A stretch of 64,000 nt of DNA from the NCBI RefSeq assembly GCF_042453785.1, contig NC_091661.1, positions 27,519,501 through 27,583,500 of the forward strand, in the 5' to 3' direction. Under the pieces are notes generated by a model, which saw nothing but the letters and a program-made list of their open reading frames with translations, was not told the origin of the DNA and made no database searches. The stretch comes from Malus domestica. Its lineage: Eukaryota > Streptophyta > Magnoliopsida > Rosales > Rosaceae. Of this stretch, positions 1-64,000 are shown one piece after another. Both the position numbers and the translations under genes were made by a program. Numbering within the stretch: position 1 is the stretch's first letter; each line of letters opens with the position of its first letter.

Positions 1-1171
1 CAACCAAATAAATTGGCAAATATTAATGTATTCATAGATTCCAGCATGCAATAGACAAGTGTAAAGCCACAACTGATAAAATCATAGAAGTAAGGCCACC
101 GATGCAGTATCTATCGATCACAAGGCCCACCACAATCCATCGGGGGAATAGACGTTCGGGATTTGTCATCTTCATCTTTGTCTCCCAGAGATCCAAATCG
201 GCCGTCAGGGTGGGTAGAATATATTTCTCCACACACTCATATATACGCATTATTTTTAAATTATTTTGTAATTAAAATATCCTTTTAGTTGCTTCAGCTA
301 TTTGGTCAAAGTCTTGATAGAGGACCATGTTATTTTAACCAATAAATACATTAGATGTTTAGTGTGAAGAGAAAAATAGTCATAACAAGCTGGATCGAGA
401 CATGCAACTTCGACAAGTCTTCTTATTGGATACTGTTGGCTTACCATTCGCACGCATCCCATTCTCGAGAGAAAAGGAAGAATTCATTCTTTCACTAAAT
501 ACCAATCCCTTTGCCCAATAAAAAGATATTTAGTTTAAGATTATCAAACGTGGGTGTACATTTAGTAGTCAAAGAAACAAGAAATGTTTTTCCTTTTACG
601 TAACAGTTTGCTTCTTTATAGAACCTCATGCTGCAAGATGGGCATGCCTTTTCGAACATCGTTTTGATTTTTCAAAACACGGTTCATTTAAAGTTTAGGA
701 CTTTGCAATTAAATTGGTTAAGATTTTTTAGTTTGTATATTTAAATTTCCTCTTCTCATTATTACTTATATCATAGAAGAAAGAAAAAACTTAAAATTTA
801 CCTTTGAACTCTTTCATTTACTCAAAATTAACTTGAGGTTTTAATCGCAATTACACGAAGTCTTAAACGATGCATGTGTCTACAATCTATAAATCATCAA
901 GGGTAGTGATTTTTACATTCTCGTTTTATCTCTACGTACTTTTCTTGTTTTTTTTCTTTATTTTTAATTTATTCAAATCAAAAGTTAAACAAATGGGAGG
1001 ATTAGGGTTTTATAGAATTTTCAAGGGTGATGTCAAATTTTAAACATTTACAACCTACATGGCACTTTAACATCTTTTAAAGTTTAGCTCTCCACCTGAC
1101 ATGTCAAATTAAACTATTTTATTTATTTATTAAACTATTATAATAAATATGTTAATACACAAAACAATAAT
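1..1171. other. AT-rich intergenic DNA
   Basis: No gene, RNA or classifiable repeat could be supported here on either strand. Short open frames exist, but none has a recognisable domain, codon bias or splice context. Confidence 0.5.
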
Positions 1172-2575
1172 ATAGAGGAAAATATTTTAGAGATTTGATT
1201 TAATTAGTGATTTGATATGATTTAATTAGTGATTTCATATTATTTGATTTGATTTGGTATAGATTTCCTTATCTTGTGGACAAAGAATTGTTTTGATTTA
1301 TTTCTTAGTATTACTCCTTTGTAATCTTTTAAATACCTCCTTATGGAGAAGAATAAAGTATTGAAGTAGTATTTGAGAATTGTGAGATTGTAAAGAATTT
1401 TAAATTTATCCTAAACCCTTTATTTTCAACTAGGTATCAGATTGTGATTTACTGAGGTTTCGGAAAGATAGGATAGTTTTAGCATAAGATTTTTTGCATG
1501 TATGGCTTACTTAATGCGTGGTTCCAAGTGGGGGGGGGGTGTTGAATTTATAAAGTTTCAAATAGGATCTTATTTCCTTCTGAGCCAAATCATGAGTTTG
1601 AAGGGGGGGTGTTGAAAAATAAATTTGATTTAGTTAGTGATTTGATATGATTTAATTAGGATTTTATATGATTTGATTTGGTATAGGCTTTCTTATCTTG
1701 TGGACAAAGAATTATTTTGAATTATTCATAGTATTGCTTATTTGTGATTTTATAAATACATTCTCAAGGAGAAGAATAAAGTATTGAAACTGTATTTAAG
1801 AATTGTGAGATTGTAAAAAATTCTAAGTTGAAGGAAGACTTTGAATGCGGTCCCTATCCATCAATATTTTTTTTACTGAAACCTTGTTGGTTTTCAATTT
1901 TTCATCTAAGTCCTTAATAGGGCATGTATATATATATAAACATGAGTACATTCATCAAAATTAACAAAAAAATTATTGTACCAAAACATGGGTACATTCT
2001 TCAAAACCACAAAAAAAAAAGATATTAGGCTTAATAACATTAGTAAATTTCTACATGAATACATTCTCAAATTAAAGAAAAAGAATGTACCCATATAAAT
2101 TTAAAAATGGATTAAAAAAATGAATAGATTTTATATAAAAAAAATGTACTTTTTTTTTTTTTTTGCTAGCAAAAAATGGTATATTTTACATATAACAAAT
2201 TCATATATTTAAGAATGGGTACATTTTAAGATTAAAATTTTGAAAAATTACATGAATGGGTACATATAAGATTAAAAATTGAAAACATTTTTTAAAAAGC
2301 TAATGGGTACAAACTTATTCTAATTGTTTATTTATTTTGGAAATGTTTTGGATTAAAAATTAGTTAGGGGTTTAATAAAGGTGTGAGTATTAAAATCCTA
2401 AATCAATTATTATTTTTTATTTTAAAAAATTATGTAATTGACATGTAAATTCATTATTACATTAATGCTAGGGACTTGGATCAAAATCTGAAAACTAATA
2501 AAGTTTTAGTTAATGAACATTAGTAAATAGGGACCGGATACTAATTTTTTTTTTATCCTAAACTCTTTATTTTCA
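1172..2575 (+). mobile_element. Short LTR element (TRIM-like, Copia-type priming site), fossil, with a nested insertion
   Basis: Two direct repeats of about 240-260 bp, roughly 1172-1428 and 1610-2575 (the latter split by an insertion at about 1827-2553), share a long stretch of similarity and end in TTTTCA. Next to the left copy is a GGTATCAGA motif, like the initiator-tRNA priming site of Copia elements. The right copy is preceded by a G-rich polypurine tract at 1600-1609 and begins TGTTG. The internal part is only about 180 bp and has no coding capacity, which fits a TRIM or a deleted Copia element. No target-site duplication could be fixed and the left boundary is approximate. It is broken and old. 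Confidence 0.6.
1827..2553. mobile_element. AT-rich TIR element nested in an LTR
   Basis: It splits the right LTR of the surrounding element: LTR sequence stops near 1826 and resumes near 2554. Its ends are imperfect inverted repeats of about 75-80 bp. Both contain GGTCCCTA and a block like TTGTTGGTTTTCAATTTT followed by AAGTCC (1836-1915 against the complement of 2465-2545). The interior is AT-rich with recurring GGGTACA words. A clear relative lies at 24605-25520 and a partial one at 13960-14445. Long TIRs without coding capacity suggest a non-autonomous Mutator-type element, but no clean 9-bp duplication was found, so the superfamily is open. Confidence 0.55.
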
Positions 2576-2576
2576 A

Positions 2577-2729
2577 GGGAACTTTAAAGAAAAGCTCCTG
2601 GTACTGTTCACCTTAATTAAAAATTACATTTTACACTAAAAAGTCAATCATGGTACTATTCACTTTACCCTTTATTTTGTCATTATCGTTAAAACTCAAA
2701 GTTTTTAAGTTATTTTCATTAGTTTTCCA
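2577..2729. mobile_element. MITE, GGGAACTTTAACGAAAAG family, copy 1
   Basis: About 150 bp starting GGGAACTTTAAAGAAAAG and ending TTTTCATTAGTTTTCC; the ends are short imperfect inverted repeats. The inside has the family's GGTACTGTTCAC and GGTACTATTCAC words. Further copies are at 40341-40489, 41330-41475 and 46636-46767. It sits directly against the LTR element to its left. Confidence 0.6.
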
Positions 2730-3994
2730 TATTTTCAATGGTTGCTAATTCATGTTATGCCACATCAGATTTTGCTTTTCGATTGAAAAATATTTTTTCT
2801 ACCATTTTTAACTTTAATGTTGATTTAGACATTTAGACATTTATTTTAAAGATGCTCTAAAAATTTAAAAAGGAGTGCATCAAGACAACCCTAAAAATTT
2901 TCCATTCACTAACGCATCCATATAAAAATCCAAAAATTTGGCCAAGAGTTCTAAATGGAATGGAATCTAATCAGAGAGAACGAGCACACAGGTAGGTACG
3001 TGAAATAATTAATCAGATTTATCTTAATTATGCAAAGTCTAACTAGTTGGCAAGTTAATTATTTGTTTTTGATATCTGTTTTCTCCTGTGAGTTCAAAAA
3101 AGCAACCCGTCCGGATGAATGCAACTGCCCTATCAGATCCAAAGACAGGGACGTCTCCAAGATACATTAACCCTACCCACAAATTTCCGATCATCAAAAG
3201 CGTCCTAAAAGACTAAATCGATATAACTTTTTCTATATATATTCATTGTTTTTTTCACTTGACGTCTATCAGTTTGCTGGGTTTCAAATCAACTTTCAAT
3301 ATTCACCAACCGCGATGTTTGTTGGTATCATATATACATCTAGCCGGCCAACGTATGTTCAAAAATGACACACTCTAATTTCTTATAATACTGACCGTGT
3401 GTGTGTGTGTGTGTGTGTATGTACCACACTACCGTGTTAGGTTATGTACACACTCAAAACCACAAGTGAGGAGAAATTGACTCGTCATCGCTAGAATGCT
3501 ACTTGTTAATTACAATAATCTTTGTTTTGCTCGACAATATAGATGGTTAAACTAAACAATTTTCTAATTAGATGATTTTTTTTTAAGATGATAATAAAGA
3601 GTATGAACACTAACAATTATAACGTCATCATATCAAGTTATAAAAATGTCTAAATTATTTATGCATTTCATAAAGGTGTAGAGACTTAGGCGACTACTGA
3701 GAGATGAAAAATGTTGAACATGTGCAACAAAAAAGAAACATTATAACCTAAAGAGAAGGCCACTTTTCAGTCTAAATGCATCGATTAGGTCAGATGTGAA
3801 TAGCATATGGTTTAGACTTTGGATGTTAAGATCGGTAGCCTCTTTGTACATATCTGAGTTGACTGTTGAATTTTTAAAACTCAATTCCCTGCGCTCACCC
3901 TTGATTAATTTTGTCCTGCTATCATTTTTAACGTATAATTATACTAAGAGAAATTTTATTTAAACCTATGTAATCTCTTTCTACACCCAACTTA
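2730..3994. other. Intergenic, with a GT microsatellite
   Basis: The only structure I can name is a pure GT dinucleotide run at 3397-3418. The rest is AT-rich with no supportable gene. Confidence 0.5.
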
Positions 3995-4370
3995 GGTCCC
4001 GTTTGGGATTGAGGTGATTTTAAAAAAAGCCACTGTGAAAAAAAGCTGAGGGTCATTTTTGTGTTTGGTAAACTGAAAAAAAGGGCTTATTTTGGAAGCT
4101 GCTGTGAGAATAAGCTGAAAATCAAAGGAAAAGCTGAAGCTGCTATTTGCTGCTTTGAAAAAAAGCCAGTTTTTTCAAAGCACACGGAGCTACAGTGCTC
4201 CTTTAATGAAAAGACACAGTATCATCCTGATTTTTTTTCCAAAAGCACTTTCACAAAAAAGTTTACCAAACACTCTACTGGCTTTATTTCACAGCCACTT
4301 ATTCTCACAGCACAGCCGCTTATTCTCACAGCAGTTTTTTTTCAAAGCACAGCAATACCAAACCAGCCCT
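3995..4370. mobile_element. hAT-like MITE, GTTTGG-ended family, copy 1
   Basis: The ends are inverted repeats: GGTCCCGTTTGG at the left and the complement of GGGCTGGTTTGG at the right. The interior is rich in AAAAAGC/GCTTTTT and repeats of 'cttattctcacagc'. A second copy is at about 46790-47069. The open frames across it (4061-4420, 4155-4409) are products of this repeat and not genes. Confidence 0.6.
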
Positions 4371-7300
4371 TATTCTCTACATCCATATTATTTGCAATTA
4401 AAGAATTAATATCTCTTTAAACCAAAATTTATTACCTAAACTACCCTTCCAAACCCAATTCAAAATGTAAAATTATCTTTACACCCATTTATAAAATAAA
4501 ATCTCAAATTAAATTGGATCTAACAGAAAAAAAAAATCCCCTTATAGCTAGCTAGCTTGAATTTGGGTACATATGAAAATGTTCTATATATTATTGGCTT
4601 ATTGAATGTTAATAATTTGAAAAACTGATCAGTTTTTTTAGTTTAACTGTTCCAAAATTTTCTTGAAAGTTCCGTTCTCCACAATTCGAAGCTCAAGAGG
4701 CTGGATCGAATTGCTTCTCCTCGAGGCCACATAGCCATGATCCAAAAATGTTGCATCCATTTCTCTACAACATTCACTAAGAACTCTCTCTTCAACTTAT
4801 CCTTTGATCTCCCAGTATATTATGTAGTGGCCTGGTTTTGGGACATCAAATCTGCATGGCTTATGAAATCGATCAGCTCGGCTTTCGACTTGCTCAACAG
4901 TTTAGATCCTTTATGGACCACCATTTGAAGGTTCTTTTCAGTGTTTTTGTCTATGTTTACTGTCAGTATTGATAGTGTTTTGTAAAAATGGTGATTTGGT
5001 ATGGTAGGGTTTGATTATTAGGGATGAGTTTATTGATAAATTTTAGTTTTAATGTTAATTTCATCTTGTACTTGATGGTAATTATGCAATAGGGTAAAAA
5101 AGATAATTTTCTTTTACAGTTTAAGTTGGGTGTAAAGAGATGTTATGTGGGTTCAAATAAAATTTTATACTAACTATATATTCTAATCTCCATTACATTC
5201 TTTTAGTAATATTAAACGTTGTACGAAAAATCAAAGATTCTTAATTCTCATCACCGAGATCAACGGTTGCGATCATTAAAAAAACCCAGGTTTATATGAT
5301 GCTTGGTCAATGTTCAACCCTATCCCTCGTCACGAATGAAGAAAATAAGAGTTACACTTAGACATGCTCGAGGTCATAAGTTTGACGCGAATGTTTATAC
5401 TGGAAGTAAAGTGCCGCAATGTTTGAGTCAAGAGAAAATAACAAAGCAAGATGAACCCCACGATTAAAATGTCCGACCAATAATGTAACGGTTTTGCTCA
5501 GAATCACATGGTCCAGCAATGCATGGAGCTAGCTAGCTAGGCCCCATGTCCACCTCAAACATGTACATATTCTTCAGAATTTTGTCGCTATATCGTCATT
5601 ATTTAATTAATATGTCGTGGTTATTTAATCGTAATTATTTTTAAAATTTGTATTATCCTAATTTCAGCCATTTTGTTTTTAACAATAAAAAGATCGAATT
5701 AAACGCATGCAAAGCCAAAACGAAATAATTGAGATTGAAATTTCAAGCTAAAAGATTGAGCCAATTTTCTTCCTTTGTGTGCGAAAATTATCTGTCACAC
5801 CAAAGGTATCAAAATTAGTTTCCACCTTGTTTCATGAGGTGGATTTCAAACTAGGTATCTCTTTTTTATGGTGAAATACTAAACCTCAAAAGTCGCCACA
5901 AAAAATAAATATTTCTAAATTTCTGTAGTTTTATCTCCACGACCTTGATCGTCCTCACCGCCATCTTCTTGTTTCTTCATAACTTTCACCGGCTAAAATT
6001 ACTGTTTTTGTTTTGTTTTGTTTTAATGCAACAATATAATTGATTCATAACTACAATACTAAAAACCTGTCTAATGTCTCTTACATATGTGATTGACTTT
6101 TTTTTCTGAATCAAGCTTTCACTACACCACCATCTGTCAAACCGGCCTGCCCTGTGCCGTCCATTGATTATGTTCTCATGCATTTACATGTAATATGCAT
6201 GTCCATCCGATATATGTCCCGACCAGAGTTGTTCCACCGTCTTCTTTTTCTTGCATATGTGGACGCCCATGCAAACCCTATTTATTGTACTTATAGCATA
6301 TAGCTAGCTACCTCCGCATAATAGTTGAAATTGGGGGCCGATACTTTTAGTGACAAGTCACCAACTTTTTCTAGCGTACGTAACTTTTGCATACAAATTT
6401 CTAAGCTCCACTACATTAAATTATAAATGATCAATCGATCGATACACCCACCCCAGCTGCATGCTGTTAAATTTGTCTGAGGTACGTGTTACGGCATGCA
6501 GCTCCTTACCAAGTCGGCTAAAGAATGATGCGTCATAGAATTCCCATCGACAGCCAAATTACTATTTGGTTGGTTTGTCCCAAATAACTTAACTGTTTCA
6601 CTTTCGCTCCTTTGAACAGATCATACACGCGCATATTTCTTTATATATAATAAAAAAGAAAAAGAAGAAAAATCTTCGCAGCACAAATGATTGAACGAGA
6701 CTTTGTCGTAAAGGTCTGGTGGATGATATTGCACAGCTTAACCTTGTTTAAGCTTTGTCCACACAAAAAGTATGTAGGCTAGCTAGGTTTTAATTTTTTT
6801 TTTATTAGAAAGGTAGGGTATTCGTTAAAATTGAAACAATACGTATAGAAGAGGCTAGAGTGCGATAAAAATGGGTCTTGTTACAAATTTTAATGGGAAT
6901 TCCAACTCGATCAGAAGGAAAAAGTGGGTTTGCGCCAAACAAATCAATTACAGCTATCCTCGAATAACATATCAACAATGAAATCAAGAAATTCCTTGAA
7001 TCAAATCTATTTTCTTTTCTCAAATAGACTAAAAGGGTGCAAGTCTATATGCAGTTCTATTGGTCTTCAGTTTCTGTCAGGAGGTTTTCATTTGAACTTA
7101 GAGCTAATCACGTTAAGTATTCTTGTTAATTTGGATGTATATAGTGTACATTACGTAGCTACTTGATATATTTGCAATTAATTAATTTGGTCCATTGGTT
7201 TACTTACATAATAAAGCAAGGCTATCCCTACCGCTTTAATTCAACCCTATTCGAACGAGTTTTTGATGACATATTTATGTTCAATAAACCCATGACTTTA

Positions 7301-9742
7301 ACTGATGAAAACAACTAATTAATGTATGGATTAGACGAATGCAAAAAAAGGAAAATTGCAAGTTTGTCACTATATATGTCCATAAGCAATGATCGTAATT
7401 AACCATAGTAGTCTCTATGTCGGCTCCATCATTGTCACCAACATAATGTACACATACAATACAATTAATTAGGATAATAATTAACATGGATCGTGTCATA
7501 GTCCGTAATTTAATATAAGCGACATCGGTCCAACTATGCCACAGCTACCTAAAAAGCAAAACTCCAAAAGAATGCAGTTGGTTCTTTTGTGTTCTCTCTT
7601 TCCCTAAGGTTACCCAAACCCACCTGGTTGACAGTTTGACGGTACTATCAAACTGTGGGAGGATCGATATTGATATAAATTTAATGTACATATTGTTGCA
7701 TGCAAGTTGATCAAACTAAAGCGACTTTTGCAAGTGGATTACTGCGATACAATGAACCTTCATGCAGTTGTACAAATTCATCTTGCTCAAGAGAAAGGAA
7801 CCACGAAAACCAAGTTTGATTATTATTAGCTTAGAGACGCCAGAGTCAAGTTTGAAACTCCACGTGGTTTTTGAATTCGACTATTCAAGTCTTCAAGATC
7901 AGACAAACACAAAAGTTGTTTTCAAATGGTATATATTATGCATAAACAAATTGGTAATGGTTTGGTTCTTTTGTATTTTGCATTTTGTTTTCCTTTTCTT
8001 TAAATTGGGTTCTAATTAAACTTAGAAGGAATAGGGGACGGAAGACATAAGAGAGACAGGAGGAATCATTGGAGAAGAGAGAAGTTTTTGTGACGTCGGA
8101 AACATAAGTTAGTCTATCATTTTACGTGTTATAATAAATAATAGTAGATGTTGACATTGATGTTTCTCTTTTTAAAGGTATATTAATAAAAGAAATTCAC
8201 AAATTATAATTTTAGTGGAATAGTTACACCACAAAGTTGTATTATGAGTACACCAAAAAAATTACCCGAAAAAGTACAAGTAGTTACCTAAATTTAAAAA
8301 AAAAATATTTAAATACAAGATAAAATGTGATATGGTATAAAAATGGTGAAATGAATTTTGTATGTATATCTGTTGATATCTACAAGGCTACAATATTATT
8401 CTGGCAAAACACGCATTGGATAAAATTAATAATTGTGGATTAGTTTTGGGGATGGATGTGGAAGCCTGCAGAACCCTACATGACAATCACTTGATAAGCC
8501 AGATATTGCAAATTGGCTAGTCTAGTTGATGTTGGATTGTATTAATTTTGGTACTTAAGTTCTACAGCAGTTTTGATAAAAAAAAAAGAAAAAAAAAAGA
8601 AGAAATTCTAGAGCAGTTGCAAGTTCAATCCAGCTACAATGATACGTATTAATAGTACGAGTTTTACGCAAGAAAATTTCTTAAATTCTTATATGCAAAA
8701 TTTAACCATTAATTTTTCAAATTATTTCAGACTTCAGTGGTATGTACAATGAAAAAAAAAATGATCATTTCCATATAAAATAAATAATAAAAAAGAAGTT
8801 TGTACGGTCATGCTTTTTTTGGGTTTTATATTGTCTTCGATGTCGAGTTTTATATGCTAGAAGGTCGCTAGTCCCTTTTCATATATCTTTGTCAAGATAT
8901 AAAGGACCCCAAAGGTAAACTAATGAGATTAGGAAAGTACGAATTGATACATGGAATCTTTTTATTTTTCTTGCACTCCGCATTTTTTTAAAGAAAATAC
9001 GATAACTTGTTGAATTTAAGATGAGATACAGCTTGATTTTAGCTGACTGGCCAAGCCTTAGTTGCTCGCAGAAATCTGGACTGGAGGGTCTTCGTTCAAA
9101 TTCTCGTGTTTTTCGTAATTCACCGGTTGATTTGTCGTTTAAATTTTAATTAGACAGTGAGTTCTAACGACATTTGTGGGACGACTGCTCTCGTCACTTA
9201 GCACGATCGTCGTCTGCCAATAGATGTGACTTATTCTTCCTACAGCTAGCAACTCTCATCTGTATAAAATACAAGCCACATTCAACTAAACAAACCAGAT
9301 CTGCTATCTTTCATGAGGTTTCTTTATGTTAAGGATGTCCTTAAATACAAATATGTTTAGATTTATATCATAATTTATGTTTGAATCCCGCATGGTTTAA
9401 GGGTTATCTATGCTAAAAATAATCCAAATCGAATCAATCGATGACGTGCTAAAAAACAAGTTCATTAGTTAAAACTAAAACAAAAGTTCGGATAATATCG
9501 AGTGATGATAAAATTTCTAATTAGACCAATGTTTTGAATGAAAAATTCTTAACCCTCTGTTTAGATGAGGAAAATATACTTAAATTTGAACAAATCCCAG
9601 AATTTATAAATTATCATGCACAACTTCCTTGTTGGATTCATAAGAAATTTAAAATTTTAGCATGAAAAAATAAATTTGGTATTTGAAACCTTCAATTCCC
9701 ACCGGCAAATTCTATATAAATAGTTGTCATTTCTAAATTTTT
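4371..9742. other. Gene-free AT-rich stretch
   Basis: Scanned on both strands. Only short frames without domains are present (for example 4737-4928, 7762-8019), none with a convincing splice partner. Poly-A/T runs and AT-rich repeat-like DNA dominate. Distant regulatory DNA for the ERF gene at 12.7 kb cannot be excluded. Confidence 0.45.
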
Positions 9743-10145
9743 ATGAATGAAAAATTAAACAACAATAATAATAATTTTCTCACCACCCTTGCCGCCGCAC
9801 CACCAGTCACAATCATCATTGATGTCATCGCCACCACCCACCGTAGCTCGTCGCCACCTTCAATGCCACCACTGCCAACCATCAACATCATCGGTGCCAC
9901 CACTACCACCTATGATCACCACTGCCATTGTACCGCCTACAACAAACATCATCTTCATCACTATCATTAGTACCACCACTACTACCTACCATCATCATCG
10001 TTGCCACCACTTCCATTCGCCATCATCCATGTTTCACCTATCACCACCCATCATCATCATTGCCACCTCTACCATCACCATATATTATCATCACTGTTTA
10101 CACTGCCGTCAATGAGCCATCACCCACCATCGTCGTCATCATCAC
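9743..10145 (+). repeat. ACC/ATC-rich low-complexity tract, left half
   Basis: Interspersed CACCAC, CATCAT and CTACCACC words fill about 400 bp. The same sequence type resumes at 11692-11725, so the tract was apparently split by the LTR-like insertion at 10146-11691. The Thr/His/Pro-rich open frames in all three plus-strand phases are a by-product of the repeat. Confidence 0.7.
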
Positions 10146-11691
10146 TGTAACCCCCTGCCAATTTATTTCGGAATTTTCATTTAATGGTAGGCCAAAAATA
10201 TCCTAGTTACCCCTTATGTTATTAACCATACTAACAGTTCTTTCTTTGACGATTTTCCACTAATAATTAATCTCATTTATTTTATGGCTGCATCTAACTT
10301 CCCGTTAGACTGCCTACGTACCCTTAGAAGGGATCAAGCCAATCGTAGTTTACCAACCATAAGAAAAATTGAACAAACCCTACTTGGGTCCGTTTCAATC
10401 CATTTGCTTGTCAAATTTTCAAAATTAACAATCATGCGATATTGGAACACTTCCTTCGAATAATTTACTCCAAATTAGTTTTTGCCGTCTAGTTTTTATT
10501 TAACAGTCACACACTTACTTAACACTCAACAAAGAATTATATATACATAACCAGATTCCACAACTTCTTATAATTCCTCCAGCAAGTCCAATATGAATAA
10601 ATTGTTAGCCAAAGATCACTCAAAATCCAAGGTGAGGCTCACAACAAGCCTACTTATCAACTTAAACCAATTCTTTGCTACTTTAGTTATAAGTTTAAAA
10701 TCCACACAAATTCATCCAACTTACACCAAGAAGTTAACATAACTTAACTCATCTATTAGAATCAAAAAGAAAATATGAAAGGGTTTCTTGGGTTCTCACC
10801 TCCAAACTCCTCCAAAGTTGTTCATCAATCTGCCAATTCGCTATTACACTCTTAAATCAACTTCATCATCACGAATCCTCAACAAGAATCCCAAAATTTC
10901 GAGTTAAACACTTCAATCTCAAACTTGTTCGAAAATGAAATTTGGAATTCGAAAGATCCACTTACATATCCTGGAAGTGCATGATGAGAGGAGTATTTTT
11001 CTCTCTTGGGTCGAGACACATCTCCTGCGAGTTTGGCCATAATCGGCGAAAAACCCATGAAAACCGTCGAAACTTCTAGGCTTCAATATATGAACACACT
11101 TGGTTCCAGCATATGATTTTGGTATCAAATTGAAGAGGGCTTCGTTATGAATACATAGCTTTCGACCGTGTGTGATTTCATTGCCGTATGAGAAAGTTAT
11201 CATTTTTGGAGTGAAGAAGAATTAAGGGGGAGATACCACAATAGCGCCCCCCCCTCGCTGCATCTGCCTGCCGGGGAAAGAAAAAGAAGAGAAGCCTTTG
11301 GCTTCTAGAATCCTCTCCTAAAATCATCATTTTGCCCTCTAACTTTGTTTGCTAATAACTCATTCCTTATAACACCGTTTGTCGAACAGTTTTCGCCTAC
11401 ATGCTCGTCGGACCGTGCTCTATCCAAATTTATCAAGAAATCATTTAAAATATATTAGTATAAAATATGTCCTCGTGTAATTACGTTAAACCAACTAGGG
11501 GCATTTTCATCTTTTTCATTTATCGATAAATTTTACGATATAAACTATAATAATTTCCAATATCAAAATTTTAAAATTTCTCAATTAAATTATCATTATC
11601 ATTACCATAAATCGATTTATTCCCGATTTTCTCCATGTATTCATAATTATGAATATCAAATTCATATACTTAAATTTTTTAGGGTATTACA
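10146..11691 (-). mobile_element. Probable solo LTR (fossil) inside the ACC/ATC tract
   Basis: About 1.55 kb with palindromic LTR-type termini. Read on the minus strand it begins TGTAATACCC and ends GGGGGTTACA, giving TG...CA ends. It interrupts an otherwise continuous ACC/ATC tract. There is no second copy nearby and no gag or pol, so it fits a solo LTR, probably Ty3/gypsy-like from its length. Flanking duplication is blurred by the repetitive target (GTCATC-like words on both sides). A minus-strand frame at 10919-11203 lies within it and is not taken as a gene. Confidence 0.5.
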
Positions 11692-12580
11692 GTCATCACC
11701 TCCGCTGCCACCACCTCCATTAATACATTTTCAAACTACCATCTCTCACATATATATTAATAATATACACATTAAATTTCCATCATTTGAAAATCCTTGA
11801 ATTTCTTCTTTCAAATATAGTGTGGCCTGTTTGGTATCCTTCTTGGATCCGAGAAAGATACCAAACAACCTCTTAAAAATTAAATAGCTCAAAACATCCG
11901 ATCAAACTAGATATTCGTGCTCTTCTTAAACGGGACATCCTTAATAAATAAAGCTTCATTGTTTTGTATGAGGATTATAAACTTATAGAGTACATTGTTT
12001 GACATACGTTACTTAATTTAACAGCCGGATAGAACCTCAATCATTTAGAAACAATAACACGACATTGATGTATTAGTAGAAATACTAATATATAAACTTT
12101 ACTATTATTTATTTTCTCTGACATTGTTCCAAGCCATCCCTGAGATAAACTATAAGTATGAGAGTTGTTCTCTAATTTAAAAACATAATAATAGTGCTCT
12201 TATAAAGACACAAATAAACAATGGTCTCAAATTAAAAACACGTGGGCTGTTTAAATAATATTAGTTGAATTTAACGTGCAAGTTGCAACAAACAAAAACC
12301 ACCGAATTAAGGCCTAATACAAGCGAAGCAATCTTTAGGGTTTATTAAATTCAAAACGTGGAAGTAGCGTGGAAGCTTGGTAATTGAAAACGTGGTCCCT
12401 TTTTGAATAAAAAGACATTAAAGTAATGGTATCCTTAGTCCACAGACCACTGTTTTTTTGTCATTTATGTCACCAAGGTGACCAGATGATGTTTCCTAGC
12501 TCTATCTTGGAAGCTAACGTGAAGGCCTCACCTTTCACCTTTGAACACATACTTTTCAATCTTCCCGATCTTCCCTTCCC
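11692..12580. other. Intergenic, upstream region of the first ERF gene
   Basis: The first 35 bp are the right half of the ACC/ATC tract. The rest is AT-rich with no supportable gene. The last few hundred bases probably hold the ERF promoter; no specific cis element is claimed apart from the TATA box listed separately. Confidence 0.45.
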
Positions 12581-12581
12581 G

Positions 12582-12590
12582 TTATATATA
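12582..12590 (+). promoter_or_regulatory. TATA box of the first ERF gene
   Basis: TTATATATA lies about 125 bp before the chosen ATG at 12710. Transcription would start near 12610-12620 and give a 5' UTR of about 90-100 nt. No other core element was identified. Confidence 0.55.
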
Positions 12591-12709
12591 TTTCGTACAA
12601 ACGCACACTCTCTTCCATTCCACTATAACACTTCTGGTCTTCACTTCTTTCTTAGTTTTTGAAGTTTCTAAGGACTCGTTTGAGAGTGCTTCTGTTTAGG
12701 GTTTTTGAA

Positions 12710-13678
12710 ATGGCATCAGAAGACTCTTCAGCTTTAGAGCAGATTAGGCAACACCTTTTGAATGAATTTACAACAGTGGATAGCTTCATCACCAGTCTCA
12801 ACCTTTGCACCTCCCATATCCCCCAAAAACATGAAATTACCCAATCACCCTTCAACACAGCTTCCTCCTCCTCCTCCTCCTCCTCCTCCTCCTCCTCCGC
12901 AATCACCACCAGCACCACCAACAGTGGCAGTGAGTCTACTGACCAATATTTCAAAATCTCTGATTACTTAGTCCCTGAAATTGATCAAGACACCCAATTC
13001 GAAACCAAACCCCAAATCTCCCACCCAAAACCTCCAAAACACTCGACTCTCAGCCACCGCAAGCCCGCCATAAACGTGGCCATTCCATCCCCACCAACTC
13101 TGTCGTCTTCTTCTGGTGATGAAAATCAAAACACATCAAACACTTCCACCGTGGTTGAAGCTGCTGCAAGGCACTACCGGGGTGTGAGGAGAAGGCCGTG
13201 GGGAAAGTACGCAGCGGAGATTCGTGACCCAAACAGAAGGGGATCCCGGGTTTGGCTCGGAACCTTCGACACCGCCATTGAAGCCGCCAAAGCTTACGAC
13301 GTTGCTGCTTTCAAGCTGCGTGGAAGCAAAGCAATTCTCAACTTTCCACTTGAAGCTGGAAGATCAGCAGAACTCTCAGCCGATCATCCTCTGCTGGTCA
13401 GCAGAAAAAGGAGGAGAGAACGGATCACCGAAAGTCATGAGAGTTCCGGTGAGATGATCAGAAACAAAGAGATAAAGAAGGAGGAGGATGTTCAGGATGT
13501 AAAAATCCCCGCCCAAGAGAGAGTTTCGACCGCCGTTTGCCCATTAACACCGTCAAGTTGGACGGCGGTTTGGGATCTGAGCAAAGAAAACGAACTGGGG
13601 ATTTTCAGTGTGCCTCCTCTGTCTCCGTTATCTCCTCACCCCAATTTCATGGGATATTCTCAGCTCATGGTTACTTGA
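12710..13678 (+). CDS. AP2/ERF transcription factor, group IXb (ERF5/ERF104/ERF105 type)
   Basis: Intronless gene for a 322-aa nuclear DNA-binding protein expected to bind GCC-box promoters and act in ethylene, cold and defence responses. Start: ATG at 12710 gives [16 protein letters not shown]; an in-frame ATG 51 bp upstream (12659) would add 17 residues that do not resemble the family. The N-terminal block [11 protein letters not shown] is the conserved group IX motif. A run of 12 serines (residues 52-63) is encoded by a TCC microsatellite. The AP2 domain covers about residues 155-217 with [23 protein letters not shown] and [16 protein letters not shown] basic KRRRER stretch follows. The C-terminus (PLTPSSW, then [12 protein letters not shown] and GYSQLMV) matches the group IXb tail with its SP sites, the proposed MAP-kinase target motif. 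It closely resembles the Arabidopsis ERF5/ERF104/ERF105 tails as I remember them; which one is the ortholog is not settled by sequence alone. Confidence 0.93.
12863..12898 (+). repeat. Coding TCC trinucleotide repeat (12 units)
   Basis: Twelve perfect TCC codons in frame encode the polyserine run of the ERF gene. In other frames the same repeat makes poly-Pro or, antisense, poly-Glu, which explains long shadow frames there. Confidence 0.95.
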
Positions 13679-14633
13679 ACTTTTAATTTATGGTTATCAT
13701 TCCTTCATTGCCAGAGTTTAATTTGTATCATCCATCTGCAAAAAAGCAGCATAAACAGAGTACTGTAAATAGTCCAGAGCAATATGGATTGAAGAACTCA
13801 TATTGTTTTTTAAGTTTGATTTGTTTATATATTCCTTTAATCTTTGTATAATGAAATACTTTCTTCAACAAATTTTGTATGGTCTTTCCGTATTAATTTC
13901 TTTGATTTTCGAGTGTTGAACCTGCAATTCTGCAAGTATAATAACTGGTTCTTTAGATGTAGGCCTTACAAAAAAACGAAGGGTCCATTTTACATAGAAC
14001 AAAGTGGTACCTTTTTAAAGACAAATGAGTACACTATTAATAAATTATAGGTAAAAATAAAAGGTAAAAAAAATATGAGTCCAAAGAAAAGTTTGAAAAA
14101 TATGGACATAAAAAGAAATTAATATATGGACACAAACTAAAACTGAATAGAAAATTGGCACAACTTTAAAAAAAAAAAAAGGTAGCAAATTAAATTGAGT
14201 ACAAACTAAAAATAAAAATATATGATACAAAAATTAGCCATAAATATAAATATATCAAATGTAACGTTCTAACACTAAATGAATAATTTAGAAATAAAAT
14301 TAATTATCTTGATATGTAAAATATTTTATTATTGAAATAATTAATGATGTTTATTAAACCCAAGGGACCTTGATTAAAATTTGAAAAGGAATAAAGTTTC
14401 AATTAATAGAGTTGAAAAAAGAGGGATGAAACCTAATTTCTCCTATTTTATATTTTTCAAGTTCCCCAAATTCCCCTCAATTAAGTCATTATAGCATTTT
14501 ATGTTGATATAAAAAAATAATGTACCTATTATTAAATTTCTGGATCTAAACAATATAGGTAAATTAATTTATATAGTAAATTAGTATAACATTGCATACA
14601 TGTTTATTATGGATCTTGAGCCTCTATTAGGAG
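13679..14633. other. 3' UTR, then AT-rich repeat DNA
   Basis: 13679-13860 is the likely 3' UTR of the first ERF gene. About 13960-14445 matches the right part of the TIR family seen at 24605-25520: shared words include AAAAAGAAATTAATATATGG and the end CTAATTTCTCCT. 14520-14633 is one unit of an AT-rich sequence that recurs at 15253-15377 and 19224-19400. Confidence 0.5.
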
Positions 14634-15252
14634 TAGGGGTGCAACTTGAGTTGGGCCAACCTGAATCCGTCCATGTTCAATTCGACTTTAAACCTGAACA
14701 AATGGGTTTTTTTAGTTATAACCCTCCCGAACCCACCTATTTTCAACCCGTTCATTGATTGGGTTGGGTTGGGTTGATCATTTGTCCAACCCAACTCAAC
14801 CCAACCCGATTAACCAAACCCGATTGGGTTAAGCTGTGCAACGTGCTTCTCAATGACCTTTGCACCTTCGCAGAGGATTCACTAGTGACTTTTGATGGAT
14901 TATGATAGAAAAGTGCATGGAGTTGCTGAAAGCAATTGTTTTTCTGGCAGCCACACTTTGATTTTTCTGCAGGAGCTTCGAAGGACAAGACTTGAGTTGG
15001 GTACTAGCTTTGGACAATGAAGTGTTCCTCTTTTCTTTTTTCTTTTTTTTTCTTTTTTTTTTTTGGTACTAGCTTTGGTATTTCTTGTATTTTAATTCAA
15101 ACTTTGCATGAACCCGATTAAAACTTAAAAAAGTTGAGCAACCCGAACTCGGATGAACTCGATTAAAACCCAATCTGAACCCGAATTGTAAAAGTTGGGT
15201 TAAGGTTGGGTTGACCTTCTAACTCGCCCAACCCGCCCGAGTTGCACCCCTA
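14634..15252. mobile_element. hAT-like non-autonomous element with near-perfect 8-bp target duplication
   Basis: 619 bp. Left end TAGGGGTGCAACTTGAGTTG; right end is its inverted complement (GAGTTGCACCCCTA). Flanks are ATTAGGAG (14626-14633) and GTTAGGAG (15253-15260), an 8-bp duplication with one mismatch, typical of hAT. Subterminal regions carry many AACCCAACC/GGGTTGGG words. The centre (about 14830-14995) is different in composition and encodes on the minus strand a stretch containing KSKCGCQKNNC, possibly a picked-up fragment; no function is assigned. Confidence 0.75.
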
Positions 15253-15959
15253 GTTAGGAGGTATATTCATAATATTTTTCATATAAATATATTAGTATTT
15301 AAATTAGTGAATCTTTTTTAGGTTTATTTAAGTTAGTGAATCTACAAAATATAGATAAATTAATTTATAAAAAACTATGTTGATGCACAAAACCGGAGGG
15401 ATCTTGGAATAATGTAAATCTGACCGTGAATCTGCAAGAAAGTAAATAACATAAGATGTATCGTGGTTCACCCCAATGTTTGGCATACGTCCACACTGAT
15501 ATTCTATTTCTCTCAGAGGATTGTAAGGGAGAGAGCCTCTGTAATGTGAGAGCGAGGCATTGAGAGGGTGAGATTCATGCCTAAGAATTGGCCTGACCCA
15601 ATGAGGAAAGTAATGGGTCATTTTATAGAATAAGGGCTCCTTACTTATTACATATTTGCCCTTCCATTTATTACATAATTACATTTGAGTCCTCTGAGTA
15701 TTTATACGAGATCTAAATACGGAGGCCCTAAGTATGGTACAAACACTAGTCCCCCAAGTCTTCAGTCAAGAGAGTCTTTTGGCTGGAGACTTGAAATTCA
15801 GTCCATGTGTGGGCCGAAGTAACTAGATGTCGTCTAGAACTGATACTCGATATGCGGCGGTGCCCAATCTGAAATGATGCTTAACTAGAAGTAGCAAATG
15901 TTGCGAGGCTGCTCTGCTTGTGGCTTATGTTGCCTTGGTTGACTCGACTTGTGGCGTTG

Positions 15960-16430
15960 AAGGTGAGGGAGTTCTTTTTGTAGAATGATGAGCTAGAGTT
16001 GATGCTCGCGGCAAGGTGGTTGCTCAGTAGGCGGCGATGCTCTCTAATGATGGTGAGGGAGTCCCTTTTATAGAATAAGGGTTCGCTCCTCAATACATAA
16101 GTGATGGGCTAGAGTTGATGCTCGCGGTGAGGCGGTTGCTCAGTAGGCGGCGATGCTATTTAATGATGGTGAGAAAGTCCTTTTTATAGAATAAGGGTTC
16201 GCCCCTCAATACATAAGTTATGGGTTAGAGTTGAGGCTCGCAGCGAGGCGGTTGCTCAGCAGGCGGCGATACTCTCTAATGATGGTGAGGGAGTTCCTTT
16301 TATAAAATAAGGGATCGCTCCTCAGCACATGTAGAATGGTTGCTCTCTAACGAAAATGAGGGAGTCCCTTTTATAGAATAAGGGCTCGCTCCTCAGTACA
16401 TAAATAATAGGCTAAGTCCCTCAAGTATTT
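15960..16430 (-). repeat. Tandem units related to the LTR promoter region
   Basis: Three to four units of about 60-120 bp each contain the minus-strand word CCTTATTCTATAAAAGG, followed by a GGACTCCCTCA-like block. The same TATA-containing block is in both LTRs. At 16440-16560 a PPT-like stretch and LTR-edge-like sequence recur, almost repeating 15735-15830. The array therefore looks like amplified LTR U3 sequence next to the 3' end of the element. Confidence 0.65.
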
Positions 16431-16654
16431 TTCATGAGGCCCAGTTGAGGCTCAATATATGGTACATAATGTAGTCCCCCAAGTCTTCGATCAATAGAGT
16501 ATGTTGGCTGGAGACTTCAAATTGAATCCATGTATGTGCCGAAGTGGCGGTTGTTCGGAGACGGTATTTGTATACCCTGCATTGAAACTTTGTAGGTGAA
16601 GCTTTACAAGTGAAGCTTTTGAAGCTGGAGCTTTGTAAATGAAGCTTTTGAAGC

Positions 16655-16800
16655 TGATTGACATGAGTGATGCTCATGAATGTTTATGATGATTGACATG
16701 AGTGATGTTCATAGATGTTGACATGAGTGATGCTCATGAATGTTGACATGAATGATGGTCATGAATGTTTATGTATGATTGACATAAGTGATGCTCATGT
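16655..16800 (+). repeat. Short tandem repeat, unit about 25-35 bp
   Basis: Four to five imperfect copies of TTGACATGAGTGATGCTCAT lie inside the LTR element, just before a longer-unit minisatellite. No coding role is seen. Confidence 0.7.
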
Positions 16801-16804
16801 ATAA

Positions 16805-17245
16805 TTTTGGAGTACTAAACGTACTTTTGATCACCTGGTTGGTGATAATAGCGGCAGAGTGCCGAATAATTTTAGAGTACTTGGCGTACTTTTGATCATT
16901 TGGTTAGTGATAATTGTGGTAGGCTATCGAATAATTTTGAAGTATTGGGCGTACTTTTGATCACCTGGTTGGTGGTAATAGCGGCAGGTTGCCGAATAAT
17001 TTTTTGTAGTACTGGACGTACTTTTGATCACCTGGTTGGTGATAATAGCAGCAGGCTTCCGAATAATTTTGGAATACTGGGCGTATTTTTGATCACCTGG
17101 TTGGTGATAATAGCGGCAGGCTGCCGAATAATTTTGGAGTACTGGGCGTATTTTTGATCACATGGTTGGTGGTAACAGCGGTAGGCTGCCGAATAATTTT
17201 TTGTAGTACTAGACGTACTTTTGATCACCTGGTTGGTGATAATAT
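16805..17245 (+). repeat. Minisatellite, about 63-66 bp x 7
   Basis: Seven imperfect direct copies. Each contains GTACTTTTGATCACCTGG (or GTATTTTTGATCA), then GGTGATAATAGCGGCAGG and GCCGAATAATTTT. Copies differ by substitutions and by a small TTGTAG variant. It lies within the LTR element. Open frames across it are repeat products. Confidence 0.85.
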
Positions 17246-17689
17246 AGGGCTTGGCTTTTTTAGGCATATGGGTCTTTGCCCTCCACATAACATTCCAGCC
17301 CATTATTTTGGGATTGTCCTTTTTTTTTTTTTTGATTACCCTCTGATGGGGTTATACAGATGTCTCCGAAAGATAAGAAAAATAAATTACATCATTCAAA
17401 AATAAATCCGACCCTCTGCTCAATGGGTTACGCCCATAATTCCTTTTTTCTGCAGCCATCACTACCGCAATTATGTCTGCTTCTTTTTATCTTCTTTTGC
17501 TTTTTGCTTTTACTTTTGCTTTTACTTTCTCTTTTCCCTTTCTTTGAAAATGATTTCACATGACTTTCTCCTTTTGCTTTCTCAAAAATCAGAAAATGAT
17601 TTCACATGCATGAAACCGCGAGCACATGGCTTTCTCCCTGTTTTTGACGTCGTGACACTTCCATAGCAAATCTATTCAATAGATCTTGC

Positions 17690-18110
17690 TCTCTTCAGCA
17701 GAAAACGTCCATCTGGAATTGGCTTATTGATATGCACCTTATCAGCCTTCCTCTTCTTAAAGCTTTCTTTCCCGACTGGCAGCTAAGCTTTTGAGACAAA
17801 ACGATTTCGTTGGACGTCTTCTCGGCGGCTACAGTAGGCGGGCATCTAAAAGTCCTGGAGATGTTGTTATTGAGAGCATTACTCATCCCTTCAAACACTT
17901 CAGTGCCATTATTATTCATGACCAACCCACAAGACCCGAAACCTAATTCAGCCCACTAGTTTTAGGAACTCGGGTCGAGTTTCACCGTCCGGTTACCATT
18001 CAGAAAACTCTGAAGCCCCTAAGCATGAATTGGAAGGGAGAAAACCTTACTAAGCTCATCCCCGCCAAAATTATACTGAATCTGTTGCTGTTGTTGATCA
18101 TGATGGTCGC
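17690..18110 (-). pseudogene. Host-like coding fragment(s) inside the LTR element, unidentified
   Basis: On the minus strand, stretches with coding-like composition encode FEGMSNALNNNISRTF and, in a different frame, SFKKRKADKVHINKP; upstream is a Gln-rich patch. These look like pieces of a nuclear protein, perhaps a transcription factor. I cannot name the source. They lie downstream of the RbfA- and enolase-like parts and share their orientation with the element. Confidence 0.4.
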
Positions 18111-18126
18111 TCTGCTGCCACTTCAT

Positions 18127-18648
18127 CTAGGCCCTCTCGACGATGGGATTGCCACGGCTGTCGAAGATCTGCCTAGCCTTGACGAGCGCCACATGTTCCT
18201 CGTTCGTGCTCGCTCGGCCGACTAGCACTCCAGCGCTGCATCTATGGGTTATCCAGCTCAAAGTTCTTCCCCACAACCGATTCATTAAAAAGGTGTCCTG
18301 CAAGTCGGTGGAGACTTCAACATCGCTTATAGTGGTTAGCGAAGAGAGGTAACGGTCAGCACCCAAAGAAACCTCAGGAAGAATAGTGTACTGCAAGACC
18401 TTATCAGTTAAAAGCATGTTAGACAGCTCCCTTCTTATCTGCTTAGCCACCATTGCCACTCTGCGCGGGTTCACCATGTACCAGATGGTGTTGGGCCGCC
18501 AACCGAGCAGAACCGCATGATTTGTTGAGTGAAACGAGGCCGTTAATTTCTGGGTCTGAATTGGAAAGTTTGATGATGACGATGATGATGATGGGAGGTG
18601 GGAAAGGAAGGAGATGAGTGGTGGGTGGTGGAGGACCAAGTTTGGCAT
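18127..18648 (-). pseudogene. Fragments of RbfA and enolase captured in the LTR element
   Basis: A 173-codon open stretch, sense to the element. Residues 1 to about 60 look like a Ser/Pro-rich plastid transit peptide. Then NPRRVAMVAKQIRREL, LLTDKVLQY and GADRYLSSLTTISDVEV match the N-terminal part of ribosome-binding factor A, the 30S maturation factor (plastid type). The rest of the KH-like RbfA domain is missing. After about 40 unassigned residues comes VKARQIFDSRGNP, the first motif of enolase, cut off within a few residues. No intact enzyme or RbfA is encoded. The two pieces come from unrelated genes, so this is a chimera typical of transduplication. Whether it is transcribed is unknown. 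Confidence 0.75.
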
Positions 18649-19223
18649 TGTTGATTGCTGTATTCTATCCCAGCTCTTCTCTTCTCCTTTTTAGTGCTGG
18701 CAATGACGAGGACAAATCAGAATATTGGTGTGGTGTTTGGTTATTAGGTTTCTGCATATTCACGGTGGAGTGTGGTGAGGTCTCAAGGTGGTGAGATGAA
18801 AAAATGAAAGAGAACCGACATAGCTTTTTTTGTCGATTCCCACAGATGACGCCAAATGTTGATGCATAAAACCGGAGGGTTCTTAGAACAACGTAAATCC
18901 GACCGTGAATCTGCAAGAAATGTAAATAAAACAAGATGTATCGTGGTTCACCCCAAGGTTTGGGCTACGTTCACACTAATATTGTATTTCTGAGAGGATT
19001 GTGAGGGAGAGAGTGTGAGAGCCTCTGTAATGAGAGTGAGGCTCTGAGAGGGTTGAGAAGGCCTAGGAATTGGCCTCCTCTAATTGTAAGGGTGAAGAGT
19101 CCTTTTATAGAATAAGGGCTCCTCACTTATTACATATTTGCCATTACATTACATAATTACATTTGAGTCCACCGAATATTTATACGAGATCTAAATACGG
19201 AGGCCCTAAGTATGGTACAAACA

Positions 19224-19734
19224 AACTAGTATAATATTTCATACATTTTTATCATGGATCCCGAGCTTCTATGAGTAGGCATATCATTGATATTTCTCAT
19301 ATAAATATACTTATTATTTAATCTACAAAATATAGGTAAATTAATTAGTATAATATATTAGTATATAGTGGCTTGTTGCTCATCAGAATTAGAAAAAGTT
19401 ATGCTAACATTTATCTCTAACTTAAATAGGGCGTTGTTGCATAAGTTGTAAATATATTGTTAATAATAGGTCACTTATTTGCCCATAGGTTGTTAGAAAG
19501 TAAAGTTTTACTTGGATGTTTAAAATTATATGAGTTTTTATTTATGAAATGCGAATGGCAAAGGCCTACCCTCTCTTTTGTGTAAAATGTACCCATTGTT
19601 TTTTTTATATGAAATGTACCCATTACATAAAACGTATCGCTTTTTTTTTTTGAATAAAATGTATCAGCTTTTTGTATGTAAAATTCATTGTATAAAAATT
19701 ACCAATTTTTTGTATGTAAAATGTCATTAATATA
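19224..19734. repeat. AT-rich repeat unit flanking the LTR element
   Basis: The sequence after the target duplication (TATCATGGATCCCGAG, then CTACAAAATATAGGTAAATT) repeats that at 14530-14640 and 15253-15377. The hAT-like and LTR elements thus sit within tandem units of one AT-rich repeat. From about 19560, GTACCCATT words appear; these resume beyond the palindrome at 22320-22800. Confidence 0.55.
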
Positions 19735-22317
19735 TGTGATAGCCCGTCCCGAATTATTTTTATCGGTGGTTTGAATTGTCTAAAATGCCCTTGGACGTTG
19801 AGATGTGTTTGTGTGATTTGTTTTTGTGGTCCAATTCCTAATTTTCCTAGACTTTTGGAACAAGTTAGGATTTAGGTTTATTTTCATTTGTTTTTTGTTT
19901 GGTTGGCCAAACCTGGACCACACACAAACACACCCTCACTATCACTATCCTATTAACTCTCTCTCTCATCCTTCTCGATTTTTCTTCCATTTCCGTACAT
20001 TACGTACGGACAAACCTCAAACCAAGCAATTTCTTCACGAATCGAGGTTTTTGAAGTCACCTTCGTGTTCCTTGTGAGCTCAGGAACACATCTACATCGT
20101 TTTTAGAATGTGAAGACCTATTTTTCCCGAGAACCCAGTTTTGGGTCACTGTTCATGCACTCGTGATTTCGAAGTTTGTAGGAGATTTTAAGCTTCTAGG
20201 AAGCTTTAGGACGTGTTCGTGAAGCTCGGAGAAGAAAAACGAAGTGTTTTGGACGTCGGGAAGTTGAGTTTGACAAGTTTCAAGTTTGGCTAGAATATCG
20301 AGGTTTCTCAGGCGAAATCCCATGGATTTCAAGGATTGAAAGTGGTAAGGTTTTGCTCTTCTAGTACTAAGCTTCATTTTGGTACAAAATTCGTGAATTT
20401 TGGTTGAGAAATGAGCGAGATATTGAAGTTTTAAAATTTCCCAGTTTTTGACGAGTGCAGCGGTGATCGGCGCGGGGCTTCGGCAAACCAAGAAAGAATG
20501 AGGAGAATATTCCATCAAAGTTGACGGAATATTCTGACGCCGTCAGGTAACTTTAACGGCATATTCTAGTTTTTAACGGAATATTCCCTAACGCCGTTAG
20601 GGAATCCGTTTGGTGTGCCTACGCGTGAGGGTGCGTGGATGGTTGAAATTTTTTTCTAAAAATATGGGGATGTTCCTGAGGTTGAGTAGATCATTGTGGT
20701 ATATTCAAATACCTCATTTGAGCAAAGTATGAGAAGTTATTTCCTAATTTTGTGTATGTGCTTTAAATAACGTTTATTCAGTTATTTCATATATAGGTGA
20801 GACCTATCCTGAGGACGAGCGCCATCAATCGAGGCTCAAGGGCTACGACCCTTCGACATATCAGTGAGTGGGCTTTTGGTTTTCCGTATATACCTATATA
20901 CTTGAGATTTTTCCCAGAAAATGAATTTGAATGATTATATGTTTTGAAATGCCATGCAAAGTATCTGTCCATTTCATTATGCATTAGTAGTTGCCTATAC
21001 TTATGATTGGTGCTGCGGACTACTAATGCATAAATAAAATAGGCAGATACTTTGCATGGCATTTCAAAACGTATAATCATTCAAATTCATTTTTTGGGAA
21101 AAATCTCAAGTATATAGGTATATACGGAAAACCAAAAGCCCATTCACTGGTATGTCAAAGGGTCGTAGCCGTCGAACCTCGATTGATGGTGCTCATCCTT
21201 AGGATAGGTCTCACCTATATGCGAAATAACTAAATAAATGTTAATTAAAGCACACAACCAAAATTAGCTAATAACTTCTCATACATTGCTCAAATGAGGT
21301 ATTTGAATATACCACCAAGAGCTACTCAACCTCAGGAACATCCCTATATTTTTAGAAAAAATTTCCGAGCACCCACGTGCCCTCACGCGTCGGCCAAGGC
21401 ACGGCCAGACACGCGGCCCACGCGCAGGCACATGCCTGGCACACCAAACAGATTCCCTAACGGCGTTAGGGAATATTCCGTTAAAAATCAACATATACTG
21501 TTATAATTACCTGACGGCGTTAGCATATTCCGTCAACTTTGACGGAATATTCTCCTCATTCTTCCTTGGTTCGCTGGAGTCCGGCGCCAGTGCCACTGCT
21601 ATCGCCGCAAACTGGAAAAATCTTTAAAACTTCATATCTTCTTCGATTCTCAACCAAAATTCATGAATTATATACCAAAATGAAGCTTAGGACTAGAAGA
21701 ACAAAACCTTATCACTTTCAAGCCTTGAAATCCACGAAATCTCGCCGGAGAAACCTCGATAATCCGGCCAAAATTTGAAACTCGCCAAACTAAGCTTTCC
21801 GACGTCCAAAACACTCCAACTTTCTTCCCCGAACTTCGTGAAGATGTTCTAAAGCTTCCTAGAACCTTAAAAATCACTGAAAATTCCACGATCACGACTG
21901 GATGAACAGTAACCCAAGTCAGAAATTCTGGGTTCTCGGGTTTTTTAAGGATTCACCTTCTAAAAATGGTATGGATGTGTTCCTGAGCTCACAAGGAACA
22001 CGAAGATGGCTTCCAAAACCTCGATCCATGATTAGTGAGCTAGGTTCAAAGGTTGACCATACGTATTGTACGGACAATGGAAGAAAATCGAGAGGGAGAG
22101 AGATAGGGTCAACGAGATTGGTTGGTGTGTGTGTGTGGTCCAGGTTTGGCCAACCAAACTGAAAACAAATAAAACGTAATTTCCAAATCTTTAAGAATGG
22201 AAATAATTGGTCAAAATATTAAGCTCAAACCACACCACTACACAATGTACTCGACGTCCAAGGGTAATTTAGACATTTCACACCATCAAAGAATATCTTT
22301 CGGGACGAGCTGTGACA
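19735..22317. repeat. 2.6-kb palindrome (two inverted arms of about 1.26 and 1.30 kb, 27-nt spacer)
   Basis: The left arm (19735-20991) and right arm (21019-22317) are inverted copies; the spacer is 20992-21018. Matching landmarks are TGTGATAGCCCGTCCCGAA at the left end against the complement of TTCGGGACGAGCTGTGACA at the right end, CCCTAACGCCGTTAGGG in both arms, and TGCATTAGTAGT against ACTACTAATGCA at the centre. Arms differ by scattered changes and by about 60 bp of extra sequence in the right arm near 21370-21450. The TGT...ACA outer ends look LTR-like, so the arms may be two head-to-head LTR fragments; a fold-back element is the alternative. Short frames on both strands here are not genes. 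Confidence 0.8.
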
Positions 22318-24520
<2,203 letters not shown>

Positions 24521-24604
24521 TGTGTAACTGTTACACGGGATGGTACACCACGTGTCGCTATATAAATGGTAGGATATGTGTGCTAAAAAGTTAATAATTT
24601 ATTG

Positions 24605-25520
24605 GGATACTTTGGATGCGGTCCCTAGCTATGAATATTCTTTGATTGAAATCTTGTTGGTTTTCAATTTTTGATCGAAATCCCTGAAATTAATGTGATA
24701 ATTTATTTCTATGTACGTTACTATATTTTTTAAATTAAAAATTAAAAATTATAGTTGTTTATATAAATGAGATTTTAAATAAAAAACCATAATTTGTGGG
24801 ATTAAAAATATTAAAATACAAATATACTATTGTGTGTGTGTGTGTAAACAAGGGCATATTCATCAAAATTAACCAAAAAATTATTGTATTAAAACATGGG
24901 TACATTCTTCAAAATCACAACAAAAAAAAAAAGATATTAGGCTTAATAACATTAGTAAATTTCTTCGATTAAACTTGACATTAATACATTTTAAAATCAA
25001 AGAAAAAAGAATATATCCATATAAGTTTAAAAATGGATTAGAAAAAAATTGAATAGATTTTATGTAATAAAAAAAGGGTACATTTTACATATAACAAATT
25101 GGTACATATAATTAGCATGGGTACATTTGGCAAAATAAAAAATGGGTACAAATAAATTTAAAAAAAATATGGGTACAAATACAAATAAAACTTTAAAAAA
25201 TATGGGCACAAAAAGAAATTAATATATGGGTACAAATTAAAACTGAAAAGAAAATTAGTACAAATTAAAACAAGGTTGCAAATTACAAATGGATACAAAC
25301 TAAAACTAAAAATATATGATAACAAATTTAGTCATAAATATTAATATACTAATTGTAACATTTTAAACATTAAATGAATATATTTAGAAATAAAAAAATA
25401 TTTTATTATTGAAATAATTAATGATGTTATTAATACTCATGAATTTTGATCAAAAATGGAAAAAGAATAGGATTTTAATCAAAGGAGTAGCAAAATGAAG
25501 GATGAGAATCTAATTTCTCC
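24605..25520. mobile_element. AT-rich TIR element, second copy
   Basis: The left end (GGATGCGGTCCCTAGC, then TTGTTGGTTTTCAATTTTTG) matches that of the element at 1827-2553, and the interior shares long words such as AAACATGGGTACATTCTTCA. The right end (about 25440-25515) carries the degenerate inverted counterpart. Flanking sequence resembles 23740-23900 split in two, which supports insertion into a pre-existing repeat. No coding capacity. Confidence 0.55.
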
Positions 25521-25647
25521 TTTAAAAATAAAATTTCCCACCATTTACATAAAAACATGTGGTGTACTACCCGTGTTCCTATCACAACTAAAAATTTCTC
25601 TCTACCATCCGTGTTCCCATCATAACTAAAAATTTCTCTGTCTCTCT

Positions 25648-25649
<2 letters not shown>

Positions 25650-25690
<41 letters not shown>
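25650..25690 (+). repeat. GA microsatellite preceded by CT run
   Basis: TCTCTCTCTG passes directly into about 20 GA units, making a short hairpin-capable junction. Confidence 0.9.
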
Positions 25691-25692
<2 letters not shown>

Positions 25693-26194
25693 GTCTTCTC
25701 TTCTGTTTCTTTCGGTTTGATAACAGGAGACTTAGAGGGGTCTGCTCACAAGTTGATGAGATGCGTGTGGGGGAGGATCCTCTTTAATTAATTAGTTAGG
25801 TTTCTTTTCGATACAGCTTTATTCATACATAGCTTGTATCTGGACAAGAGCGACAGTGAGAGATCGACATTATGTGTTAGTTGCAGGGGAGGGACCCCTG
25901 CAGTTATCACAAGTTGCAAAACTTCTTCAACCTAATTGCAAGCCAGTAGCAAGTTGGATAACCCTCGGCTGGAAACAAAACTGTGGGCTGCTCTCTAATT
26001 TAATGTATTTTCTGACAATTTGATATCTTAAATTACTTTAATCTTTGAAGAACTCTGGTGCAGTGACTCTAGCAGTATACTACCATGGTTCACTTATGCA
26101 AACATTGATGTCTTAAACTATTATAATTTATCGAAAGTAACATTTGTACTTAAGTGTAAAGGGCTCACTTATGCTCTTACATTTCATTTATGTC

Positions 26195-26328
26195 AGACGC
26201 CACGCTAACGAAGCTGCCCATCTCTTAAGCTCAGCTTTGTCTCTTCTCCTCCAGCTCTTGCTTGTGATTCGAAGATCCTCCAGATTGTCTAGTGGATATT
26301 TTATTTGATGATTGTAATCAAATGTAGC
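26195..26328 (+). pseudogene. Remnant of a plant RNase H-like (LINE-type) C-terminus
   Basis: One frame reads VRRHANEAAHLLSSALSL, the usual end of the RNase H-like domain of plant LINE polyproteins or stand-alone RVT_3 proteins. The typical tail FEDPPDCLVDILFDDCNQM with a stop follows in another frame after an in-frame stop codon, so the copy is decayed. The expected 3' UTR-like words (TTATTATGAGTGTAACTCTTCC, with TTTATCAATAAAATGG) appear only at about 26680-26715, beyond an inserted repeat. Confidence 0.5.
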
Positions 26329-26341
26329 TGTTAGGTTGTTT

Positions 26342-26660
26342 TGGCCTGACAATTTCTTACATAACCCATTAACTCGACATAAAAAGACATGAAAATAACA
26401 TGTTTAGTTGGGTCTTTATCAAGTAACCCCTTAACGTGTCGGGTCGTTATAGGGTCACCAATTAAGAACCCGATAACTGATGAGATATTATTTGCCAGAT
26501 CTAGACATGCATGTCAATTTCTTGCATAACCCGTTATTTCGACACAACACGACCCGTTAACGAATTAGGTCGTTATTAGGTCACCCGTTAAGATAACGAG
26601 TTTGACACGTCACGACCCATTAAGATAACGGGTATGACACAAACATGACAAACACGCCTC
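26342..26660. repeat. Dispersed repeat with ACCCGTTAA/GGTCGTTAT words
   Basis: An internally repetitive stretch: ATTTCTTRCATAACCCRTTA occurs near 26350 and 26518, and CACGACCC and GATAACGGGT words recur. It separates the LINE-like remnant from its probable 3' UTR and is therefore likely an insertion. Family unknown. Confidence 0.45.
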
Positions 26661-26940
26661 GTTTGCTAAGCCTTTCTTTATTATGAGTGTAACTCTTCCA
26701 TTTATCAATAAAATGGGGATTTGAACCAGAGTGCAAGGACCAGCACACTGCGTTAACTACTTAGTCTAAGTTCGTTGTAACTGAAAAGGATTGCATTCAT
26801 CATTGGCGTAATCATTGAGAAGAATGGATAAGACCATTGGATTAATAGAGCAGCCCCCTTTTATGGTGAAATGTGGGTGATTGGGTAGTGATTCCACCTA
26901 AGAAAATAAAAGAAAGAAAAAGAAAAAGAAATGATTTTTC

Positions 26941-26949
26941 CTATATAAA
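26941..26949 (+). promoter_or_regulatory. TATA box of the second ERF gene
   Basis: CTATATAAA lies about 120 bp before the ATG at 27069, in the usual position for a short plant 5' UTR. Confidence 0.55.
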
Positions 26950-27068
26950 TTTCCTCAATTTCTTCTCCACAAGTCATCAAATATTATTTCTTAAATTAAA
27001 AAATAAAAATAGTATCCATATCCTTCCTGTGCATGGTAATTAGCTTCCCCTTCTGCCCTCACTTCAAA

Positions 27069-27770
27069 ATGTCTACACATGAACAAGATGATTCAACTCT
27101 TAAGCTCATCCGCCAACACCTCTTAGAAGACTTCACCTTCACAGATTCCTTCATTTCTCATCTCAATTTCGAGATTACCCCTGATGATATCTCATATTTC
27201 GAGTTCCAACCAGTCAAACCCGAGTACTCATCCCTCTCTGAATCAGGGTCCAGCTCCCCCATTTCAACCCCAAATTACCACAGCCCCCAACTCTCAAATT
27301 CCGAAACGAAACCCGAAAGCGTAAACTTACCATCCATGGAAGTAGAGCCCCTGAATTTGAGCTCACAATGCTCACCAAAGAGAAAATATAGTACTTGTCA
27401 AACTTCCAGTTCAAAAGATGAATTACAACAAGTTTCAGGCTCTGGTGATGTGTTAAGGCATTACAGGGGAGTCCGGCGGAGGCCGTGGGGCAAGTACGCG
27501 GCGGAGATACGTGATCCGGCCCGGAAAGGAACCCGGGTTTGGCTAGGGACATTTGACACTGATGTTGACGCTGCCAAGGCCTATGATTGTGCAGCATTTA
27601 AGCTGAGGGGCAGGAAAGCAATACTGAATTTTCCGTTGGAGGCCGGACTGTCCGAACCGCCAGTGAACACGGTGCGGAAGAGGAGGAGATCGGTAAAGCA
27701 GGAGGAGGTAACAGAGACTGAAGAATTGGAGCTTCAAAGTTGGGTGGTTTGGGAAGGAGAAGGTGCTTGA
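27069..27770 (+). CDS. AP2/ERF transcription factor, group IX (probably ERF107/DEWAX type)
   Basis: Intronless, 233 aa. Start at ATG 27069 ([18 protein letters not shown]) rather than the in-frame ATG at 27033, because the group IX N-terminal motif [10 protein letters not shown] then sits near the N-terminus as in relatives. The AP2 domain spans residues 131-193 ([41 protein letters not shown]), followed by a KRRRS basic patch. The tail is short and acidic ([11 protein letters not shown]-like, ending WVVWEGEGA) and lacks the SP-rich end of the ERF gene at 12.7 kb. The N-terminal pattern EDF...FISHLNF recalls Arabidopsis ERF107/DEWAX, a repressor of cuticular wax genes, and the PFK4-like gene next door supports this, since I recall PFK4 beside DEWAX and ERF104 in Arabidopsis. 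Tandem relative of the first ERF; function inferred. Confidence 0.9.
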
Positions 27771-30257
27771 AGGAGCTCAGTGTTAATCTCAGGATCCTCC
27801 TCTGCTGATGTGTTAGAATATGATTGGATGGTGGATTTACTGATTTACTATATACATGGTTTATGTATTACTACAACAACAACCAAGCCTTAATTATCCA
27901 CTAAGTGAAGTTGGTTGTATAAATATTAGAACGTTACTACGCTTGATTTTGCGCCAAATCTTCCGTTAGATTTATGTATTACTACAATATGAAGTACTGG
28001 AAGGATCAAATGTATGTAAAAATGTGGAATAATGAAAGATTGTTCGTAAGATGAAAAATGAAAGTGAAAACAGAGACTAATTATAATTAATGAAATGTGT
28101 AATTATTTTACAATCTTTACTTGTTACATTCGTAATCAAAACTGTTCTAAATTGTAAAGATGTGTTTCATCTTTCATAATCAACAACAATGTTCATCACC
28201 TCGTTCAATAAAATAAAGACTAAATGTCACTAGATCAAATGATCATGTACAATGCAATGTGTAATTATTATACACTCCTAATTTGTTGCGTTTGTTATTA
28301 AAATTGTTTAAAATGGAAAGGTGTGAGGGCATTGGTCGAAACCCTAACATTTTCAAAATGCCGACGTCATGATGTTGATCTAGCTTCTAAGAGCACGACA
28401 TCTGTGAAGCTCTCAATACACGCATTGAACTCTTTGCTCGATGTCCTACATACATATTTGACATGGTTCAAAAAGTTAAAATCTTGTAACTCAGTTGATT
28501 AAAAGCTTACTCAATCACCCGAGATCTTGTGATTGACTTTCTCCCTTCAGATATCGCCTTGACATTTACTTTGGAATTGTTGACTTTTCTTAAACCCTTA
28601 TGTAGACTTCACGTAAGACCGACTGTAGGTGCAGTTGGGGTGGACTTGCACTGTGGGTATAGAATCATATTACCAAGGCATGTCCCCAATTTTCCTACTT
28701 TCATACCTCACCACCTTCTTGATCAGAATGTTCAGGTAGAATGCAAATGTCATAGTATGTTGACAAATGAGACCAAAAGATGATAACAAAAGTCAATAGG
28801 CATATTTCAGAGACAATCTCGTGTCTAGGGATATCTCTAGGTAGGGAACACTTCGTCGACGAACAAGTGTTTGGTGCGGCACACAGCCCATACGGCACAC
28901 CTCACACCGGATGGGACTGCGAGTAGAACTGAATGATACAATATACAAAAGACTTCGAGTTTAGAATGTGACCGCACATACATGTGATCCGACTAATTGG
29001 ACCTAATTGTGATCCTTGGAATTGTCACCATGTTCCGTAGACGACTCCTAATTTGCACGAGTACGCAACTCGCAGATAAACGACAGCCAATTTATGCAAC
29101 TTGGAAGTTTGGGGTCCATGATGGAACTTTGCAAGTTGAAACTTTAAGATAAGCAGGACAAGAGACATTGTTTGCCTACTTTGTTGTTGCCGTCACCTTA
29201 TCGGGATGGTTTGAAACGGATTAGTATGAAAAAATGATGCTAAACAATAAATCCTACACCACGAAAGAAAGAAATATTTTCTCTCCATTCGAGCGATAAT
29301 CTAATCTAATCTAAACTGCGGGGAGAAAGATTTGAACTTGAAAACGAACTTGAAAACTTGGATGAAGATGCACAGCCCTAGCCAGGTTAGCTACGCTCGG
29401 GCCTGCAAAAAGGAAAGAAATGTTCTTAGAATAACTCGAAAGGAGGCTAAGTTCCTTTGTGTATTCTGAGCATTTTCACTACTTAGAGGTAAGGGAAGTA
29501 GAACAAATTTACAGCAAAAGCTCCCCTTCCATAGAGAAACTTCCAAAGACCACAGAAAAAATTAGTATGGTTGTTCATTCTAATCCTTCATTTTACTCTA
29601 AAGTCCCTCCTAGAAGAAGCTAAAATTTAGTGTTGGTCGAATCCCTGTAACCAGTCTCCCTCTCTCTATTCCTATCCGAGCCGACCATAGCCTTATCCCT
29701 TAACCCGTCAAGGACCCGACTGCAAGCGTGTGTTGGCGAGTCAACTGAATGTTGAGAAATAATCCCACACTAAACACTTCTAAGCGCCATTATTCTATAT
29801 CATGTCCTCGCACAAAGCGAAAAACTTGGATAGCATACTTCATGCTGCAAGGAAATTTGGGCAGTGAAAATATTAAAAAGTGAAGTGATGATGCTTAAGA
29901 TAGCAGAAGTATCTATTAACAGAATAACTGGATTGACGATATTGTTTTACAAACATTTGCAGCATATTCAAAAGCCTAAGGGTCCTAAGATATTTCTTTC
30001 GAATTTTTGTACTTACTGAGTTTTTATTCTAACTATTCTCCCAGCTCCTCTTTTCCTCACTTCTCTCTTCTCTTTTCTCGTCCTCCATGTCCTCTGTTTC
30101 TGTCTGGTTTACCTTTTCTTGAAAATAAAAGCGTGAACAAGCAAGCCCGTAGACAATGTAAAACCTCTTCATAACGGTAAGACCTGTTCGCATACTTCCA
30201 AGAAACAACGTTGCGTTGTGCTGTCCACTTGAATGAACGGAGCTCCGCTCCATAAAT
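27771..30257. other. Intergenic between ERF and PFK genes
   Basis: 27771-28060 is probably the 3' UTR of the second ERF gene. The rest contains no domain-bearing frame. 30029-30257 is likely PFK 3' UTR (minus strand). No classifiable repeat was recognised, only scattered repeat-like words. Confidence 0.45.
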
Positions 30258-33200
30258 TTATAAAGTAGCTCTCATGTTGTTGTTTATCACATCAACATCC
30301 TCTTTAGCTTGTCCTTGCCCCTCACTGTATTCCAAGAAACTAGGCTGGTTCGTTGATGCAAGAAGTCTAGCCCACATCCGATCTGTCAACTTTACTGTGT
30401 TTTGCGTCTCTGTCACACGCTGCAATACCACATATCCCGTTCATAACTATACACTTCCCATCTTTTAGTGAATCATAACCATATACCTCCAACTTAATCA
30501 ACATATTCGACCCACAACAGTACACTAGCATATAGATTATGAACTATTAGCCTCTGGATTCATAACATTGTTTCAGTTCAGGCCTCAAATTCAGTTCCAT
30601 AGAACATGGGCAGTAGTTGTGGTCCATGAGTTTTATTCTATGCTCTCTATTCTAATTTCGTTTAACATATAAGTTATGCCGTTGAACATTTTATAGTTTG
30701 GCTTTGGCCTCAGTCAAAATAATTGTAGTTTCTTAAGAGTGCCGTTTATGAACTTCTCCCGTTTGTATAAAAGGAAATGTTTTTGCGAAAGTTTTGTAGT
30801 TACTTTCATGCATGCTACTGCAAATTCAACCTTGCATCATCTAGTTATCTAAAGATTCTATCCGCTCTTAGAATTTTCACACAAAAATCAAATAAAATGC
30901 AGTTCAAAAACCAACAACTCGAGCCAAAACTACCCAATAAGAACAAATGGAGCAGGGAAAGTACTTACGGCAATTGGAATATAAGCATGTCTACTGTTTA
31001 CAGGCCCGACTGTGAAACCACTGAATCCTGCCATGGCTCCATGAACAGCACTCTGAGCAAGAAGAGTACAGTATATATTGTCCGACGCATTACTTGGGAT
31101 AGCTCGAATCATATAGGTGGGATCTGTAGATAAGAAGATAAACATATATTATACTGAGATGTATTGCCCAGAAACTTTCTAGTTTCTACAATAATGGTTT
31201 GCGAATGATAAGATCTTGACTTCTTAGCAAATCTACTTAGACTATAATTAATGTAAACAAAAAAGGAAATCGTAATAAGAATGAAATAAAAGGAAAAAGG
31301 AGTGCACAAACATTTCTTAGGATCCCAAACATTTCATTTCTTTCAAATGTTATCTACAAAGGTTACAGAAGGGGAAGAAAGGCCCTTTCTGAGTTTTGGC
31401 AAGAATCAACGGATTGACTATTAAGGGCTATTTAGTAGAGACAAAACTCTATATATGATCAGAAACAAAATTATATTTTCTCTAGCTCAAAATTTACCTA
31501 TATATTTCATATTTATCGCCGTCTTCTGAACTTTTGTAAAATGATCCTGTGTCATGAAGTATATAAGCATATAACTGAATCAGTATTATTGGATGATACA
31601 AGAAGTCTATAGCAGAAAAAACTACCCATGATGTAGATTAAGTAAAAAAAAGTGTCTCAAAACTACTCAAAATACTATTGACAATTTGTACTACACCTTA
31701 ATCTTTTGGGTTAACCATAGACCAACATCGAGGAGTAGCTTATTTCCTGATGCATCTTTCACATCAACTGCATTCATCTCCCCTGAAATATATTCCTGCC
31801 CTGCTCCTTCTGCTAACACAATAACCACATGTCCATTTTCTTTAAGCCGCTCTTCGACAAATTCAAAAAGCCCACCCCGGCCTTCCAAATAGAAAGGAGA
31901 TTCTGGAATCAAGCAGCAATCCTGTTACATCCAAAAGCGTATTGAGAGTTTTTATAAAAGAAGTTACTACTTGCTGAATATTTCATTCGAGCAATAACAC
32001 TTAAACTATGAGCGTGTTCTTAACAGTCGCAGCATATTTCATTTTACGGAGAACGGATGTTCAATATCATTGAAAATGGTGCTAGTCCAAATTAAAGCAA
32101 ATTCCTTTGCAGATATAATTGTATAGTCTCTAGGACAATGTTCACACCCTTGTCCGACATATAGAACATGTGCTAAATGAACGCTCCCTCAGATTCACTA
32201 TTTTGAATCACTGATGTATACTGGAATGCACATACAAAGGTATGATTTCCATAAGTAATTTTTTGTCTAATCCTTATAATAGATGTCCTTGTTATAAATT
32301 TCATATACTTGAATTGCTGGACTATATTGGGGTGCGCATACACAGTTATGATTTCTGAAACAAATTTTTTTGAAATGCTTTAATATAAGTCCTTTTGGAT
32401 CTCATTACATGTTATGATATGTGCAACTTTGCAAGAATCCTAAGTTTTTTTCCATAATCATTGAGATCATAAGTAGGTTATGTTCTAGGGAGAGGGGTTA
32501 AAATTCTTACCACATCTCGACTTGCCAAAGTTGCATTTAGAGCAATGAAACCTACAGAAGAAAAGTGTATCAAGTACAGGCAAAAATATGTGAAACCAAA
32601 TACTAGAGACGTTCATTCGTCATCTGACATAAGTTGATAAGGAAAAGGTAAAAAACGAAAGTATGTCATTTGTTCTATCATTTAAGACACATACCACTGT
32701 ATCTGCCCATCAGTTTGACAATTCCAACTCCATTGTCCACACTTTCAGCCTCCACATGTGCGGCGTTAATAGCTCTCTGTGCTTCTTCAACAGCAGTATC
32801 GAAACCAAAAGATTTGTCTATCACCTAAAGCCAAATTTCAAAAATCACTGGTAGATTAATGATCCACTTGATAAAAGCACAACATCCTAAACCGAAAGAA
32901 GAAAGATTTTCGAAGTACAAAACCAAATTGCATATAAATGAGAAAAGGGAAAACAAGCTTTCTTTTATGCCCTTTCCATTTAAGATTTTGGTGGAACTTT
33001 CTGAATGTTGACTCTAGAATTCAACAGCATGTCATCCAGATTAAATATAGTTCTTCATCATATGTGGACAAAACATATGTTGCTCATGAAAATTTAGAGT
33101 ACTCGTATTGAGCTTGTGAACTTTCCAAATTCAAAACTGGCATCAAAATTTTATTGCATATTGCAGAAGATAACAGGATAATGATACCAATAAATGCAAA

Positions 33201-34816
33201 TCATTCGTGAACGATAGAACTTACAGCAATATCATTATCAATTGTCTTAGGGATCCCAGCAACTGCCACTTGAAGACCACGTTTCTCAACTTCCTTGACA
33301 AAATATGCTAATGTCAGATCATGATGCGACAAGGAAATGGATTAATCTTAGAGAGAATATGTTCACCTTGTATATAAGATCTGCTCCTCTTTGAGTGCCA
33401 TCGCCTCCAATTATGTATACCTAGAAGTCATATTACCAACTTCCACTCATCAACTTCAACATTTTTCATTGGGGTTAACACAACCCAACACAAACATGCA
33501 GGAAATGCAAGCATACATAATCTATTCACCTGATTTATTCCTCGGTCCTGTATGTTATCAACTATCTTGTTTGTATCATGACCTCCTCGTGAAGTTCGAA
33601 GAAAGGTGCCACCGCGCTTATGGATATCATTGACAACTTTTGGTGTCAACCTCAACGTATTTTTAGAGTAAAATCCCCTATATCCTCCCTGAAAGTTTTC
33701 AACATCAGCAAGTTTACAATTCCCTAATCGATAATATTCTTAAAAGTTCCAAAATCATTAAATAGAACTTTTTGCAGCCATTCACTACAAGTGTTGCACA
33801 GTTAGAAACATTATGAACTGAACTAACCTCAATTCCAAGTATATCTTCAACACCATACATGTAGTTCAAGCCGCATACTATTTCCCGAATCACAGTATTG
33901 ATCCCCGGGCATAAACCCCCACACGTGACAATGCAAGCACGAACTTCATCCGACTTGAAATAAACCTAATATTAGAAGCTTCACGTCACATTTTCCGATA
34001 GAAAGAAAAATCATGGTACTACAGTTTCATTTTCCCTAAGCATATGGCGGTTTAGATGAAAAAAAATGCACCTTTTCCCGGGGTCCTGCACGTCGGAAAT
34101 GCACCCCTCTAGGACCCTCCTTTTGAACAACAACCTAGAGCCATTGCACAATGCAGTTATTCCAAAAGCAACAAAAAACGAAGACAAAAACAACAGAACC
34201 GAAAACTTGGCAGTTAGATTTTACAAAAAATACACTCACTTTCTGCGCAACCACATCGTGAGGGCTCACAAAAGTTTGCCTACCAACATAAACAGATTAT
34301 CTGAATAAATATAATTACCGAAAATTTAAATTTTCAACATGAAATTGGTAGAATTTGCAATATTGACGTAAGCAAAACTTACTTGACAACTGCATAAGCT
34401 TGGCTCTGTTTCAATGGATTTGGATATGACTGCAAAAAGAGGAAAAAAACAAATATTCAAAACAAAATCAAACACAAATTGCTTAATTTTTTAAACGGTG
34501 ATTAATTACTAATTAGGAAAATTACCGGCAAATTAGGGAGAAAATTAGTCAAGTGAGGAACGTCTTCGAGGACGAAGCCGTCGTTAGCCGGCTGATGATT
34601 CGAGCTCTGAGATCGGATAGGCTGGTTTTGGCGCGAACGGAAGGGAAATCCGAGGAAGCTTCTGGATTTGAAGCTGGGATAGCGGAGGGTTTGAACCGAC
34701 GGAAGCGACGGGAGCGACGGAAAAGACTGGGATCTGGAGCCGAGTGAATGGGAAGCCGAATGCAACAGGGGCGAGGACTTGGTGGAGGAGATAGGAGATG
34801 AAATGGTGGATTCCAT
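30258..34816 (-). CDS. PFK4: ATP-dependent 6-phosphofructokinase, plastid type (PFK4-like)
   Basis: Makes fructose 1,6-bisphosphate from fructose 6-phosphate and ATP in plastid glycolysis. 540-aa model in 14 exons: 34816-34526, 34429-34383, 34279-34240, 34134-34072, 33965-33828, 33688-33530, 33420-33367, 33293-33225, 32824-32695, 32551-32511, 31921-31697, 31546-31498, 31123-30969, 30419-30258; all introns are GT-AG. Residues 1 to about 75 are Ser/Arg-rich like a transit peptide, then [14 protein letters not shown], the PFK4 marker. Motifs in order: [19 protein letters not shown] (ATP-site loop), [24 protein letters not shown] near residues 249-258, [11 protein letters not shown] (catalytic), [48 protein letters not shown], and the C-terminus [18 protein letters not shown]. 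Length and motifs match Arabidopsis PFK4 (530 aa) closely. Expected to be an active enzyme. Confidence 0.95.
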
Positions 34817-36771
34817 TGGAATTTCGCAGCCTCCGATGTCAAAGCTTTTGAAAATTTGCAGAGAGAGAGAGAGGGTGTCAACGGCGGAAGTTTGGGAGGA
34901 GCTGCGTTTTGGGTCAGCTGCGTTTGATTCCGTTAAGTTGGGGGCTAACCGAAACTAAGATGGTCGTTAATGGTGTTTAACTACAATACGACACCTGTTA
35001 GGTCAAAGTTAAGGCAAAGGTCACGTGGCTGATTTTGGACCCGTCCTGAATTACGAAGAAGCCCCTGGCGTTCACATTATTCACAAAACTTCCACCATAT
35101 TGGGCATCGATTGAAAAAATTTTAGGCGTGACATTATGACCGTCACACATGGTCTAAAATATATATAATATTTTGATATTTTTATTGAAATTTTCGTATT
35201 TTTGGACTATTGATATTTTTTTAGATTACCGATATTTCCGATATTATCGATATTTTAGACTTTGCTAAATCACTTATGTATCTTACCATGCAATGTATAA
35301 AGTGTAAACTATTGTACTAATTCATTATATATAAATGATTATGGTGTATTTAAACTTCTTTCATTAATTACTACATATTTTCTACACTTACAATGTTTGT
35401 TAGCTCGCTATATAATCAACTTAAATCTATCATGCAATACATTTCCTTCTAATTTTTTGTGATAAACTAATAGATAATTGACTAAATAAATATCATGCAA
35501 AGTTTCAATAAAAATTTCCAAGTTTTTCTTATAATTTCCGTGGTTTTTATTCAATTTTTATCGATATCGATAATATCCAGATATTTCTATTGAAATTCTG
35601 TGTTTTTGGACCACCGATATTTCCGATATCATCGATATGTAATACCTTGCCGTCACATTGTGTTGCTAGCCATGTTTTAAAATATGATTGGGCAAAAATA
35701 ATATATTATGTTATAAATAGGTAAAAGTTAGAGAGATAATTTTTATTAGTGACATGAGCGAAGCATGTGTAAAATATCATACAGTAACTATAACACAAGG
35801 GGATGACAAATAAAAGAGAGAGGGATAAATAATGATGTTATTGATCTTTCTTGTTCTTTTTGTATATCTTGATAAAAGTCGGAGTGCTCTATTTATAGAG
35901 CAACTCCAAACAAACGTATTATTACATTTAGAAATTTACAGCACACACCTTTTGAAAATACGATATCCTTCATTTCCAAAGTCCACATTACTGTGGGGGT
36001 ATTGAAAATCTGTGTGGGCATCCATTAATCTGCCAAATATTTTCAACATATTCATAAATGTATGATATATTTAGAAATAAATTCATGAATATTTATATCC
36101 ACCCATTAGCATTATGGGAAAACTGTTTTCATATTATTAATCAATAGATAGACGTGTGATATTTTAGCGGACTGAAGACACCATGCAATGTAAAAGATAA
36201 ACTGAAGATGCATATATGGATTGAGGTATGTTATTCACACATCTCAAACTACTTCTCACACATCCTTATTAATTTATATCCGTTGATCTTCTTTAATTCA
36301 TCCGATCAGACGGCCGAAAATTAAAAAGGTGTGTAAGAAGTAAAATGAGGTGTTTGAATATCACACCCCTATGGATTTAGCTTCAATTTCCCCCTCTATA
36401 ATTGGAAAGAAAAGGTAGTGAGGACATGGTAGGAGATAAACAAGTGGAAATGTTTGCATTTGTAATGAAGATCTGGTTCATATACATACATATCAACGCA
36501 TACCATAACGAGTAAACAAAATTTCTATCACATAGCTTGCTTGAATTGAGCACATTTCGTGCACAGCTTTCCGGTCTAATAACCGATTGCCTTCGGCCGC
36601 AAGCTGCAACGCACCAACAAAATACAGATACATTCTTCTTTCGCCCGGTAATTGAGATACAATTCAACTGTGCAGATAATCATGGATTTCTCTCCACTCG
36701 GCGTAGCATTACTGAAAGAACCGCAGTCAGGACCACTTCGCGATGACAATTCTTCTATCTGTCGTTAGGTT
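34817..36771. other. Intergenic, with GATATTTCCGATAT repeats
   Basis: 34817-34930 is PFK 5' UTR with a short GA run. 35140-35650 holds an AT-rich repeat: the word CGATATTTCCGATAT followed by ATCGATAT appears near 35228 and 35615, each after a TTTTTGGAC block. 36232-36372 is a MITE listed separately. 36380-36771 is probably esterase 3' UTR. Confidence 0.5.
36232..36372. mobile_element. Small MITE, ACTTCTCACACATC family, copy 1
   Basis: About 140 bp. The left part has CTACTTCTCACACATCC and the right part its inverted counterpart (GTGTGTAAGAAGTAAAATGAGG). The middle has CCGTTGATCTTCTTTAATTC and GGCCGAAAATTA. A clear second copy is at 50963-51103. Confidence 0.6.
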
Positions 36772-39700
36772 TTACTTGAGGAAATGATCCATTATATGGC
36801 GGATGACATCTTCACCTTCTATATGTACACTTTTATTTTTGACCTGTAAAATGTTCAGAGTGCAAATTTGTGTCTTTAGCGTAAGGTGTGAGCATGAGGG
36901 CGTGTGAGTGTGTGTGTGGGAGAGGGAGGAGAGAGAAGGAGACCTGAATGACACTATGAGCAGCAAATCTCTGTCTGCTGCTGTGGAAACTAACATCTAC
37001 TTTTTCCCAGGACACGCGAGATAGGCCTTTCAATAGTTCCTCTGCACAAAACAAAGTTGTTAAGAAAGAAATTATTTAGGAACAACCGATATCTGCAATT
37101 CACTACGATGCAACAAATGAAAGTAAAAGGCAGGTTAAACACAGACGCAAACAGATACTAGAGCAATGAAATTTATTAATAAAATGTAAGCACATTAGCG
37201 AGGTAACACAAGCAGAACAGCGACAAGTATAGACAACGACTTCTGTTTACATAGAATTCAATGATTAATATACTATTAAAAGTTGGAAACCAAAGTGAAA
37301 TGAGTTGTTAACCTTCAAGCTCGTCAGAGCCACCATCTTCTGCTGAAGTAGGCTCACACTGCTCAGCGTCATAGGCCTTGCAGTGTTCTTCATAAACAAT
37401 ATGCGGATATTTTTCGTCAACAGTATTTTCCCACTGATAAGCAGAAAAATCAAAACTTTAAATGAAAATCAGAAAACCTGACCTTAAAATTACAATTATA
37501 AAACCATGCAGATGGAAATACCTTTGGAAGTTCACTGTTACGTCTAATACATGATGTTTTCCAGCCGACAATATCTTTATAGTATTAATTATCAAAAACA
37601 AAAAGTGAATAAGGCATAGAAAAATGGAAAGTATATATATTGATCATAGAAAATAGGATACGGTCATTGCCCACATTTGAATACACCACCCTTCGCTTAA
37701 AACTACGCAATGCAGACCTGTCAAAAAAAAAAGTGTCATTCTATATACAAGAAATCTCAAGAAACTTCGAATCTCAAATTAATGTTTGAACATGGATGCA
37801 AGTAACATACATGAAATAACAACCATCAGAATCTTCTATCATGCGTTTAAGCAGTGGAGGCTTCCCATCGTCATCATCATTAAGAAAAAGATGCCGACCA
37901 GTCCTCCTAAATATCAAATGAATAACTGCACTAGCAAGTTTTTCAAAGGCAGGCACACCAAAAAGGAATGGTACCTACACAAAGTGAAATAATTCATTAG
38001 TAAAAAGTGGCAAGTGCATATACCAACTGGGTTACTACTACGAAGAAAATAACATAAGATCAGCCTAACATCTATCACTCCTGAGTCCTACCTTAACTAA
38101 GTCTTTCACTACATAAAACAGAATCAGATAAACCAATACAAGCCAAGAACCTGATCAAACTTGAGACGTTACAAAAATTCTAGGATTCAAGTACATTCTG
38201 AATGAGCAAGTGTTAAAGGCAATTGTATTACCTGCTTGTTACCCCTTGATCCAAGATGAGGTGTAGCAACAGTAATAAAGTTCATAGGCTCCAAGCCAGC
38301 TAATGTACTCCTTGCATCCTCTTCACGCCCATTAGGAGATGAATGCTCCGTATTGTCACTTTTAGGGGGTCTATATAGCCTCCCAATTGCATATCTTGCC
38401 ACTAATCCTCCGACAGAATGTCCAATAAATGAGACCTTACGTAGATTAGGCTTTTTTTGAGTCAGTTCGATAACCTAAAAGTAATGAACTTGGTTAACAA
38501 CGGTACAAAACGAGAAGTGGATCCATCATTTCAGAAATGAAAACAGATGCAATAACTTCCATTATATAAAATACATCAGGCAGAAATGAACCTCCTCTGC
38601 CAATCGCTCCCCCATCACATCCACACCATCTAGAGTCAACCTAGAGACATTCCGTTCACTACCTGCAGCCGGATTTCAACCAAATTAATTAGATTGGACA
38701 AACATCATATTTTCTACAAACAATACTGACTGCAATAGATCACTTAGTAGAAGTTTAAACATCAACATTGCACTAATTTCACCTTTTTAAAATCTTAAAA
38801 GTGAGCTAAAAATATAAGAAACAAACAGCAAGGTATCAGGATCCGAAAAGCTAGAACTTTGGACATAAAAGGCTAAAAACAAAGAACCACCACTAATGCA
38901 AGCAGGGATCCAAGCTTAAGACTAGAAAAGTAAAGCAGCAGGGTGATCATATTGGCACCTTTCTCTGTTTCAAGATTCTTTTCTTCCGCCAATCTTCTAT
39001 TAACATTAAAAGGAAATACACAAAGTAGCACTAAAGTGGCAGGTAACAAATCAAGAAGATACATTTTAACAAAAATTGTAACCAACGACAGACAAAGACC
39101 ATAGGACTCGAACTGATAGCAGGTATAATAAAATTCAACCCAAAAACGCCTTAATAGATGAAGCGTATCGGCATTAATTGAATGCATAACACAAAAGAAT
39201 GTTCCTTACAATGAACAATAACTTTATCTGGAAGTGTTTTAACAAATTGCTCCGCCCCAAACTTCCAATCCGCGGCACTGCACGAGCAAATGCAAAAACA
39301 ATATCAACATTGTACCAGAGTGAGAATTCACAGAACAAGAAACAGACCGGTTCAAATACTCAAAAATACAAAACGAAGGAGGTCATGCTCAAAATCTACC
39401 TTAACGTACACACAACCAAAGCAGATACTTTCCGATTCACCAAACATCAAACTGTAATCTTTGCCCAATCAACAAGCATAAATTTGTAAATTAAAATACA
39501 AAAATTGAAAATGTATACCAGAAATGAAGTCTTGGTACGACTAATCCAGATTTAGGACTACCAATTTAACTAAAAAAATCAAATTTATCGTCAAAACAAT
39601 ATAATTTGTCAATAAAATCACTAGACATTCAACATTATCTATCGCGATAAGCAAAATCACCACCACACCGTCTCAATCTCTCGATAAATCAAGAAAATTC

Positions 39701-39918
39701 AGAGTACAGCTAAATCAAATCTTGATTATATAATTTTCTTCCAAGAAAAAAATATTAAAATATGAAATTGAAGAGTCGTACGTTCCCATAATTCCATGGA
39801 CCATGACGACAAGATGATCAGCGGAGGAAGATTCCGACTCCTTCGAGCTCCAGACGTCGCGATTCCCGTTAGCCGACTCCGAGGAGCAGACTCCGTTCTC
39901 TACGATGCCGTTTTCCAT
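36772..39918 (-). CDS. Alpha/beta-hydrolase, DUF676-type putative serine esterase/lipase
   Basis: 360-aa model in 10 GT-AG exons: 39918-39782, 39277-39210, 38662-38592, 38474-38232, 37974-37811, 37717-37662, 37574-37522, 37433-37313, 37041-36944, 36843-36772. Start chosen at the second in-frame ATG (MENGIVENG) because relatives begin MENG; the ATG at 39951 would add 11 residues. Domain landmarks: DHLVVMVHGIMGT (oxyanion-side HG), the nucleophile elbow FIGHSVGGLVARYA with Ser112, and MNFITVATPHLGSRGNKQ. Then comes RRTGRHLFLNDDDDGKPPLL, and the C-terminal block WEKVDVSFHSSRQRFAAHSVIQV holds the likely catalytic His. There is no signal peptide, so it is probably cytosolic or membrane-associated. 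From memory it is a close match to Arabidopsis At5g51180. The physiological substrate is unknown. Confidence 0.93.
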
Positions 39919-40340
39919 AGCTGCTACTGACCGCCGTTCGGCTACGGGCATTGACTGAGACGAACGGTGGCGGGAAGCAGAAAACGGGAAGCGATTAGGG
40001 AGATTGGAGAGAGGGTGAGGAAAAAGAAAAGGAGGAGAGCTTTTATGTTGTGGGACGTTGGTTGGTGGTTGCGACAGACAGAAACGGTATGGAAAATTGT
40101 AAGGACCGTGGGAAAATTTTGAGAATATGGATGATACATTATTGTTTTTATGTAAGTGGTAGGAAATTTTAATTTTTAAATTATTAATCTTTTAACACAT
40201 ATAATTCATTATTTATATAGAGATACATGTTATATTATCTCGTGTGATGAAAACACTGAAAAATCCCAGGAGTGAATGAAACTGATTTTTTCGCTCAATA
40301 TTTTTACTAAAATTTGCACCAGCAAAAACAGAATATATAT

Positions 40341-40489
40341 AGGAAAACTAATGAGGAAAAATTTTGAAAATTTTGAATTTTAACTATAAGAATAAAATAA
40401 AAAGTAAAATAAATAGTATTAAGATTAATTATTTAGTATAAAAATATGATTTTTTTATTAAAATGAGAGTTCTTTCAATAAAGTTTTCT
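40341..40489. mobile_element. MITE, GGGAACTTTAACGAAAAG family, copy 2 (inverted)
   Basis: Starts AGGAAAACTAATGAGGAAAA and ends AATAAAGTTTTCT, the reverse orientation of the copy at 2577-2729. It is more decayed than the 46.6-kb copy. Confidence 0.5.
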
Positions 40490-40539
40490 ATATATATTAT
40501 ATTATATTTTTTTGTACTATAAAGGTAAATGTTGCAGAT

Positions 40540-40755
40540 TGTAAGGTAAGCTTGTGAATTGACATCTTTTTGAGTTTATAGTTGATTTAAATGTTCTTTC
40601 AAAATGATTGAAAATATTTTTAAAATTAATTCTTAATAAAAATCTAAGTAAATTCTGAAAAAGAATTTTAAATACTTTTGTGAGAATTTTAGAACTCAAT
40701 TAATTTGACTAAAAACGTTTTTAGTTATTTTAAAAGCACATTCAAACAAGTCTTT
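40540..40755. repeat. AAAAGCACATTCAAACAAG-ended repeat, copy 1
   Basis: The right end TTTTAAAAGCACATTCAAAC resembles the end of the repeat at 54480-54665 (TTTTAAAAGCATTTTCAAAC). It is AT-rich and non-coding, probably a degenerate MITE. Confidence 0.4.
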
Positions 40756-41196
40756 AGACTACTTCTCATGTACTACTCGATTTTATAATACAATTCCAAC
40801 TTTCTTCAGTTCATTAAGCTTAATAATATTTGTTCTTAATTTCCGAGAAATAAAATATAAAACCAAATTTTATGTTGGTGGATGAGAATCGTTGCATGAC
40901 ATCATAATAGTAGTGGATTACATTATCAGTTGGTTCCGTTAAGATTCGTTAACGCGTTGTGGCGCGAGGGAGATAAAGGGGGTCGGGTCAGCACGCGGGT
41001 GATGTAAGATTTGGCGCTTTCCAAGCTGGGGAACTTTGGGAAAGCACCAAGGGTCGATCGTAAATACGCGACCACGGACGAGTTTAAATTTTGCACATTA
41101 CATTTAAATCGCGGTAAATCTAGATAAGTTTAAATTTTGAAACTTTTATATATCTTTTATGGGCATGTTGAAATTTAAACTTATAAAAAAATAATG

Positions 41197-41307
41197 AGAA
41201 CTGTTATTAGCACTTTAAAAATCTTATTCTACACTTCTCATAAATTCTTTCTAATTATAGAAAGTTTGGAATACCAAATGAGATTTTTGGAGTGCTAATA
41301 ACAATTC
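41197..41307. mobile_element. Hairpin MITE, 111 bp
   Basis: Ends are inverted repeats: ACTGTTATTAGCACTTTAAA at the left and, at the right, the complement of GGAGTGCTAATAACAATT. It can fold into one long hairpin. No coding capacity. Confidence 0.65.
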
Positions 41308-41329
41308 CTAAAATAATAGATAAATAATA

Positions 41330-41475
41330 GGGAGTTTTAACAAAACACTCACAGTACTGTTCACTTTTAACGAAAAACCACATTTATACCTTTCACTAGT
41401 AGCATTCATTATACCTTTAAAAAGAACTTTTCATTAAAAAATGAAATTTGTTTGAACTTTTCGTTAATTTTTCTT
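41330..41475. mobile_element. MITE, GGGAACTTTAACGAAAAG family, copy 3
   Basis: Contains AGTACTGTTCACTTTTAACG and AACGAAAAACCACATTT, family hallmarks. The ends are degenerate. Confidence 0.5.
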
Positions 41476-42327
41476 AAATAATAAGCATACTATCACTTGA
41501 AGGTGGTGAACAAATTCAACTAGTGTAGGGTTGGTGGAATTAAAACATAAAGAAACTTATACTTTTATGAAATATATCTTACGAATAATGCGATTAGATA
41601 TCGTTTCCAAAGTTTTTAATGCGATCAGATATCGTTTCCAAATTTTTCTCTTGTGGATAGATCGTATACGACAGGGTAGGGAGCTTGCTTAGCTAGGCAG
41701 ACAGGGCAATAGTTTGGAACTTGCTTGAATCTACAATTAGGTCCACTTTGGATTTTCAGATCCCAAAATTTTATATAAACGTGATATTCCAGCGTGCAGC
41801 GCTATCCACTTATCCTCCTCCTCCAACTAACTAGGAAAACGACATGCAGTATGAGTTGTCATCATTTACCTATGGTGACCTGTATCTGTAATGGCTTTAT
41901 TATCATAATTATTAATCAATGATCAACCAAATACCTTGACGCCACGTGTATTGGACTTATCTCATAGATGATGCCATCCATTGTCGCATTAGTCCACGAA
42001 AAACAGAATGAAATTTAATTACGTTATTGTGACCGTATTCTAACATGTCTAAAAGTTGGAACACATATCAATGTTTTGCTAAATCTACAAAAGTCCTATT
42101 TGGAAATTCATTGTGCGGGTTCCCAAAGTCGGTCAATTTTCTGTGAGCACTAACGATAACTTGAACTCAAGTTGTGACAGTATTCTAGACTAATTTAGTA
42201 TTGTCATATAGAAAATTTAAAATACAAAGCGGCGTTTGATTGATTTAGTAGGTGTCGCAGTGGCATCTCAGTTATAGGTAAGTTCTAGGTTGTATGAGAG
42301 AGATTGGTCATGTGGGTTTAGCAAGTC

Positions 42328-42513
42328 GGAATCGGATCCCCAAAAACTGAAGCTGCTTAGCAATGATCATGGGCCATTGAAATTTAATTCAACGGCTACA
42401 AACAAGGACCCCCTAAAAGTTATAATAATTGTAACCGTTTGATCAAACTTCAACGGCCCTAATTTATTGCTCAGAATCCTCAGTTTTTGGGGATCCGGAG
42501 AGGATCCGGTTCC
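42328..42513. mobile_element. Mutator-like MITE with a perfect 9-bp target duplication
   Basis: 186 bp flanked by TAGCAAGTC at 42319-42327 and 42514-42522. The left end GGAATCGGATCCCCAAAAAC and the right end (complement GGAACCGGATCC, then GGATCCCCAAAAACTGAGG) are inverted repeats; the right one has a small internal duplication. The 9-bp duplication points to the Mutator superfamily. It lies about 150 bp beyond the WD40 gene stop codon, within or near its 3' UTR. Confidence 0.75.
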
Positions 42514-42671
42514 TAGCAAGTCAGTCAGTCAATTTCCATGAGTACTAATGCTAATCCAGAGAAATGAGAAACAAATGGGAGAGGGAAAGGCCACCGTTAT
42601 GATGTTCCAACTACTCCATAAACATATTACACAGAGAGAGCATGTTAAACATTGAGAAAAGCAAACCTGCC

Positions 42672-45600
42672 TCAATCATCAGAGCTATATTCACTCGATT
42701 CTTCAGGAAGAACGGCGACAGCACCGCAGCAAAACAACTCTTTATCCTTCAGGAGAAGACAGCTTCCATCCGAATTCCATTTCAGATCAACTATGCTAAA
42801 CTGTGGTTGCGGTGGGATGCTCACGCAATAGGCACCACCAGGAGTCCACATGTACAGATGAGAACTTCCAGTGCAAACAAGAAGACGTGTGCACGTAGGA
42901 TCCCAAACTGCTGCACGAATAGGATCTTTCTGCACCATGATAGCAGCGAGTTCAAGATGGCGTATGTCCCATATCCAGAGAATGCTTGGCATGCTATCGT
43001 TGCGAGTACAAATATATTGGCTATCGTTGCTCCATGACATTAGACCTACAGCAAAACCTATAGCTTTAGCCATATGTTCATACAATGAACTCTTGAACAA
43101 TTTCGAGGTAGCATCTAAGGGATATCACGTCCATTATTCAAACAAAATCCCTCACTAATACGTTGAAAGTGCATCTAAACTTTACATTCCTGCGTACAAG
43201 TATATTATATTAGAACAGCTTGACTCAGTAAAAACGAAACCCTGTTCATCATTGGAAGAAGTTTGCTACCTACAAGGCTGATAGTACCTTCCACATCAAG
43301 ATCATCTATCCTCCAATCCGTTAAAATATTTCAATGAATAAAACTGTTGTTACACAAAGTCAATGAATAAAGGAAGCTGACACTGCTATCCGCTAGTGAG
43401 GTTTCTATATTATTCAAGGTTAGTGGGAATATCCCATATAGTCAATATTTGACTCTAATATCGACAGACTTGTTACCACAACTTCAAGTTCCTCAACTTG
43501 CAGGATTTGTCCAGAAGTATGAATTGACTCAACCATTTGATGACCTCTGTTGAGGACATTGAATGTTATCTGATGGCTAGGCCAATGTGTTTATGAACCC
43601 TCAGCCATCTAAGTGCATCTTGTCTTGTCTGATGTAAAGTAGCTAAAACGTAAACCAGTTTGATTGTCTTCATACTTGACTGTTTACAAACTTTGTGTTC
43701 ATTTGCATCAGACAGTACAAGAGGGAGAAAGGGCTTACCAATTCCTTGTTTGGGGTTAGGTTTGTCTGCAGGAGGCTTCTGGAAAGGCAAACTGATGGGC
43801 ACTTCTGTAACCTCGTATCTAACTCTGACTTGTCCTTCCGAAGCATCTACTTGAAATGAAACAAAAATTATGGGGGGAAAAGAAAAGGGGATTGAATCAA
43901 ATAAGTTTTGCATATTAACAGAAGGATCTGTGATTCTCCAGCCAAAAGCCGTAATTTATGTATCATGCAAAAGATGGCCAATGTGATACAATGGCAAGCC
44001 ACTCTTTGAATTTTGCTTTGCAAGAGTAAAATTTAAGGATGTGGCACTGTTACGTTATTTTCTTAGAATAAAATGATTCATCGAAGCTTATATTGATCTT
44101 ACGTTATTAAAATTTTACCGTCATCCATCAACAGGTTAAAAGGTGAATGGAAGAATAAGTTATTCTGTGAGCTTTGAATACAAGTTAGTTCAAAAGGCAG
44201 AAATGAAATCTAGTAGATACAAAAACATACCAACAACAGGAAAAGAAATCTGACCTAGCATACAAATGATACAGCATATTATTTTTGTACTCTGATCACC
44301 TTTTATAAGTTAAAAAATAACTGTATTAACATGGAAACATCATGCTTACCGTTATTGCCTTCTGCAAAATCATCATTTAAAGTTAGCTCGGACATATCAA
44401 GTAGCAGTGGCTCATCTACTTCCTGACATTTAGACATCATGGGGTGAGCAATCATCCAACACACTAAAAGAACATGATATCTCGCTATCTCAAATATTAA
44501 CAAGCAATAACCTTAAACACGGCCGCACAACAGGGAGCACGGACAGTAGATAGATGCATAAATTCAGCAAAAGTCTTCCAAGTCAAGTGATTTAAAACCC
44601 GCAACATCTGGTCATAACTACCCACTGCTAGAAACTGGCCACACGGAGACCATGAAACACTTTTTACACCCAAAGCACTTTCATATGCTTGATACTTATA
44701 CAGACACCTCCCATCTGGGGAGTATATCAGAACCTGCATCAAACCGCACCATGAGATGTTTCAAACTAAAACATTATATAATTACTGCAAATCTTTTTGC
44801 CATAACAAAGAAAAAAAAACCGAAGTTCTCACCTTATATTCGAGAGGCGAATCCCATATCACTATTGCACTGTCATCTGGTGACCATTCAGTATCAGCCA
44901 AGTCCAAAGTGTCCACAGCAAATACACCCATTATTTCCCATGTATGACAGGACAGAAGATTAATATAGTCCTTGCAATCACGCCTTGTGCAAATTGCAGC
45001 AAATTGCCTATCTTTGGTGAACGAAACTCCCTTGGAAGGATGCTTTGGCCATTGCACATGTACACATGCTGTGTTTAACAGTGACCAAACTGTTAACCGC
45101 AGTTGAAAGTCTGATGTGGTAAGTATGTGACGGCTATCTGGGCTCCACCTAGCATAGGCAATACCGGCAGGACCTTCATCTATCTTACATGTCCATTCAG
45201 GTTGGGCCAGCGACCATGCTTGTATCATTGGTCTTTTAAATAGACCACAAAGAATGTATTCAGAATCAAGCGCCCATTCAATGTAGCTTATCTTATCCAA
45301 ACATGAGAACAACTGCACAACCTGGATTAGAAATGACATTTAATTATATATCAGACAACTTACCTTCAAGATATATGAAATGGAGTTCAGCAATTCAAAC
45401 TTTAAGTCAGACAATAGATGTTGCACAACAGCGCTGAATGTGAAGCATGCAGAAACCTGTTTAAACCATTGTTCGCTACAGCTTATGTTCAAACGCTTGA
45501 GGGTATATTTCTGCCTCCAAAAAGTCCAGAACCTTGTAACTGCTCATGAGCCCTACCGTACAATTTTGTCCACGGTAAAAGAGTGATCAGAACGGAGCAT

Positions 45601-46302
45601 TATTCTATGGATTAGTTCACCTCTAATTAGGGTTGAATCCTTCGATCTGTATAAACTCTCTAGGTGTAAGAAACACTGAAATCATTTTCCTCATATTTTC
45701 CGATTTACTTTTTAAGAACCTCAACGGAAACATGCCGCATGAACTCACTCAAGTTTTGATGTTCTCTCCAAAATTCGCTTTGAATCGCTTGGCGAAAAAC
45801 TCAGACTGCAACTACGGTGATCAGATCATCGGCATTAAATTAAGTTTCCCTTAAAATGAAGAAACAAAATTAAGATTTTTTTACTAATTTCTCAGCAACC
45901 AAGCAAATTACAGCATACTGAAGCTACAACACTACGTCTTGTTTGTCAACAGCTAAATGCAACGGCTGAGATCTACAGAAACTTAACCATGTACGTGCCA
46001 AACCCAATCGGCCCAGCTCAATTGTGCACCATATGATTGCTTTTGAAAATGCAGAGATATAAGTGATAAATGAACGAATTAGGACATTTGGACCATCATT
46101 TTCCTGGCATTTTTTCGGTAACCAAACAGAGCATGAAATAAATTTATTAAATTACAAAAAAGAAGCAAATTCGATAGCAGCATACCTTAAAGGAAAGAGT
46201 GTCGCGAATGACGAGGCGGTAGTCGACGGCGACGGCAATGTAGCGAGCATTAGGTGAGAAGCAACAAGGACCGGTCTGCTTGTAAGCCTCTGTGAACTCC
46301 AT
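42672..46302 (-). CDS. WD40-repeat protein of the WDR8/WRAP73 family
   Basis: 460-aa model in six GT-AG exons: 46302-46186, 45321-44833, 44733-44512, 44422-44350, 43846-43739, 43045-42672. The human relative WRAP73 (WDR8) is also 460 aa and works at centrosomes and microtubule-organising sites. Plants lack centrosomes, so a microtubule-nucleation role is inference. Sequence marks: MEFTEAYKQTGPCCFSPN at the start, ISYIEWALDSEYILCGLFKR, ARWSPDSRHILTTSDFQLRL, ADTEWSPDDSAIVIWDSPLE, VLIYSPDGRCLYKYQAY and VSWSPCGQFLAVGSYDQ. It continues with MSWSNDSQYICTRND and DPIRAAVWDPTCTRLLVCTG. A less conserved acidic linker lies between residues about 277 and 340. The C-terminus ends in SSEYSSDD. The first intron is large (about 0.86 kb). 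Confidence 0.93.
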
Positions 46303-46635
46303 TCACATTCAGATCAAATTTCCGGACCACAGCACTCCCTGCTAGCTTATATTTCAAGTGTAGGTCCTCATATTAGCTGTGAAATTTAGTAATGCAGCGG
46401 TTGCGGTGGCGGTGGTTGCTATTACTGTTGCTGTTGCCGTTGCTGGAGAGCGTTTGGCTGAGTGGATGAGATCTGCGAGGCTTCGTTTTGGAGTGAAATG
46501 TTGGAAGTTCGAATTTGTACTGGCAAAAGTCGATCGTGAAAATGTTGGGATTTTGGGTTTGAATTTCGAACGGACGATTGAGGGAGGGGCCGGGGATTGG
46601 GAATTCTGAAAAAAGATGGCATAAAAAAAAAAAAA

Positions 46636-46767
46636 AAACTAATGAAAATGGTTAATGATAAGCAGAAAATAAAAGTAAAATGAATAGCATATTATTGACT
46701 TTTTAATGTTAAAATATGGTTTTTCGTTAAAGTGAACAGTACCGGGTGCTTTTCGTTAAAGTTCCCT
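46636..46767. mobile_element. MITE, GGGAACTTTAACGAAAAG family, copy 4 (inverted)
   Basis: Reads AACTAATGAAAATGG at the left and GTGCTTTTCGTTAAAGTTCC at the right, inverse to the 2577-2729 copy. The right-hand part is the best-preserved in the window. Confidence 0.65.
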
Positions 46768-46789
46768 AAAAAAAATGTTGGGATTTTTT

Positions 46790-47069
46790 TTTTTGTGTTT
46801 GGTAAACATTTAGTTCAGCTTTTTTTCACAGTTTTAGATGAAAAAAAGCCAAAAACAAGAAGCTGCAAAACCCAACTTTGAAAAACCGGCTTTTTTTACA
46901 TCTATTTTACATAAAAGTTTACCAAATATTATAATACTGCTTTTTTTTTTCAAAAGCATTTTTCCAAAAAAGTTTATCAAACACTCTACAGCTTTATTTC
47001 ATAACCGCTTATTCTCACAGCTAAGCAGAAACAACTTTTATTTAAAGCACATCAATACTAAACCAGCCC
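46790..47069. mobile_element. hAT-like MITE, GTTTGG-ended family, copy 2
   Basis: Shares with 3995-4370 the words GTGTTTGGTAAAC, AAAAAAGTTTA followed by CAAACACTCTAC, CGCTTATTCTCACAGC and the end ACTAAACCAGCCC. The left boundary is uncertain. The 79-aa frame over it is not a gene. Confidence 0.55.
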
Positions 47070-47698
47070 GAAGTTAGTCGCCCAAAGTGTTATTTTTATT
47101 TTTTTGCTGGCTTTGGCGCTTAGGACCTGTTTTGTGGGAAGCATCATTGGAATTTGGAAATATAATGAGCATGTGGTCGGCCCATTGGGCTTATTCGATG
47201 GAATCGGATACAGGCCTTCAACAATAACAGCATAAGCCCTTTCTAATTGGAAGAAAAAAGAGAGAGAAAAAAATAAAAAAAATAAAAAAAATAAAAAAGA
47301 AAAGAAAGGAGGAAAGAGAACATGGGGTTCGCCGGACTTCCACACATACGCAGTCGCGGCCGTTAGTTTTTTTAACTACGCGCGCTCCTCCTTCCCGGTC
47401 TGTTTCTCATTCGCGCACTCCTCTGTAGGGTTTTGGACTCGCAAAACTCTCAAGCATTTCCATCAACTGCAACTCAAAACCTTTCAAATTTCAATCTAAG
47501 GTACCTGCACTTTTCCTTGTCAACTGATTTTTCAAACTGATTTGTGTTTGTTTTCTGTTTGGTTCCCGAGAAAATATTGATTCTGTAATTCTTGTTATTT
47601 GGGTTGATTAATGTGTTTAAGATGAACATCTGTATGGTGTTGTTGTGCCCCGTATGTGTTTGAAGAAATGTCTCTGTGAATCCAACAGGGAGCTCGAG

Positions 47699-50089
47699 AT
47701 GCTGCCGAGATGGAGCAGAGCTGTTGCTCAGCTCTCGAGGTTGGGTACGCAGCAGAACCTGAATCTCAGAAACGAATTCTATGTTGTTTCGCGCCAAAGC
47801 TATGCCAGGGCTGCTGCGGTGGCTCCGGATACGGCTTTTACAGTGGAAAAACCTCTCCCTGCCGAGCCAGTGGTACGATTTGCAGCTACCCTTTTGGTTT
47901 TAGTAATCAAGCTTGCTTATTTAAGTAATTATTGGTTGTAATTTGAAATGGGATTGATGGTTTTCTTGTTAATGGGCATAGATTATCCTGAAATTAAATC
48001 ACTAATGGCGAACCTGTTTTCTCGTGATCGTGTATCTGTGGTTATGTTTGCATATTTTTATTGTTTTAAGGTTTCTGGAATTATTTCATTGTTGAGACTT
48101 TGGGTAACAATGTTGGACAGGTAAATTTGGACAAACTGTTTTGGTCTAAGCCCTCCTCATTGGCTTTGGCCCCGGACTCCCCATTGAGAATTGATGAGCC
48201 ACAATATGGGAGGTTCAGGCGTGCGATTCTTACGATGTTGCTGTTTTATAGCAAACAAAGCAAGTCTATTCGAGGGGCCAATGTTGTGTATAAGCGAATT
48301 GTTTCACAAGTTGATAAACCGGGCATATATGAAGGTCATTTCTTCCTCTCAATTTATTTTCTCCTAGTCGTTTATGATTAGAGGAGGTGGTTTAATTTTC
48401 AAATGAGCATAAGTTTGAAGGGGGAATGGGCTATCTTTTGTGGAAGCATTTTTTTGTAGCCAAAAAAGGATGTATTTGGTTTTCCGCATTTGTGCAGTAA
48501 CACCTCCACATCATGTAATCAATGTAACAGAATCAACCATTTTATCTTATTCATTTTTAAATTATTCTCACCTTTTGTACAAGATGAGATTTTTCTATTT
48601 TTTTTTTTTACTCAGGAAACTGTCTATGTGTGTTAGGAAACTTTACTTGAAATAACATCACTTACATAGCTCTCTGTAGGAACTAAACTGTTCTCCTAAA
48701 TATGCAGTATTCAATTTGGAGAAAACCTTTAAGACAACATTCTCTCTACTTGTACTTCATATGTGGCTTTGCTTACGCCGGTTGAAAGAAGAGGGAAAGG
48801 ATGGTGTTGAATTCGGGCAATATATGTATGAGATTTACAATCATGATGTGGAACTTAGAGTATCTAAGGCTGGGGTATGTTCCCTTCTGTTAAACTTAAA
48901 TATTCTGCTTTGAACTTAATATTGACAGTTTAGTTATTTTTCGTGAGGTTTTTCTATATCAAATCGAGTTCATCCGTCTTTGAAAAGAACTCAATAAGCT
49001 GTTGCTAATATCCTTTCCTTATGTTATACTATTCAACGCCCTTAGGTTTGAACTACTGTCAATATGCTTGCTATGCCATATGCGTTTATCATTTTTAGGG
49101 TGTCCTACCATTGAACCTGGGGTTGCTTACACCTTCCACGACTTATAGAACTTCTTCTCAGTTATGAAATTGATCCGTCGACACTTGAGGCACATGATAA
49201 TGTTATCCAGTACTGTTTGGAGTGCTCAATTTTCAAATACATACATGTGTAAATAGCTATATCCAGTACTGTTTAACATCTTTGACGATACATACTTGTG
49301 CTTCTGTGCACATTTTCTAATTACTTGGCTCAGTCAACATACGTGGAGGCTAATAATATTTGAGACTTAAGCATTAGGAGAGCGTAGGATTTACCGTTAA
49401 GCATGCTGATTGATTAATTTACCCTTGAAATCTCAGGTCAACTTACTACTGTCTAGATGGATGAAGGATTTGGAGAAGATATTCTATGGAAATATTGTTG
49501 CTTATGATGCTGCCGTGCTTCCAGAGGCTAAACTGGATGATCTCCAAAATGTGATATGGAGGTAAATACATCATCAACCTTCCCGAGCCCCAACATTAAA
49601 ATTATCAAACATTTAATCATGGGATACATATTAACCTTCTGCACTGATGTGCAGGAATGTCTTTTCCGACGATGGTTCATCACAACCAACTGGAGATGCA
49701 TCACGAGCAGTCCAGGCATGTTCTCTTCCTTGACTGGCACACTTTCAATAGCGCTTAGCATTAACTAATAACTCTCCCATATGGTGCATGGAGTTAAAAT
49801 GAAAGTTTGTGTACATGCAGGCAATGGCAAGATACATTCGCCGGGAACTTTGTTGCCTGTCCTTAACAGGTATTCCTTGTTTGTTCTATGTGTTTCCTGT
49901 TCCGCAATCGGTATTTCTGATGTTGTTAATTTGTTTCCCTTGAGATTGCACAAAAACTCTCATCTCTTGACGAGATATAACGTTATAACGTTGTAATTCG
50001 GATGTGCAGATAAAGAAGCTATGTTTTCTGGTAATTTCATGTTTACTCCACTGAAGGGCGAGAAAATGAAACCGGAGGCCTCCAAATGA
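47699..50089 (+). CDS. CBP3: Ubiquinol-cytochrome c chaperone (CBP3/UQCC1 family), mitochondrial
   Basis: Assembly factor for cytochrome b and complex III. 289-aa model in seven exons: 47699-47872, 48121-48334, 48708-48874, 49437-49561, 49655-49715, 49821-49869, 50010-50089. ATG 47699 (MLPRWSRAVAQLSRLG) starts an Arg-rich, acid-poor presequence fit for mitochondrial import; an upstream in-frame ATG at 47645 lies in a predicted 5' UTR intron. The CBP3 core includes FKTTFSLLVLHMWLCLRRLK, FGQYMYEIYNHDVELR, LLSRWMKDLEKIFYGN, AMARYIRRELCCLSLTD and FSGNFMFTPLKG. The fifth intron has a GC donor (CAG/GCATGT) instead of GT; the frame is only well preserved with that donor. Similar to Arabidopsis At5g51220 as I recall it. 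Confidence 0.92.
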
Positions 50090-50254
50090 GAATCCATCTA
50101 CTCACTTTCAAGTTTCTGTCGTTTTGGAAGAAAAAATTTCACTCCAATCATAGACATGTAAAAACGATCACAATAAAATATTTTGTAAAATTATCAAAAG
50201 TAACTTTTTTTTTTGTTTTTATGTATTTTTTCTTGAAACTGCAATTCAATAATA

Positions 50255-50403
50255 CAAAAGGAGAGGCTGTGGCGCTTTTGCTCTGGTTTTTCGAACACTT
50301 GGGAGCAGCCTTTCCATAAATGGGGGTAAGGCTAGCCGACATTCACCTCTCCCAGACCCTGCGTAAAGCGGGAGCCTTGTGCACTGGGTACGACCTTTTT
50401 CCA
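50255..50403 (+). mobile_element. Au-type SINE, 3' portion
   Basis: Contains GGGGGTAAGGCTAGCCGACA, CTCTCCCAGACCCTGCGTAA, GCGGGAGCCTTGTGCACTGG and GTACGACCTTTTT, the conserved body and end of plant Au SINEs, derived from a tRNA gene. The 5' tRNA-like part (A and B boxes) is not convincingly present, so it is a truncated or decayed copy. Confidence 0.7.
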
Positions 50404-50962
50404 ACCAGGATTACGTAATGTTACTATTTTACGTGTTATAATATGAGTGTATGGTAATGTTAATAAGTCTCACTAAAGTATAATTTAAGCAAAGTAACAC
50501 AATAGTGGTGTTTCAGGTATACCAAAAAACTTCTAAACAGCACAATTAAGCTACGAAATGTCATGAAACACCTTTTCCTTTTGGCTACTATTATTGGTAC
50601 TTCGAAAATTTAATTATGTACTTCTCGAGTTTTTTTTTTTTTTTTTTTTAAATATAAAAAATTTGAAAGGCACAATTAAATTTTTGAAATGTCAATTAAC
50701 AATTCTCTTGCTCTTTTTGTAATTAACAGGGTAAAAGCGAATTACCTTCTAGACTTATTAAAACATTGACCCGAAGGTCTGTTCTTTGGGTTTGGGCTCT
50801 TATTCATATATCACACAGGCTTGGGGGCCTGATTCTTAATGGGCTTCGGCTCGTTGATATGGGCTTAGTCATATAAACTGTCAAAGTCTGCCCTGGACCC
50901 AGAGGATGGGTCCCACTAGCCACCAGAGGATGGGACCCACTACCAACATTTCACAGAACAGA

Positions 50963-51103
50963 TATGCTATCCACACATCCTATTTTACTTCTCACACATC
51001 ATTTATTAATTTCTGTTCGTTGATCTTCTTCAATTTATCCAATCCAACGGTCGAAAATTAGAAAAATGTGTGAGAAGTAAAAAAGAGTGTGTGGACACCC
51101 TTC
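50963..51103. mobile_element. Small MITE, ACTTCTCACACATC family, copy 2
   Basis: CATCCTATTTTACTTCTCAC at the left and TGTGTGAGAAGTAAAAAAGA at the right form the inverted ends; the centre CGTTGATCTTCTTCAATTTA matches the 36.2-kb copy. It sits within about 420 bp of the phosphatase start codon and may lie in its promoter. Confidence 0.65.
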
Positions 51104-51522
51104 CCAGAATATCTTAGGATCTTTGTCCCATTCACTTCGTATGCCATACGCGGTTACGTGCTCCATCTCAAGGTTCTTCCTTCAACTATTCAACCTCTGT
51201 AAAAACCCAATTTTCAAATCTTCTTGTTTCCTTCCCCTCCCTCCATCTCTCTCTCTCTCCTCTTTCTCTCTCTACAGTTACTTCACTCGCACGCAACACT
51301 TCCTCTTGAAACCAAGGCCTAAGAGGTTACTGTTCCATTACGGTTTTCTCCTTCGCACGCCAAGAAACACATTTTCCTTTTCTGGCAGATTTCACTTTCC
51401 TCGTATATTATCTCCCTCGATTTTTCACATATACCCACAAAATCTTCTTCGATCTTCTCCAATACCCAGAATCTAATTTCCCCAAATTCATACAAATTCG
51501 AAGTCTTTCTCCACCGACCACC

Positions 51523-54241
51523 ATGAACTTTTTGAAAATTTTCCTTCTTTTTTCCCTGCTTCCGGTTGCGTTTTCTCACGAGACCTTCGACTCCCGCCTC
51601 CTGCCGCGGCCGTTGATCCTCGAATACCCGGACATCGCCGAGACCCACTTCAATGATTTGGAGAATGAGCTCAGATTACACTGCGACAGCTGGAGATTTT
51701 CTGTAGAGGCAAACAATGTCAATCCCTGGAAAACAATCCCGGAGGAGTGTGCCGGGTATGTCAAGGATTACTTGACGGGTCGGGCTTACGCATACGATCT
51801 CGAAAGGGTGTCTAAGGAGGCTGGGGTTTATGCCAAGAGTGTTGAATTGAATGGCGACGGGAAGGATGTGTGGATTTTCGACATTGATGACACTTTGCTT
51901 TCCAACCTTCCCTATTATGCTGACCATGGTTATGGGTATGACTCCTCAACTTCCCCTTTGAGAAATTTAAATTTTGTTTGGTTTATTAGAAAGTGTAGCA
52001 AATTATTAATTTTCATTGTTCTAACTTGTTAATACTAGAAATTCATTCAGACTCTTCAATTCAACAAATTGAATTAGTTGAATGTTGAATGAAAATTCTT
52101 ATTACGAAAATTTGAATTGAGAGTTGTAGAAGGCGGTTTTATAGCCGAGAATTCGAAAGTAAATTGGAATGTAGGAACTTGGAACACTGATAGTATATTG
52201 AATCTATCAACTAGAAAGGTTTATGTTGTTAAAAAAGTATATATAACCAGAATCCCGTTTTCTAAATTTCATTGAATTTTATCATGATCTGTTGGTTTGG
52301 GTTTTTCGTTTTTTGATGACATATTTATGTTCTGATGTGGATATTCCGATATTGTGTGTAATTTTGTAGCTTGGAGGTGTTTGACACGGTGGAGTTTGAT
52401 AAGTGGGTTGAGAAGGCCATGGCACCTGCTATAAAGTCCAGCTTGAAACTCTATGAAGAGGTCTTGAGTTTGGGATTTAAGGTTTTCTTGCTCACGGGGC
52501 GCACCGAAGGGAAAAGGAAGGTTACTGTTGAGAATCTGAACAATGCAGGATTCCAAGAATGGCATAAGCTTATTTTGAGGTGAGTACGAACGTCGCTTAT
52601 GAATTGATATGGAACTGAATTGTTGTATTGCATCTTTTGCATTTGACTGTTTTAGCATGAGTAACCGTTGTAGTTTTGAAGAAATGTTATGTTGCCTGTC
52701 TTGTTGCTGTAACAGTGGGTAGGAGTGGGACATGTGAAAACTAAGAACAATGCAGGATCGTGACTGTTAAAAAATAGACAAACTTTATAGTTTATAGGCT
52801 TATAGCATTAGCATGAATAGTCGTTTTTCTTTTCATCATTCAGGCTGCTCTCGGTGGAGTAGAATAGATGAAGTGTTCAATTTCTTCCATGGTCTTTTTG
52901 TTATAATGTCGATTCGTCCTTCCATCCTTTTTCCATTATTGCAGTTACCTGGGGTGGGGTACCAATCCGTCACTTTCTTGCATAATTACTTAGAAATAGA
53001 AATTGTTGATGCATAAAATCAGTGAGACTTTAGAACAACATAAAGTGTCAAGTTTGTGACCTTCGTTCGGTTGCTCCAGTCACTGGTGAGGATAAATATG
53101 TAAAGAGATAGAGATAGGGGAGCAAACACAAGATGTACGTGGTTCGTCCTAAGTTTGGCTACGTCCACGGAGTAGATGAGTTCTCATTAATAGTGAAGGG
53201 TTTACACAAATATATAGGTTCAAGCATAATCATCATTAGTGAGTTCTAATGACTAGTTTAAGTACAGTAATGACATTAGGGATTAATTGTAGGAGAATGG
53301 TCTCCTTTTATAGTTGAGGAAAGTCTTTAGCTTTTGTCCTCGATCGATGTGAGACTCTATGAGTTTTATTATGACGTTGACTTGTGTCGCACTGTGATTG
53401 GCCTCCTGGTTGGAGGGAAACTCCTGTGCTTCGGCAAAGGTGCCTTAACATGAACCCCTTAGTGGGTCCTTGAAGGTATGACGTTGACCGGTGCTCGGTA
53501 GTTTCGGGATTGGTCAAGTATGGTACAAACAAAAATTATTGAAATGGAAGAATGTTGGTTCAATCAGATGAAAATATGATTTAGTTTTTAGTTGTGTCCT
53601 GCACGTACGCATATACGTTATCACACATCACTTTAAGGACACACCTCCCCTATGGGCGTGTTATCTAAAGATGAAACGATGGCTTTAACTGTTTTGAATT
53701 TTGTTTGATAATTAGACCCAATCGCTTTGTTAGGGGTGGTCGGTGCACGGTTTGATGATTTCATCCTGGTTTCCGGATGTTTAGTTTCCTTCTTGTAAAT
53801 CTGTAAATATCATTGCATCATGTGTTTTTCACGTCATCCTATCGCTGGTATTCGTCAATTGAGTAAACAAATTAATGACACTGTTATTTGATGATTATGT
53901 CTGATTAGAGAACGTAAACTCGAAGCTTTCTTTTTAAGACAATGCTCATTATTTATGCTATCATAAAGATTCTGACCTTAGGTCATTGTGCTACTTTAGG
54001 TCCTTGTACCAGCTTCCTAATGGCCATCGAAATTCTGAATCCTATGTTTTATGTACTGTGCAGGTCCGCTGATGACCACGAGAAATTGGCGATAATTTAC
54101 AAGTCCGAAAAGAGGAGTGAGATGGAAAAGGAGGGATACAGACTACTTGGGAATTCCGGAGACCAGTGGAGTGATTTACTTGGTACCTCAGTCGGCCTCC
54201 GCTCGTTCAAGCTTCCAAATCCTATGTATTACATTCCGTGA
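51523..54241 (+). CDS. HAD-superfamily IIIB acid phosphatase (VSP-like), secreted
   Basis: Predicted non-specific phosphomonoesterase of the plant vegetative-storage-protein/acid phosphatase family. 266-aa model in three GT-AG exons: 51523-51935, 52370-52579, 54064-54241. Residues 1-18 form a signal peptide (MNFLKIFLLFSLLPVAFS), so secretion or vacuolar delivery is expected. Catalytic motifs are complete: VWIFDIDDTLLSN with nucleophile Asp120 and Asp122, LLTGRTEG with Thr180, and a C-terminal GNSGDQWSDLLG with Asp241 and Asp245 plus upstream Lys residues. Unlike soybean VSP-alpha, as I recall it, which lost the nucleophilic Asp, this copy keeps it, so activity is likely. Intron 2 (1.48 kb) contains a solo LTR. 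From memory it resembles Arabidopsis At5g51260. Confidence 0.93.
53004..53531 (-). mobile_element. Solo LTR (fossil) in an intron of the phosphatase gene
   Basis: About 528 bp. Minus-strand ends are TGTTTGTACCATACTTG and TTTTATGCATCAACA, the same termini as the LTRs at 15378 and 18857, but the body is largely different, so it is a related family. It carries CTATAAAAGGAG, a TATA-like box, on the minus strand. Flanks GAAAT and AAAAT are a probable 5-bp duplication with one mismatch. No second LTR and no internal region, so it was reduced to one LTR. Antisense to the host gene. Confidence 0.75.
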
Positions 54242-54479
54242 TAGGGCAGGCATCGTTCGTTTCGAAACTCGTACCGATGAATGCGAATCAAGCTGTCTTA
54301 GAATTTTTGTGCAGCTTGTACTGATTTAATTCATGATGCCATACACAAATAATACAGTGAATTGTTCATATCAAACTGAATCGTGTATAGAGAGAAAATT
54401 GTGATGTAGTTCTTTGGATGCTTGGAATTGTAAAGGGCCACTTTTATGAGTACTTGTCTCCTGAGTTGTATTATTATGA

Positions 54480-54665
54480 AAGCGCTTTTAAAAAAAAATG
54501 TTTATGGGTATCAAAAGCACTATGTGCTTATTGCCGGAAGCACTTCAAGTCTTTTCATATGATTCACCAGTAGTTTTATTACGGACTTGTTCCAAAAGTA
54601 TTTATACCAAAAACGATTTAATCATTTTAAAAGCATTTTCAAACGAGTTCATTATTCATATGTTT
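54480..54665. repeat. AAAAGCATTTTCAAACGAG-ended repeat, copy 2
   Basis: Words such as AAAAGCACTATGTGCTT, GGAAGCACTTCAAG and the end TTTTAAAAGCATTTTCAAAC suggest a decayed MITE related to 40540-40755. Confidence 0.45.
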
Positions 54666-55051
54666 TGGTCCTCCACATGACGTAGTATTAGAGGTCTGAG
54701 AAGCCATTGTGACGGCAAATTGGTTCAATGAAAGTCCTCCCTCCGTAGATCGCACCATTCCCTACCGCTAACAAAGCGGATCCTCCTCCTAGTCCGCCCG
54801 TTTTAATCAAACCCGGTCCGGGTTCAACTATTCGGTCCCTCATAGCAGCTGAAAAAGAATTTGCACACGTATTCAATAAGGGAATTTGAATTTAGAATCC
54901 TATATATTCTCAAATTATGTTAGTTCATCGTTCATTGTATAATAAAAAATTATTTTATATACTTTTATTTAAAATTAAACATGAACAATATCTGTCAAAA
55001 ACTGATTAACGGACACGATTTAAAGATCTTCAGAATTCTCACAATGAAAAT

Positions 55052-55606
55052 GGGAAATTTGGAAAAATAACCAAATTTTAATTTTATGATAATTATAACC
55101 AAAATTTGATGTAAAAGTACTAATATACCCTTAATATTAGGGTTTCTCATAACAACCAAAACAAACATTTAAACCATCTTAAAATGAGAAATTAATCTTC
55201 ATCACTTTTTTGTTTTCACTATTCACTTTGCATATGCAATTTCGTATTCTTTCTTCATCTACTGGAAAAATATATCGGAATGTATGTAATTTAGTCAATG
55301 AAACACTAAATCCAAGAATCTAATTAAAAAAATAATAATTAGCCATGGAATTAGTACCTTCTTAAGAACATTCTCATAATTTGTCCTACTAACTAAAGAG
55401 AAAACTAATTCAGTGGCCTCAATCTGCAGTAATCCTCAACATTTTAAGGTAGTTAAAAGGTTATGTTGTGATTGTTATGAGAAACCCTAATATTAAGGGT
55501 ATATTAATACTTTTACATAAAATTTTGACTATAATTATCATAAAACTAGAATAATGATTATAATTCTATATGAGATCTAAAATTTGGTTATTTTTCTAAA
55601 TTTTCC
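55052..55606. mobile_element. Mutator-like MITE with about 100-bp TIRs and perfect 9-bp target duplication
   Basis: 555 bp flanked by AATGAAAAT at 55043-55051 and 55607-55615. The left end starts GGGAAATTTGGAAAAATAAC; the right end is its inverted complement (GTTATTTTTCTAAATTTTCC). TIR similarity continues through TTTATGATAATTATA and ACCCTTAATATTAGGG on both sides. The non-repeated centre of about 300 bp has no coding frame. Long TIRs and the 9-bp duplication fit the Mutator superfamily. Confidence 0.85.
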
Positions 55607-58239
55607 AATGAAAATCCGAGGTTAGGCGCATTCTTAACTTAATCGTCCAATAAATGTCGTACACGTATCCGTAGAGTCTGACTTTTTCTTTGACGAAACA
55701 TCGTGTCTCACGTGGTGGGGAGATCCTACGCGTTTGATTTTGATGAAGAATCTGGGCCCCAAAAACACCACATACTAGTCTTCCGAAAAGAAAAAACAAA
55801 CACCACATACTTTGGTGATGGGGGCCACCGAACAACGCATCAATCCCTGCCGTTAATTAACAAATAGTCTCCAACCGCCGCTTAACCTTCATTAGCTACA
55901 AACTAATAATGAGCAAGATCCTAATCTGTATCTTTGACCCCAAAAAAAATAAAAAATCCAGTACGTATTTATTGTAGCGTTCTACTACAATGATAAATTA
56001 TTAAGTTGAAAAAAGTTTACGTGTGTCAATGTATTATTGGACTGAAACACTATGTAACGGTGAACATATTTCATATAAATTAGTCTTCATAAATATTGTA
56101 GAAAACTTAATAAAATAGGCTATTGTGGTATCAAAAAAACCATAAGATTTCCTTCTGCGCTAAGTTATTGACGTGTACTTAAATTAACCTAAATAATAGA
56201 TTAATTTTAACTAATTTTTACTCGTAAACGCACGACTCAATTGTAGTAAAAATATGCACGTAAGATGTTGATTCTACGAGGATTGCGTTAAAATCAATTA
56301 AACGTAAAGTTACGCCAAACTTAACTAAACAAATGAGTGATTGAATTTAAGGATTGGTCAAAACTAAAATTAACAAACGAATGAAAAAGTAACAAAGCAA
56401 AAGACAACGATGAAAACGAGTTTTGGAGATTAAGATGTGAAGACACTAGGACACCGAATTTACGGCTAATAATCCAATCTTTTTTTCTTTTTCTTTTTTG
56501 AACAAGGCTAATAATCCAATCTAGCTTCTCAACTACTATCCGTTGATTAATCCAATTGATGTTGTTGATTAGTATTCCTTATGCATAAACTTAGGGCACT
56601 CTATTTATACTAGAAATTTCGAAAAGGTCTCGTAAAAACCCTCCTAAAAAGAAACAAAAACTTCAACAACATCAGCACAAACAAGTGAAGAATCATCACA
56701 CACAAATTGGGAAAGAATCATTCTTCACTTGGGAAACACTTAAGTTACTTTGCACGCCAAATTACGGTCGTTCCACCTTCTAGAAAATTCAAAAAAAATA
56801 GGAAACTTGTATCTGTATCTTATATTTCCAAGCATATATGTCACATCACCATAAAAAATTGCGAAAGCCTTCAAATCTTCAATCTCCTACAAGTGCGCAA
56901 TTATGATAGGAATGTAATTTTCGCGGTAATGATTTGCAAAATTGAAATGTTTGGCTTCATGAAAAATATATGAAATTCAAAAAAAATGATCTTCAACTCT
57001 TAGTTTCCTTCGCCAATTGGTCATGCATTAAAACTCCTCTAAAAAGTCAATTATCATAAAAAACGTCTTTAGTGCACAATGTGGCTAAATTGAGAAAAGA
57101 AAAATAATAAGGCTCTTTTAAGACCAATCCTTTAACAAAACCAAAGGATAATTGACATGAAAATATAGACAATAATACACCTATCAGTTATTCCACTGTT
57201 TTGGTGTACAAACGTACCAAACTAATTCAAAAGCAAATAAAGTTCATCTAATCTATAGGTCATGTGTCAATATTGTTTTTCTTTTTTAATATTATTAAAT
57301 TACAATAATTGAACAAATATGGATCTGAAAAAGGTTTCCAATTTCTTACTCTCCCCAATATTTTAATTAAATGACAATAACCTTGTAGCTTGTTTGTTAA
57401 ATGTGAACAAAATGCCAAAATTTGCTTCCAAAGCAAGGAAAATTAAAATACTCGTATTTTGTATTTTGTAACGATTTTGCAGCTAAAAATTTAATACCAT
57501 AGTTGATGTGACATCTCTCATTCCTTGACCCCTTCACATTTTTAATCATCAATACCAATTTTAGGCAAGTGATGTAATAAAATCGAACACAATAGTTCAG
57601 ATGCAAATATAAGTTGTTTTTCACACTCTTTGAATACATACTCTTTACTTCAAAACGTATAACCTCGAATATTTACAGATGTAACATTCTTAAACGCTTT
57701 AAATGCAGAACATTTGCTTTAAGAAAAGAAAGAAAAGAACCACTTTTTACAAAGGCAACTACTTTTTGTCTCCAGCTTCTAAGTCTCACTATTCCTTCCT
57801 TCCATTAGCACATCAATCAGAAAAAGACACAAGGTCCATGCAAAAATGCAATGTGGAATATTGATTTGGTGGCAAAAGTGAACTTTCACACACTCAAAGC
57901 ACAAAAACAAAGAGTCAAAAACAGGTGCAACATCACATGGCTTAGATCTGTCCTCCAAGTTTTCTGCCATACCATATTAGCTCATCTTCTCATCTCCCTT
58001 CTCCAACTCCATCGCCTCTCTCTCTCTCTCCTCTCCCTCTCTCTCTCTCAACTCTCCACCCAAAAGTACAATTGTATCCCAAACCTCTTGACTCCTACTT
58101 GCATTTAAATTTTTCCCCATGAAAGTTATGCACACCTGCAATCTGTTTATCATCTTCTCAACTCCCCACATCAAAACCAGATCCCTCAATTGGGTTTTCC
58201 TCCAATGTTTCACATGAAGAAATTGCTTTTTTTTACACA

Positions 58240-59888
58240 ATGAACAGAACCCAGGTGCTAAATTTGATTCTTGCACTGACTTCATCAGCAACTTTGGTGT
58301 TTTTCCTACTTTTCATCTTTTACTGCAAGAAAGCTGCAAAGAGTGAGCAAAAGGATGTGGAAAAAACAGAGCAGAAGCAAGAGGAAGTTGTGGAGGCAGA
58401 TGAGCTGGTGACTTTTCAGGATGGGGAGGACTTAACAATCTGTGACATTCTGGATGCCCCAGGGGAAGTGATTGGAAAATCGAACTACGGTACGCTGTAT
58501 AAGGCGCTGTTGCAGAGCAGCAACTCGGTGAAGTTGCTGAGGTTTTTGAGGCCTGTTTGCACTGCAAAAGTTCAAGATTTTGGTGAAGTTGTTCGGCTTT
58601 TGGGGTGCATAAGGCATCATAATTTGGTGCCTCTTTTGGGATTTTATGCAGGGCCGAGAGGTGAGAAGCTTTTGATTCATCCGTTTTATTGGCGCGGTAA
58701 TCTGGCTCAGTTTGTGAGAGGTGATGATTCTAATTTCTCTTTCCTCGTTTGATCAGTTTGTGTTTTGTTCTGTTTGGTTGCCGGGAAAATCCCCAAGAAT
58801 ATGAAAAGAAAGAAACTTGAATCTCTTTTTTTGTTTGGTTTATGAGGATTTTGTGTGTTTGCCATTGTGCTTCAAAAGAATCAAATAAAAAAGTTTTGGC
58901 TTGAAAAAACCTGTTCTGTTTTTCGAGTCTGGATTGCTTCTGCTTTCGACTATTCTGTTTTCTCTGCATAATTTTGATCTCCTTTATGTATGTTGTATAA
59001 CCATATTTGGTTTCTTTCCTTCTTAATATATATATATATATATATTGCTTGTTGGAATGAAACTTCCGGATGTCATTATAGCGGAATTCCAAGCCGATAC
59101 ACACTTTCAGTCGTTTTAACTTTCCATATGTGACATTGCGTGATTAAATTAGGATACCGCAAAATGACATCTCTATCTTTTCTTATCATTGCCAAATTTA
59201 GAGATGTTCTCTTAGAAGTTGTCTTTGCCTCTATATTTTTAGCTCCCATTAACTATAAATTGACAGACAATCTTTGCTTTCAATGGCAGAAAGCAACCCT
59301 GACTCTCACAAATGGCTCATAATCTATAAGATCTCAGTTGGTATAGCCGAAGGCTTGGATCAACTTCACACCGGCTTTGAAAAGCCGATAATTCACGGAA
59401 ATCTCAAGTCGAAAAACGTACTCTTGGGTCACCATTATCGCCCTTTCATATCCGACTTCAGCCTCCATCTTCTGCTGAATCCAACTGCTGGCCATGAAAT
59501 GCTTGAAGTCTCGGCATCCGAAGGCTACAAAGCACCTGAGCTGATAAAAATGAGGGATGCGAACGAAAGGACCGATATATACAGTCTTGGGGTTATCTTG
59601 CTTGAATTTCTCACGGGGAAGGAACCCATCAACCAAAACCCTACAACTCCTGATGAGGATTTTAGTTTGCCAGATTTCATGAGAAATGCAGTGCTTGAAC
59701 ATAGAATTCATGACTTGTTCCATCCAGATTTGCTTCTCAATAGCAGCGTTGGCGACGGAGAAATCCCCGTCACAAAAGAAAGGATTCTCAAATTCTTTCA
59801 GCTTGCTATGGCATGTTGTGCTCCTTCTCCATCATTTAGACCAAACTCCAAGCAAGTTCTGTCGAAGCTTGAAGAAATTGGAAACTGA
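58240..59888 (+). CDS. Membrane-anchored receptor-like probable pseudokinase
   Basis: 359-aa model in two exons, 58240-58720 and 59290-59888 (GAG/GTGATG donor, GGCAG acceptor). There is a very short N-terminus, one transmembrane helix (about residues 7-29), a Lys/Glu-rich linker, then a kinase fold from about residue 75, with no ectodomain. The glycine loop is degenerate (VIGKSNYGTLYKA, residues 77-89). The HRD catalytic motif is HGN (196-198, PIIHGNLKSKNVLL), so the catalytic Asp is missing, and DFG is DFS (216-218). The structural APE motif (GYKAPEL), DIYSLGVILLEFLTGKEP and the C-lobe FRPNSKQVL are kept. It is therefore predicted to be catalytically dead and to act as a scaffold or allosteric partner at the membrane. 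From memory it resembles Arabidopsis At5g61570 and, more distantly, TMKL1. Confidence 0.92.
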
Positions 59889-62000
59889 ACACTATGAGCA
59901 TTGTTTGGGTAGGGGAACTAGTAACTACACCTAGGATGACACTCTGACGTTATTTCAAGTCAACAATCCATTGTTACGTAAAACAGTTGATCACATGACA
60001 ATGCTTTATATGACTTGAGATGTCATCATCCTGACATTCCGGATGTAAGTAAGTTTCTCTAATTTGAAGACCATAGAGCCTTGATTCAAGGATGTTTGTA
60101 TTCGCATGATTGATGGCCATGACAACAACAACTCAGTCACCATATTGACATACATAGACATGTATCGTAAAAGTATAAGTGGGGGCATACCATATTGACA
60201 AATTCAAGATGATAAGTTGGTGATTTAGTTTGTCAGATTGCATATTTCTTTATTGCCAAGTAATGAGCAGCCTTAGACAGTGGATTCCATATGGTCCCAC
60301 CTAGCTTTCATATTGTTGAGCAAAAATTTATAAAAGAAGGTGCCTTTAATCAGAAGTAAGCAATGAAATTATACATTTTACTAAAGTTTTTTTTAGTTGG
60401 TATTTGAGATTGACATAATTCTTTATTTTGATTATTGAGATTTAAAGCCGATAGAATTAGTTCTTAAGTTTGTCCACCGTCGATTATTTTGGTAATTCTG
60501 TGAAAAATCTCCGTTAAATAAGGATAAAATGACAAAAATACCTTCACTTTTGTCAAATCATTTTTGCCCATTATTTATTAAATTGAATGTATTTTTATCA
60601 TTTTGATCATTATTTAACAGTCATTTTGGCCCTTATCAAACCTCAGACCATTTTGGCTAAAATAAATTCTTGATATCCCAATCTCATCAATAACGTGCCA
60701 ATAACATTGTAGCCACAAATATGTATCATGTTTTTTTTTATACAATATCGGCAATATCGATGATTTAGATTGAAGTATATTCCAACATTTGCATATTGGA
60801 AATTTGTTTAGTTTGTTTCTTGTTCATTCCTTGATTATATAAAATACATGGTGGGTGAGCATAAGTTGCTCTGAGTCCGACTGTGAGAGATCACTATCTA
60901 GCTGGCGTGTGTGGAGGTATGGAAAAAGATTCTCTTCGGATCTCTTCAACCAAGGCTATCGGATCAAGTGATTCAGACATTTGAAATTTCATCCAACAAT
61001 CTATCTGTTTTGATTCCTTAAAAGCTATAATAATTTTTTACCATTGGATGAAATTTCAAAGGCCCGTATCAGTAGCCGATGAGCACACTCTGTGTGTATG
61101 AACAATTTCATTTTATGTTTTGTTTTTTTTATTAAGGAGTGTGATTAGTTTTTAAAATTTTAAAAAGAGTATGAAAAAATTATGATGGGAAAATTTCTCT
61201 TAATAAGTGCATATTTTATCTTAATGTTACATAATTACTGTTTTTTGTCCTCATTATGTAAATATTGTGTGTCAAAAGTGAAGGTAAAATAGGAAAAATA
61301 GAGATATGATTGTCATTTTGTAAAATATGAAAAAAAGGTAAAATATGAAAAAATAGAGATATAATTGTCATTTTATCAAAAGATACAAAACTACTATTTT
61401 GCCCTCCTCATTGGCATGAAACATATGCTTTATGCATTGTTCTTCAAAGTAAAAGAAAATTTTTAAGTGTGACGTTTTCGCTATTACACAATACGATTAA
61501 TCAGTTTACATATTATAATATAAATGAATGATTTAATCGTTTTTTTTATAAACTCATATCACCATGTGATCATTATTGCACTGCTTTAATGAAATTGACA
61601 CTTTTTTGTCAAGATCCTGTGCGTTATAAACCTTTTGCCAATTTAAGTCCTAGTGGTACCAAACCAAACAAATATATAGTTTGGTTACGTACATGGCATG
61701 ACACATGGCACATTGGTATGACATAGGACCACACCCTTTTTTCCCAACAAATTTTGCCGCAATTTTGAAAAAAACTAATATATGTTTTAACTTTCTCACG
61801 TGACGTCGCAAGATTGATTTAGAACGCTAGTATTTTGTTGTTCTCGTTTTATACGTCATCACAATTTTTCATGTCCACAGTAAAATACTTTCTGGCCTTC
61901 AATTCTTGAATCTTATACTTTTTTTAGTTGTTGGATGAAACAGAAACTCCATTGAAATTTGAAACCATGGACAAATTCAACTACTTAACAAAGGAAGATG
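59889..62000. other. Intergenic between pseudokinase and U-box kinase (convergent 3' ends)
   Basis: 3' UTRs of both genes lie at the edges. 60380-60680 resembles a dispersed plant repeat (TTTTGGTAATTCTGTGAAAA, CCGTTAAATAAGG words). 60930-61090 has an inverted pair around TTTGAAATTTCATCCAACAA and TTGGATGAAATTTCAAAGG. 61260-61390 holds a short tandem duplication of a GGTAAAATATGAAAAAATAG-like unit. No gene. Confidence 0.45.
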
Positions 62001-63810
62001 CTATTGTTCTCTGGACTTCCACTCCATAATTGCAGAAAGAAGAGTATAATTTGGCATTACATTCTTGTTTGGCAATGGCACATTTGTCACCGGCGAGTTA
62101 TCGTTCTCTTCGAGCCATGTCTCGATCGCTTTACGGTCGTAAGTGTAACCATCTGCCGCCACACAAGGCTCATTCATCACATCCTGCAACAAAAGATAGC
62201 ATACAGATTACTAGGTGGAGTTATTGCATGAAACTATGTATTCTTTATTTTGGATATGTGGATCAAACACAATTGTCACGCATCGAGACTCACTAATGTG
62301 GCGTTTAACGGTAAGAATTTGACATCGAACTGCGAGCGATTATGTGTACCTTAAGAATTCGACAGATGAAGTGGTTAGGAGGTAGGCAATGAACCGCAGA
62401 AGCTGAATTTTTCGCTGCATAAGCAACCTCCTTCAATCTCTCAAGTAAAGGAACTACTTGTTCTTTCAAGTCAGGTCTGTCTATGCGTCGAAGCTCTGCG
62501 CAGCTCAATCCCAATTCAGCCAACTGCCTTGTCTCTTCCATTGGCCAAAGACCGGCTTTAGGGTCCAAAATATCCATTAAATTTTTATCGTTAACAGCTG
62601 TTTCTACCAGATGTGTTATAGCTCTTGCTGGTTTTGCAGTAAGCAACTGCAAGATCACCATTCCGAAAGCATAAACATCCGATTGTGGAGAGATTATTCC
62701 TGTCCTTTGGTACTCGGGGTCTATGTAAGAGAGAGTGCCAACAGGCCCTGTGTCATTGTATATACTGGACGTAGAAGGATCTGAATTAAGCATTGTGGCA
62801 AGGCCAACGTCGCCAATCTTGCTCACAAGTTTATGATCTAGCAAGATATTGGCTGGTTTCAGATCACGATGGATGATTGGTTTTGGCTTTGAGCTGTGAA
62901 GAAAGACGAGAGTTGAGGCTATCTCCCAAGCAATTCGGAACCTCTCAAACCAAGGAATAGGAGGTGTACCGTTTTTCTGCAGCAACCTGTCCTCCAAGCT
63001 ACCGCTTTCCATGTACTCGTAGACTAGGCTACTGTGATCAGGACATGCTCCGAGAAGGAGAAGCAAATGGGGATGGCGGATTTTGCTCAAGATCTCAAGC
63101 TGCAAGCCAAAACGAAATGTAAATTAGTGTTCAGTACATGCAGGAAGGATAATAAGTTTACCGCTTTATGTCATGATTGTCGCTTACCTCCTGCTGGAAT
63201 TGCTTAGTTTGGTGATTCTCTATAGAGTGAAGGACTTTCACTGCTGCAGTTGTATGATGAAAGCTGCATTTATAGACATTTCCGTATGCTCCCATTCCAA
63301 TCTTATGATCCTCGGAGAAAGATGAGGTGGCTGTAACAATCTCATCCCACGAGAACTTCTGGTATAACACAGGACCTACAAGTGCATTTTCAAGTTTTTC
63401 GTTCTCCTTGGCACCATGCATGGCTTTCATCTCTGCTTCTCTCCTTAGTGAAACTTCTCTTTCGACACACTCTTTCATGTAATCAGCTTCCCTCATAGCA
63501 GATTCATACTTCTCCTTTTCTTTTGTTGCAAATACTTTCGCTTTCTCCTCCATGGAGTTTATCTCCTTGAGCCTTAATGCTTCTTCAAACCGGCGTTTAG
63601 TTAAATCATTTATCTGATTATCAAAAAGAAAATTTTCTTACCATCCAAATTAAAGATCTTAAGGATCATGAAGTATTTTCTGCTGTCAACAAGGATAAGA
63701 ATGCCTACCTTCCTAGAAGCATCCATAGTCTCACTTTGAGCCATTGCATACATTCCTTTGACATGTCTGAGTTCAATTCTCAGCTTTTCTATCTCGAGGT
63801 TGATAGTCGC
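62001..63810 (-). CDS. U-box domain receptor-like cytoplasmic kinase (3' part; 5' end beyond the window)
   Basis: E3 ubiquitin ligase fused to a kinase (plant U-box/kinase family; Arabidopsis PUB51 or PUB53 type). Four exons are visible: 63810-63709, 63613-63188, 63099-62350, 62183-62001, all in phase 0 and GT-AG. Order: coiled-coil (INLEIEKLRIELRHVKGMYA onward, Glu/Lys-rich, through EALRLKEINSMEEKAKVF), then the kinase FSEDHKIGMGAYGNVYKC with Lys in TAAVKVLHS, IIHRDLKPANILL, a DVG in place of DFG (IGDVGLAT), and GTLSYIDPEYQRTG. The C-terminal U-box is DVMNEPCVAADGYTYDRKAI, then ETWLEENDNSPVTN and LPNKNVMPNYTLLSAI. DVG is common in this family as far as I know, so activity is possible. The N-terminal USP-like domain should lie past 64000. 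Confidence 0.93.
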
Positions 63811-64000
63811 CTGCGTGGAAATTGATCAATACAATCAATACTGAAAAACATACAACTCTCATATTGTTGAAATCAAAGAGAACTACCAACAATGTAATTT
63901 GTAAACCACATCTCATAAATGAAATTCCAACTATGTCTTTTTCTGCATGATTCATTGAGAAGCACCATTTAACCAAGTCAAAAGAAGTCAGGAAGTGCTA
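63811..64000 (-). other. Intronic sequence of the U-box kinase gene
   Basis: Lies upstream (minus strand) of the acceptor at 63811-63812. No further exon was recognised before the window edge. Confidence 0.5.

Follow-up and report, generated by a model that had tools for sequence, protein, structure and literature searches.

How does an LTR element that lacks gag and pol come to hold pieces of several host genes in one interior? The question is raised by an element at 15378-19223 on the minus strand of a 64,000-nucleotide stretch of Malus domestica contig NC_091661.1, the whole of which we call the window. A preliminary description had read it as an LTR element that had acquired parts of RbfA and enolase, joined in sense orientation, together with a further gene fragment, and our analysis supports that reading as a whole, with all of these in sense (Table 1). 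The proposed TG..CA LTRs are indeed paired direct repeats, which start with TGTT, finish with AACA and can be aligned over their length (p = 0.147, K2P = 0.165), and the predicted 5-bp duplication AACTA flanks both sides of the element. Since the LTR pair and the target-site duplication hold, an origin of the pair by chance or from unrelated repeats is ruled out. The differences between the two LTRs are clustered, with 42 of 62 falling within alignment columns 100-249, and the divergence of the LTRs exceeds what the captured RbfA piece would allow. Conversion of one LTR is therefore likely, and simple dating of the insertion by LTR divergence is ruled out.

The remaining structural signals recur in related copies. 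After the 5' LTR comes TGGCGTCATCTGTGGGAATC, to which the nine other members compared bear a close but imperfect likeness; this putative primer-binding stretch of the TGGCG type is similar across ten members, the present one included. Upstream of the 3' LTR, GACTTGGGGGACTAG is similar in the six other members compared, which with the present one makes seven members with a similar GACTTGGGGGACTA; the purine run is not clean. The absence of gag and pol is borne out by a longest stop-free stretch of only 187 codons. Similarity to the family leader ends between about 18754 and 18726 in the 40 hits that were scored, except at four places, the window among them, where it extends to 18697-18690.

Table 1. 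Features of the element and its cargo, in window positions
Feature	Position	Strand	Evidence or remark
Target-site duplication AACTA, copy 1	15373..15377	.	sequence
3' LTR (element sense)	15378..15745	-	LTR alignment
Weak polypurine tract GACTTGGGGGACTAG before 3' LTR	15746..15760	-	similarity in 6 other members
Family tail; tandem repeats of 65 nt and 116 nt	15746..17405	-	sequence
Fourth piece	17629..17714	-	92-93% to C17:28678941 and C9:29721840
Captured part of bHLH gene exon 1	17723..18135	-	C10, homeolog C5; after parental AG, to exact parental 5' splice site
173-codon open stretch (RbfA, filler, enolase motif)	18127..18648	-	ORF check
Captured 3' part of enolase exon 1	18136..18184	-	C14, C12; end exactly at parental 5' splice site
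Stretch common to element L047	18185..18248	-	genome match
32 nt matching C11/C3 gene, common to element L047	18249..18280	-	genome match
17-nt stretch between RbfA and C11/C3 pieces	18281..18297	-	sequence comparison
Captured RbfA 5'UTR and exon 1	18298..18692	-	parent C5, homeolog C10; end exactly at parental 5' splice site
Family leader	18732..18834	-	match to leader across scored hits
Primer-binding-site-like stretch TGGCGTCATCTGTGGGAATC	18835..18854	-	similarity in 9 other members
5' LTR (element sense)	18857..19223	-	LTR alignment
Target-site duplication AACTA, copy 2	19224..19228	.	sequence

The parents of the RbfA, enolase and bHLH pieces were located in the same genome; exon 2 was found for the first two and the HLH exons for the third. 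The ORF check confirms the 173-codon open stretch, and comparison of the captured pieces with their parents gives DNA identities of 375/399 for RbfA and 48/49 for enolase. Both pieces are present in sense, as had been proposed, but they are not directly fused, since 113 nt of other sequence lie between them. Within that filler, none of the 15 genome matches supplies a host parent for 18185-18248, and the C11/C3 gene of the 32-nt piece is presumably RETICULATA-like. The coding-like sequence noted further downstream proves to be the bHLH part followed by the fourth piece, 86 nt that match two other places in the genome. At the protein level the expected matches are clear for the parents (Enolase_N 8.6e-22; RBFA 5.5e-26 once exon 2 is included), whereas the element ORF stays below both curated Pfam cut-offs (RBFA 0.0018, Enolase_N 0.021).

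Further copies are plentiful. An LTR query returned 3,298 first-look candidates, of which 40 were scored, and the element is best explained as one copy from a very large family of non-autonomous LTR retrotransposons, in which the interior is a shifting patchwork of pieces of host-gene messages. Members have leader and tail in common and differ in the middle. The ten that were measured span 3.5-4.4 kb, ten of ten lack gag and pol, as LARD-like elements do (longest stop-free stretch at most 255 codons), and perfect 5-bp target-site duplications flank nine of 11 checked, the window element included. Host-gene pieces occur in all eight interiors searched, firmly two or more in five of them; the interiors of L036, L037, L040, L042, L043, L059, L061, L062 and L063 were left out of this genome search. 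When 20 cargo segments were submitted to Pfam, five passed the curated cut-off, namely DUF668 (L047), GH79 (L053), OST48 (L055), cytokinin dehydrogenase (L056) and CN_hydrolase (L037); seven gave nothing at E 0.05, and no TE domain appears among the hits. Weak matches were obtained for RBFA and Enolase_N (window ORF), pectinesterase, F-box-like, Sec20, Actin, WRKY and Myb, and one L061 segment weakly matches several NAD-binding-type families. The labels GH3, LPEAT1-like, auxilin-like, PP2C-like, PSA2-like, ARP8-like and PME-inhibitor-like are provisional and come from reading the sequences themselves.

This cargo derives from host genes of the same genome with the parental introns removed. Introns are missing from the multi-exon GH3, LPEAT1-like, PME, CKX and C6-gene pieces, and no complete intron occurs in any piece read. 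L055, for which coordinates only were used, holds exon blocks of two genes, seven from an OST48-type gene and three from the other. In a sister of L055, two blocks are separated by a further 143 nt (C7:13263961-13264103, a place outside the pieces read), which may be a kept intron. Two other intron candidates were rejected: the 86-87 nt missing from the auxilin-like piece of L053 look like a short-repeat deletion and not a GT..AG intron, and the 84 nt present in a C6 sister of the ARP8-like piece of L057 are bounded by TTTT.

The positions at which the pieces are cut bear on the route of capture. Among 19 sense pieces with a readable parental flank, the 3' end lies exactly at a 5' splice site in ten, is ambiguous in two and lies elsewhere in seven. 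Exact ends belong to RbfA, enolase and bHLH in the window, auxilin-like and PME in L053 (the last PME base being clear only in L060 and L074), LPEAT1-like in L054, the C6 and C12 genes in L056, F-box in L057 and GH3 in L058; the enolase end found in both the window and L053 was counted once, with no separate score for its mutated counterpart in L060. Ambiguity concerns the C2 gene of L054, whose end becomes exact when a 3-nt gap is accepted but not otherwise, and the LPEAT1-like piece of L035, which may retain a few intron bases. Elsewhere, bHLH in L050 runs 7-8 nt into its intron, enolase in L054 continues into the intron, GH79 in L053 stops 5-8 nt short of the 5' splice site, the C11/C3 piece of L047 and the window ends at a coding GT, and PME-inhibitor-like and DUF668 (L047) and CKX (L056) are likewise not exact. 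This tally leaves out the antisense PP2C-like piece, the PSA2-like 3' end, the fourth window piece and all of L055. For most 5' splice sites the position was taken from the sequence and not from an annotation; those of multi-exon genes are confirmed by the next exon, and the others rest on GT plus context. Were the ends spread evenly over the length of every piece plus 100 nt, only about 0.07 of them would be expected to be exact (P ~3e-20 for ten of 19); with the chance set at 0.05 for every piece, P is ~6e-9.

On the acceptor side, AG directly precedes the next piece in all three clear cases with a known next parent (bHLH behind enolase in the window, GH79 behind enolase, and PME behind auxilin-like). 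Because many exons terminate in AG, this dinucleotide can also be read as AG microhomology. In L054, exon 1 of another gene is joined at an internal AG of the PSA2-like piece, whose upstream part is gone; the element-like stretch L066 has a PSA2-like piece with that part. By eye, eight pieces start upstream of the parental ATG. Also in favour of the splice model, L050 retains an unspliced 5' splice site, and L054 has GT followed by ACACAG.

That about half of the checked pieces end at splice sites suggests that splicing helps these elements to collect exons. Our main reading, to which the sequence comparisons lead us to give a probability of roughly 0.58, is RNA-level capture, in which host 5' exons would be spliced onto cryptic acceptors in element RNA and ordinary template switching would act as well. 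A host transcript would be joined from its own 5' splice site to such an acceptor, either in cis, where an element sits within or close to the gene, or in trans. Minus-strand synthesis would copy the tail, the older cargo and the new host 5' exons and then jump back to the element leader, often via short homology, and the product would insert with help from some autonomous partner. Over repeated rounds, each new exon would be placed ahead of older cargo, with the older piece trimmed at the acceptor, while other pieces would be added by ordinary template switching. The window element would thus have received its fourth piece first, then bHLH, enolase and, last, RbfA. More tentatively, at somewhat less than even odds, we propose that the family as a whole is a repeating exon trap, which reverse-transcribes spliced host 5' exons, stacks them before earlier cargo and so shuffles exons genome-wide.

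Against the splice model stand the seven ends away from a 5' splice site and the two ambiguous ones. The PP2C-like piece of L053 is antisense though spliced, and splicing onto the element could not make it. The only family match within the fetched RbfA, enolase and bHLH loci is a single LTR end that lies upstream of the C5 bHLH gene at a distance of about 4 kb, so that insertion into donor introns is unsupported today. A gradient of older pieces towards the 3' end is weak in the window (bHLH 92.3% vs RbfA 94.0%) and is not seen in L054, L056 or L047.

Rare template switching is the usual explanation for gene capture in plant LTR elements, and the strongest competitor attributes every junction to ordinary switching of the retroviral type between element RNA and mature host mRNAs packaged together, the splice-site ends being incidental. 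Several features speak for it: the intronless multi-exon pieces, the spliced antisense piece, the seven ends within exons or introns, and overlaps at the joins of GH79 with PP2C-like (7 nt, one mismatch), PP2C-like with auxilin-like (10 nt) and DUF668 with the C11 piece (2 nt). We nevertheless consider it unlikely, as a mature mRNA gives no reason to stop at exon ends and ten exact ends were observed against an expected 0.07 or so. Considerably less probable is capture of genomic fragments at the DNA level (Pack-type or gap repair), with splicing later upon element transcription; the few intron bases in L050 and the part of enolase intron 1 in L054 suit it, but multi-exon parents appear in the elements without introns and the pieces read contain no complete one.

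The preliminary description had proposed a search for other loci with the same junction, and its outcome is mixed: C13:9716147 has the RbfA piece with its 3' junction but not the enolase arrangement; the order RbfA to enolase is absent from all 14 other matches. The C13 locus has RbfA and bHLH pieces in common with the window and carries a stop in the RbfA frame. Because of that stop and a dN/dS of about 0.92 (0.055/0.060) for the window RbfA piece, a conserved chimeric protein from the window ORF is not supported. The pieces seem a rather improbable source of small RNAs against the parental genes: sense stretches of 49-413 nt at 92-98% identity could match in principle, and small RNAs on LTR-captured genes are reported for rice and sorghum (PMC3726574), but the longer pieces are 5-8% diverged and would offer few perfect 21-24-nt matches. 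A functional RbfA-enolase gene in the window element is very improbable, for although both parental frames are kept open, the enolase contribution is only 16 residues, the filler intervenes, the RbfA part shows the dN/dS just given and the C13 copy has a stop and lacks enolase.

A family with host-gene pieces in all searched interiors provides a countable route for exon shuffling, and with about half of the readable ends at splice sites its capture mechanism can be put to the test in a crop for which RNA has been sequenced deeply. If the repeating exon trap is true, one very large lineage shuffles the exons of many genes genome-wide.

Known systems share parts of this pattern. TGTT/AACA Rosaceae families differ from the apple family in their LTR ends (PMC5659011). 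In maize B73, 425 LTR elements with gene fragments, from at least 189 captures, likewise hold host-gene fragments, but under the conditions of that survey none has more than one standard nuclear gene (PMC2774510), as against firmly two or more in five of eight apple interiors. The soybean TRIM GmaRetroS15 is, like the apple elements, non-autonomous, with intronless exon pieces (of three genes) and a 5-bp target-site duplication; the 30 fragment-bearing soybean TRIM elements measure 1,172-1,449 bp vs 3.5-4.4 kb in apple, and the sections seen do not mention splice-site junctions, unlike what we find here (PMC4717578). Maize Bs1, with pieces of three host genes, also combines several genes, exons only, into a chimeric gene within one LTR element (PMC13317346, PMC4717578). 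The apple family differs in its thousands of LTR candidates and in cargo that varies from one member to the next; in apple, roughly half of the ends that could be read fall at 5' splice sites. Our queries of the open-access literature, only partly aimed at splice-site junctions, found no plant LTR case of splice-site capture, and a 2026 review gives 5'-transduction as unreported in plants (PMC13317346). A parallel to the proposed splicing step is human SVA_F1, in which the 3' end of a host first exon was spliced to a retrotransposon acceptor and then amplified; pt_SVA_D6 members carry exons of eight other genes (PMC6139936). As we infer for apple, a host exon end is there joined by splicing to an acceptor in the element, but SVA_F1 is a non-LTR element, whereas the apple LTR elements must also regain their leader and 5' LTR.

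The window element occupies 15378-19223 on the minus strand (3,846 nt), with LTRs of 367 and 368 nt, TGTT..AACA termini and AACTA at either flank; these features bear out an LTR element with an AACTA duplication, as the preliminary description had proposed. A TGGCG-type stretch adjoins the 5' LTR. No gag or pol was found within the element, again as described. Between the LTRs (15378-15745 vs 18857-19223), 42 of 62 differences fall within alignment columns 100-249. Because the differences cluster in this middle part, they suggest that one LTR was converted. The LTR pair of family member L053 is also unusually diverged (K2P 0.27), with its TSD intact. Two tandem-repeat regions in the tail (15986-16414 and 16805-17263), with units of 116 nt and about 65 nt, are present in further family members too.

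Interior of the window element, in element order
Feature	Window position	Strand
Family leader	first interior part in element sense	-
RbfA 5'UTR + exon 1	18692-18298	-
17 nt without assigned source	directly after RbfA piece	-
32 nt similar to C11/C3 gene	after 17-nt stretch	-
64 nt without assigned source	between 32-nt C11/C3 match and enolase piece	-
Enolase exon 1 piece, 49 nt	18184-18136	-
bHLH gene exon 1 piece, 413 nt	18135-17723	-
86-nt piece, 92-93% to C17 and C9	17714-17629	-
Family tail with tandem repeats	last interior part, before 3' LTR	-

Comparison with the genome (651 Mb in 19 contigs) located parents for both the RbfA and the enolase content noted earlier. The nearest RbfA parent is C5:9563338 (p 0.053; C10 homeolog, p 0.096). 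Its exon 1 terminates at CTTGCAG|GTACAT, the next exon starts after CTACAG and encodes VVKVYVS, and exons 1 and 2 joined score 5.5e-26 against Pfam RBFA. The enolase piece matches C14 at 48/49 positions and terminates at the exon 1 end, GTCGAG|GTTCGC. The coding-like sequence anticipated further downstream includes part of exon 1 of a bHLH gene, nearest to C10:10081878 (p 0.075; C5, p 0.139); this piece terminates at AATAAG|GTGTGC, the parent's HLH sequence lying about 390-600 nt further downstream. Across the RbfA, enolase and bHLH regions retrieved, the sole match to a family element was one LTR end (L049 7866-8001), which lies upstream of the bHLH gene on C5 at a distance of about 4 kb.

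RbfA and bHLH pieces also occur together at one further site, C13:9716147, in an element (L044) with a TSD of its own (CTGCT) and an LTR divergence of 0.064. The expected further copy thus holds for RbfA but not for enolase, as L044 has no counterpart of window 18057-18193, the part with the enolase piece; its RbfA frame contains a stop codon. In the window, dN of 0.055 and dS of 0.060 against the RbfA parent give no sign of protein-level selection. The RbfA-enolase chimera is most likely a single chance product among many. At L062 366-4801, an element start shares the leader of the window element as far as the point where the RbfA piece begins there; no family tail was found in the 4.4 kb that come next. 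The bHLH gene was captured twice. An independent capture in L050 (C15) begins within the 5'UTR, ends 7-8 nt inside the intron and is nearest to the C5 homeolog (p 0.045); the piece in the window element is nearest to C10.

Family members share LTRs, leader and tail, and differ in the middle. First-look candidates, which are not element counts, numbered 3,298 (LTR query) and 3,055 (LTR-plus-leader query), with 40 scored per query. Eight of 20 interiors were searched against the genome: those of the window element, L047, L053 and L054 (the latter three chosen for an enolase-piece match) and L055-L058 (chosen from the best LTR hits). All eight contain host-gene pieces. At least two pieces with parents read occur in five (window element, L047, L053, L054, L056); L055 has two or more by coordinates only, and L057 and L058 one firm piece each. 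Pfam cut-offs were passed by 5 of 20 cargo segments (DUF668, GH79, OST48, cytokinin dehydrogenase, CN_hydrolase), and seven of the 20 scanned gave no Pfam hit. The GH3, LPEAT1-like, PSA2-like and PP2C-like labels used below are provisional names given on reading the sequence.

The multi-exon pieces were captured at the RNA level. Introns are gone from the LPEAT1-like piece, together with a GT..AG stretch within its exon 2, and from the PME, CKX and a C6 gene piece; the GH3 piece comprises exons 1-5 without introns, three of the four read base by base. A sister of L055 has 143 extra nt between two captured exon blocks (C7:13263961-13264103), which may be a retained intron. In L053 (4643-4864), a PP2C-like piece lies antisense in the element, yet its GT..AG intron is precisely gone.

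Joining at splice sites probably accounts for many piece ends, and the host exons may have come in cis or in trans. Among 19 readable sense pieces, the 3' end is exactly at the parent's 5' splice site in 10, ambiguous in two and elsewhere in seven; if ends were scattered uniformly over each piece and a further 100 nt, about 0.07 exact ends would be expected. Counting pieces of known parent that follow an exact end, AG directly precedes the next piece in three clear cases (window bHLH, GH79, PME). In a fourth, the PSA2-like piece, whose source is known only as the element-like stretch L066 (where it keeps its start-codon region), the preceding end is ambiguous. In L054, exon 1 of another gene is joined to the PSA2-like piece at TTTAG|GGAAGC, the 5' side of this exon meeting the leader within a CT-rich stretch. 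The L054 join of enolase intron 1 to the LPEAT1-like 5'UTR keeps both GT (preceding base mutated) and a later ACACAG. However, seven ends do not fit, several joins show overlaps, and one spliced piece is antisense; all of this counts against splice-site joining, and two processes are therefore needed.

Exon-only capture of several genes by plant LTR elements is already known from Bs1 and soybean GmaRetroS15 (PMC4717578). A maize survey reports, under its conditions, no LTR element with fragments from more than one standard nuclear gene (PMC2774510), whereas five of eight interiors here combine at least two. Plant 5'-transduction is given as unreported in a 2026 review (PMC13317346). Since multi-gene exon capture is known, but the survey reports no multi-gene element and the review no plant 5'-transduction, the present family is taken as a variant rather than wholly new, resembling Bs1 and GmaRetroS15 in carrying exon pieces of several host genes in a plant LTR element.
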